A stretch of 40,440 nucleotides of DNA, taken from assembly GCA_024276955.1 (NCBI GenBank), contig JAJRWE010000209.1:1-40440 (forward strand), read 5' to 3'. Below, piece by piece: positions 1 through 40,440 of this stretch; the first letter of the stretch is position 1, and the number at the start of each line of letters is the position of its first letter. The translations under genes were made by a program, and so were the position numbers. The notes under the pieces were generated by a model that saw nothing but the letters and a program-made list of their open reading frames with translations, was not told the origin of the DNA and did not search any database. Origin of the DNA: Gammaproteobacteria bacterium. Lineage in GTDB: Bacteria > Pseudomonadota > Gammaproteobacteria > SZUA-152.

Positions 1-1
1 C

Positions 2-1621
2 TGGAAGAACACCTATTTCGAGTGGATGCGCAACATCGAGGACTGGTGCATCTCGCGGCAGATCTGGTGGGGCCACCGCATCCCCGCCTGGTACGACGAA
101 CAGGGCGGCATCTATGTCGGCCGCTCCGAGGCCGAGGTGCGCGAAAAGCATAATCTCGGCGACGAGCTGATCCTGCGTCAGGACGAGGACGTGCTGGACA
201 CCTGGTTCAGCTCTGCCCTATGGCCCTTCTCCACCCTCGGCTGGCCGCAGAAGACCCCGGAGCTGAAGACCTTCTACCCCACCTCGGTGCTGGTCACCGG
301 CTTCGACATCATCTTCTTCTGGGTCGCGCGCATGATCATGATGGGCCTGAAGTTTATGGGTGACGTGCCCTTCCATGACATCTACATCCATGGTCTGGTA
401 CGCGACTCGCACGGGCAGAAGATGTCCAAGTCCAAGGGCAACGTGCTCGATCCCATCGACCTCATCGACGGTATCGGGCTTGAGGCCCTGGTGGAAAAAC
501 GTACCCGCGGCCTGATGCAGCCGAAGATGGCGCAAAAGATCGAAAAGCAGACCCGCAAGGAATTTCCGCAGGGCATCCCGGCCTACGGCACCGACGCCCT
601 GCGCTTCACTTTTGCGTCCCTTGCCACCACCGGCCGCGACATCGTACTGGCGCCGGGGCGCATCGAGAGTTCGCGCAACTTCTGCAACAAGCTGTGGAAT
701 GCCAGCCGCTACGTGCTAATGAATACCGAGGAACAGGATTGCGGCGAAAGCGGTGGCGCACTGGATCTGTCCGCTGCCGACCGCTGGGTTCTCACCCGTC
801 TGCAACAGACCTGCCGCACGGTGCGCGAGGCCCTCGACGGCTACCGCTTCGACCACGCCGCGCAGGCCCTCTATGAGTTCACCTGGAATGAGTACTGCGA
901 CTGGTACCTGGAGCTGTGCAAGCCGGTGCTCAACAGCGAGGCGAGCTCGGAGGCCCAGCGCCGCGGTACCCGCCATACCCTGGTGCAGGTGCTGGAGGCC
1001 ATCCTGCGCCTGGTGCACCCGATCATGCCCTACATCAGCGAAGAGATCTGGCAGCGCATGGCGCCGCTGGCCGGGGTCGCCGGCGAGACCATCATGCGTC
1101 AGCCCTACCCCGAGTACGATGAAGGCCTGGTTCACCCACAGTCGGTGGACGAAATTCGCTGGGTGATGGACTTCATCAGCGGCGTGCGCCAGATCCGTTC
1201 CGGCATGGACATCGCCCCCGGCAAGCCACTGCCCATCCTGCTGGCCAATGCCAGCGAAGGCGACCGCGAGAAGCTGGCCGCCAACCGCCACTACCTCGAA
1301 TTCCTCGCCCGCACCGAGAGCATCAAGGTACTGACCAGCGAGGACGACGCACCAGAATCGGCCACCGCCCTGGTCGGCGAAATGAAGGTACTGGTGCCCA
1401 TGGCCGGGCTGATCGACAAGGCGGCCGAGATCGCCCGCCTGTCGAAGGAAATCGAGCAAAAGGAAAAGGACGTCGAACGCGGCGACGCCAAGCTGGCCAA
1501 CCCACAGTTTGTCGAGCGCGCGCCAGAGGCCGTGGTGGCAAAGGAACGGGCCAGGATCAAAGAAATGCACACGGCGCTGGAAAACCTGCGATCTCAGCTG
1601 GGGCGCATCCAGCGTATGTAG
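2..1621 (+). CDS. valS: Valyl-tRNA synthetase, C-terminal part
   Basis: This cytoplasmic enzyme charges tRNA-Val with valine. The gene enters from the left edge, so the N-terminus and the HIGH motif lie outside; the open frame begins at base 2. Visible are the class I catalytic-domain segment [17 protein letters not shown] and the KMSKS loop at 419-433 ([12 protein letters not shown]). The anticodon-binding helical domain follows, with the [14 protein letters not shown] region typical of ValRS. The protein ends in the C-terminal coiled coil characteristic of ValRS ([20 protein letters not shown] and following). The insert after the KMSKS loop with the [11 protein letters not shown] stretch is the usual ValRS form. 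The stop is TAG. The gene converges on the antiporter block at 1756, and I see no clear terminator between them. Confidence 0.97.
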
Positions 1622-1755
1622 TACAACATCAAGGCCAAACTTGTCACTTCCATAGCAACCGCTCAGCCTGCCCTAATAACTTGCATAACAGTCACTGAGT
1701 CTCAGTCTGGAGCGGTCAACTGCGGATTCTAGGTTCAACAGCGGGTGATCGAAAC

Positions 1756-3072
1756 TCAGATCCAGGATAATGCACCGACAAACACCACCACTATCCCCAG
1801 TAACAAAAACAGGGTGACGGCATAGGCCCAGCGCTGTAAAAAACGCTCGCTGCCGTCCAGCGTTCTTTGCCAGATACGGATCCGCCGCAGACAACGGTCC
1901 ACGTTGGCCAGCCATGCGGCACGCAATCGGGGCAAGGTGTCGGTTCCCATCTGCGCAGCCCAGCGCGTAACGGCAACAGACCAGCGTTCAAACCACGGGC
2001 TCGAATCGTCGGCCTGCTTCTCGGGTAGAGCGGAATACTGACACCTCGCCTGCAGCCACCCGTTGGCGGCAACCAGTATCGCCACCCCAAACCCTAGCGA
2101 AACAATAAGGAAACAGGCCAAATTCCCCTGCCGGTTCCATACCTCGGGATCGCTCAGCCCCATCCCCAAGACAGTGGTGAATAATCCCGTGATGAAGATG
2201 GCCGCATAAGCGGGCAACCGTGTTAGCGACGCCCGCTTTGCCCCCGCCAGAATGGCGTAAAGCATGGCAGCCACGCCCATAGCCTGGATGACCAGGCCCA
2301 ACGCAGGCAGGCTGACTTCACCCAGGGGCAACCAGCGCACAAGCCCAAGCAGTGCGATGGCAACGGGAACGGCCCCCAGCAGCAAGGCCACTGCCGGCCG
2401 GGATGAACGGAAGGCCGGCAGCAGCCAGACGTGTAACGGCCAAACGCCGGCCTTGAGGGCAAAGCCGGCAAGCACCATCGACAGATACAGACCGGGAGAG
2501 GCTGACTGGGCCATTGCCTGGCGCACGCTCTCAAAGCCCAGATCCTTGGCCGTTGCAGCCGCGATCAACAAGGCCTCGAACAGCGCCAGATCAGCCAGGA
2601 TCAGGAACACCAGATAGACACGCGCCGCCCGCCGCGCCCCTTCGTCTCCCCCTGCAACCAGCAGTGCATAAAATCCGTAACCCATCAGAACTGAAAAGGT
2701 GAAAAAGCCCACCAGATCCGTCGCCAGAATCGCACCCAGATTACCCGCCAGGGTCAGCAGAAAACAGGTCGTCAGACGGTCATCCGCAGGCTGGCCTTTG
2801 GCGGTATGTAACAGGCTCGCGGCAAGCGCCCAGATCAGCACTGACATCGCCAGCAACAAACGGCCCGCCCCGTCATCAATACCCAGCCCGGTACCCAGCA
2901 ACAGCCAGGGCAGGTCTATCGAAACACCCGGCGGGACAGTCAATAGGATGAGCGCCGGCAAGAGGGCGATGTGACAAGGCCGGGGGAGGCGCGAGCGCAG
3001 TGCGGGAAATGCCAGCAATAGCGGTAACAGCGGCGCCAGGATTAGCAACAATGCACTCAAAACGGTGTTCAC
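1756..3072 (-). CDS. MrpD/NuoM-like membrane subunit, degenerate proton channel
   Basis: This is a polytopic membrane protein of about 438 residues in the proton-conducting transporter family (NuoL/M/N, MrpA/D). It is the third such protein at the end of the Mrp block. I chose the GTG start at 3072 because it overlaps the stop of the upstream gene as GTGA; an upstream extension to 3108 is also open. The TM7 lysine is kept (LKAGVWPLHVWL). Aligned with the preceding paralogue, the TM5 glutamate is replaced by valine (FTFSVLMGYG against VLFYELLTLA), and the TM8 lysine by alanine (AVPVAIALLGLVRW against AVVKAGAFGIVRV). A long hydrophilic C-terminal stretch precedes a last membrane segment (VTLFLLLGIVVVFVGAL). 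It probably has a structural or altered-transport role in the antiporter complex; that is inference. Confidence 0.85.
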   Translation of the reverse strand: MNTVLSALLLILAPLLPLLLAFPALRSRLPRPCHIALLPALILLTVPPGVSIDLPWLLLGTGLGIDDGAGRLLLAMSVLIWALAASLLHTAKGQPADDRLTTCFLLTLAGNLGAILATDLVGFFTFSVLMGYGFYALLVAGGDEGARRAARVYLVFLILADLALFEALLIAAATAKDLGFESVRQAMAQSASPGLYLSMVLAGFALKAGVWPLHVWLLPAFRSSRPAVALLLGAVPVAIALLGLVRWLPLGEVSLPALGLVIQAMGVAAMLYAILAGAKRASLTRLPAYAAIFITGLFTTVLGMGLSDPEVWNRQGNLACFLIVSLGFGVAILVAANGWLQARCQYSALPEKQADDSSPWFERWSVAVTRWAAQMGTDTLPRLRAAWLANVDRCLRRIRIWQRTLDGSERFLQRWAYAVTLFLLLGIVVVFVGALSWI

Positions 3073-4565
3073 GGTGCGTATTCCAGCCGGGTGATAAAAC
3101 GCGCCCATTGCAGCAGGCCGAACGGCGCGGACGCCAGCAGCCCAAGGGCCAGGGTCAGGAAGGCCGTCACCAGCGGCGGCGCCAATAACGCCCAGGCGGT
3201 CTCACGCCGCCCGAAAGAGCGCTCGGCGGGCCAGGTACCGGCAGGCGCCTTGAACCAGGCCGCATACAGAATCGGCAGGAAATACGCCGCATTGAGCAAA
3301 CTGCTGCCGGCCAGGATAAAAATCACCCAGCCCTGTCCGACATCCAGCGCCCCCAACCCCAGATACCACTTACTGATAAAACCGGCCAAGGGTGGGACAC
3401 CAATCATGCCAAAGACGCCGACCGTAAAGGCCGTCATGGTCCAGGGCATGCGCCGTCCGACCCCGTTCATTTCGCTGACTTTGTGAATCCCCAAGGTCTC
3501 GGCAAGGTTTCCGGCGCAGAAAAACAGGGTAATCTTCATCACGCCCTGATGCACCAGATGCACCAGGCCGCCGACGGCCGCGATCGGACCGGCAATAGCG
3601 ATGCCGAGTACGATATAGGCGACCTGGCTGACCGTGGAGAAGGCCAGCCGGCGCTTCAGGTCATCCTGGAACAGGGCCCGCATCGAACCATAAATAATGG
3701 TCGCCGCTGCCACGATTGCCAGTGGCAAGGTTACTCCCAGACTGGCGGAGAACTGCATACCATAGACATCGTAGACGACACGCACAATGCCGAAGGCGCC
3801 CGCCTTTACCACGGCCACCGCATGCAGCAATGCGCTCACGGGTGCGGGCGCCACCATGGCCTGTGGCAGCCAGCCATGCAACGGAATCAGTGCGGCCTTC
3901 ACGCCCAGGCCTGCGACCAGGAGTACAAAGATGACGACCAGGGACCAATGGTGTGTTGCGTCCAGGCCGGATAAAAAACCGCGTGCGGTGAACTCCAGGG
4001 TGCCGCTAAGGGTATACAGCCATACTGTGCCGACCAGCAGCAAGGTGCCGCCTGCAATGGTATAGACCAGGTAGGTTCGGCCGGCGCGGCGCGCCTCGTC
4101 GGTACCACGGTGCACGATCAGCGGATAGGTGGCCAGGGTCAGCAGCTCGTAAAACAGCACAAAGGTAATCAGGTTGCCGGCCAACGCCACACCGACCGTT
4201 GCGGTCACACAGAGGCTGAAAAATCCGAAAAAGCGGCTACGATTGGGCGAGCCTTCCAGATAGCCGACGGCATAAACGGTTGTCACCAGCCACAGGATGC
4301 TGGAAAGCACGACGAACAGCATCGACAGGGAATCGGCCCGCAGCAGCAAATCCAACCCCGGCAACAGGGGCAGCCGGGTCTCGTAATGGGCGCCGTGAAA
4401 AACACCCCAGATCATCACCCCGACCAGCATCAGTTTGAGTACCGCACCCGCCAGGTTCAGGGTGGTCCGGGTGGCAACACGTTCCTCTGTCAGGAAGAAA
4501 ATCACCAGTCCCGGTAACAGGGAGCTGGCGAGAACGAGCAGTGGCAGCGCGGCATCCCAGTTCAT
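3069..4565 (-). CDS. Mrp-type Na+/H+ antiporter subunit D-like (NuoM-like), second copy
   Basis: This protein of 498 residues, with about 14 membrane segments, belongs to the NuoM/MrpD family and conducts protons or cations as part of a multisubunit antiporter. The frame stays open well upstream, but that part reads as non-membrane sequence. The ATG at 4565 (MNWDAALPLLVL) begins directly with a membrane segment and has GGAG upstream, so I take it as the start. All three expected charges are present: the TM5 glutamate (LFYELLTLATYPL), the TM7 lysine (GVKAALIPLHGWLP) and the TM8 lysine (AVVKAGAFGIVRV). It lies 97 bases after mrpD and overlaps the next gene by four bases. It may stand in for the NuoL-like half of MrpA, which has no dedicated gene here. 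Confidence 0.9.
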   Translation of the reverse strand: MNWDAALPLLVLASSLLPGLVIFFLTEERVATRTTLNLAGAVLKLMLVGVMIWGVFHGAHYETRLPLLPGLDLLLRADSLSMLFVVLSSILWLVTTVYAVGYLEGSPNRSRFFGFFSLCVTATVGVALAGNLITFVLFYELLTLATYPLIVHRGTDEARRAGRTYLVYTIAGGTLLLVGTVWLYTLSGTLEFTARGFLSGLDATHHWSLVVIFVLLVAGLGVKAALIPLHGWLPQAMVAPAPVSALLHAVAVVKAGAFGIVRVVYDVYGMQFSASLGVTLPLAIVAAATIIYGSMRALFQDDLKRRLAFSTVSQVAYIVLGIAIAGPIAAVGGLVHLVHQGVMKITLFFCAGNLAETLGIHKVSEMNGVGRRMPWTMTAFTVGVFGMIGVPPLAGFISKWYLGLGALDVGQGWVIFILAGSSLLNAAYFLPILYAAWFKAPAGTWPAERSFGRRETAWALLAPPLVTAFLTLALGLLASAPFGLLQWARFITRLEYAP

Positions 4566-4662
4566 CACGCCTGCGCTCCATGCGCCCGCGAACTGACGCA
4601 CAGGGATGTGCAAATGCCGTGCTGGCAGGGATGCCAATGAGCGGCGAGTGCATCCATGCACG

Positions 4663-6114
4663 TCATCCGGCATTCTCCCTGTTGAAGGGTGAACCGATTT
4701 CCAGTAATGCCAGCAGCCAGGGGGCAAACAGGCCCAACAGGATGGCGAGCACGGCCATGAGCAGTGCCGTCCATTCCATGGTGGCGGGTACCGCTCTGGC
4801 TTCGTGGGGCGCTTCAGATCGGGTAAAGGCATAACCAACCACTTTGAAGACCCAGGCGGCGGACAGCAGTCCACCGAGGATCAGGACGCCCCCCCACCAC
4901 CACTGACCGGAACGAATGGCAGCCTCCAGCAACAGCCATTTGGCGATAAATCCGCCGCTGGGTGGCAGGCCCATGATGCTGATACCCGCCAAGGCAAAGG
5001 CGGTCATCGTCAGGGGCATGCGCTGCACGGCGCGATCAAGATCCGCAATGCGGTCATGGCCACCGAAATACAGGGTGTTGCCGGCCGCCATGAACATGGC
5101 CGTCTTGGCCGCGGCATGGGATAGCAGCATATACAGCGCGCCCGTCCAGCCGGTGATGCTCGCCAGCGGAAAGGCCAGAAACAGGTAACCCAGTTGCGCC
5201 ACGGTCGAATAGGCGATGAGCATTTTGAGCCGCGTCTGGCGCAATGCCTGGAACCCGCCCCAGAACACAGCGGCCGCACCGAGCAGGCCCAGCAGTTGAG
5301 CCAGGGCGGCGTTGGCAAACGGAAAGATCTCCAGCCACAGACGCAACAGAATATAAAACGATGCCTTCACCACCAGTGCCGACAACAGCGCACTCACTGG
5401 CGCCGGGGCGCTGGCATGGGCCGATGGTAACCAGAAATGCAGTGGAAACAGCGCGGTCTTAAGCAGCAAACCGGCGATCATCAGGCCCATCGCTGCCCAC
5501 ACGGCGGGGGACGGCTCCACCCGCTCTGCCAATATGGCGATATCGACACTGCCAAAACTGTGATAGAGCAGCGCGACGCCCAGTAGATAAAACAACGAAC
5601 CCAGCAGACTGACCAGCAGGTAACGCATGGCCCCGCTCACGGCATCCGCACCCCCGGCCAATGCGACCAGCACCACCGCCGCCAGCCCCAGCAGTTCCAG
5701 GGTGACATAAAGATTGAAGATATCTGCGGACAAAAACAGGGCATTCAGCGCCGTCCACAGAAACATCCACACGGGCCAAAAATGCCTCGCCCTGTCTTGA
5801 CCATAACGGGCGCGCTCAAAATAGCCGCTGGAATAGACGCTGATGCCCAGTCCCACCACCGCCGTCACCGTCAGCATCAGCAGGCTCAAGCCATCAGCAT
5901 AGAGGTCAATACCCAGTGGCGCGCCCCAACCACCCACCGCGTAGCGTTGCGCGCCCTGCTCCACCACCTGCCAACCCAGTCCGGCCACGCAAGCGACGAC
6001 GCCCAGCGCAGTGAGCAGACCCAGCAGGACGCTGCGCCGCGGCCATAAAAAACAGGCCACGCCCCCGGCCAGTGGCAGCAAAATGACGATCACCGGCCAA
6101 TGGATATCGGACAT
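4663..6114 (-). CDS. mrpD: Mrp-type Na+/H+ antiporter subunit D
   Basis: This inner-membrane protein of 483 residues belongs to the NuoL/M/N proton-channel family and is a core ion-translocating subunit of the Mrp antiporter. The catalytic charges are seen in order: the TM5 glutamate (LYVTLELLGLAAV), the TM7 lysine (LLKTALFPLHFWLPSAH) and the TM8 lysine (LVVKASFYILLRLWL). The HAAAKTAMFM stretch in the second half is also typical of the family. The ATG at 6114 is preferred over the adjacent in-frame TTG. The gene follows mrpC by 18 bases. Its position after mrpC is the canonical order in Mrp operons. Confidence 0.93.
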   Translation of the reverse strand: MSDIHWPVIVILLPLAGGVACFLWPRRSVLLGLLTALGVVACVAGLGWQVVEQGAQRYAVGGWGAPLGIDLYADGLSLLMLTVTAVVGLGISVYSSGYFERARYGQDRARHFWPVWMFLWTALNALFLSADIFNLYVTLELLGLAAVVLVALAGGADAVSGAMRYLLVSLLGSLFYLLGVALLYHSFGSVDIAILAERVEPSPAVWAAMGLMIAGLLLKTALFPLHFWLPSAHASAPAPVSALLSALVVKASFYILLRLWLEIFPFANAALAQLLGLLGAAAVFWGGFQALRQTRLKMLIAYSTVAQLGYLFLAFPLASITGWTGALYMLLSHAAAKTAMFMAAGNTLYFGGHDRIADLDRAVQRMPLTMTAFALAGISIMGLPPSGGFIAKWLLLEAAIRSGQWWWGGVLILGGLLSAAWVFKVVGYAFTRSEAPHEARAVPATMEWTALLMAVLAILLGLFAPWLLALLEIGSPFNRENAG

Positions 6115-6132
6115 CAACCTGAGCCCCGGCGG

Positions 6133-6441
6133 TTATTCCAACGGTTCTTCGGCAAGCTCGGCCCGGCCTGTTTCGGCCCGTACTCGCAGCATCAGCGCCA
6201 ACGCCAGGGCGGTGGCCGATACGGCAACCACGATGCCGGTAATCACCATGGCGTGCGGCACGGGATCCGGCGCGGCCCCCTGGGTACGGGCCGCCAGCGC
6301 CACCAACACCAGAAAAACGCCACTGGCCATCACATTGATGGCCAGGATCTTTCGCAGTAAATGCGCGTGGACAATCAAGGCGTACAGACCCAGGGTGAAC
6401 AATCCCACGCCCACCAGTGCGTAGAGGAAAGCCGGGCTCAT
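6133..6441 (-). CDS. mrpC: Mrp antiporter subunit C (NuoK-like)
   Basis: This small three-helix membrane protein of 102 residues is homologous to NuoK. It forms part of the transmembrane core between MrpA/B and MrpD. The family pattern is seen in GVGLFTLGLYALIVHAHLLR, then KILAINVMASGVFLVLVAL, then DPVPHAMVITGIVVAVSATA. The ATG at 6441 overlaps the mrpB stop as ATGA, so translation is coupled; the longer upstream frame is not used. The C-terminus is acidic. Confidence 0.93.
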   Translation of the reverse strand: MSPAFLYALVGVGLFTLGLYALIVHAHLLRKILAINVMASGVFLVLVALAARTQGAAPDPVPHAMVITGIVVAVSATALALALMLRVRAETGRAELAEEPLE

Positions 6442-7115
6442 GGCCCCGCCTCCGGCCGAGCCCCCAGGAACAGGGCCGCCAGAGTCATGCCGATGGACAA
6501 GGTCGCCGCCGCCTCGATCAGCAGGATCAGCGCACCCGCGAATGATGGCGGATATTCCAGCAGGCGCCCGCCCATCAGGATCAATACAACAGCCACCACC
6601 ACAAACACCCCCAGGCCGGCCACCAGGCTCATGCGCAGTGGCAGCCCGGAAAACCTCGTGTCGAGCCGCCAACCCGTTAGCAACAGCAACACCCCCGCCG
6701 CCGCCAGCACCGAACCGGCCTGGAAGGCGCCGCCCGGGGCATGGGCGCCAGCCCACAACAGATAGCCGGCCACCAGGATCAGCCAGGGAACCAGCAGGCG
6801 CGACAGCCCGTCCAAGACCGGCCCCGGGGGTGACTCGCGGCATTCCGGCACGGCAGCCAGTGACCAGACCCCAAACAGGGCCAGTAACAGCACCCCCAGC
6901 TCCAGCAGGGTGTCGTAAGCACGGAAGTTGAGCAGCACCGCAGTGACCGGATTGCTGACACCGCTGGCTTCGAGGTTTGCCACCACAGGGTTGCTCAAAC
7001 CCGGGGCCTGCGATGGAAGGGTCAACACCGCGTAACCGAGTCCTGCTGTCAGAACGAACAACAGCGCCACAAGCAGCAACCGAAACGGCAACTGTTTTTT
7101 ACCTCTCTCAGTCAT
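6438..7115 (-). CDS. mrpB: Mrp antiporter subunit B-like protein
   Basis: This membrane protein of 225 residues carries the MnhB/MrpB domain. The first membrane segment is followed by an extracytoplasmic stretch. Next comes TAVLLNFRAYDTLLELGVLL, the conserved MrpB signature for the N(Y/F)RA(Y/F)DT motif, and later a glycine-rich AGAHAPGGAFQAGSVLAA segment, which is the usual GG.FQ element. The start at 7115 (ATGACTGAG) overlaps the end of the DUF4040 gene by eight bases. The protein is longer than a typical MrpB of about 140 residues because it carries extra N-terminal sequence like MbhE fused to MbhF or the last part of MrpA. Confidence 0.9.
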   Translation of the reverse strand: MTERGKKQLPFRLLLVALLFVLTAGLGYAVLTLPSQAPGLSNPVVANLEASGVSNPVTAVLLNFRAYDTLLELGVLLLALFGVWSLAAVPECRESPPGPVLDGLSRLLVPWLILVAGYLLWAGAHAPGGAFQAGSVLAAAGVLLLLTGWRLDTRFSGLPLRMSLVAGLGVFVVVAVVLILMGGRLLEYPPSFAGALILLIEAAATLSIGMTLAALFLGARPEAGP

Positions 7116-7479
7116 GGACCTCGGTTCCAGTGTCTTTTTTATGGAGCGCCTTTGTTTCTTTCTTTGATGGATGAATAACATCCCTGTTATTCCCCCCTGA
7201 CGGGTGCCCTAACGTGCGTCCAAATCCTCTCCCGGAGGATTTGTCGAGCCTTGCCAGCGTGGTCAGCAGCAGGGCGCCAGTCAAACCCGCACCAATAGCC
7301 GCCTCGGCCAGGGCAACATCCGGCGCATCGAGCCGCACCCAGGCCAGCGCCATCAATAACCCGAAGGCGATGAACAGCACAATAGCCCTGAACAGATCCG
7401 GGCTCGCCAACGCCTGCCAGGCCAGCCACAACAGGGAAAATCCCAGCACGGCATCGAATGCCCAGTGCAACAGAGTCAT
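7108..7479 (-). CDS. DUF4040 / MbhD-like subunit (C-terminal MrpA domain as a separate protein)
   Basis: This short membrane protein of 123 residues corresponds to the DUF4040 domain, which is the C-terminal piece of MrpA in canonical operons and a separate subunit (MbhD) in Mbh-type complexes. The signature ALAWVRLDAPDVALAEAAIG, followed by GAGLTGALLL, is clear. The hydrophilic C-terminal tail of about 45 residues is unusual and carries several Lys and Gly residues. The ATG at 7479 forms an ATGA overlap with the mrpG stop and has GGAAG just upstream; a GTG three codons earlier is possible. The standalone form shows that MrpA is split in this cluster. Confidence 0.88.
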   Translation of the reverse strand: MTLLHWAFDAVLGFSLLWLAWQALASPDLFRAIVLFIAFGLLMALAWVRLDAPDVALAEAAIGAGLTGALLLTTLARLDKSSGRGFGRTLGHPSGGNNRDVIHPSKKETKALHKKDTGTEVHD

Positions 7480-7775
7480 CGCTTCCACAGCTCGATGCCT
7501 CTTTGCCGCGCCGCTGCAGCCACCAGATGAGCGACACTGGCGCCCGCTAGCAGCACCAACAGCCAGATCAGCAGCAGCTTGCCCGCTGCAGCCAATGATT
7601 CCGCCTGCAAGGCAAGCCCCGCGACCACCAGGCCCAGACCCACGTTGTCGGCCTTGGTCAGCGCATGCAGGCGGGTATAGACATCCGGGAAACGCAGCAG
7701 GCCCAGGGTGCCCGCTAGAAAGAAAACGCCCCCGGCGATCAGTAGAACGGTGGAGAGGAGATCACTCGGCGTCAT
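7476..7775 (-). CDS. mrpG: Mrp antiporter subunit G
   Basis: This small three-helix membrane protein of 99 residues is an accessory subunit required for assembly of the antiporter. The family signature is seen in GTLGLLRFPDVYTRLHALTK followed by ADNVGLGLVVAG. The ATG at 7775 lies within the last codons of mrpF (14-base overlap), and the stop overlaps the start of the DUF4040 gene. An upstream in-frame start exists, but it would extend the protein into mrpF. Confidence 0.93.
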   Translation of the reverse strand: MTPSDLLSTVLLIAGGVFFLAGTLGLLRFPDVYTRLHALTKADNVGLGLVVAGLALQAESLAAAGKLLLIWLLVLLAGASVAHLVAAAARQRGIELWKR

Positions 7776-8040
7776 GCTTTGTCCCTCGACCCGACCAGGC
7801 GCGACGAACAAAGGCTACCGCCGTCACGGCCGCCAACAGGGCGAATACCAAAGCCACATCACGCAAGGCTGCCTTGTCCGTGGCCTGCGCAAGCACCAAC
7901 AGCACAGCCACCGACGTAGTGCCGAACAACTGTGCCGCCAACATACGGTCGGCGGCGGTGGGGCCACGCAGCACCCGCCACATCCCGGCAACGAGATTCA
8001 ACAACAGAAATAACGCCAGGGCGAGGTAAAGTGTCTGCAT
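7762..8040 (-). CDS. mrpF: Mrp antiporter subunit F
   Basis: This three-helix membrane protein of 92 residues is related to MrpF/MnhF, which is implicated in Na+ or cholate efflux and complex stability. The first membrane segment is followed by the conserved RVLRGPTAADRMLAAQLFG, the GP-x-x-x-DR motif of the family. A second (ATDKAALRDVALVFALLA) and third segment and a short charged tail follow. It begins six bases after the stop of the universal stress protein gene and overlaps mrpG, so it is co-transcribed. Confidence 0.92.
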   Translation of the reverse strand: MQTLYLALALFLLLNLVAGMWRVLRGPTAADRMLAAQLFGTTSVAVLLVLAQATDKAALRDVALVFALLAAVTAVAFVRRAWSGRGTKHDAE

Positions 8041-8046
8041 ACGGAC

Positions 8047-9018
8047 TCAGTCTTCCAACGTGACCGGCGTTACAAAGCCGGGCGGCTTGACCGCAAGCAC
8101 GGCGCAATCGATCTGGTTGAGAATCGTCTCTGCGGTGTTGCCCATGAAGAATCCGGCCAGACCGGTGCGGGCCACGGTGCCCATAACGACAAGATCGGCA
8201 TCAATTTGCCTGGCCAACACCGGAATTTCCTTGCGTGCGTTGCCCTGGCGGAGATAAAGCCGCGGTGACAGATAATTGTAAGCCTCCGTGCCGATCCAGT
8301 CGCGCAACCTGCCGGCCAGCCTGTCGAGCTGGGCCTGGTGGTCGCGCCGTTCACGATTCACATTGGCGGCGATTTGCGCTTCGGACAAGTCGCTGCTGAA
8401 CACCCTTATCATACTCTCCGTCACGGGCTCCCAGGCGTGAACCACATGCAATTCAGCAAAATCGGACAGCGCTATCGAACTCGCCAGCTTCAGGATAAGC
8501 CGGTTCAGGTCATTCTCTCCGTCGCCTTCCTGCCACGGATCAAAATCGACCGCAGCCATGACCCGGCTGTAATTGGGTTTTTCCTCCGGCAGCATGACCC
8601 ACAGCGGGCACGGACACTTGCGCAACAGGTGCATATCGTCACTGCCGAATAACCGGTCCTGCCAGTCCCGGGTTTCAGCGGTTTTGATCACCAGGTCGCG
8701 CCCGTTGCGCAGTATCTCTCGAATGATTTCCAGAAACGGCGTGCCGATCAGCACCTTGGCTTGCACGTTGATCCGCTGGCGGTAAGGCTCAATCAGGGAG
8801 TCCAGCTCCTGCTCAAGCACACTGACGACGGCTGCCTGCAGGTCGGCAGAGATCGGACCACCTTCCGGCATTCCAATGCCCGCCCTTACGCGCTCGGTCA
8901 CGTTGATAACCGTCAGGCTCGCCTGGTTGTTTTCAGCCAGCGTGACCGCGCGCTCCAACGCCGGCTTGCATCCTGCCCCTGGCGTCACCACGCAAAGAAT
9001 ATTAGTGAATCTCTTCAT
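8047..9018 (-). CDS. Tandem-domain universal stress protein (UspE-like)
   Basis: This soluble protein of 323 residues has two UspA domains, roughly residues 1-145 and 155-315. The second ends in an ATP-binding motif of the G-2X-G-9X-G type (MGTVARTGLAGFFMGNTAE). The first domain has the same position altered (KTAETRDWQDRLFGSDD), so it probably does not bind nucleotide in the same way. Such proteins act in stress survival and can regulate transporters by binding ATP or cAMP. The ATG at 9018 has a GGAA upstream. The gene lies between mrpE and mrpF, six bases from mrpF, which suggests a regulatory role for the antiporter (inference). Confidence 0.9.
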   Translation of the reverse strand: MKRFTNILCVVTPGAGCKPALERAVTLAENNQASLTVINVTERVRAGIGMPEGGPISADLQAAVVSVLEQELDSLIEPYRQRINVQAKVLIGTPFLEIIREILRNGRDLVIKTAETRDWQDRLFGSDDMHLLRKCPCPLWVMLPEEKPNYSRVMAAVDFDPWQEGDGENDLNRLILKLASSIALSDFAELHVVHAWEPVTESMIRVFSSDLSEAQIAANVNRERRDHQAQLDRLAGRLRDWIGTEAYNYLSPRLYLRQGNARKEIPVLARQIDADLVVMGTVARTGLAGFFMGNTAETILNQIDCAVLAVKPPGFVTPVTLED

Positions 9019-9094
9019 TTCCTTCGCCTCCGCTGGATGATGACAAAGAGATAGCGAACATCGCGGCCACTCTTTGTTCTACCGTCTCGAGTTC

Positions 9095-9565
9095 TTACAA
9101 ACAATTCTTCCGTTCATCGAGTACATGCACTTGCAGACCATCTGCACCGAGTTCCACACTCAAGGTGCCAGGCAGCAGGCTTACCGTGTTGGCCATGAAG
9201 ACCCGCGGCAAGCCCGGCGGCAACCGCCACTGGTAACAAAATAACCCCGGCGAAATCGGTAGCCGGGGATGCATCGCTCGCCTGGCCACATCCACGCCGC
9301 CGTACAGGGAGCGCCAGAGAAAAAACGGCACAAATCGTACAACCCCGGGCAAGGACCAGGTAATAGGAGGCAATAGCACCACGCTGACCAACGTCGCAAA
9401 CAGCACCACTGGCGCGCCAACCCACCATGAAGCTATTGCGCCATCCGTGAGTATCCACCACATCAAGGCAAACAGAACAGCACGTAAACACCCGCTCCGC
9501 AACTGGAAAAACACCGTGTCGCGTGGCGTAAATGCTAAACGCTGTCTTCGATCAACTGTGCGCAT
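9095..9565 (-). CDS. mrpE: Mrp antiporter subunit E
   Basis: This membrane protein of 156 residues belongs to the MrpE/MnhE family and is a structural subunit of the antiporter. The conserved elements are the N-terminal hydrophobic pair, the FFLWRSLYGGVDVARRAMHP segment and the central ANTVSLLPGTLSVEL motif that defines the family. The end has the usual LQVHVLDE. The start is ATG at 9565. It is separated from the rest of the mrp genes by the universal stress protein gene (76-base gap) and lies 52 bases after the Kef-type antiporter gene. Confidence 0.92.
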   Translation of the reverse strand: MRTVDRRQRLAFTPRDTVFFQLRSGCLRAVLFALMWWILTDGAIASWWVGAPVVLFATLVSVVLLPPITWSLPGVVRFVPFFLWRSLYGGVDVARRAMHPRLPISPGLFCYQWRLPPGLPRVFMANTVSLLPGTLSVELGADGLQVHVLDERKNCL

Positions 9566-9617
9566 AATCGTCCGTCAAATTCCTTATAACTTAACAACCA
9601 GCACTATAAATTTGCTG

Positions 9618-11291
<1,674 letters not shown>

Positions 11292-11398
11292 GACTCAGCT
11301 ACCCTACTCTATGTGGATTTCAGCCCACGATAGGCTGCCAACAAGTTCAGCGATGCGGTGAACTGCAATGTGTGGTGCATCGGCGGCAATGAAGCTTC

Positions 11399-11644
11399 TT
11401 GGACACATTGGCTGCAGGCGAGAGCCGTGTCATTACCATCACCGTCACAGACTCACCCACATTAGTACAGCACCCTATTCCGGTGTTTGTGCGAATCACC
11501 GCTGATGATCCTTTGGACACTATCAATCTATCTCTTCGAAGGAAACCGAAAAAAAGGAAAAGATCACAGACCAACGGCACCCCAATTTATCACCTTGATG
11601 GAGTGCCAGTACTAAAAATAGGGTCAAAGTACATAATAACCTGA
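11399..11644 (+). other. Weak open frame in the 560-base gap 11292-11851; unrecognised
   Basis: The gap between the Kef-type gene and the roadblock cassette holds one small open frame of 81 codons with only a TTG start and no good ribosome-binding site. The deduced peptide has a beta-rich first half (ESRVITITVTDSP) and then a very basic patch (RRKPKKRKR) followed by a short GTPIYHLDGVPVLKIGSK tail. The composition is less GC-rich than the flanks. It may be the 3' remnant of a lost gene or chance. Otherwise I see only a possible TACAAT at about 11780 as a -10 box for the downstream cassette, without a convincing -35. Confidence 0.2.
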
Positions 11645-11851
11645 TTTTCCTACACGTTCTCCCTAGGGGCGAACAACTGCCAAATGTGTCACCCTTCTGC
11701 CGCTCAAATCGGCATACTTCCCTAAACCTTTCAGGGGACTGTGCCGACAAATGGAGAAGAGAAAACCCCACCAGTACTCTACAATGTGATATTGATGGAG
11801 TAGTGGGAACATTGTCATTTCGCACTGACACCCGTTCACAGGAAACACGCC

Positions 11852-12934
11852 GTGCCCAAACCCTTGCGCATATCGCCTATTGCCCTGGATCCAACCAATC
11901 GCAAGGTACTCAAGGTTGCCGTTGACCTTATCAACGATGATGGCATTGTCAGCCTGCTGCTGCCCGACAACAGTCCCCACGGCCACCTGTTGGTCATCGA
12001 TGCCGACAACGACATCGGCCAGCAGGTGCTGGAAGAGTCGCGCGACGGACAAGTAAAACTCGTGCTCAGTGAGGAGCGCCGAGAAGGCAAAAACCTCATC
12101 TGGCAGGAACCCCCGGTACGAGTCACCGACATGCAGGAACTGTTGACTCGCATCTGCCTGCGCATGAAGGCTACCTTTGCCACCCAGGAGGCGATAAGCG
12201 AGCCATCGGACAATAGCAAATCCGCTGCAGCACCGACGAGTACAGAAAACGGCGAAACCGCAAGCACACAAGCCACCGAAGCCGCGACAGAAACTCCCCC
12301 GGCAAGCACCTCCGTCATCGAAGATACACAAGAGCCGGCAGCACCGAGTAAAAACCTGTTCCACATCCTGCTGAGTGCGCGACAACAAAAGGCCTGCTAC
12401 CAGATCAGATTCGACAACACCTGGCTGCTGATTGGTGGGCACAACGGCACCGTGGCAAGCAAAGACGAAGCCGATGCCAAGATCATCATGACCGCCCCCT
12501 TCAAGAAGCTGTACATCGAACAAATCGATATCGTCGCCTTCGCCAAGAATGCCCAGGCGATGAGCATCTCCACCCTGGACAGCCTGCTCTGGCAGGCCGG
12601 CGTCGACTATTCCGATGGCCGGTTACTGGAGGGCCACGACATGGCCCAGCCGGTACGGCTCAAGGCCTGGCCCAACTTCACCCGCAATGGCTTTCGCCAG
12701 TCACATTTCAAACTGGCCGCCATCATGGCGCGCCAACCCATCAGCCTGAAAGAATTGCGCAAAGAAGCCGGCGTCGCCCGGGATGAAGTCGTCAGTTTTT
12801 ACAACGCAGCCTATGCCGTCGGACTCATCGACCGAACTGCCACAACCTCTGATTCAGGCCTGCAATACGGCAAGCCCCGCACACGGCGCAAGGGCCTGCT
12901 CAGCATGCTGGCCCGCAAGCTGGGCTTTCGTTAA
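11852..12934 (+). CDS. Multidomain protein of the roadblock/GTPase cassette, with C-terminal winged-helix-like domain
   Basis: I do not recognise a named family for this 360-residue soluble protein. Residues 1-110 form a compact alpha/beta domain (LLVIDADNDIGQQVLEES), followed by a Ser/Thr/Ala/Pro-rich linker at about 113-165. A second domain at about 166-265 begins KNLFHILLSARQQKACYQI. The last part contains QPISLKELRKEAGVARDEVV followed by FYNAAYAVGLIDR, which reads as a helix-turn-helix or winged-helix unit like that of CvnC/DUF742 or DUF4388-type proteins. The end is basic (RRKGLLSMLARKLGFR). The start is GTG at 11852 with AGGA upstream. It is the first gene of a four-gene set with a GTPase and two roadblock proteins, so it may be an adaptor or effector of the switch. 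Confidence 0.85.
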   Translation: MPKPLRISPIALDPTNRKVLKVAVDLINDDGIVSLLLPDNSPHGHLLVIDADNDIGQQVLEESRDGQVKLVLSEERREGKNLIWQEPPVRVTDMQELLTRICLRMKATFATQEAISEPSDNSKSAAAPTSTENGETASTQATEAATETPPASTSVIEDTQEPAAPSKNLFHILLSARQQKACYQIRFDNTWLLIGGHNGTVASKDEADAKIIMTAPFKKLYIEQIDIVAFAKNAQAMSISTLDSLLWQAGVDYSDGRLLEGHDMAQPVRLKAWPNFTRNGFRQSHFKLAAIMARQPISLKELRKEAGVARDEVVSFYNAAYAVGLIDRTATTSDSGLQYGKPRTRRKGLLSMLARKLGFR

Positions 12935-12975
12935 CCCGCCTTCTCAAGCATGTATTTCCAAGGACGTCCCAAATA

Positions 12976-13506
12976 ATGTTTCAGGCCACAGATAAAATCA
13001 TCTTCACTGGCCCCGTCGGCGCCGGCAAGACCAGCGCCATCAGCGCCATCAGTGACGAACCCCCGGTACGCACCGACGTCGCCACCACCGGCAGCGAGCG
13101 CAACATCAAGAACACCACGACTGTCGCCATGGATTACAGCTATATTCAGTTGGAGGACGGCAAGCGTATCCACCTCTACGGCACACCGGGTCAGGAACGC
13201 TTCGACTTCATGTGGCAGATCCTGACCCAGGGCGGACTGGGCCTGGTGCTGCTGGTGAACAACGACCACCCGGATCCCGTAGCACAGATGGAATACTATC
13301 TGGACGCCTTTGGTGACTTCATCCGCGACACCGGCGTGGTGATCGGCGTGACGCGCATGGGCATACAGGACAATGCCAGCATCACGGATTACCAGACCCG
13401 GCTGTATGAACGCGAGCAGATCTTCCCCGTCTTCGAAGTGGATGGACGCTGTTCCGATGATGTGCGAATCCTGGTCAACGCCCTGCTGGCCGTATTGGAG
13501 AACTGA
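12976..13506 (+). CDS. MglA-like small GTPase
   Basis: This 176-residue single-domain G protein is of the bacterial MglA/SRPRB-like group. The Walker A loop GPVGAGKTS spans residues 12-20. Switch I threonines lie at about 47-49 (NIKNTTTVAMDY). Switch II reads YGTPGQERFDFMW (68-80), where the GTPGQ form replaces the eukaryotic DTAGQ, as is usual for this group. The G4 position reads VTRMG (125-129), where the family usually ends in aspartate, so guanine specificity may be altered. It presumably cycles between GTP and GDP under control of the adjacent roadblock protein, which in MglAB acts as the GAP. The ATG at 12976 is 41 bases after the first gene, and three bases separate the stop from the next start. 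Confidence 0.92.
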   Translation: MFQATDKIIFTGPVGAGKTSAISAISDEPPVRTDVATTGSERNIKNTTTVAMDYSYIQLEDGKRIHLYGTPGQERFDFMWQILTQGGLGLVLLVNNDHPDPVAQMEYYLDAFGDFIRDTGVVIGVTRMGIQDNASITDYQTRLYEREQIFPVFEVDGRCSDDVRILVNALLAVLEN

Positions 13507-13509
13507 GAC

Positions 13510-13959
13510 ATGACTTTCATCAGCGACATGGTCGACAAGGTCAGTGAAGAAGGCAGCAAGCACGAAGACACCGTCTCCAGCGACATCCGCCATACGCTCA
13601 GTGCGACGCTTTGCGAGATGCTGGATGATTGCGGCGACATGCTCGGCGCCATGGTCAGCGCCAACGACGGCCGCGCCCTCGCGGAGCGTCTGCAGAGCGG
13701 GCTGGACAAACACCGTTTCGCCGCCATGAGCAGCGCCCTGCTGGCCCTCAGCGACAACGTCATCCGCGAGACCAACGGCGGCAGCATCAAGAATGTGCTG
13801 ATCCAGAGCGATGACGGTAATGTCTTCATCCTGCACGCCGGCAACGGCCTGCTGTTAACGGTGTTTTCCCAGCCCGATGCCAATCTCGGCATGTCGCTGG
13901 CACATGCCAGCAAGGGTGCTGCGGATATCGCCGCGTTGAATTTGCGCATGGACTTCTAA
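13510..13959 (+). CDS. Roadblock/LC7 domain protein (MglB-like), first copy
   Basis: This cytoplasmic protein of 149 residues has an N-terminal extension of about 25 charged residues and then a roadblock/LC7 fold (LCEMLDDCGDMLGAMVSAND followed by GRALAERL). Further family elements are the AAMSSALLALSDNVI helix, the IKNVLIQSDDGNVFILHAG strand pair and LLLTVFSQPDANLGMSLA. Roadblock proteins dimerise and act as regulators of their partner GTPase; in MglB this is GAP activity. It directly follows the GTPase with a three-base gap, which is the expected arrangement for an interacting pair. Confidence 0.92.
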   Translation: MTFISDMVDKVSEEGSKHEDTVSSDIRHTLSATLCEMLDDCGDMLGAMVSANDGRALAERLQSGLDKHRFAAMSSALLALSDNVIRETNGGSIKNVLIQSDDGNVFILHAGNGLLLTVFSQPDANLGMSLAHASKGAADIAALNLRMDF

Positions 13960-14002
13960 CGTAAATAACACCTCCCCTCTTACCTCCAGACAACATCTAC
14001 GC

Positions 14003-14030
14003 TAAAGTTCCTGCCGAGACGACCCGAAAG
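14003..14030 (+). promoter_or_regulatory. Possible sigma-28 (FliA)-type promoter
   Basis: In the 124-base gap before the second roadblock gene, TAAAGTTC (14003-14010) matches seven of eight bases of the FliA -35 consensus TAAAGTTT. CCCGAAAG (14023-14030) matches five of eight bases of the -10 consensus GCCGATAA. The spacer is 12 instead of the preferred 11. Transcription would start about 45 bases upstream of the ATG. This is a pattern match only. Confidence 0.35.
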
Positions 14031-14083
14031 GTAGACAAGCTGTTCAATACGCTTGCAAAAAACAATCATGAGGAGAAATAAAA

Positions 14084-14491
14084 ATGGCTGGAATTAATGA
14101 CGTTTGCCGAGAGATCGTCGACAACGTGGAAGACGCACTGGGCGCCGCTGTCGTGGATCTGAGCACCGGCCTGATGCTCGGTGCCCACCACAACGTCCCC
14201 TACTTCACTTCTAGTTATATGGATGCTGTGTCAGCAGCGGCGGTGGACATGTTCCGCGGCAAGGGCATCACCAATGTGGAAAAACGCCTTGCCCAGACGC
14301 GTGGCGAAGAAGTCCGCAACAGCATGCTGGAAATCCAGATGACCACGCCCAAGACCTTTCACTTCATGGTGGTAGTGCCGGGCAAACCCAATGCACTGGC
14401 GATCCTGATCACCGGCCGCCGCGCCAACCTGGGCATGGGCTGGGCCGGACTGCGCAGTGCGCTGCCGAAGATCGAGCCCATGTGTCCCTGA
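14084..14491 (+). CDS. Roadblock/LC7 domain protein, second copy
   Basis: This 135-residue protein is a single roadblock domain: an N-terminal helix (INDVCREIVDNVEDALGAAV), then VDLSTGLMLGAHHN, a central helix (SYMDAVSAAAVDMFRGKGI), then FHFMVVVPGKPNALAILITG and RRANLGMGWAGLRSALPKI. It is clearly diverged from the first copy and lacks its N-terminal extension. The start ATG at 14084 has a strong ribosome-binding site (GAGGAG at about 14070). It lies 124 bases after the first roadblock gene and so may also have its own promoter. Two different roadblock proteins could form homo- or heterodimers that bind the same GTPase (inference). Confidence 0.9.
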   Translation: MAGINDVCREIVDNVEDALGAAVVDLSTGLMLGAHHNVPYFTSSYMDAVSAAAVDMFRGKGITNVEKRLAQTRGEEVRNSMLEIQMTTPKTFHFMVVVPGKPNALAILITGRRANLGMGWAGLRSALPKIEPMCP

Positions 14492-14533
14492 ATCCATTCC
14501 GCGCTACCCAACGGATCGTAGGGCCTATTTCGT

Positions 14534-14704
14534 GTAGGAGCAGGCCATGCCTGCGACAGGTGGTTGGAAAACAATAAATTTGTGGGAGCGGCTTCAGCCG
14601 CGAAGAAGACAGGCTTGATTCGCGGCTGAAGCCGCTCCCACAATGTCCAGATCCACGACCTCTGTGGTGAAAGGCAAGGCTATCGCGGGCATGGCCCGCT
14701 CCTA
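14534..14704. repeat. Composite REP/BIME-type palindromic element, copy 1
   Basis: Four REP-like units are nested. The inner pair (14581-14604 and 14619-14642) is a perfect 24-base inverted repeat (TGTGGGAGCGGCTTCAGCCG and four further bases) with a 14-base loop. The outer units are GTAGGAGCAGGCCATGCCTG (from 14534) and TCGCGGGCATGGCCCGCTCC (from 14683). The same four-unit layout recurs at 27421-27598. The element fills most of the 301-base gap 14492-14792; nothing else is evident there. Confidence 0.9.
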
Positions 14705-14792
14705 TACTCAATGGGTTCCTCTGCCTTGGTCATGGAGAAATTCTTCATGGACTTCGTGGTGGTGCTGTCCCCGCTGAATTTACGCCCCCCAC

Positions 14793-15356
14793 TTATTGCC
14801 CGCGCCGCAGGCGATCCGCCATTTCCGATGGAAACTGGTGTTTACTCATGTCGGCCAGCGTCTTTTCCATGTTATAGGACAGACGATGGTATTCCAGCTC
14901 ACGTGAAGCCAGGTCGATGATCGCCAGCTCCACACCCGCGTCGCCACCACGCGGCTGACCGATGGAGCCAGGGCTGATCAACACATGCGCCGCCTCCGCC
15001 AGCTGCTGCCGCTTACTGCTGTCACCGGCATCGCCATCACCATCACGCCGCCAGGTTTTCTGGATATGCGAGTGGCCATGAAAACACAGCGGTACCTGCC
15101 GCTCACTCAGCTCATCAAGATTCTCAACATAACTCATCTGATAGACATAACCGTTAAAGAAAGTCTTGTCCAAGGGCGAACCATGCACCGCCAGCCACTG
15201 ATCACCCTGCTGGTAAACCGGTAGCTGTGCCAGCCACTGGCGCTCATCATCGCTGAGCTGGTCAATGGTCCATTTCAGCGACCACGAGGCCAGCGAGGTG
15301 ATGCCGCCGCGTATCTCACCACAGGCCACCGCGTGATCATGATTGCCACGCACCAT
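14793..15356 (-). pseudogene. C-terminal part of the metallophosphatase split by an in-frame TAG
   Basis: This frame continues that of 15366-16325 after one TAG codon. It carries the second half of a calcineurin-like phosphatase: VRGNHDHAV (the GNHD metal and phosphate motif), VHGSP and FHGHSHIQ (the GHxH metal motif). It ends with SIGQPRGGDAG, which is typical of small protein-phosphatase-like enzymes of the YfcE/PrpE kind. On its own it lacks the first two metal motifs and cannot be active. Re-initiation at ATG 15356 just behind the stop is possible but would give only a fragment. It is most simply a recent nonsense mutation or a sequencing error; the intact gene would be 14793-16325. Confidence 0.85.
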
Positions 15357-15365
15357 GCTCCAGCC

Positions 15366-16325
15366 CTACAATGCCTGCACCATCTCCACGCACTGCTGCG
15401 GATGCGGGCCATAGCCCACCACATCACCCAGCATGATGCCGTGATCGATCCCGCGCCCCGCCAGATATTCCAGGGCACATTCCAGGGCCGGTGCATTGCC
15501 ATGAATATCGCCAATCAACGCCATCACACTGCCATTATTTTTTGGCTTCGGTGCCTGATAACTAAATGTCTGATCACCATACAGGGCCTGAATCAGCGCC
15601 TTTGCCACGGCCTGCCGCTGCGGTGGAATGAACACCCCGCGCAAACCCTCGGCGACGACGGTTATCACATGCGTATCGGAAAAATGCTGGCGGAGGCTCT
15701 GCGACAGCATCTTGCCCAACGCCGCGGCCAACGCTTCATCCAGCCACTCCAGTGCACGTACCCAGGTGCCCAGTGCATCACTGAGCATGGTGAGACTGCT
15801 GCCGGGATAAAAATCATCATCCAGATAGAACAGATGATCATCAGCATCCACACCAAAGTTCGATAGGCACAGATCGAGGCTCAACTCGTCCTTCGCCAGC
15901 ACTGCCAGATAGTCATCCAGCATCTGCGCCATGAAACCGATCTGCGATGACGGGGAGTAGCGCTCATTCAGTTCGTCATATTTATTCAGCGCCAGCAGGC
16001 GTGGCGTGATATTGCCGATTACGACCGTGTCGTCGCCACCGGCAGGTGTCCACAGAAACCACGTCTTATCAGGATGGTGTACGCCCAGCAGGCGCTCCCG
16101 TTTGATGGCCTGCTCGACGAAACGCCGTGCCGCCGATGCCGGCAGCTGGTATTCGGTGCGCAACTTGAGCATGTCGCTACCCGTATCGATGAGTGCCGTG
16201 ACCGGGCGGCCTGTCAATGCCTCACCAGGCCCCGCCATCACCTGCTGTCGATGACAGGCGGCGAGAATCGACTCACTGTCGTAAGGCGAATCAGCCAGGG
16301 GGGAAATCAACTCTACGTGAGACAC
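15366..16325 (-). CDS. Kinase-like domain fused to the first half of a metallophosphatase (interrupted gene)
   Basis: The frame codes for about 319 residues from a GTG at 16325 that has AGAGG upstream. Residues 1-250 resemble a compact protein-kinase or APH-like fold: MLKLRTEY (possible beta-3 lysine, residue 54), a charged helix (RRFVEQAIKRERLL), a hinge-like VVIGNITPRL, then DLCLSNF (151-157) as a D-x-x-x-x-N catalytic loop and FYLDDDFY (166-173) as a DFG-like element. This assignment is inference. From about residue 258 a calcineurin-like phosphatase starts: GDIHGN and GDVVGYGP give two metal motifs. The frame then stops at a TAG (15366-15368), and the remaining motifs lie downstream in the same frame. 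The gene is downstream of, and on the same strand as, the 527-residue protein at 16384-17967. Confidence 0.75.
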   Translation of the reverse strand: MSHVELISPLADSPYDSESILAACHRQQVMAGPGEALTGRPVTALIDTGSDMLKLRTEYQLPASAARRFVEQAIKRERLLGVHHPDKTWFLWTPAGGDDTVVIGNITPRLLALNKYDELNERYSPSSQIGFMAQMLDDYLAVLAKDELSLDLCLSNFGVDADDHLFYLDDDFYPGSSLTMLSDALGTWVRALEWLDEALAAALGKMLSQSLRQHFSDTHVITVVAEGLRGVFIPPQRQAVAKALIQALYGDQTFSYQAPKPKNNGSVMALIGDIHGNAPALECALEYLAGRGIDHGIMLGDVVGYGPHPQQCVEMVQAL

Positions 16326-16356
16326 GGAATGTAAACCTCTTGTTGTAAGGAAATGA

Positions 16357-16381
16357 CTGAGTCCTGAGTCCTGAGTCCTGA
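16357..16381. repeat. Short tandem repeat, CTGAGTC x 3.5
   Basis: Three complete copies of the 7-base unit CTGAGTC and a partial fourth fill the gap between the stop of the 16384-17967 gene and the start of the kinase-like/phosphatase gene. The array lies about 30 bases upstream of the GTG start, so a change in copy number would alter the leader length but not the frame. Confidence 0.85.
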
Positions 16382-16383
16382 AA

Positions 16384-17967
16384 TTATACCTGCACTCTGA
16401 ACCGATACTGCACAAAAACCTCGGCCTCGCGCACCACCGAGGCCGTCACTACCTCAAAGGCCTGACCCTTCACCCGCACATACAGCGAGTCCTGTCTGGC
16501 CCGCCGCGGCAACAGTAGCGAGGCGGAACGCCCCTCTGCGTTATTCTTGGGGAAATAGAAACCCAGCTCCGGCGCCTGATCCAGATCCTGCGCCGTGCTG
16601 CCAAACAGGATGGGCTGCGCCACATCCTCGATAATCTCCACACCCAGTTTGCTGCGTCCCTCACTGATCTCACCCTGCCAGCGCACGATACCTATAGACA
16701 GGTTCTGTTGACCCATCTCCGGCAGGAAGCCCACCACGCCCAGTAATGAACCGACCATCGGTGTCTCATCAGCGGCACTCACACGCCCTAACAGCAGGCA
16801 ACCGGTATCGCTCTGATCCAGCATTTGCCAGTCACCCAGCTGATAGCGCACCTCATCTTCACTATCCAGGCTCAGCACCTCGATACCGCCGTACACTTCG
16901 GTACTGCAGGCCTGCGTCAAATGCCCGGGATCGGAGAGAAAATATTCCAACGCCTTCAGGCCCAGCGCCACCTTGACGAAGCGCCGCGCCACAGAGCGCG
17001 GCCCTTTGCGCCCCCAATGGGAACCCAGCAGGCCCGTCAGCATCCTCGCGGGCCGAACATCCTGGTTCTGCATGGCGCCATCTTCCACCCTGTGCTGCGC
17101 CAGCCACGCCTCGACGGCATCACGGACCGGCAGAATATCCAGTGTCCGGGGCTTCATCCAGTCACGCTCCGCCGCCTGCCCCACCGTGAGTGCCTGCGGT
17201 GGTCTATCCGCCATCAGGTCAATAACAAAACACCCGGGGCGCGTCTCATCCGGCACCTCCTGGCTGATGTCGCAGAGCGAGGAATACTCTTCCAGCAACA
17301 GAAACAATTCCATCAACTCAGCGCCCGTCAGTTGCCGGGTATCCATCACCGCCATCAGCAGCGCCTGGGTATAAACACGCTCAACGGTCGGCACAACCGA
17401 CTCGTGCCGCGCCACCTTCACCCGCTTCTGCAGGGCATCATGCTTCTCACAAAAGGCGTACAGCTGGTGCAATTCCACCCAGGCCGGCTCCGGTGTCGGC
17501 CGGTCCACCCGGCGTGCATACAGCACGGCCAAGCCAATCAGCTCCATGGCGCGATAAATCGCCTGCAGCAGAAAACCATCCCGCGCCGGGTCATCACTCT
17601 CATCGAAGCCATTGCGCACCAGAATCTTATAGCCGTTGGCCAGCTCCAGGTAGAGCCCCATGATATCGTCAGCAAGCTGCTGCCGCTCGCGCGCCGGCAG
17701 TGACAGCACCTTGAGGCGCTGTTCGTCATAGATCAGGAATACCTCTTCCAGCCCCTGCCGGTAGACCTCCAGCAGTTTAAGGCGCTCGACGTCGGGCAGG
17801 GGCAGCTCATTAAAGGGAGAAATCGCCGCGTGCAGACGCCGCACCGTCTCCACTGCATCCATGATGGGCAGTTCGACCAGCCATTGTTTCAGACGGCCGG
17901 CATTGCGTTCTACTGCCGGGTTGTCGGCCGCGTGCTGCGGCGGTGTTGTTAACAGGAGGAAGTCCAC
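16384..17967 (-). CDS. Large soluble protein with possible C-terminal PilZ-like c-di-GMP-binding domain
   Basis: This 527-residue protein has no signal peptide. Residues 1-300 are strongly helical (WLVELPIMDAVETVRRLHAA, LLEVYRQGLEEVFLIYDEQR) and resemble the N-terminal region of large c-di-GMP-related or chaperone-annotated proteins of Gammaproteobacteria. In the C-terminal half, RKGPR (an RxxxR pattern) occurs about 70 residues before DQSDTG (D-x-S-x-x-G). These two patterns are the ligand-binding signatures of PilZ domains, although the spacing is longer than usual. A beta-rich end follows. The start is GTG at 17967 with GGAAAGGG upstream. The gene is followed by the kinase-like/phosphatase gene on the same strand, and the pair may form an operon. 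Function unknown. Confidence 0.8.
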   Translation of the reverse strand: MDFLLLTTPPQHAADNPAVERNAGRLKQWLVELPIMDAVETVRRLHAAISPFNELPLPDVERLKLLEVYRQGLEEVFLIYDEQRLKVLSLPARERQQLADDIMGLYLELANGYKILVRNGFDESDDPARDGFLLQAIYRAMELIGLAVLYARRVDRPTPEPAWVELHQLYAFCEKHDALQKRVKVARHESVVPTVERVYTQALLMAVMDTRQLTGAELMELFLLLEEYSSLCDISQEVPDETRPGCFVIDLMADRPPQALTVGQAAERDWMKPRTLDILPVRDAVEAWLAQHRVEDGAMQNQDVRPARMLTGLLGSHWGRKGPRSVARRFVKVALGLKALEYFLSDPGHLTQACSTEVYGGIEVLSLDSEDEVRYQLGDWQMLDQSDTGCLLLGRVSAADETPMVGSLLGVVGFLPEMGQQNLSIGIVRWQGEISEGRSKLGVEIIEDVAQPILFGSTAQDLDQAPELGFYFPKNNAEGRSASLLLPRRARQDSLYVRVKGQAFEVVTASVVREAEVFVQYRFRVQV

Positions 17968-18012
17968 ATCCCTTTCCGATGACCACTGAAGTTTCCCCAG
18001 GCACGAATCAAG

Positions 18013-18872
18013 GCCTGGCTACCACTTATTAGCATCGGCCTGAGGGGGCTGAACTTAACGCTGGACAGGGTTTAGCGCCACTGCCGCTTTCATTTTCCAT
18101 TTCAGCGATTATCCTGGGTTATGGTTAAGAAACATACAAATGGCCGGAGTTCAGCATCCTGCTGGTACAGGATGTCATCGCCATCATTGTGCTGCTGCTG
18201 TTGCAGGCCACCGACAGCGGTGACCTGCCCGTTGGCAACCTGTTGCTGCTCGCCGCCAGCCTGCCGACCATCTTCGGCCTGTCCTATGCGCTGGCGCGTT
18301 TCGTGCTGATGCCGCTCATTGCCCGCTTCGACCAGATTCAGGAATATATCTTTCTGATGGCCATCGGCTGGTGTCTGGGGATCTCAGAGCTGGCCGCCGG
18401 CCTCGGCCTGTCGCACGAAATCGGCGCCTTCATCGCCGGCGTGGCGCTGGCAACCCATCCGATCTCGCTGTTCATCAGCGAACGCCTGAAACCCCTGCGT
18501 GATTTCTTCCTGATCCTGTTCTTCTTTTCCATCGGCGCCGGCTTCGATATCCGCATGCTGGGGGAGATTGTCGTTCCCGCCCTGCTGCTATCGGCGCTGA
18601 TTCTGCTCGGCAAGCCGCTGCTGTTCCGTTTTCTGCTGCGGCGCAGCGGGGAAAGCTCCGGACGGGCCTCGGAGGTCGGTGTACGCCTGGGACAGATCAG
18701 CGAGTTTTCGCTGCTGATCGCGGTGCTGGCCTTGCAGCAGGCGGTGATTGGTGAGCAGGCGTCCTACCTGATTCAGCTCAGCACCCTGATCACCTTCATG
18801 GTGTCGTCGTATGTGATCGTGCGGCGCTACCCGACGCCAATCGCCGTCTCGGACAGGCTGCGGCGCAACTAA
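18013..18872 (+). pseudogene. Decayed CPA2 (Kef-type) antiporter gene
   Basis: The intact part, from about 18141, codes for the C-terminal two thirds of a cation/proton antiporter domain: FSILLVQDVIAII, LGLSHEIGAFIAGVAL, RDFFLILFFFSIGAGFD and RLGQISEFSLLIAVLAL are all family hallmarks. It ends without a Rossmann (RCK) domain. Upstream remnants survive in two frames: WLPLISIGLRGLNLTLDRV from about 18013, then after a frameshift LAPLPLSFSISAIILGYG, which ends in a TAA at 18126. The section between that remnant and the FSILL segment has been deleted. No start with a ribosome-binding site is visible. It is a different gene from the intact antiporter at 9618-11291. Confidence 0.85.
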
Positions 18873-18901
18873 CCACCCCCACCTTCTGCGACTTCAGAAA
18901 A

Positions 18902-18985
18902 GTAGGGTGGGTACGTTTTATGTGCCCACGCGGTGACCCGGATTCCCGCATTTCGCGTGGGCATGAAAAGCCTGCCCACCCTACC
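18902..18985. repeat. Imperfect palindromic repeat (GTAGGGTGGG ... CCCACCCTAC)
   Basis: The outer arms GTAGGGTGGG and CCCACCCTAC and the inner arms TGCCCACGCG and CGCGTGGGCA form a nested hairpin between two convergent genes. It could work as a bidirectional terminator in RNA. A related fragment (GCCCACCCTAC) occurs just before the truncated rhodanese at about 22703. Confidence 0.8.
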
Positions 18986-18989
18986 CAGC

Positions 18990-20291
18990 TTATGATTTCA
19001 ACAAATCCCGCAGCGTCTGTCCGCCCAGCCCCTGTTCCAGGCTCGCGTCGAGCGAGCGCATCACGGCCTGCGTTTGCGGCGGGATACCCGGCACGATAGT
19101 GTCCCCGGACACGGCATCGACGATATCCTTCAGGGCGATGGCGCCGAGATCACGCGCGGGTACCAGGTGCGGCGGGTCTTCATCACTATTCAGCAGCAAC
19201 CCGTGCTGCAGTAACTGATCGACGATGCCCGTCATCTGCTCCGGCGGCAATTGCAGCGCCGTGGCGATGGTCTGCTGTGTGCACAGCGGTGTCTCCCCCA
19301 GATGGGCCAGTCCCACGCAACGCATGATCTCCAACGCCAGGGCCTCGCGCGAGCGCGGCCCCAACACCCTGGAGGCCGGATGCATAGCGGCCGGATTCTG
19401 ATGATAGAAGGCGATGGAGGCCCCCAGCAGCAGCACCAGCCAGCTGATGTAAAGCCAGATCAGAAACAGGATGACGATGGCGAAGCTGGAATAGATCGCC
19501 GTGTATTTGGTGGAGCCGACGACAAAGGCGGTAAAGCCCCAGCTGGCGATCTGCCACAGTAGACCCGCCACGGCACCGCCCACCAGCGCGCTGGGCACCC
19601 GCACGCGCGTATTGGGGATGATCAGATAGGTTACGGTAAAGGCGCTACTGACCAGTAGCCAGGGCAGCAGCTTGCTGAAGACAACATACAGGCCACCCAG
19701 CGGCGCCACCGTCAGCAGCTCCCTGACCAGCGAATGACTCATCACCGTCGCCGTCACGCTCATGGCGACGAACACCAGCAGCGGCCCCAGCAGCACCACG
19801 CTGAGATAACCACTCACCCGTTGCAGTAGCGGACGCAAAGTCGACACCCGCCAGATGAAGTTGAACGCCCCCTCAATTTTCTGGATGGTCGAGACCACGG
19901 TATAAATCAGCATCGCCAGGCCCACCGCACCCAGCACGCCGACGCCGATATTCTCCACAAACTGCACCAGTTGCCGGGCGATTTCCACGCCCTTTTCCCC
20001 CAGCGGCTCCAGCAGCGAGATCAGCGCCGGCTCCAGCTGGTTGTGTACGCCAAAGGCCTTGAACATGGAAAAGGCCAGCGCCAGCAGCGGCACCAGCGAC
20101 AGCAGCGTGGTATAGACCAGGCTGGTGGCGCGCAGGCTCAGCTGACCGGCGGCCAGATCCTTTCCCACCGCCACGGCAATGCGCGCCGCCTTCAGCAGGC
20201 GTGCCTTGCCCTTGGGCAGGGCCCGGATATCGGTATCCCAGAGCAGACCCAGCAGGCGCTGTTTCAACGCGGAAAGACTGACACGACTCAT
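18990..20291 (-). CDS. yihY: YihY/BrkB family inner-membrane protein
   Basis: This 433-residue protein has a YihY (UPF0761) membrane domain of about six helices at roughly residues 40-300. Key stretches are LSLRATSLVYTTLLSLVPLL (the conserved A-x-S-x-x-Y-T-x-L-x-x-x-P element), FNFIWRVSTLRPLL, and later LWQIASWGFTAFVV followed by YSSFAIVILFLIWLYISW. The C-terminal part of about 110 residues looks like a winged helix (TIATALQLPPEQMTGIVDQL). The family was once annotated as RNase BN in error; its function is unsettled, with transport or lipid roles proposed. It follows nagZ on the same strand by 41 bases and probably shares its transcript. Confidence 0.92.
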   Translation of the reverse strand: MSRVSLSALKQRLLGLLWDTDIRALPKGKARLLKAARIAVAVGKDLAAGQLSLRATSLVYTTLLSLVPLLALAFSMFKAFGVHNQLEPALISLLEPLGEKGVEIARQLVQFVENIGVGVLGAVGLAMLIYTVVSTIQKIEGAFNFIWRVSTLRPLLQRVSGYLSVVLLGPLLVFVAMSVTATVMSHSLVRELLTVAPLGGLYVVFSKLLPWLLVSSAFTVTYLIIPNTRVRVPSALVGGAVAGLLWQIASWGFTAFVVGSTKYTAIYSSFAIVILFLIWLYISWLVLLLGASIAFYHQNPAAMHPASRVLGPRSREALALEIMRCVGLAHLGETPLCTQQTIATALQLPPEQMTGIVDQLLQHGLLLNSDEDPPHLVPARDLGAIALKDIVDAVSGDTIVPGIPPQTQAVMRSLDASLEQGLGGQTLRDLLKS

Positions 20292-20332
20292 GATTCAAGT
20301 GGCCTTTGGTTCATTCGTAAATTCCCCAACAG

Positions 20333-21379
20333 TCACACCTCCAGCTGTAAGGTTTCATGATCCTGCAATGCCTCCAGCGCCGCCACCGCCTGCTGCCATT
20401 CCGCACTGGCCTGCAATTCCTCACGTGTCATGCCGTGACGCTCATGCAGACGCGCCAGACGCAAATGCGACACCGGATCATCGTGTGCGCCCAGCCCGTC
20501 CAGCAGGCGCACCGCATCCTGCGGATGATTGCACACCAGCACCATGTCACAACCCGCCGCCAGCGCCGCCTCGCCGCGCGCCACGATATCACCCATGACG
20601 TGTGCGCCCTGCATGCTCAGATCATCACTGAAGATCACCCCCTGAAAGCCCAGCCGGCCGCGCAGCACATCCTTCAGCCAGCGCGCAGAAAAACAGGCCG
20701 GCCGCTCATCCACCGCCGAATACACCACATGCGCCGGCATCATCGCCGCCATGCCGGCACGAATCAGACGCCCGAAAGGGCGCAGATCCTCGGCCTCGAT
20801 ATCGACGAAGGGACGCTCATCCACCGGCAGATCCACGTGCGAATCCGGCGCCACCGCACCGTGACCGGGAAAGTGCTTGCCGGTGGCCGGCATGCCCGCG
20901 CGACGCATGCCGGCAACATAGGCCTGGGCCAGATCGCCAACCTTCTCCGGGTGTGAATGAAAGGCGCGGTCACCGATCACCTCGCTGATGCCACGGTCGA
21001 GATCCAGCACCGGGGCAAAGCTGAAATCGATGCCCACCGCGCGCAGTTCGCTGGCCATCAACCAGCCGCTCAGTTCCGCCAGGCGCTTGCCACGCTTGCG
21101 ATCCTGCTCATAAATCCGCCCAAAGACCCGTGCCGGTGGTAGCGCCGTAAAACCGTGGCGAAAACGCTGCACCCGCCCGCCCTCATGATCCACCGACACC
21201 AGCAGATGCGGGTCACGCAGGGCATGGATCTCCGCCACCAGCTGTTGCAGCTGCTGCGGTGATTCATAGTTGCGACTGAACAGGATGACTCCACCCACCA
21301 GCGGGTGCACGAGCATCCCGCGCTCCTCGGGTGTCATTTCGAGTCCGGTCAAATCCAGCATTACGGGGCCAAGCGACAT
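20333..21379 (-). CDS. nagZ: Beta-N-acetylglucosaminidase NagZ (GH3)
   Basis: This 348-residue cytoplasmic enzyme of peptidoglycan recycling removes GlcNAc from anhydromuropeptides. It has the GH3 TIM-barrel throughout. The start MSLGPVMLDLTGLEMTPEER is typical of NagZ. SVDHEGGRVQRFR (62-74) is a substrate-binding segment. KHFPGHG (168-174) with D179 and H181 forms the mobile loop with the general acid/base His-Asp dyad. IFSDDLSM (249-256) carries the nucleophile aspartate. The length is as expected for the proteobacterial single-domain form. The start is ATG at 21379, divergent from yajD with a 99-base gap. Confidence 0.97.
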   Translation of the reverse strand: MSLGPVMLDLTGLEMTPEERGMLVHPLVGGVILFSRNYESPQQLQQLVAEIHALRDPHLLVSVDHEGGRVQRFRHGFTALPPARVFGRIYEQDRKRGKRLAELSGWLMASELRAVGIDFSFAPVLDLDRGISEVIGDRAFHSHPEKVGDLAQAYVAGMRRAGMPATGKHFPGHGAVAPDSHVDLPVDERPFVDIEAEDLRPFGRLIRAGMAAMMPAHVVYSAVDERPACFSARWLKDVLRGRLGFQGVIFSDDLSMQGAHVMGDIVARGEAALAAGCDMVLVCNHPQDAVRLLDGLGAHDDPVSHLRLARLHERHGMTREELQASAEWQQAVAALEALQDHETLQLEV

Positions 21380-21478
21380 GGTTCATTCCTGTAGGGTTTG
21401 CGCTATATTCTCAAAATAGCATCAAACCGTCACTGCAGACGGCTCGTCACTTCCACTTTCCTTGCAAGAGAACACATC

Positions 21479-21838
21479 ATGCCGAGCAACAAATCCGCCG
21501 CCCTGGACAAGATCGTCGCCGACGCCCACCGCAACAAAGACCAACGCGAAAAGGGCTATCGCGAAAAGGCGATGAAGATGTACCCCTGGATCTGCGGCCG
21601 CTGCCAGCGCGAATTCACCCGCACCAACCTGCAGGAACTCACCGTACACCACCGCAACCACGACCACGATGACAACCCCGAAGACGGCAGCAACTGGGAA
21701 CTGCTGTGCCTTTACTGCCACGACAACGAACACCAGCGCCAGCTTGAGGCCGGCAACAGCGGTGACGTGAAAACCGAAAAGGCCGCTGCCACCCACAACC
21801 CCTTCGCCGCGCTGGGTGGCCTGTTAAGCAAGAAATAA
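21479..21838 (+). CDS. yajD: YajD-type HNH nuclease family protein
   Basis: This 119-residue protein is of the YajD family. It has a basic N-terminal helix, a CGRC zinc knuckle (about residues 40-43), then LTVHHRNHDHDDNPEDGSNW with the HNH core and CLYCHDNEHQ closing the zinc site. The frame is open farther upstream, but the ATG at 21479 (MPSNKSAALDKIV) gives the expected family length and has AAGAGA just before it. The natural role is unknown; the HNH fold suggests a nuclease. The C-terminal tail (NPFAALGGLLSKK) is also usual. Confidence 0.93.
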   Translation: MPSNKSAALDKIVADAHRNKDQREKGYREKAMKMYPWICGRCQREFTRTNLQELTVHHRNHDHDDNPEDGSNWELLCLYCHDNEHQRQLEAGNSGDVKTEKAAATHNPFAALGGLLSKK

Positions 21839-21845
21839 CCCGGGA

Positions 21846-21896
21846 GGGCACCGCCCACCAAATCGGTTCGACAGGCTTTGCCGGTGAGCGGTGCCC
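21846..21896. repeat. Inverted repeat after yajD
   Basis: GGGCACCGC (21846-21854) pairs with GCGGTGCCC (21888-21896). It lies eight bases after the yajD stop and may form a terminator-like hairpin, but no T-run follows. Its sequence is related to the other palindromic repeats in the window. Confidence 0.65.
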
Positions 21897-21915
21897 ACCT
21901 TACAAAATGATTTGC

Positions 21916-22057
21916 GCCACAGAGGCACGGAGGGCACAGAGAAAATCAACTTGTAGCACCGCTCTGCGGTGCCACACATCCTGTGGCGCTCAGCGCCACG
22001 TCATTCGCGGCGCAATACCCCACCCATTTTCGTTACACCGCAGAGCAGTGTAACGAG
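21916..22057. repeat. Dispersed repeat pair, copy 1 (CACAGAGG and CACCGCAGAGCAGTGT)
   Basis: A GCCACAGAGGCACGGAGGGC-type purine-rich repeat (21916-21950) and a 22-base segment starting CACCGCAGAGCAGTGTAACG (22036-22057) also occur in the same order at 27299-27335 and 27383-27404. No coding function is apparent. Confidence 0.7.
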
Positions 22058-22082
22058 GAAAACACAGCAGAGAGTCAATAAA

Positions 22083-22595
22083 ATGATGAAGAAAATTGCC
22101 GCTTCACTATTTCTGCTGGGCCTAACGGCCCATGCCCCGGCAGCAAACGCGGCCGCTGGCGGCGCAAACACCGCCTTCTCAAAAGGTGCGACCAATATCG
22201 GCATCATGGCCGGCACAGGAAGCTCATTTGACGGCAACTATACAATTCTGGGTATCGGTATCGGCTATTACATCCTGCAAGGGCTGGAAATAGGCGTCGA
22301 CGCACAGCACTGGTTTTCCAGCAGTTCTTCCATCACCAAAATCAGCCCGCAGATCCGATACGTATTTACCCAGCCGAAGGTTGTAAAACCTTACCTGGGT
22401 GCATTCTACCGCCGGACATTGATTGACAGTGACGTCTCTGTGGACATGAATTCCTACGGCTACCGTGCCGGCGCCTATACCTCCATGAGAAACAAAACCT
22501 ATATCGGCGGCGGCATCGTGTACGAACAATACAGCGACTGCCAGATCGACTGTTCCAGCACTTATCCGGAAATTCTTTTCAGCATCAGATTTTGA
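22083..22595 (+). CDS. Small outer-membrane beta-barrel-like protein
   Basis: This 170-residue secreted protein has a clear signal peptide (MMKKIAASLFLLGLTAHAPA, with likely cleavage after ANA). The mature part has alternating hydrophobic strands (TNIGIMAGTGSSF, YTILGIGIGYYILQGLEIGV, PQIRYVFTQPKVVKPYLGAF, KTYIGGGIVYEQY) and ends in a phenylalanine (ILFSIRF), as expected of a small porin-like or OmpW/OmpA-like barrel. Two cysteines (CQIDC) lie close together near the end. Two adjacent ATGs at 22083 and 22086 are possible starts. Nearest named family uncertain. Confidence 0.82.
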   Translation: MMKKIAASLFLLGLTAHAPAANAAAGGANTAFSKGATNIGIMAGTGSSFDGNYTILGIGIGYYILQGLEIGVDAQHWFSSSSSITKISPQIRYVFTQPKVVKPYLGAFYRRTLIDSDVSVDMNSYGYRAGAYTSMRNKTYIGGGIVYEQYSDCQIDCSSTYPEILFSIRF

Positions 22596-22611
22596 TTCAG
22601 ATTGTAGTATT

Positions 22612-22689
22612 GTAGCCTGGGTTGAGCCTGCGAAACCCGGGATTTTATTACGCTGCCCCCCCGGGTTTCGCAGGCTCAACCCAGGCTAC
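22612..22689. repeat. Perfect 30-base inverted repeat element (MITE/REP-like)
   Basis: The left arm starts GTAGCCTGGGTTGAGCCTGC (22612-22641). Its exact reverse complement lies at 22660-22689, with an 18-base loop. It lies 16 bases after the stop of the barrel protein gene and could fold into a very stable hairpin. It ends next to a CCCACCCTAC fragment and the truncated rhodanese. Confidence 0.9.
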
Positions 22690-22712
22690 TTGCTACGTGC
22701 TGCCCACCCTAC

Positions 22713-23030
22713 AAAACTACCTGGGATGCAAAAAAAACCAGATTCAAGAATGTGGCAAACAGTAATTTTCTGGTTGTGATAGAAGATCTGCTGGCGAAGA
22801 AAAAATTGACAAAAGAGTCTTCAATTGTGCTGATCTGCCGCTCAGGTAGCCGTAGTGCTAAAGCGGCTAACTTATTATTCAAGGCTGGTTATCATAACGT
22901 CTACTCGGTAACTGATGGTTTTGAAGGCGATAAAGACAAGAAGGGCTACAGAACGGTCAATGGCTGGAAAAATGCAGGTTTGCCGTGGGATTACAAACTG
23001 GAAAAGGACAAGATGTATTGGGAATTTTGA
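22713..23030 (+). pseudogene. 5'-truncated rhodanese-family sulfurtransferase
   Basis: The frame carries the second half of a rhodanese: the active-site loop CRSGSRSAKAANLL, then the ending GYHNVYSVTDGFEGDK and YRTVNGWKNAGLPW, as in secreted single-domain sulfurtransferases. Family members have roughly 60-80 more residues at the N-terminus, including the signal peptide and the first strand. The reading frame continues upstream with related sequence (WDAKKTRFKNVANSNF) until about 22713, where a palindromic-repeat remnant begins, so the 5' end was probably lost there. A GTG at 22752 could start a 92-residue fragment. Base composition is poorer in GC than the neighbours. Confidence 0.75.
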
Positions 23031-23054
23031 GCATTAACCTCTGAGGGTTGAATT

Positions 23055-23078
23055 CCCCGCAGCTTGCTGCGGGGTAGT
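23055..23078 (+). terminator. Hairpin, candidate rho-independent terminator
   Basis: CCCCGCAGC (23055-23063) pairs perfectly with GCTGCGGGG (23066-23074) and is followed by TAGTTTATT. The T-tract is weak. It lies 25 bases after the rhodanese stop. Confidence 0.55.
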
Positions 23079-23167
23079 TTATTACGCCCCCTAGCCCGAA
23101 ACCACGAGTCAACCTGACCCGTTTCCACGATGTCTTGCCCCCCCAATAGCAAGCAAAAGCATGACCC

Positions 23168-23974
23168 TCATCTCACCCGCCGCACATCCAACCGATCCCG
23201 CAGCCGGTCACCCAGCAGATTAACCGCCAGCACCACCAGCGCCAGCGCCACGCCCGGCACCAGCACCATGTGCGGGGCGACCAGCAAATAACGCGCGCCG
23301 TCGCGGATCATCGCGCCCCATGAGGCGGCAGGTGGCTGCACACCCAGCCCCAAAAATGACAAGCCCGCCTCGGCGATGACCACCCCGGCAACACCGAAGC
23401 TGGCCTCGACGATCAGCGGCGCAAGAATCAGCGGCAGCAGATGAAGACGCAGAATCCGCACCGGCCCCGCGCCGAGCACGATGGCAGCCTGCACATGTTC
23501 ACGGTGTTTGAGGCTCAACACCTGCGCGCGGGCCAGACGCGCATAGCCCACCCAGCCCACCACGGATAACGCCAGCACCACGTTGTCGATGCCAGGGCCG
23601 AGGATGCCGGCCAGGGCGATGGCGAGCAGGATGCCGGGGAAGGCGAGGAAGATGTCGATGATGCGCACGGTGACCAGATCCCACACGCCACCCAAATAGG
23701 CGCTGGCGGCACCGATCACCGTGCCCAGCAGGGCGGAAATAGTGACTACCCAGACAGCAACCAGGAATGAGGTCTGCGCGCCACTGACCACCCGCGCGGC
23801 CAGTGAGCGGCCGAGGTCGTCATTACCCAGCAGGGCGTCGGCGCCCGGCGGCGCCAGTATCTGCGGCAGGTGGATCACGTCGGGCGAGAGCGGCAGAAAG
23901 GGGCCGAGCACCGCGGCCAGCGCCCACAGCACCACCACCGCCAGTGGCAGCCACAGGCCGAGCAGTCGCGCCAT
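23168..23974 (-). CDS. ABC transporter permease, DppC/OppC type
   Basis: This 268-residue inner-membrane permease is for peptide, nickel or related substrates. It has an N-terminal membrane segment, then the short soluble LLGNDDLGRSLAARVVSGAQ motif typical of DppC-like proteins. The EAA-loop region follows (HVQAAIVLGAGPVRILRLHL). Five or six membrane helices are visible. The ATG at 23974 shares its A with the TGA of the upstream permease (TGATG); a GTG one codon earlier is possible. No ATPase or binding-protein gene lies nearby, so the substrate cannot be named. Confidence 0.92.
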   Translation of the reverse strand: MARLLGLWLPLAVVVLWALAAVLGPFLPLSPDVIHLPQILAPPGADALLGNDDLGRSLAARVVSGAQTSFLVAVWVVTISALLGTVIGAASAYLGGVWDLVTVRIIDIFLAFPGILLAIALAGILGPGIDNVVLALSVVGWVGYARLARAQVLSLKHREHVQAAIVLGAGPVRILRLHLLPLILAPLIVEASFGVAGVVIAEAGLSFLGLGVQPPAASWGAMIRDGARYLLVAPHMVLVPGVALALVVLAVNLLGDRLRDRLDVRRVR

Positions 23975-24933
23975 CACTGGCCACCCCCCACACGTATGCG
24001 TGGATCAGCCAGGCCGTAGGCCACGTCGGTGAGGGTGTTGACGACGACGTAGGTGAGGCTGATGAGCAGCACACAGGCCTGCACCAGCGGGTAGTCGCGG
24101 CGCTGGATGGCCTCGATCACCAGTTGGCCGAGGCCGGGCCAGGAGAACACCACCTCGGTGATCACCGCGCCGCCCAGCAGGGCACCCAGTTGCAGGCCCA
24201 GCAGGGTGATCACCGGCAGCAGGGCGTTGCGCAGGGCGTGCTTCCAGATCACCACCCGCGGGGCCAGACCCTTGGCGCGGGCGGTGCGGATGTAGTCTTC
24301 GTTGAGCACTTCCAGCAGGGTGGCGCGCAGCATGCGCGAGAGAATGGCCGCCAGGGCGGTGCCGAGGGTCAGCGCCGGCAGCACCAGCGAGCCCGGCCCC
24401 TCGCGGCCGCTGACCGGAAACCAACCCAGCCACAGGGAAAAGCCCAGAATCAGCAGCGGGCCGAGCAGGAAGTTGGGGATGGCCACGCCGCCGAGGGACA
24501 CGCCCATGGCGAGGTGATCCCACACCGAGTCCTTGCGCACCGCCGACAGCACACCGAGCGGAAAGGCGATCACCACCGCCACCAGCAGTGCGGCCAGCGA
24601 CAGCTCCAGCGTCGCCGGCAGGCGCTCCAGCAGGATGTCACTGATGGGGCGTTTGGAGTGCAGCGAGGTGCCAAGGTCGAAGTGCAGCAGGCCGTTGAGA
24701 TAGTTCAGAAACTGTACGCCGATGGGCTGGTTCAGGCCCAGGGCCTGGCGCAGGGCCTCGCGGTCGGCCGGTCGCGCCGATTCGCCCAGCATGACTTCCA
24801 CGGGGTCGCCCGGCACCAGATGGATCAAGAAGAACACCAGGCACAAGACGCCGAAGATGACGATGGCGGCACTGAGAAGACGGGCTAACAGATAATGCAA
24901 AAGGGAGGACTCCGAGCTTGTGCGTGGGCGCAT
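23974..24933 (-). CDS. ABC transporter permease, DppB/OppB type
   Basis: This 319-residue inner-membrane permease has six membrane helices. The N-terminal helix is followed by [20 protein letters not shown], then the [20 protein letters not shown] signature of the DppB/NikB family. The EAA loop ([20 protein letters not shown]) contacts an ATPase in the complex. It pairs with the overlapping DppC-type gene. Missing partners suggest shared ATPases elsewhere or a remnant of a larger operon. Confidence 0.93.
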
Positions 24934-25137
24934 TGTAGCGCAGGCGGGCCGGCTCTGGTTTGCACGCCGGGAGGCGCATTGGCAGCGGTACTCAAGCCGC
25001 CACGAAGGTTGCCGCTAATGACAGGGGGAACGACTGGGCTTTCCAGTCATCAGAGGCAGACCAGCAAAGAAAAGAGCACCACCAAGGTGCCTTTCCGGGC
25101 CACTGTTTCAATCATAGAAGATGGACTTTTGACCCTC

Positions 25138-26331
25138 ATGCCGACACTGAAAAATTCGACACTACCCGCTTGGTTCAACACCTTCGGCGCACCGGCGGCA
25201 GGTTTGATGAGACGACTTTCACTGGGCCGCAAGCTGGCGCTGCTTGGACTCAGCGGCAGCCTGCCTATCGCCCTGCTCGGCCTCACCCTCGGTAGCGGGG
25301 CCAGCCAATCCCTGCCCCTGCTGGGCGGGCTCACCGCCCTCAACCTCTATCTGTTACTGGGCCACTATCTGGCCAACCGGCAGTGGCAGGCGGCCTTGGT
25401 GCAGGGCCTGCCGGTATCCAAAAACCACAGCGAATATGCCCCCCTTCGACAATACCTGAGACAGAGCACCCGGGAGAACATACGCATCCTCGAGCGTGCC
25501 CGCACCGCAGCCGACGAGGTCAACGGTGCCGCACGCGAACAGAGTGACCGTGCTGAAACCAGCTCTGTGGGCGCCATGAGACACAGCATGGCGGTCAACG
25601 CCATTGCCTCGGCCATCGAGCAGATGGCCGCCAGTGTTCGCGATATCGACGCCCAGGCACGTGAGACCCGCGCAGCCTCGGAGCAGGCCAGCGGCCAGGC
25701 CAGCGAGGGCGAGCAGATCGTGCAGCAGGCGGTGGACGAGATCCGCAGCGTTGCCGATTCGGTGCAGGAATCGGCGGGCCAGATCGGCGCCCTCGGTCAA
25801 CGCTCAGAACAGGTCGGCTCGATCATCGGCGTCATCGAATCCATTTCCGAACAGACCAACCTGCTGGCCCTGAATGCCGCCATCGAGGCCGCCCGCGCGG
25901 GCGAACAGGGACGCGGTTTTGCCGTGGTGGCCGACGAGGTGCGCACCCTGGCCGGCCGCACCCACGATGCCGCCACCGAGGTGACGAAGCAGATCCAGAT
26001 GATCCAGTCCGACATCCAGGGTACGGTGAAGTGCATGGGCACGGTAAGCGACTCGGTGGAGCACGGCGTCACCCTGTCGCAGCGTGCCGGCGAGGCCCTG
26101 GCCAAAATCCGCCAGGGCACCGCACAGGCGGCGGAGCGGATTACCGAGATCAGCGGCGCCATCAGCCAGCAGGGTAGCGCCAGTGAAAATATCGCCCGGC
26201 ACATCGAAGATATCCGCCAGATGGCCAGCAGCGAAGGCGAAAACATCGCCAATGTCAGCACCACCTCGCAATACCTGCTGCAGCTGGCCGAGCGCATGCA
26301 TCACGTATTACAAGTGGAGACCAAGCAATGA
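25138..26331 (+). CDS. Methyl-accepting chemotaxis protein without an evident sensory domain
   Basis: This 397-residue protein has two closely spaced membrane segments (residues about 33-51 and 59-77) with only a few residues between them and no HAMP domain recognised. A coiled-coil cytoplasmic domain follows with the chemoreceptor hairpin tip [20 protein letters not shown] (from residue 238) and [18 protein letters not shown], which binds CheA and CheW. No CheR-tether pentapeptide is seen at the end. The frame is open far upstream, but ATG 25138 gives a sensible membrane protein; its ribosome-binding site is weak. The stop overlaps the start of the next gene as ATGA, implying joint production with the NIT-like protein. 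Confidence 0.85.
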
Positions 26332-27269
26332 TTCCCTTGTTGCTGCTGCCCGCGGGCATACTGGCCGTCGGCGGCTACCTGTTCCAACACCTGCGCGGCC
26401 AGCGATGCCGACAGGCCCGCCAGCGCCTTGCCGCCCTGGAGGAGATCCGCGGTCTGCGCCAGCTGCTGGAGAAGATCCCCCAACACCGGGGCATGGCCAA
26501 TGCCTTTCTGCAGGGCGATGCCAGTTTCGGCGCCAAACTGCAGACCCAGCAACAGCACATCGACGCCGACGCACGTATTCTCACCCGACTGGCCGGACAG
26601 ACCTCTTGCCGGGTGGTCAGCGAACGCATCCAGCGCATCGAGGCGCAGTGGTCAACCATCAAGCAGGAGCTGCAACGCCTCAGCTCCACCCGCAGCTTCG
26701 ACCTGCACAGCGAGCTGGTCGGCGAAATCCTCTATCTCATCAACGACCTGGGCGAGAAACAGGGCCTGCTGGACGAAGACAGCGGGTTCACCCAGCTGGC
26801 CAACGCCGCTATCAACCTGGTGCCCCTGGTCACCGAGACCCAGGGCCAGGCGCGCGGCATGGCCACGGGTGCCGCAGCACAGCAGGAATGTGGTATTCCA
26901 GAGCAGGTGAAGCTGCGCTATCTGCTGGCACGCACACGCAGTGCCATCGGCATGGCCAAGGGTGAGCTGCAGGGCAACGCAGAGGCGCGGGGACTAAACG
27001 ACAGCCTGGCGACCACGGAGGATTTTCTGCAGTTGCTGGAGACGCGGATACTGGAAACGCCGCGCATCGACATTCCGCCCGGCGAGGTGTTTGCCGCCGG
27101 CACCCAGGCCATCGGCCGGAGCTTCGTCTTGCTGGATCAGCTCATCGACGCCCTGCGGCAGCAGCTGGAGGTCAAAGCCAAGCGTTGCGGACGTCAGTGG
27201 CGACTGTCGCAAGTAACCGCCACGACCCTGCTGGCACCGGCGGCCTGGCTGGTGCAGCTGGCGGTGTGA
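26328..27269 (+). CDS. Membrane-anchored NIT-like sensor protein
   Basis: This 313-residue protein has one N-terminal membrane segment ([19 protein letters not shown]). A long helical region follows and begins with [20 protein letters not shown], resembling the E/H-RG-x-x-x-x-x-L start of nitrate/nitrite-sensing NIT domains. A second similar half starts at [19 protein letters not shown]. The C-terminus is hydrophobic ([15 protein letters not shown]). The gene overlaps the chemoreceptor gene by four bases. I infer that it provides the sensing module that the chemoreceptor lacks. Ligand unknown; the NIT assignment is moderate. Confidence 0.75.
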
Positions 27270-27298
27270 ATCACCCTTGGCTGTGGACAAGGCTTTTC

Positions 27299-27404
27299 AC
27301 CACGGAGGACACAGAGGTACACAGAGAAACTCAACACTGAAATCGTTCAATGACGAAAGAAATGGAACCCCGGGACTGGTGGCACCGCAGAGCAGTGTGA
27401 CAAG
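27299..27404. repeat. Dispersed repeat pair, copy 2
   Basis: The CACGGAGGACACAGAGG-type segment (27299-27335) and a segment starting CACCGCAGAGCAGTGTGACA (27383-27404) match the pair at 21916-22057 in order and orientation. Together with the REP composite they fill the gap 27270-27594. Confidence 0.7.
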
Positions 27405-27420
27405 CTCAGCCAGCCTCGCC

Positions 27421-27598
27421 GTAGGAGCGGGCCATGCCCGCGATATTTTCCTGATGGCAAATGCTGGTGTTATGTGGGAGCGGCTTCAGCCGCGAATACT
27501 GGCTAGTTTTATTCGCGGCTGAAGCCGCTCCCACAATGTCCAAAGCGACAAGCTCCGTGGCGAAGAAAAAAATCCTCGCGGGCATGGCCCGCTCCTAC
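27421..27598. repeat. Composite REP/BIME-type palindromic element, copy 2
   Basis: It has the same layout as at 14534-14704: outer units GTAGGAGCGGGCCATGCCCG (from 27421) and TCGCGGGCATGGCCCGCTCC (from 27576), and a perfect 24-base inner inverted repeat (27473-27496 and 27512-27535) with a 15-base loop. The right outer unit overlaps the stop codon of the minus-strand lipoprotein gene. Confidence 0.9.
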
Positions 27599-28599
27599 GG
27601 CGCGACCTCCGCATCCCGCGCGCAGCGAAAACCCACATCGGTATTTTTGCTGTCAGGCGCCGCAAAACCGCGCATGGCACTGCGGAAGAACTCCGACAGG
27701 GCGTAATGGCCCATACCCCCACCGCCGCCGCGAATCACGCGGTTCTTTTCACCAAAGGCCTCGGCGACGAAATAATCGGAACCCGGATAGGGCTTGTACC
27801 AGCCGTCCACCCACTCCCAGGCGTTGCCGGCCATGTCGTACACCCCATAAGGTGAACGATTGTTTTCGTAATAACCCACCGGGGCCATGCCCTCGCCCCA
27901 GTCCTCGTTATCTCCGGTGTTGGCCAGACCGGCATCCCAGTCATTACCCCAGGGAAATTCACGCCCATCGGTACCGCGCGCGGCCTTTTCCCATTCCGCC
28001 TCGCTGGGCAGGCGCTTGCCGGCCCAGTGGCAGTAGCGATTGGCCTCGAACCAGGTGACACCAGTGGTCGGCAGTGTGTCCTTGGCCTGCTGATCGGCCA
28101 GCATCAGGCGCAGCAATTCGTCACGCCCACTGCGACGGGTGTCGATGTCCAGCTTAAAATATTCCGTGGCGATCCAGCGCAGGGATTCCAGGTCCGAGGC
28201 ACGCAGACGGTCTTCACGCAGGTTGTAACCATTCTGTGACCACTCGAAGGGTTCCGGCATCTTGCGGGCCTGTACAAAGACCCGGTACTGGCGATTACTG
28301 ACTTCGTATTTGTCGATCCAGTAGGCCGGCAGTTCCACCGTGCGCTGCGGGTGTTCGTCGAGATACAGCGGCTTGACCAATCCATATTCGTCCTGCTTGC
28401 CGCTGTCGTCGGTCTTGTCGCTACCCATGATGAAGGGGCCGGCCGGGATCAGCACCATGTCGTCCGGCAACGCAGTCAATGGCTCGGCGGCGGATGGCGG
28501 GGTTCCCGGCTCGTTACAGGCACTCAGGCCCAGGCCGGCAACCAGCAGGAACAGGACACCGCAAATGCTGCCACGGGGGGAATTCTTCGATGAAAACAT
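27595..28599 (-). CDS. Lipoprotein with formylglycine-generating-enzyme (SUMF1) fold, catalytic cysteines absent
   Basis: This 334-residue protein has a lipoprotein signal (VAGLGLSACN, lipobox LSAC) and should be membrane-anchored in the periplasm or at the outer membrane. The FGE-sulfatase domain begins with MVLIPAGPFIMGSD and continues through DKYEVSNRQYRVF, GVTWFEANRYCHWAGKRLPS, EAEWEKAARG, YDMAGNAWEWV and NRVIRGGG, and ends GFRCAR. In true formylglycine enzymes the RGGSW region is followed by catalytic cysteines; here that part reads SEFFRSAMRGF without cysteine. It therefore is probably a structural or binding member of the fold. The ATG at 28599 is preferred to a TTG at 28611. The TAG stop is supplied by the adjoining REP unit. 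Confidence 0.9.
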   Translation of the reverse strand: MFSSKNSPRGSICGVLFLLVAGLGLSACNEPGTPPSAAEPLTALPDDMVLIPAGPFIMGSDKTDDSGKQDEYGLVKPLYLDEHPQRTVELPAYWIDKYEVSNRQYRVFVQARKMPEPFEWSQNGYNLREDRLRASDLESLRWIATEYFKLDIDTRRSGRDELLRLMLADQQAKDTLPTTGVTWFEANRYCHWAGKRLPSEAEWEKAARGTDGREFPWGNDWDAGLANTGDNEDWGEGMAPVGYYENNRSPYGVYDMAGNAWEWVDGWYKPYPGSDYFVAEAFGEKNRVIRGGGGGMGHYALSEFFRSAMRGFAAPDSKNTDVGFRCARDAEVAP

Positions 28600-28759
28600 T
28601 AATCTGCGCAATGAATATAAATGACGCTTGTCAGGCCGTTGGATATCGGGGCAAGTGGCACGGTCGTCCGTTTCACTTTTTCCGGGTCGGTGCCGCTAGT
28701 GTAGGCGCAAGCCAACAATTCAGGACACCAGCCGTCGCCCGTATGGAGTATGCCTGATA

Positions 28760-29698
28760 ATGCAGGCAAACCGCGAGCAACGACAGATACTGGCAGAAAA
28801 AGTACAACCGATGAATACCTTCGACGATGGACACCCCGCAGTCGCTGATATGCGGCAACGCATAGAGGCCACCACCGAGTTGCCGGCAATGCCTGAAGTC
28901 GCACAGGCCCTGCTCAAACTCAGCAGCAATCCAGACGGCAATATTCAGGATCTGGTCGACATCATCGAACACGACCCGAGCATCGCGGCGCAGATTATGC
29001 GCTATGCCCGCTCGGCCTTTTTTGGTTACAGCGGTGAGATCACCTCGCTGCAGCAGGCGGTGACCGCCGTGCTGGGCTATAGCCTGAGTATCGACATCGC
29101 CATCGGCCTATCGCTGGGCAAGGCCTTCAATATCCCCAACTTCGGCCCCATGGGCCTGTATCCCTTCTGGCGTCACGCAGTATACAGCGCCGCACTGTGC
29201 CAGCGTCTGTCCTATTGCATCTCCGGCCCGCAACGCCTGCAACCCGGTATGGCCTTTCTCGCCGGCCTGCTACACAACTTCGGCGTGCTGCTGGTGGCCC
29301 ACCTGTTCCGCCACGAGGCGTTGCAACTGGCGCAACGAATCGAGGCCGATGCGGAACGCCCGGTGATCGACATCGAACGCGAAATGCTCGGCGCCGATCA
29401 TCAGGAGATCGGCGCCTGGCTGTTGCAACGCTGGAATCTGCAGGAAGAGATCGTGATTTCCGTGGCAGAGCACCACCCCCCCCAATACTCAGGCGAACAG
29501 GCCGGCTATGCCCACACCGTGCTGGTGGCCGACCGCCTGCTCAAGCGGCACGGCATTGGCGATGCGGAATCCGATGAGCTGCCGGAGGAGTTGCTCAGCA
29601 CCCTGGGCCTGTCTGTTGAGGATGCAGAGAGCGCATTAGAGGCCATTATCGCCGCCGGCCCGGATCTCGAATTGCTGGCCCGTCAGTTTCCCGCCTGA
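28760..29698 (+). CDS. HDOD domain signalling protein
   Basis: This soluble 312-residue protein has an HDOD domain at about residues 40-240. Landmarks are ELPAMPEVAQALLKLSSNPD (the typical LP.mP.va..ll), IIEHDPSIAAQIMRYARSAF, FWRHAVYSAALCQRLS and FLAGLLHNFGVLLVAHLF. HDOD proteins are non-catalytic relatives of HD-GYP phosphodiesterases that act as adaptors in two-component and c-di-GMP signalling. A second in-frame ATG at 28811 could also serve as the start. The gene is divergent from the lipoprotein gene and 99 bases ahead of glgP. Confidence 0.9.
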   Translation: MQANREQRQILAEKVQPMNTFDDGHPAVADMRQRIEATTELPAMPEVAQALLKLSSNPDGNIQDLVDIIEHDPSIAAQIMRYARSAFFGYSGEITSLQQAVTAVLGYSLSIDIAIGLSLGKAFNIPNFGPMGLYPFWRHAVYSAALCQRLSYCISGPQRLQPGMAFLAGLLHNFGVLLVAHLFRHEALQLAQRIEADAERPVIDIEREMLGADHQEIGAWLLQRWNLQEEIVISVAEHHPPQYSGEQAGYAHTVLVADRLLKRHGIGDAESDELPEELLSTLGLSVEDAESALEAIIAAGPDLELLARQFPA

Positions 29699-29780
29699 TC
29701 CCACCACTCCACTCGGCGGTAATTTGGCATCGGTATTTTGTACCGGGAGTGGTATGTTGCCCTTATCTGGTCTAAGTCTC

Positions 29781-29786
29781 AGGAGG
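29781..29786 (+). promoter_or_regulatory. Ribosome-binding site that sets the glgP start
   Basis: AGGAGG lies 11 bases before the ATG at 29798. It supports this start over an upstream in-frame ATG at 29738. Confidence 0.8.
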
Positions 29787-29797
29787 GTTTCAGCGCC

Positions 29798-32353
29798 ATG
29801 CCGGGTACCCGTTTTTCACTCGAAGTCCAACCCCGCATCCCACCCAGGATCGGCCGTCTCGAAGAGCTGGCCAACAACCTGCTTTACACCTGGGACCGCA
29901 ATGTACGCTCGCTGTTTTACCGCCTCGACACGGGCCTGTGGGAACAGGTGGGCCACAGCCCCAAGCTGTTTCTGCGCCGTGTCGCCCAGCAGCGGCTGGA
30001 AAAGGCCGCCGAAGACCGCATCTTTCTCGATGACTATTACCGCGCACTGACGGCCTACGACAATTACCTGCAGCAACCCCCGGCCTCAGAGGCCAGCCTG
30101 CTCGACCCCAAACACGACCTGGTGGCCTATTTTTGCGCCGAATTCGGCCTGCACGAGAGCCTGCCCATCTATTCCGGTGGCCTCGGCATTCTCGCCGGCG
30201 ACCACTGCAAGGCCGCCAGCGACATGGGGGTGCCCTTCGTCGCCATCGGTCTGCTCTACCGGCAGGGCTATTTCCGCCAGACCATCGACAACCACGGTGA
30301 TCAGGGCGCCCACTACGCCACCACCGATTTCCGCGACCTGCCGTTGACCCCCGCCACCAATGCCGAGGGCCAGGAAATCCGCGTCAAGGTGCAGGCCAAC
30401 GCCCACGACATCCAGGTCAAGGTCTGGCAGGCCCAGGCCGGGCGTATCTGCCTGTACCTGCTGGATACGGATCTGCCGGAAAACAGAGAGCAGGATCGCT
30501 CCATCACCTATCGCCTCTACGGCGGCGATAAGAGCACCCGCATCCAGCAGGAGATCGTCCTCGGCATCGGCGGCGTGCGCGCCCTGCTCGCACTGGGCCT
30601 GAAGCCGAGCGTATGGCACATCAACGAGGGGCACTCCGCCTTTCAGATCCTCGAACGCTGCCGACAGTACACCGCGGCCGGCATGGACTGGGCGCAGGCC
30701 CTGGAGCAGGTGGCCGCCGGCACCGTGTTCACCACCCACACCCCGGTACCCGCGGGACACGACATCTTCGACCGTCACACCATTGAACACTACCTGGGCA
30801 GCTACATTCCACAGTTGGACATGGATACCGACACCTTCATGGCCCTGGGCGAGAGCGCCGACCACAACAAGGGCAATTTCAATATGACCTCGCTGGCGCT
30901 GCGCGGCTCACGCTTTCACAACGGCGTCTCGCGCATCCACGGCAAGTTCGCGGCGAAGATGGAGAGCTACATCTGGCCGCAGATCCCCACCGAGGAAAAC
31001 CCCATCGGCCACATCACCAACGGTGTGCACGTGCCGACCTTTCTCGCCCGCGAATGGGTCAACCTGCTCGACGTACGCTACCCGCAATGGCGCAACGAAC
31101 TCAACAACGCCGATTACTGGAAGATCATCGACGAGATTCCCGATCACCGTTACTGGAGCCTGCGCCAGTCGCTGAAAAGCGAGATGCTGGAAGGCGTGCA
31201 TCGCCGTGCCCTGCATCAGCACCACCGCAACGGCTGCAGCGAGGCACAAATCAAGCGTCTGCTGAAACACATCGAACCTACCGACACCGATACACTGATC
31301 ATGGGCTTTGCGCGCCGCTTCGCCACTTACAAGCGTGCCGCACTACTGTTCTCCGATCCACAGCGCCTGTCGCGCCTGCTCAACGATCCAGATCGGCCGG
31401 TGATCCTGATCTTTGCCGGCAAGGCCCATCCCAAGGATCAGCCGGGACAGGCGCTGATTCGCACCATTTATGAATTTTCCCGCCAACCCGAGTTTGAGGG
31501 TCGGGTGCTGCTGCTGGAGGGCTACGACATGTCGCTGGCGCGCAAGCTGGTGACCGGTGTCGACGTGTGGCTCAACACGCCGGAATACCCCATGGAGGCC
31601 AGCGGCACCTCGGGCGAAAAGGCGGGCATCAACGGCGCGATCAATCTCAGTGTGCTGGACGGCTGGTGGGGTGAGGGTTTTCGGGGCGACAACGGCTGGG
31701 GCATCACCCCGCACGGGCCGGAATTTGAACCCGCCTATCGCGACCAGGAAGAGGCCAAGGATCTGCTCGACATCATGGAAAAGGAGGTCATTCCGCTCTA
31801 CTACGACCACAATGGCCGCGGCTATTCAGAGGGCTGGGTACGCATGTCCAAGGCCTCCATGCGCACCACCATTCCGCACTTCAATGCCCAGCGCATGATG
31901 CGCGACTATGTGCGGCAGATGTATGGCCCGGCCGCCCGCCATCAGGCGCGCATGGCGGAAAGCGACTTTTCCGGCGCCACCGAACTTGCCCGCTGGAAGA
32001 CGCTGATTCGCCAAGCCTGGCCCGGCGTCAGCCTGCGTCAGCTCGAAGAGCCGGCCACACAGGTCAAGAGTGGTGAAAGTATCCCCCTGCGCATCGCCGC
32101 CCATCTCAACGGACTGCAGCCGGAAGATGTCATCGTGGAATGCCGGGTGGGAACCGAGGATCACAATGGCGATTTCACCATCCGGGAGAATTACGCCCTG
32201 AGCCCTGACGGCAAGACGAATGCCGGCGAGACCGTCTTCAAGCTGGACCTCTGCCCGGACCTGTCCGGTCTGCAGTATTACCAGCTGCGCATCCATCCCT
32301 TCCATCCGCTGCTGGCGCACCGCTTTGAAACGGGCCACATGATCTGGCTGTAG
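29798..32353 (+). CDS. glgP: Alpha-glucan (glycogen/maltodextrin) phosphorylase, GT35 with DUF3417 N-terminus
   Basis: This 851-residue cytoplasmic enzyme releases glucose-1-phosphate from the non-reducing ends of glycogen or maltodextrin using pyridoxal phosphate. The N-terminal DUF3417 region (PRIGRLEELANNLLYTWDRN) marks the second bacterial type of alpha-glucan phosphorylase. The core has YFCAEFGLHESLPIYSGGLG, GDHCKAASDMGVP and HINEGHSAF. The PLP region is EASGTSGEKAGINGAINLS, with the Schiff-base lysine at about residue 608. The C-terminal about 120 residues form a beta-rich appendix. The start at 29798 is fixed by a strong ribosome-binding site. In the glycogen region it provides the breakdown step. 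The TAG stop is followed at once by a REP fragment. Confidence 0.95.
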   Translation: MPGTRFSLEVQPRIPPRIGRLEELANNLLYTWDRNVRSLFYRLDTGLWEQVGHSPKLFLRRVAQQRLEKAAEDRIFLDDYYRALTAYDNYLQQPPASEASLLDPKHDLVAYFCAEFGLHESLPIYSGGLGILAGDHCKAASDMGVPFVAIGLLYRQGYFRQTIDNHGDQGAHYATTDFRDLPLTPATNAEGQEIRVKVQANAHDIQVKVWQAQAGRICLYLLDTDLPENREQDRSITYRLYGGDKSTRIQQEIVLGIGGVRALLALGLKPSVWHINEGHSAFQILERCRQYTAAGMDWAQALEQVAAGTVFTTHTPVPAGHDIFDRHTIEHYLGSYIPQLDMDTDTFMALGESADHNKGNFNMTSLALRGSRFHNGVSRIHGKFAAKMESYIWPQIPTEENPIGHITNGVHVPTFLAREWVNLLDVRYPQWRNELNNADYWKIIDEIPDHRYWSLRQSLKSEMLEGVHRRALHQHHRNGCSEAQIKRLLKHIEPTDTDTLIMGFARRFATYKRAALLFSDPQRLSRLLNDPDRPVILIFAGKAHPKDQPGQALIRTIYEFSRQPEFEGRVLLLEGYDMSLARKLVTGVDVWLNTPEYPMEASGTSGEKAGINGAINLSVLDGWWGEGFRGDNGWGITPHGPEFEPAYRDQEEAKDLLDIMEKEVIPLYYDHNGRGYSEGWVRMSKASMRTTIPHFNAQRMMRDYVRQMYGPAARHQARMAESDFSGATELARWKTLIRQAWPGVSLRQLEEPATQVKSGESIPLRIAAHLNGLQPEDVIVECRVGTEDHNGDFTIRENYALSPDGKTNAGETVFKLDLCPDLSGLQYYQLRIHPFHPLLAHRFETGHMIWL

Positions 32354-32441
32354 CGTTTCGAGCCGTAGGAGCGGACCCCCGGGCCGCGAAATAAACCACC
32401 CCACAGCAAGTTGACAGGGTATTGTGTTGTAGGTTGGTGGT

Positions 32442-32536
32442 GAGCTTGCGAACCCCAACATTGTTGATTTCGTTGGGGTTCCTGCGTCACCACCAACCTA
32501 CAAAACCCTCGTTATTTTGTTAACTTAATGGCATTG
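32442..32536. repeat. 95-base direct repeat, copy 1
   Basis: It begins GAGCTTGCGAACCCCAACAT and ends TTAACTTAATGGCATTG. It matches 32774-32868 with one mismatch (C or A in AAAACC[C/A]TCG). It contains the palindrome GAACCCCAAC ... GTTGGGGTTC. Confidence 0.92.
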
Positions 32537-32773
32537 CCTCCGTCCCTATTACCTGCCCTTTTCCCTAATTCATGGCTCGCTTTGTAATTTCCGACATTAA
32601 AATAGCGCGGTGATTCAAAGGGTTGTAGAAATATACGAGGTATATATGGGGACCCCCTCGGCATTAATAATATGGGGAAAAACTCGCTTCCCTGCCAGCA
32701 GCTAAAGGTGTAACTTATATTAAGTTATATAAAATCAATGGGCTACGGCACTAATTGTGGACAGTTGGTCAGC

Positions 32774-32868
32774 GAGCTTGCGAACCCCAACATTGTTGAT
32801 TTCGTTGGGGTTCCTGCGTCACCACCAACCTACAAAACCATCGTTATTTTGTTAACTTAATGGCATTG
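32774..32868. repeat. 95-base direct repeat, copy 2
   Basis: This is the second copy, 332 bases downstream of the first. The left outer palindrome arm present at copy 1 (TGTAGGTTGGTGG) is reduced here to TTGGTCAGC, so this copy is incomplete on its left side. Confidence 0.92.
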
Positions 32869-33036
32869 GGTAGCGTCCCTTTTTTTTACTTTTTTTAAGA
32901 TATCCACAAATCCTGTGCACAAACCACGCCGGGAACCGGCACGGGCCATGCCGTGGGCCGCATGACCACGCTTTGAGCACCCCGCACGTCCATGTGGTCT
33001 TTGGGAAATGATTACACTGACCGTTCTCTGCGCGGG

Positions 33037-33064
33037 TTGCCAATCATCACTATGATGCTATGAT
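33037..33064 (+). promoter_or_regulatory. Candidate sigma-70 promoter and operator of the toxin-antitoxin pair
   Basis: TTGCCA (33037-33042) and TATGAT (33059-33064) are spaced by 16 bases and lie 30 bases before the antitoxin ATG. The -10 region holds a short direct repeat (CTATGATG CTATGATT), a plausible site for autoregulation by the antitoxin. Confidence 0.5.
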
Positions 33065-33093
33065 TACGTCATATTGATCTATGGAGTTATGCA

Positions 33094-33519
33094 ATGGCTA
33101 CTGCTAAGAATGGGCTTTTTACATCGCTTGGAATACCCGCTGAGTCTCTCACCAATCAGGCCCAATTCATCCGCCTTGTCAGAGAAGGTATGCCCGGTGA
33201 GGTGGTTAAACGGGCAGCTCAGATGTTTGATAATCGCGACCTCCTTGTCCGCATTCTCGGCACCACATCGAGCAATCTTAGCCGCTATTACCGCGTCAAG
33301 AAAATGAGCCGCGAAAATAGCGAAGAAATACTGGACACCATTCGCCTATATGGCCAGGCGGCACAGGTCTTTGGCGATCTTGATAAAGCAATTGAGTGGA
33401 TAAAGACACCGGTCGCTGCTTTGGCCGATGAAAAACCCGAAGCCCTTTTTGACACTTTTGAAGGACGACATTGGGTGTCCCAGGTTTTGCGAAAAATCGA
33501 GTACGGTGAATTCGTTTAA
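33094..33519 (+). CDS. Xre/ParS-type antitoxin (DUF2384 / MbcA-ParS-Xre family)
   Basis: This 141-residue antitoxin has an N-terminal helix-turn-helix-like part (LLVRILGTTSSNLSRYYRVK) that binds its own promoter in related systems. The C-terminal toxin-binding domain has SEEILDTIRLYGQAAQVFGD, then KAIEWIKTPVAALADEKPE, then ALFDTFEGRHWVSQVLRKIE. This is the usual DUF2384 pattern with the conserved W, P and G residues. The ribosome-binding site is GGAG just upstream of ATG 33094. The stop overlaps the start of the toxin (TAATG), giving coupled translation. Confidence 0.93.
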   Translation: MATAKNGLFTSLGIPAESLTNQAQFIRLVREGMPGEVVKRAAQMFDNRDLLVRILGTTSSNLSRYYRVKKMSRENSEEILDTIRLYGQAAQVFGDLDKAIEWIKTPVAALADEKPEALFDTFEGRHWVSQVLRKIEYGEFV

Positions 33520-33995
33520 TGCGGTTATATCGCATCACCCTTAATTCCTATCTCAAGGATTACCGAGGATTAGGGGCTAGTTACAGCGATGGTGCAAGGT
33601 GGAACAGAGCAGGACAGCCCGTTCTGTACTTTGCGCTGTCGGCCTCGACTGCACTACTGGAAATGGCGAACTATATTCCCTCACCCCGCTTGGTGCCTGG
33701 TCAGTATCGCTTAGGGATTTACGGCATACCCGATACATCACCGATTCATACGCTACCAGAAAGCAAACTGCCCAAGGATTGGGCGGCATTCCCCTACCCC
33801 GCTTCAACACAAACCATCGGCAGCGATTGGCTTTCTGCCGGCCACGAGATGGGATTGCTCGTGCCCAGTTCAGCCGTTCCCGAGGGGCTCGAAAAAATCA
33901 TGGTGATCAATCCACAACATCGCGGCTGCGCAACAATTCGACTGATCAAGTCCACAAAAGATTTGTACAACAAACGCACATTTTCTGGTGTATAA
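33519..33995 (+). CDS. RES domain toxin
   Basis: This 158-residue toxin is of the RES family. Characterised members degrade NAD+ or ADP-ribosylate a target in the cytoplasm. The features are the N-terminal YRI with the conserved arginine, the GARWNRAGQPVLYFALSAST segment and ALLEMANYI with the conserved glutamate. The later GSDWLSAGHEMGLLVPSSAV carries the conserved serine and is followed by the INPQHRG element. It shares one base with the antitoxin stop. The antitoxin-then-toxin order is that of known RES/Xre loci. Confidence 0.93.
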   Translation: MRLYRITLNSYLKDYRGLGASYSDGARWNRAGQPVLYFALSASTALLEMANYIPSPRLVPGQYRLGIYGIPDTSPIHTLPESKLPKDWAAFPYPASTQTIGSDWLSAGHEMGLLVPSSAVPEGLEKIMVINPQHRGCATIRLIKSTKDLYNKRTFSGV

Positions 33996-34011
33996 CACAT
34001 CGATGGGGTCA

Positions 34012-34391
34012 GACTCGATCGATATCACTGGTTATCTTCCGACCGCCTGTTAAGCAGACCTCCCCAGATAAGAGCATGCACTGTCCCTGCACTGCTACAT
34101 CAATTACGGTGGCCGTTAGATCACATGGCTTCGATGTCTTGCACCCAAAGCAGTTCGTGGGGCAGGCTCTGCCATCTCGCCTCCAGCCTACGCCTCATAT
34201 GATGTTCTTGTTCATCAGCTCGCAGTTCCGCCTAAAGCGCCTACTGTTGGTGCGTCCGGCTTCCTTCAGACCACCCCTCACGGTTGGCCCTTACCATTCG
34301 CTAGTAGTTGGCATCTAATATCGATAGAGGATAGTGATCTTCCTACAGAGGACTTTCACCTCATTAGTTCATGCCCATACTGGGCGTACAC
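34012..34391 (-). mobile_element. Truncated group II intron, 5' portion (domain I)
   Basis: Read on the minus strand from 34391, the sequence starts GTGTACGCCCAGTATGGGC, the GUGYG-type 5' end of bacterial group II introns with the first stem. It continues with AACTAATGAGGTGAAAGTCC, where GGTGAAAGTCC (34350-34360) is a conserved domain I element. Further along lie GGTAAGGGCCAACCGTGAGG and CTTATCTGGGGAGGTCTGC (34054-34072), which resemble the segments ahead of the reverse transcriptase gene in known introns. Neither the reverse transcriptase gene nor domain V is present. The 3' limit near 34012 is approximate. It covers most of the 531-base gap 33996-34526; the rest (34392-34526) holds only a REP fragment (GGCCGCTCCTAC at about 34498). 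Confidence 0.75.
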
Positions 34392-34526
34392 AAATAGCTC
34401 CAGCGGACAATTTAAAGCGTCAGGAAGCCCCCACTGAATATTTTTCTCTGGGCTCCTCTGTGTCATCCATAGCGAGACATGCATGCTCGGCCTGAGGGGC
34501 CGCTCCTACAAAAGCCGGGGAAGCCG

Positions 34527-36014
34527 TTAGCCCTGAGGGGCTCGCCCGTACAGGCGCACCAGGTGAGCTACGCGACCGTCCAGGTCCGCCGGCACCTGAT
34601 CCCAGCTGAAACGCCAGCGCCAGTTGCCTTCCTGCTCGCCGGGCACGTTCATGCGCGCCTCGCTGCCGAGACCGAGAAAGTCCTGCAGCGGCACCACCGC
34701 CAGCCGTGCAGTGGAGGCCATGGCGGCGCGGATCAGTCCCCACGGCAGGGAGGCGGCATTGCAGCCCAGGTAGTCACAAGTATAGTGCTTGCTGTCATCA
34801 CTGAGCTGCTGCGCCCAGCCCGGGGTGGTGTCGTTGTCGTGGGTACCGGTGTAGACCACGGCATTTTTGCGGTGATTGTGCGGCAGATAGGGGTTGCCGG
34901 GGCTGCCGTCGAAGGCGAACTGCAGGATCTTCATGCCGGGGAAGTCCCAGGATTCTCGCAGGGCTTCCACCTCCGGTGTGATCACGCCCAGGTCTTCGGC
35001 CACCACCGGCAGGTAGGGGCAGGCCGCCTGCAGGGCCTTGAACAGGGCATTGCCGGGGCCGGGCAGCCAGTGACCCTCAATGGCCGTCTCGGCATCGCCG
35101 GGGATGGACCAATAGGCCTCGAAGCCACGGAAGTGATCAATGCGCACCAAATCGAACAGCTCCAGCGCGGTACGCATGCGCTTGATCCACCACAAATAGC
35201 CATCCTCGGCCATGCGCTCCCAGCGATAGTGCGGATTGCCCCAGCGCTGCCCGGTGTCGGAGAAATAGTCCGGTGGCACACCGGCGATGGTGATGGGATG
35301 CCCATTGTCGTCGAGGTCGAAGTATTCGCGGTGCGCCCAGACTTCGGCGCTGTCGTGGGAGACGAAGATGGGCATGTCGCCAAACAGGTCAATGCCACGC
35401 GCATTGGCGTAGTGCTTCAATCCCAACCACTGACGGAAAAACACGAACTGTTCGAAGCGTACCTGCTCAATGCAGGGCTGCAGACGCTCACTGACCTCGG
35501 CCAGGGCCTGACTGTCGCGGTCGCGCAGGGCCTGCGGCCACTGGAACCAGGGTGCCCGCTGGAAATCATCGCGCAGTGCCTCGTAGGTGGCGTAATCATT
35601 CAGCCAGACGCGGTGACGCTCGCAGAAGTCGCCGTACTCCTGCTGATCATACTCACTGGCGCGCGCCTTGAATCCCTCGAAGGCGACATCCAGCCTGGCC
35701 TGCCGCAAGACGTGGGCAGGCAGGGCCTCATCGTCCAGCCAGCCCCACTCACGCAGCAGGTCAAGGCTGATGAGATTGGGATTGCCGGCATGCACCGAAG
35801 TGCTCATGTAGGGCGACAGATCATCCAGGGTCGGCCCCAGGGGCAGCACCTGCCAGACGCTGATCTGCGCCGCCTGCAGAAAGTCTACGAAACGGTAGGC
35901 CGAGGGACCCAGGGTGCCCAGCAGCTCGCGGCCGGCCTCGGAGGCCGTGGCGGGCAGCGAACTGGGATGTAACAGGATGCCGGCACGCCGGTGGGAAAGA
36001 ACGGGATGAGTCAC
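34527..36014 (-). CDS. malQ: 4-alpha-glucanotransferase (amylomaltase, GH77)
   Basis: This 495-residue cytoplasmic enzyme transfers maltodextrin segments between alpha-1,4-glucans. It has the GH77 barrel. The start RRAGILLHPSSLPAT and WQVLPLGPT are family landmarks, as is DLFGDMPIFVSHDSAEVWAH. The catalytic residues lie in VRIDHFRGFEAYW (nucleophile), VVAEDLGVITP (acid/base) and YTGTHDNDTTPGW (third aspartate). The start is GTG at 36014 with AGGAA upstream; no in-frame ATG fits. It follows the GH57 gene on the same strand by 28 bases and supplies or rearranges chains for the phosphorylase and branching enzyme. Confidence 0.96.
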   Translation of the reverse strand: MTHPVLSHRRAGILLHPSSLPATASEAGRELLGTLGPSAYRFVDFLQAAQISVWQVLPLGPTLDDLSPYMSTSVHAGNPNLISLDLLREWGWLDDEALPAHVLRQARLDVAFEGFKARASEYDQQEYGDFCERHRVWLNDYATYEALRDDFQRAPWFQWPQALRDRDSQALAEVSERLQPCIEQVRFEQFVFFRQWLGLKHYANARGIDLFGDMPIFVSHDSAEVWAHREYFDLDDNGHPITIAGVPPDYFSDTGQRWGNPHYRWERMAEDGYLWWIKRMRTALELFDLVRIDHFRGFEAYWSIPGDAETAIEGHWLPGPGNALFKALQAACPYLPVVAEDLGVITPEVEALRESWDFPGMKILQFAFDGSPGNPYLPHNHRKNAVVYTGTHDNDTTPGWAQQLSDDSKHYTCDYLGCNAASLPWGLIRAAMASTARLAVVPLQDFLGLGSEARMNVPGEQEGNWRWRFSWDQVPADLDGRVAHLVRLYGRAPQG

Positions 36015-36042
36015 ATGGGTTCCTGGTTAAAAATCTTGCAAG

Positions 36043-37767
36043 TCAGTGTTCGGAGCCCCGGCGCATGACACCACCGGTCTGGGGCTGCCCACCGCCGCGG
36101 GCAAACACATGCGACAGGTATTCCGGCAGTTCCTCGCCCAACAGAAAATAGAGGGCGGACAGCTGGCTGCGGAACAGGCGTTCAAAATCTCTCACCGCCT
36201 CGGCCGGGTTGTAGTCGCCAAACCACCAGAACCAGTCCGAGCCCTCGCAGATGGCCAGCTGACGTTCGGCGGCCTTGCGCTGCTCATCGTTGAGCCGCCC
36301 GCTGGCAATCACCTTATCGAAACAGTGTTTGGCATCGCCGAGCATGTCCCAGGCGCGGTTCTTGTCGGCATCGCCAATCCAGGTGGAGAAGGTGCCGTAC
36401 ACCCAGCTGCCGGCCACTAGGCGGGAAATGTTTGCTGTCGGCAGGTCGTCCTGCAGCATTTCCGCATAGGTGGTCAGTTTCAGGCGCGGATGATTGGCCA
36501 GTCCCCGGTAGAGGGCTTCAAGGAAGTAATAGCCGTTTTCCGGGTAGTACTCCCAGGCATTCTCGCCATCGAGGATAATGGACACCACCGCGCCCGGCCG
36601 ATCCTCACAGGCATCGGCGATATTGTTCAGATGCGCCAGCAGGTTGCCTACGGCATCATCGGCATGCCAATCGGAAAAGTTGAATCCGATCAGGTCCGAC
36701 AGGCCGTCATCACGGAAAAAACAGGCAACATCGTTGTCGGCCACCGTGTAAGCACGATGCAGGACATGGTTTTCATCCTCGGGTAGGTCGCTCTCGGCCT
36801 GCGCCAGGCTGTTGCGCAGCACGTTTTCACCGCTGGCGATCCAGCGGAAACCCGCTTCCTGGTAATAGGGTATGGACTCGGTGCTGACGCTGCCCTCGGC
36901 CGGCCAGCAGCCGGTGGGGCGGAAGCCGAAGTAATGCTCGAAGGTCTTGATGCCCTCGCGGATATGCCAGCGCACGCGCTCTTCGCCGCCGGGATACTTG
37001 CCCAGCAGGGGCAGTTGCACGTCCGGCATCGCCTCGCGGGCCGATTCCAGGTCCAGCAGCAGGGGCACGATGGGGTGGGCGTAGGGCGTGACCGACAGCT
37101 CCACCCGACCCTGCTCGGCGAGACGCCGGTAACGACCGATGACGCCGGAGAGTAATTCACCGATAATCTCCATCAACGCGTGTCGGTCACGCAGACTAAA
37201 ATCGCAACCCTTTTCGATCAGCATCTGTATGCGCTGATTTTCGCGCCGCACCGTTTCGCCCAACCAGGCGAGGTGGTACCACATCAGCAGGTCGATGAGA
37301 AATTGCTCGCTGACATAGATGCCGGATTCCGGGTGCTCGAGAAAACAGCGCGCCATGTCCGCCAGGCGACCGTAGGGGACATAACGACTGATCAGGGTCT
37401 TTTCATTGGCGCGCAGGCATTGGCCAAGCAGCTCCAGCCGCTCGCCGGCATCGGTGGGCAGCACCGGGTTGGCCAGCGCCGCCAGCAGGGGGTCACGGAT
37501 ACGCTGCCCGTCAGACAGAAAGCCCTCGACCTGGCGGGCATAGTCGTCCAACTGCTCTAGCAGCGTGGGGGCGAAATTGACCACCGCGCGCGCCTGCGGC
37601 TCGGCCTCGAGATGGGCCGCCATGTCGGTATAATCCTTGATCGCGTGCAGATAGGTCCAGGGGAGTTGATATTCACCGTTTGGACGGTCGCAATACTGCG
37701 GCTGGTGCATATGCCAGAACAGCACAACGTTCAGCGTTGAGGTTTCTGAGGGGGTTTCATCGGACAT
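36043..37767 (-). CDS. GH57 family glycoside hydrolase/glucanotransferase
   Basis: This 574-residue protein of family GH57 starts with a short tail and then [15 protein letters not shown], the conserved HxHQP motif. Other family motifs are PEGSVS-like [40 protein letters not shown] (catalytic aspartate region) and [17 protein letters not shown]. It continues with [20 protein letters not shown] and ends after the [12 protein letters not shown] element. Such enzymes act on alpha-1,4-glucans as amylases, glucanotransferases or branching enzymes; the exact activity here is not clear. The ATG at 37767 overlaps the glgC end by 11 bases, so translation is coupled. Confidence 0.92.
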
Positions 37768-39025
37768 AGTGTAGTTCCTGACCCAGCATTTCGGGCACAA
37801 CCAGCGTCACGCCATTGGGCGTGACGTGAAAACGTTTGGCATCTTCGGCCGAGTTTTCGCCAATCACGGTGCCTTCGGTAATCTTGCAGCCCTGGTCGAT
37901 AATAGCCTTTTTGATACAGCAATGACGACCAATCTCCACATCGGGCAGGATCACGCTGTCGTTGATCGTGCTGTAGGAATTGACCCGCACATTAGAGAAC
38001 AACAGTGAGTGACGCACCCGTGCACCCGACACCACGCAGCCGCCGGACACCATGGAATCCACCGCCATGCCACGGCGGTCTTCGTCGTCGAAGACAAACT
38101 TGGCCGGCGGCAGCTGGCCTTGATAGGTCCAGATCGGCCAGGCGTCATCATACAGATTGAGTTCGGGCGTAACACCGATGAGTTCCAGGTTGGACTCCCA
38201 GTAGGCGTCCACCGTGCCCACATCGCGCCAGTAGCCCTGACTGCCGGTCTGCACGTCGCGGAAGGCATAGGCAAAGGTGCGGTAGCGCTCCATGGCCATT
38301 GGCACGATGTCGTGGCCAAAGTCGTGCGAGGAACCCGGGGTATCGGCGTCGCGCAGCAGCTGCTCGATGAGGAAATCGGTATTAAAGATGTAGATGCCCA
38401 TAGAGGCCAGCGCCACGTCGTCCTGGCCCGGCACCGGCTGCGGTGTTGAGGGTTTCTCGGTAAAGTCGGTCACGCGGCCATCTTCGGTCACCGACATCAC
38501 GCCAAAGCCCTTGGCCTCCTCCAGCGACACCTGCAGCGCGCCAACGGTGAGATCCGCGTTGTTTTCCACGTGCTGGGCCAGCATGGGGCCGTAGTCCATC
38601 TTGTAGACGTGGTCGCCACCGAGAATCAGCACGTACTTGGGGGTGTGATTGCGGATGATGTCGATATTCTGATAGATGGCATCAGCGGTGCCCACATACC
38701 AGTTTTCCTCGATGCGCTGCTGGGCCGGCAGCAGCTCCACGAACTCGCCAAACTCACCGCGCAGGAAACCCCAGCCCTGCTGCACATGCAGGATCAGTGA
38801 GTGGGCCTTGTACTGGGTCAGCACACCGACGCGGCGAATACCGGAATTGATGCAGTTGGACAAGGGGAAATCGATGATGCGGAACTTGCCACCAAAGGGA
38901 ATGGCGGGCTTGGCATGCCACTTGGTCAGTTGCTTGAGACGGGAACCCCGCCCACCGGCCATGATCAGGGCCAGGGTGTCGCGCGTAATCCGGCTGACAA
39001 ATCTCAACGATTGCTGTTCATTCAT
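37757..39025 (-). CDS. glgC: Glucose-1-phosphate adenylyltransferase
   Basis: This 422-residue cytoplasmic enzyme makes ADP-glucose from ATP and glucose-1-phosphate, the committed step of glycogen synthesis. [20 protein letters not shown] is the nucleotide-binding loop, and [20 protein letters not shown] carries catalytic and regulatory contacts. The rest includes [37 protein letters not shown] and [13 protein letters not shown] left-handed beta-helix region ([20 protein letters not shown]) forms the C-terminus. The ATG at 39025 has GGGAGAG upstream. It is divergent from glgB and forms an operon with the GH57 gene and malQ. Confidence 0.97.
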
Positions 39026-39204
39026 AAAACCACTCTCCCGATTAAACAAGCGTCATTACCCAACGGCATGGAAGCAAATAACCGACAATCACAAAACGTG
39101 ACGCCACTACCCCCTTGCCCTTATCATGTTAGCACCAACGGCCGTGTGTTCCGCAGGTATTTTTCGCGCAGACCGGCCACGCCCCCTATCAGGTATCGCA
39201 TCTC
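39026..39204. promoter_or_regulatory. Divergent control region between glgC and glgB
   Basis: Both genes start outward from this 179-base gap, so it must hold two promoters. I see no strong sigma-70 pair and no operator palindrome that I would name. Confidence 0.5.
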
Positions 39205-40440
39205 ATGAACGCTATTTCCGCATTTTCCCAGTCACAGATCAGCAAGATTCTCGAGGCCCGCCACCACGACCCCTTCGAAGTCCTCGGCCGCCACAAAATG
39301 GGCAAGGACGATGTGGTCTGCGTGTTTCAGCCACGGGCGAAAAAGGTCACGCTGGAGGGCGGGCAGGTCATGCAGCGCTATCACGAGACCGACCTGTTCC
39401 TGTGGCGCGGTGACGGCAAGACGCTGCCCTGGCCCTACACCATCACCTGGGTTGACGGCGCCGGCAACAGCCACCAGCGCATCGATCCCTACTGCTTCGG
39501 CCCGCAGCTCGGCGATTTTGACATGCACCTGTTCGCCGAGGGCACCCATCTGCACGCCTACCGTTTCCTCGGCGCCAACGCGAAGACCGTTGACGGCGTT
39601 GACGGTGTGGTCTTCGCCACCTGGGCGCCCAATGCCCATCGCATCAGCGTGGTGGGCGAATTCAACGACTGGGATGGCCGCTGTCACCCCATGCGGGTAC
39701 GCGGCGGCAGCGGCATCTGGGAACTGTTCCTGCCCGGCGTCGGTGAGGGGGCCCATTACAAGCTCGAGATCCGTGACCAACACGGCCATCTACACCTCAA
39801 GGCCGACCCCTATGGCCGCGCCTTCGAACTGCGCCCAAGCACCGCGAGCCGCATCACCGCCGACAGCCGTTACCGGTGGAACGACGCCAACTGGCAACAG
39901 CACCAGCAGCAGCTCGACTGGCTGCACGCGCCCCTGTCCGTCTATGAATTGCATCCCGGTTCCTGGCAGCGCGACGACAATGGCGATTTCCTCGACTACC
40001 GCACCCTGGCGCACCGCCTGGTCGGCCATGTCCGCCACCTGGGCTTCACCCACATCCAGCTGCTGCCCGTCACCGAGCATCCGCTGGATGCCTCCTGGGG
40101 CTACCAGACCACCGGCTACTTCGCCCCCACCAGCCGCTTCGGTTCGCCCGACGACTTCCGCTACTTCGTCGACCACTGCCATCAGCACGGCATCGGCGTA
40201 CTTATGGACTGGGTGCCGGCGCACTTCCCCAAGGACGCCCACGGCCTGGCGCGTTTCGACGGCAGTGCCCTCTACGAACACGAAGACCCGCGCAAGGGCG
40301 AGCACCAGGACTGGGGCACACTGATCTACAACTACGGCCGCAACGAAGTCAAAAGCTTCCTGCTCTCCAGCGCCATCTACTGGCTGGAGGAATTCCATAT
40401 CGACGGCCTGCGCGTGGACGCCGTGGCCTCCATGCTCTAC
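39205..40440 (+). CDS. glgB: 1,4-alpha-glucan branching enzyme, N-terminal part
   Basis: This cytoplasmic enzyme introduces alpha-1,6 branches into glycogen (GH13). The gene runs off the right edge after 412 codons. The N-terminal domain ([16 protein letters not shown]) is the usual GlgB N1 module, and a CBM48 domain follows with [20 protein letters not shown]. The catalytic barrel starts with [12 protein letters not shown] and includes [51 protein letters not shown] and finally [16 protein letters not shown], which carries the catalytic nucleophile aspartate. The general acid lies beyond the window. The ATG at 39205 gives the standard start. Confidence 0.97.

Follow-up and report, generated by a model that had tools for sequence, protein, structure and literature searches.

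A gene from a gammaproteobacterial contig encodes, we conclude with high confidence, a kinase-like domain and a metallophosphoesterase domain in one polypeptide, and what is new here is that this fusion gene belongs to an MglA/Roadblock locus that matches the Group 3 MglA systems. The balance of evidence tips slightly toward a role for its product as a bifunctional phospho-switch on that MglA/Roadblock module. The whole stretch of DNA that was analyzed, 40,440 nucleotides in length, is called the window, and on its numbering the parts of the gene are as follows:

14793..16325, minus strand: whole fusion gene, 511 codons in a single frame that one TAG interrupts (from translation and open homologous frames)
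15540..16325, minus strand: protein-kinase-like N-terminal domain, residues 1-262 (from alignment, AlphaFold2 and fold search)
16164..16166, minus strand: K54, predicted beta-3 lysine (invariant in 74 of 74 domains; strand 51-62 of the model)
16095..16097, minus strand: E77, predicted helix-C glutamate (invariant in 74 of 74 domains; helix 63-80 of the model)
15858..15875, minus strand: D151-L-C-L-S-N156, putative catalytic-loop motif (D151 and N156 invariant)
15813..15821, minus strand: D169-D170-D171, putative metal-binding motif at the DFG position (D169 and D170 invariant; D171 is D, E or Q)
14793..15539, minus strand: metallophosphoesterase domain, including the internal stop (PF00149 and PF12850; homologue model compared with 3rqz)
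15366..15368, minus strand: in-frame TAG inside the phosphoesterase domain; frames of six of six genus-mates are open through this position

The minus-strand open reading frame (ORF) that runs from 16325 to 15366 has a GTG start and encodes 319 amino acids before the TAG, past which the same frame runs on to 14793 without a further stop. By Pfam, the ORF before the TAG contains just the beginning of a calcineurin-like phosphoesterase (PF00149, residues 269-318) and the ORF after it contains the remainder of this domain (PF12850), so the two ORFs are one gene. The interval 15366-16325 is therefore only part of that gene, with the phosphoesterase continuing to 14793. The preliminary description had proposed a single polypeptide with opposing activities. 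This proposal holds for the presence of a kinase-like domain and a metallophosphoesterase in one frame, but the window copy itself is cut by the TAG.

With the TAG placed after GDVVGYGPHP and ahead of GNHD, two motifs of the phosphoesterase, the window product would miss most of the metal site. Such a truncation fits the reading that the window copy is a mere pseudogene, locally without functional interest, which is compatible with either view of the family and which we consider doubtful. Against it, the frame is open for 511 codons on both sides of the TAG, and the codon differences between the window and five genus-mates are mostly silent before and after the TAG alike. Relative to one of these mates (L002), for example, there are 63 silent and 14 amino-acid-changing codons before the TAG, and 51 and 14, respectively, after it. 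Amino acid changes private to the window number two before and two after the TAG, which is not above the count for most mates. Furthermore, a gene comparison with four mates showed no other long true frame with a stop inside. Given the dominance of silent changes and this sole interruption, the TAG is best explained as recent, polymorphic or erroneous, and the window copy thus reflects a loss that happened very recently, a polymorphism of the strain or a mistake in the assembly. Recoding of TAG was considered and set aside, as no second long true frame in the window contains a stop among the genus-mate genes compared. A second family copy whose matched stretch contains one TAG was also encountered (G579:C36:1208-1942).

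Outside the window, the fusion is nearly strict. Matches were found in 19 of 144 related genomes, and 13 of these cover the N-terminal domain (window included) while six cover only the phosphoesterase start. Species genomes scanned with the N-terminal domain alignment yielded 105 relatives; 80 were kept, and one frame spans both domains in 78 of these 80 named loci. The two exceptions are a locus that ends with its contig (L088) and one in which the phosphoesterase lies in another frame after a masked stretch (L071). Most relatives are Gammaproteobacteria (Chromatiales, Thiotrichales, Methylococcales, Marinobacterium, Solimonas), and others occur in Mariprofundus-like bacteria, in Nitrospira metagenome-assembled genomes (MAGs) and in one Phycisphaerales MAG. 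When 369 genomes of the class were searched by profile, 15 matched, with 14 strong matches whose frames are at least 505 amino acids long in all but the window's own; the remaining match (G262, E 1.1e-4 over 40 residues) is weak and stands outside the count of 14. In 299 genomes of the phylum there were 32 matches, 29 of them from one family (f200) outside the class. The frames around the family members in L113 and L107 reach 839 and 679 amino acids, which might indicate extra parts or merely frames that are open upstream.

The preliminary description had also proposed a minimal kinase or APH fold ahead of the phosphatase, based on an LK at residue 54, a charged helix, D151-x4-N156 and an LDDD at 168-171. 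These positions are correct (the first is L53-K54, and E77 lies in the charged helix), and the Lys/Asp/Asn/Asp set, whose presence in homologues had been named beforehand as a point to check, is invariant in 74 of 74 aligned domains. These domains are 24-95% identical to that of the window, with a mean column identity of 32%, and their invariant columns are K54, E77, W89, L150, D151, L154, S155, N156, Y167, D169 and D170. By sequence, this corresponds to the kinase lysine, helix-C glutamate, catalytic aspartate, asparagine and metal aspartate, plus a few other residues. The alignment (A3) was made without 16 of the 80 named loci (12 that repeat unnamed loci and four that are incomplete) and without three of 12 unnamed loci. 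In an alignment of 81 rows, K54 is present in 80 of 80 with one gap, and E77, D151, N156, D169 and D170 are present in 81 of 81.

Care must be taken in reading part of this conservation. Because the patterns used to scan for relatives were LD[LE][CGS]LSNF[GA] and [HY]HP[HDA]K[TS]WF, the invariance of the D151-N156 and HHPxKTWF stretches is partly biased. K54, E77, D169 and D170 lie in neither pattern. Profile searches recovered three relatives (L107, L112 and L113) that fit neither pattern and yet keep K54, E77, D151, N156, D169 and D170, with L154 or S155 changed in two of them. Of the glycine-rich GxGxxG loop, G39 is conserved, G34 mostly so, and the rest varies; this is the lowest-confidence part of the N-lobe model.

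Structure prediction and fold search, which had been suggested as checks on the early proposal, returned a kinase-like fold rather than an unrelated one. AlphaFold2 modeled the window domain with pLDDT 91.1 and pTM 0.85, in the order strand, strand (K54), helix (E77), strand, strand, hinge, helices 116-146 and catalytic loop D151-N156, after which come short strands, D169 and four helices. This is a two-lobed arrangement, and all of the fold matches listed have a kinase fold. Foldseek gave 228 matches in the PDB at E<=0.001, and the 50 that are listed are all kinases, although their TM-scores are low (0.30-0.36 of the query). With VIA-align, the best 50 entries are all kinases or kinase-fold phosphotransferases, including CDKL1 (Z 10.4, rmsd 4.2 over 141 residues) and PRPK/Bud32 (Z 10.4, rmsd 5.3 over 198 residues); a Z near 10 is only moderately over background, and gaps of less than two Z units decide little. 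Judged from the model, the fold of the N-terminal domain is very likely kinase-like.

Searches of the N-terminal domain against Pfam, NCBIfam and PDB sequence models gave chance-level matches only. The best of these were DUF3781 (E 0.0012, in one member), TPR_10 (E 0.0027) and SCO6745 (4.4e-4), and the latter two, in the window protein, fall far below their cut-offs. Local hhalign comparisons with APH, Pkinase and Kdo/WaaP gave probabilities of 0.1-0.4%, without significance, under conditions in which these three families detect one another at 94.8-96.4%. The family alignments used for this purpose excluded loci with two open strands and were built from 23 of 30 loci for APH, from 15 of 30 for Pkinase (nine short, partial or edge matches and six ambiguous loci removed) and from 13 of 30 for Kdo (two ambiguous and 15 others removed). 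In the best alignment to Pkinase, which is not significant, D151 and N156 fall on the Asp and Asn of HRDIKPAN, and D169 falls on the Asp of DFG. A Hanks-type Ser/Thr kinase (PF00069) was rejected, with no Pfam match, an hhalign probability of 0.1%, and LD and LDDD where HRD and DFG would be expected. Membership in APH (PF01636) or Kdo/WaaP (PF06293) was likewise rejected, with no profile match and hhalign probabilities of 0.1% and 0.4%, and YrbL (PF10707) was set aside as a relative because matches in only two of 36 genomes are too few for a profile. The domain thus belongs to no named kinase family. Because no sequence model matches and profile comparison fails, it represents a deeply divergent, unnamed one.

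Profile, metal-site motifs and fold all place the C-terminal domain among the calcineurin-like metallophosphoesterases. Its metal-site residues (D273, H275, D301, N328, H329, H381, H418 and H420) do not vary across 73 of 73 full-length homologues. The motifs in homologues run as GD or AD and [IV]H, with GD[IV]VGYG and GNHD after them. A model of a whole intact homologue (pLDDT 93.2) has a C-terminal half that superimposes on 3rqz with Z 31.7 and rmsd 1.9 over 228 residues; the same half matches SapH with Z 26.4, PP5 with Z 18.4 and the Pnkp phosphatase (4j6o) with Z 17.3. PPP protein phosphatases carry the signature GDxHG, GDxVDRG and GNHE. A PPP enzyme was rejected for this domain, which is close in fold to PP5 but lacks GDxVDRG. 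Thus, the early description of the domain as protein-phosphatase-like stands as far as the phosphatase-type fold is concerned, and the domain is otherwise of the SapH/3rqz type.

The genes in the neighborhood of the fusion gene are these:

11852..12934, plus strand: conserved 360-amino-acid protein with a receiver-like N-terminal part and a winged-helix-like C-terminal part (by analogy with PMC4316618)
12976..13506, plus strand: small Ras-like GTPase of the MglA type (G-T-P-G-Q and D-x-R motifs)
13510..13959, plus strand: RB1, a Roadblock/LC7 protein, MglB-like (PF03259, E 2.4e-12)
14084..14491, plus strand: RB2, a putative Roadblock/MglB-type protein, very conserved, convergent neighbor of the fusion gene (no Pfam match)
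16384..17967, minus strand: 527-amino-acid upstream neighbor with a possible PilZ C-terminal domain (from the match of a homologue to PF07238)

The plus-strand genes from 11852 to 14491 converge on the fusion gene. According to the Group 3 text of Wuichet and Sogaard-Andersen (PMC4316618), such MglA systems occur in beta/gamma-Proteobacteria, and their gene set comprises a receiver-like/winged-helix protein, one or two MglB proteins, and an MglA whose motifs are GTPGQ and, as G5, an unusual D-A-R; the receiver/winged-helix assignment given there rests on fold prediction. The window copy of the receiver-like protein has no Pfam match and no significant PDB match. In Snodgrassella, a Group 3 locus has been tied to type IV pilus-dependent motility via an orphan mglB (PMC11112851). 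By its GTPGQ and D-x-R motifs, two MglB proteins and side-by-side gene order, the window locus is, on sequence grounds, a match to this gene set. In the GTPases, residues G69-T70-P71-G72-Q73, D156 and R158 are invariant across 29 sequences. Because RB2 has no Pfam match, its name is drawn from its place in the locus and from weak cross-matches to MglB-like genes. Its mean column identity is 64% (31 sequences), compared with 45% for the GTPase and 32% for the fusion N-terminal domain. RB2 is conserved across very distant bacteria, yet lacks a Pfam match.

Both linkage and co-occurrence connect the fusion gene to this module. In 55 of 80 loci, the distance from the fusion gene to RB2 is at most 1.5 kb (this holds for 43 of the 61 where both flanks are present), and in 46 of 80 an MglA is no farther away than 3.5 kb. 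When near, RB2 is upstream on the same strand in 33 loci and downstream and convergent in 22, and these two arrangements therefore favor function over inherited gene order. Among the 369 genomes, all 14 with a strong fusion match also have RB2 (E<1e-50) and MglA (E<=1e-10). Conversely, RB2 at E<1e-50 is present in 17 genomes, 14 of which carry the fusion, and MglA is present in 66; one of the three RB2 genomes without the fusion is 72% complete. Six genomes whose only Roadblock matches were weak ones (E about 1e-16 to 1e-19) were not scored as RB2. The co-occurrence of fusion and RB2 has a Fisher p of 9e-23, uncorrected for relatedness, and the 14 fusion genomes come from 10 families. Because fusion and RB2 lie on separate contigs in three genomes (G055, G199 and G305), the association is independent of adjacency. 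Tandem RB2-like pairs, with the fusion on another contig, were seen at G199:C157 4207-5058 and G305:C6 47724-48675 (L120, L138, L117, L139).

The preliminary description had instead pointed to a possible PilZ protein next door. This gene does adjoin the fusion gene, but in only nine of 80 loci, which are a few close relatives, whereas the widely conserved neighbors are MglA and Roadblock. Among its homologues, L029 gives E 4.8e-4 against PF07238 and narrowly misses the curated cut-off, two others are unmatched, and Pfam gave no PilZ match for the window copy. The possible PilZ gene is a local rather than a general partner.

Given these findings, a mechanism can be proposed. The N-terminal half would be a phosphotransferase of the protein-kinase-like (PKL) kind, highly divergent, with K54/E77 and N156/D169 for binding ATP-Mg and D151 as its catalytic base, and the C-terminal half would be a binuclear-metal phosphoesterase. 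Both heads are presumed to be active on a common substrate from the Mgl module, with RB2, the GTPase and the receiver-like/winged-helix protein as candidates, such that phosphate could be added and removed and the state of the GTPase thereby tied to ATP or to a signal. A wider version, offered tentatively and at somewhat less than even chances, is that a kinase family permanently fused to an opposing phosphatase gives MglA signaling reversible phosphorylation in gamma- and probably also in zetaproteobacteria; RB2 would then be its likely target or adaptor. The many loci without adjacent Mgl genes (RB2 is near in the 43 of 61 noted above) count against an Mgl phospho-switch.

The substrate could also be a small molecule. 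In this alternative, which we regard as improbable, the N-terminal domain is a kinase resembling APH or sugar/lipid kinases, the phosphoesterase removes the phosphate or cleaves an Ap4A-like product, and the Mgl module reads the resulting metabolite or alarmone. From D169 to the helix at 179, the AlphaFold2 model shows nothing that is evidently an activation segment, and APH and Bud32 likewise lack one. APH(3')-IIIa (Z 8.7, rmsd 6.2 over 195 residues), N-acetylhexosamine 1-phosphate kinase (Z 8.6, rmsd 5.0 over 215 residues) and amicoumacin kinase are among the VIA-align entries listed at Z 8.6-8.7. However, the protein kinase PRPK/Bud32 scores as high or higher, although such small differences in Z carry little weight. 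The structural neighbors of the phosphoesterase (3rqz, archaeal homologues and SapH) are closer than the PPP phosphatases, so a small-molecule or nucleotide substrate is conceivable, the latter also because the closest characterized relative is an Ap4A hydrolase/phosphodiesterase (by the title of 3qfm). Against a metabolic role, the strict co-occurrence is with Roadblock/MglA signaling genes, and no metabolic pathway recurs among the neighbors.

Least probable, in our estimation, is that the kinase-like domain is an ATP sensor, a pseudokinase or the seat of some other chemistry that regulates the phosphoesterase, leaving dephosphorylation as the sole hydrolytic output: kinase-fold proteins with other chemistry are described (SidJ), and the invariant W89 and conserved HHPxKTWF stretch would suit such a role, but all catalytic residues are invariant, the base D151 and the two metal positions among them. 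To our knowledge, W89 and HHPxKTWF are not standard kinase features, and pseudokinases usually lose some catalytic residues.

The favored reading of a phospho-switch on the Mgl module has partial precedents. Enzymes that add and remove phosphate with one polypeptide are established (AceK, HprK/P, PFK-2/FBPase-2 and bacterial Pnkp). Pnkp also uses a metallophosphoesterase phosphatase (4j6o), and its kinase is a P-loop kinase; we know of none of the four that pairs a PKL domain with a metallophosphoesterase. PRPK/Bud32, the best full-domain structural match among the entries listed, has in common with the N-terminal domain a compact kinase-like fold, but there is no detectable sequence relation and the matched chains carry no fused phosphoesterase. 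SapH/3rqz-type enzymes have in common the whole C-terminal domain, its metal-site residues and its fold, but their chains of 239-258 residues stand alone, whereas here, in the loci examined, the phosphoesterase sits behind a kinase-like domain. The actinobacterial conservons (cvn) are described as combining a GTPase, a Roadblock protein and a kinase in one conserved locus, as here, but their kinase is a sensor histidine kinase and no phosphoesterase is included. The Group 3 systems share their gene set with the window locus; the Group 3 section of PMC4316618 contains no kinase-like or phosphoesterase component, and the fusion is an extra gene in a subset. No description of a PKL-metallophosphoesterase fusion, or of either part in an Mgl locus, was found in the literature searched, a scope that leaves out subscription papers and most preprints and makes this weak as evidence of absence.

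The same Group 3 text describes no upstream kinase or phosphatase for these Ras-like GTPases. As a near-constant companion of one Roadblock type, the fusion gene offers a concrete candidate for such a kinase/phosphatase, and it would add a kinase-like family that is invisible to present profile libraries. If the proposal is true, a bacterial Ras-like GTPase/Roadblock switch would have a built-in layer of phospho-control. Family members are present in the culturable Marinobacterium stanieri and Methylovulum miyakonense (L066, L069), which makes the question directly testable.

Several other observations concern the window more generally. PADLOC gave no match and no sign of a defense system for the six proteins submitted, and a plasmid comparison gave no match. 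A Na+/H+ exchanger-like ORF at 18189-18872 (plus strand) lacks about the first 150 residues found in three genus-mates and has less than 200 bases of room before the divergent neighbor, which might reflect a deletion or an assembly lesion. Unrelated to the fusion, the window starts inside a valyl-tRNA synthetase-like gene, and a Proton_antipo_M cluster of the NADH dehydrogenase/Mrp antiporter type occupies 1756-6117.

Follow-up and report, generated by a model that had tools for sequence, protein, structure and literature searches.

The window analysed here, a stretch of 40,440 nucleotides from a gammaproteobacterial genome, contains a gene for an MCP chemoreceptor whose end overlaps the start of a second membrane-protein gene (ORF2). 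The locus raises the question of whether the two products assemble into one receptor in the membrane, as the initial annotation suggested, and, if so, which side of the membrane the sensor monitors. We favour, at a probability of roughly 0.7, a single bipartite chemoreceptor that resembles CetA/CetB, with a NIT protein in place of the PAS protein. The host genome amounts to 3.16 Mb in 251 contigs and is 86.5% complete, and the close relatives of the host are recorded as uncultured Gammaproteobacteria/Chromatiales MAGs. Coordinates of all features are given in Table 1.

Table 1 Features of the MCP-NIT gene pair in the window (TM, membrane helix; AF2, AlphaFold model).
Feature	Position	Strand	Basis
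MCP chemoreceptor, 397 aa	25138..26331	+	PF00015 E 1.2e-45; AF2 helices 11-26, 29-50, 58-89, 98-396
MCP leader and TM1, residues 18-50	25189..25287	+	HMM of fused NIT-MCP leaders
MCP TM2 helix, residues 58-89, into shortened HAMP region	25309..25404	+	AF2 model; alignment
MCP signalling domain, residues 180-362	25675..26223	+	PF00015
ATGA overlap, MCP stop/NIT start	26328..26331	+	sequence; eight species
Membrane-tethered NIT sensor protein, 313 aa	26328..27269	+	fused NIT-MCP match; PF08376 in relatives; NasR 4AKK fold
N-terminal membrane helix of NIT protein, ~residues 1-22	26328..26393	+	predicted N-out
Arg-rich stretch after membrane helix, 12 residues	26394..26429	+	positive-inside signal
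Helix-1 motif PQHRGM (R54)	26478..26495	+	aligned with QCER(G) of NasR
Helix-5 motif GQAR (R176)	26844..26855	+	aligned with GQER of NasR (E175/R176)
C-terminal hydrophobic helix of NIT protein, ~residues 289-311	27192..27260	+	AF2 last helix 251-312; alignments

The two genes and their products

The MCP gene starts at the ATG at 25138, a start kept across the genus, and the domain search returned neither a HAMP nor a ligand-binding domain for its product. In the AlphaFold model, an amphipathic helix precedes TM1 (residues 29-50), which is joined to TM2 (residues 58-89) by a loop of seven residues, and a long helical region (residues 98-396) follows; the overall shape of this model is unreliable, as its pTM was 0.44. 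The protein thus has a TM hairpin and no sensor domain of its own, as do the transducers of the CetA/CetB type. Alignment with the MCPs of three other split pairs (L070, L071, and L081) showed that HAMP residues are missing from the window MCP, and weak HAMP matches were obtained for L071 and L081, with none for the window MCP.

ORF2 starts at 26328 inside an ATGA and shares 4 nt with the end of the MCP gene, and the identical overlap was found in eight species. The two ORFs lie in different frames, so they do not encode the one polypeptide of a fused NIT-MCP. Furthermore, both genes are under purifying selection, with dN/dS values of 0.19-0.43 across five congeneric species.

By itself, ORF2 had no sequence match in Pfam, NCBIfam, or PDB, and PF08376 did not reach its cut-off. 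Its homologues and its predicted structure nevertheless confirmed ORF2 as a NIT-fold protein. It aligned end to end with the sensor region of a fused NIT-MCP encoded in the same genome (L002; 26% identity, E 5e-17), a paralogue of 693 aa with a PF08376 match of 51.6 bits (cut-off 24.9) plus an MCP domain, and 10 of the 13 close relatives of ORF2 matched PF08376 directly. The AlphaFold model of ORF2, for which 13 homologues served as input, reached a pLDDT of 90.5 and a pTM of 0.84. When this model was compared with 350,542 PDB chains, NasR (4AKK) was the sole significant match (probability 1.00, TM 0.63-0.67), its two chains having E values of 5e-5 and 9e-5 and the next chain one of 0.27. Domain and fold searches together gave a NIT fold without PAS, and ORF2 is accordingly not an FAD-PAS sensor. 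Spectrin/actinin matches of a sequence profile (A3) were discarded as short coiled-coil chance matches. The initial annotation had described a chemoreceptor with two membrane helices and almost no periplasmic loop, an ATGA overlap, and a membrane-anchored, helical second protein resembling NIT domains; this description agrees with our results in each respect. Two observations that would have spoken against it, a second protein without a NIT-like fold and a gene pair that is not conserved, were tested for, and neither was made.

Downstream of the pair, the window contains REP-like nested perfect inverted repeats (27417-27602), in which 27-nt arms 132 nt apart enclose 26-nt arms 11 nt apart, and a second, exact copy of the inner element lies at 14582-14641. 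Also downstream is a run of genes (29738-40440) that resembles glycogen metabolism, named by sequence reading only, with a phosphorylase-like protein of 871 aa, a GlgC-like protein, and GlgB-like proteins.

Candidate ligand motifs and nitrate-related gene context

Five residues of ORF2 (H53, R54, G63, H127, and R176) do not vary among 41 split and fused homologues, and G173 is nearly invariant. A profile alignment, itself a weak match (E 0.048), placed R54 opposite the QCER arginine in helix 1 of NasR and GQAR176 opposite GQER, so that by this alignment both pocket arginines of NasR (helices 1 and 5) have counterparts in ORF2. In NasR, E175/R176 are predicted to lie in the nitrate pocket (PMC7496416), and both nitrate arginines are described as kept, with one motif glycine changed to glutamine (PMC8199190). 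We infer that the ligand of the split NIT protein is most likely nitrate or nitrite.

Several distant pairs adjoin genes for HPP, NnrS, a nitrate-reductase-like molybdopterin oxidoreductase with a BFD-type iron-sulfur domain, a truncated globin, and ferredoxin reductase. In cyanobacteria and chloroplasts, the HPP family has an activity in nitrite transport, according to Maeda 2014 as cited in PMC7438415. No nitrate genes were present among the neighbours of the window pair itself. The host genome encodes NapA (1509 bits), a cytochrome cd1 (NirS-type), HPP, and an NnrS-like protein, the last named by resemblance to that of L071.

It is conceivable, if doubtful, that the complex is real and that its NIT protein senses something other than nitrate or nitrite, or is a structural subunit only. 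Such a reading would suit PA4520, a fused NIT receptor whose NIT domain reportedly does not bind nitrate, and the proposal of the authors of that study that NIT domains form a superfamily recognising several ligands. The nitrate, nitrite, and NO genes beside several pairs argue against it, as does the helix-1 motif: the split proteins keep both arginines, whereas two fused NIT-MCPs (L125 and L126, from genomes G435 and G655 of another family in the same class) are without HRG. These two are perhaps of the PA4520 type, in which case the lack of HRG would fit the reported failure of PA4520 to bind nitrate.

Conservation of the pair and its fused relatives

An MCP gene followed directly by a NIT gene was found in 37 sampled gammaproteobacterial genomes, which covered 20 genera and 14 families of this one class. 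Five of these genomes belong to the same genus and two more to the same family; the other 30 represent 13 further families. In one of them, G009, the pair spans a contig end. The gene order was constant in the 37 genomes, with the MCP first. A scan of genome contigs with ORF2 gave matches in two congeners only. As in the CetA/CetB type, the sensor is encoded by a separate, adjacent, and conserved gene, here with an overlap. In G012, the gene upstream of the NIT gene lies off the contig. A broken remnant of the pair was observed in the same genus as the host (L037, G005:C66), where an MCP fragment with a stop is joined to a NIT fragment.

Distances between MCPs and distances between NIT proteins were strongly correlated (Mantel r 0.94 for 18 pairs and 0.86 for 11 representatives, p 0.0001), and the two trees agree in subgroups. 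A correlation of this kind is expected for any genes that travel together, and it therefore shows lasting coupling rather than contact. Assembly of the MCP with the NIT protein is supported only indirectly, by gene order, translational overlap, and co-divergence.

Besides conservation of the pair, the initial annotation had pointed to fused versions as a check, and both were found: NIT-MCPs occur as one chain, including L002 in the host itself. An HMM built from the leader and TM1 of the fused receptors matched the window MCP at its N-terminus (E 5e-7) and likewise eight other split MCPs. The same HMM had zero matches among control MCPs of the same genome, and the best of 200 shuffled sequences scored an E of 0.09. 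Homology to the fused leader was undetectable in the pairs L070, L071, L076, L081, and L117-L121. A split MCP carrying this leader would once have had a NIT sensor in cis, and a fused TM-NIT-TM-HAMP-MCP receptor is the most likely ancestor of the window MCP lineage.

In the NIT tree, the split proteins needed 2 label changes versus 13.7 for shuffled labels, with L121 as a long-branch exception to their clustering; in the tree of MCP signalling domains, the split MCPs needed 2 versus 15.7. Split NITs thus form a cluster in their tree and split MCPs in theirs, which makes one or a few old fission events likelier than repeated independent fission, as far as the NIT tree, which is unrooted, allows.

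The pairing has exceptions. Nine genomes of the genus g470 keep a NIT gene without a neighbouring MCP gene, and in G182 the NIT gene adjoins an ANTAR regulator instead of an MCP, together with a binding protein of the nitrate-transport type; an orphan sensor is also known from Magnetospirillum, namely CetB5 (PMC12442639). These cases would be expected if the NIT protein were a separate cytoplasm-facing nitrate/nitrite sensor for another partner, such as an ANTAR regulator, a transporter, or an enzyme, and were merely co-expressed with an MCP that senses, for example, membrane potential. We consider this improbable, given the constant order in 37 genomes, the correlated divergence of the two genes, and the leader that the split MCP shares with fused NIT-MCPs.

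The orphan membrane NIT genes of g470 (L154, L155, L157, and L159-L164) were seen in two different gene contexts. In G182 (L077:4134-5614), the gene for the membrane NIT protein overlaps that of the ANTAR regulator, beside an NMT1-type (nitrate-transport-like) binding protein, and this locus looks like a split NasR.

Membrane orientation and proposed mechanism

Membrane helices generally have their K/R-rich flank on the cytoplasmic side (the positive-inside rule). We counted K/R in 15 positions on either side of the first membrane helix. ORF2 has none before its N-terminal helix and five after it. The mean numbers before and after the helix were 0.5 and 4.0 in 22 standalone NIT proteins with a membrane helix, versus 3.3 and 2.0 in 38 fused NIT-MCPs. 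K/R were in excess after the helix in 20 of the 22 standalone proteins, whereas among the 38 fused receptors the excess lay before the helix in 30 and after it in three. The two standalone exceptions resemble truncated fused receptors. The split size bin includes L075 and L078, whose topology is of the fused type; they resemble one-piece receptors that have been truncated or frameshifted and were left out of the split set. Positive charge followed the membrane helix in all 20 bona fide split homologues that have one, and loci added later repeated the split-type pattern.

By the positive-inside rule, the charge pattern places the split NIT domain most likely in the cytoplasm, inverted relative to the periplasmic NIT domain of the fused receptors. 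With the NIT domain in the cytoplasm, the pair would be more than a fused receptor whose periplasmic sensor has become a chain of its own, and this most likely orientation of the sensor is our main refinement of the initial annotation. The ordinary topology, in which the NIT domain is periplasmic and the two proteins rebuild a fused receptor in the membrane, would accord with the homology to a receptor with NIT between TM1 and TM2 and with the hydrophobic helices at both ends of ORF2, but it is highly improbable and was rejected on the charge pattern, and many distant homologues are without the C-terminal membrane helix, some having the N-terminal one only, while the G557 copy, with no MCP beside it, has zero membrane helices.

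Among known systems, the window pair is closest in design to CetA/CetB. CetA combines a membrane hairpin with a HAMP and a signalling domain, cetA and cetB are co-transcribed, and the level of CetB depends on CetA (PMC2628428); the genes for CetA2 and CetB2 of Magnetospirillum overlap, and the two proteins interact (PMC12442639). Like CetA/CetB of Campylobacter jejuni and CetA2/CetB2, the pair combines a hairpin MCP without a ligand-binding domain with a sensor from a separate neighbouring gene, co-transcribed or overlapping. The sensor of CetA/CetB lies on the cytoplasmic side, where the consistent positive-inside pattern would also place that of the window pair. In contrast to CetB, the sensor is a NIT protein rather than an FAD-binding PAS protein and has its own membrane anchor. 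The order of the genes also differs from that of the cetBA2 locus, which is named with cetB2 first, and unlike CetA the window MCP has no recognisable HAMP. The pair would therefore work like the CetA/CetB type without being a CetAB member, as its sensor is NIT and HAMP is missing. A second two-gene receptor, itself CetB/CetA-like, was observed elsewhere in the host (L131:2085-4038, G000:C241): a gene for a 174-aa PAS protein overlaps that of a hairpin MCP with a CZB domain, an NnrS-like gene follows, and moaA-like and DMSO-reductase-family genes precede.

With fused NIT-MCPs such as L002, the pair shares the sensor family, the signalling-domain family, and a homologous leader and TM1; the fused receptors differ in being one polypeptide with a complete HAMP and a NIT domain between TM1 and TM2, periplasmic by charge. 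NasR, a NIT-ANTAR antiterminator (4AKK), resembles ORF2 in its NIT fold, in two arginines in QxxR/GxxR-type motifs, and in the cytoplasmic sensing that is most likely for ORF2, but it is soluble and acts on RNA via ANTAR, whereas the window NIT protein is anchored in the membrane and paired with an MCP. McpN, the PilJ-type nitrate chemoreceptor of Pseudomonas aeruginosa (PMC6381276), is comparable in possible nitrate chemoreception and differs in having another sensor domain, which is periplasmic and part of a single chain. In the open-access literature, we found no description of an MCP-NIT two-gene pair, and a prior mention elsewhere is possible; nor did we find there two-protein chemoreceptors with sensors other than PAS-type redox sensors.

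We propose that the MCP acts as the transducer, a dimer on a minimal membrane hairpin whose cytoplasmic coiled coil would control CheA. The sensor would be the NIT protein, which its N-terminal helix and, in the window lineage, its C-terminal helix too would tether to the inner membrane, with the NIT domain on the cytoplasmic face, beside an MCP neck that is short and HAMP-reduced. The anion bound between R54 of helix 1 and R176 of helix 5 would most likely be nitrate or nitrite, and its binding would change the packing of the NIT helices. The neck of the MCP would receive this change through direct contact; as the HAMP region of the window MCP is shortened, a direct action of the NIT domain on the neck is probable. 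In effect, cells would navigate by the nitrate/nitrite level inside them. In this scheme we infer the cytoplasmic location, the physical contact, the ligand, and the direction of the response. The scheme may further represent a bipartite class in which a periplasmic sensor was excised, re-anchored in inverted orientation, and came to sense cytoplasmic nitrate/nitrite in trans, with the fused form reading the outside and both forms kept in one genome; for this fuller account we hold the chances to be about even.

If true, the finding would extend bipartite receptors to an anion sensor, and gene fission combined with inversion of a membrane anchor would be a route for changing the compartment that a receptor monitors. 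Nitrate/nitrite taxis has so far been ascribed either to energy taxis that depends on metabolism or to sensors in the periplasm like McpN (PMC6381276), and the pair is a candidate for taxis by direct intracellular sensing of nitrate or nitrite. Moreover, one genome makes a fused and a split receptor available for comparison.
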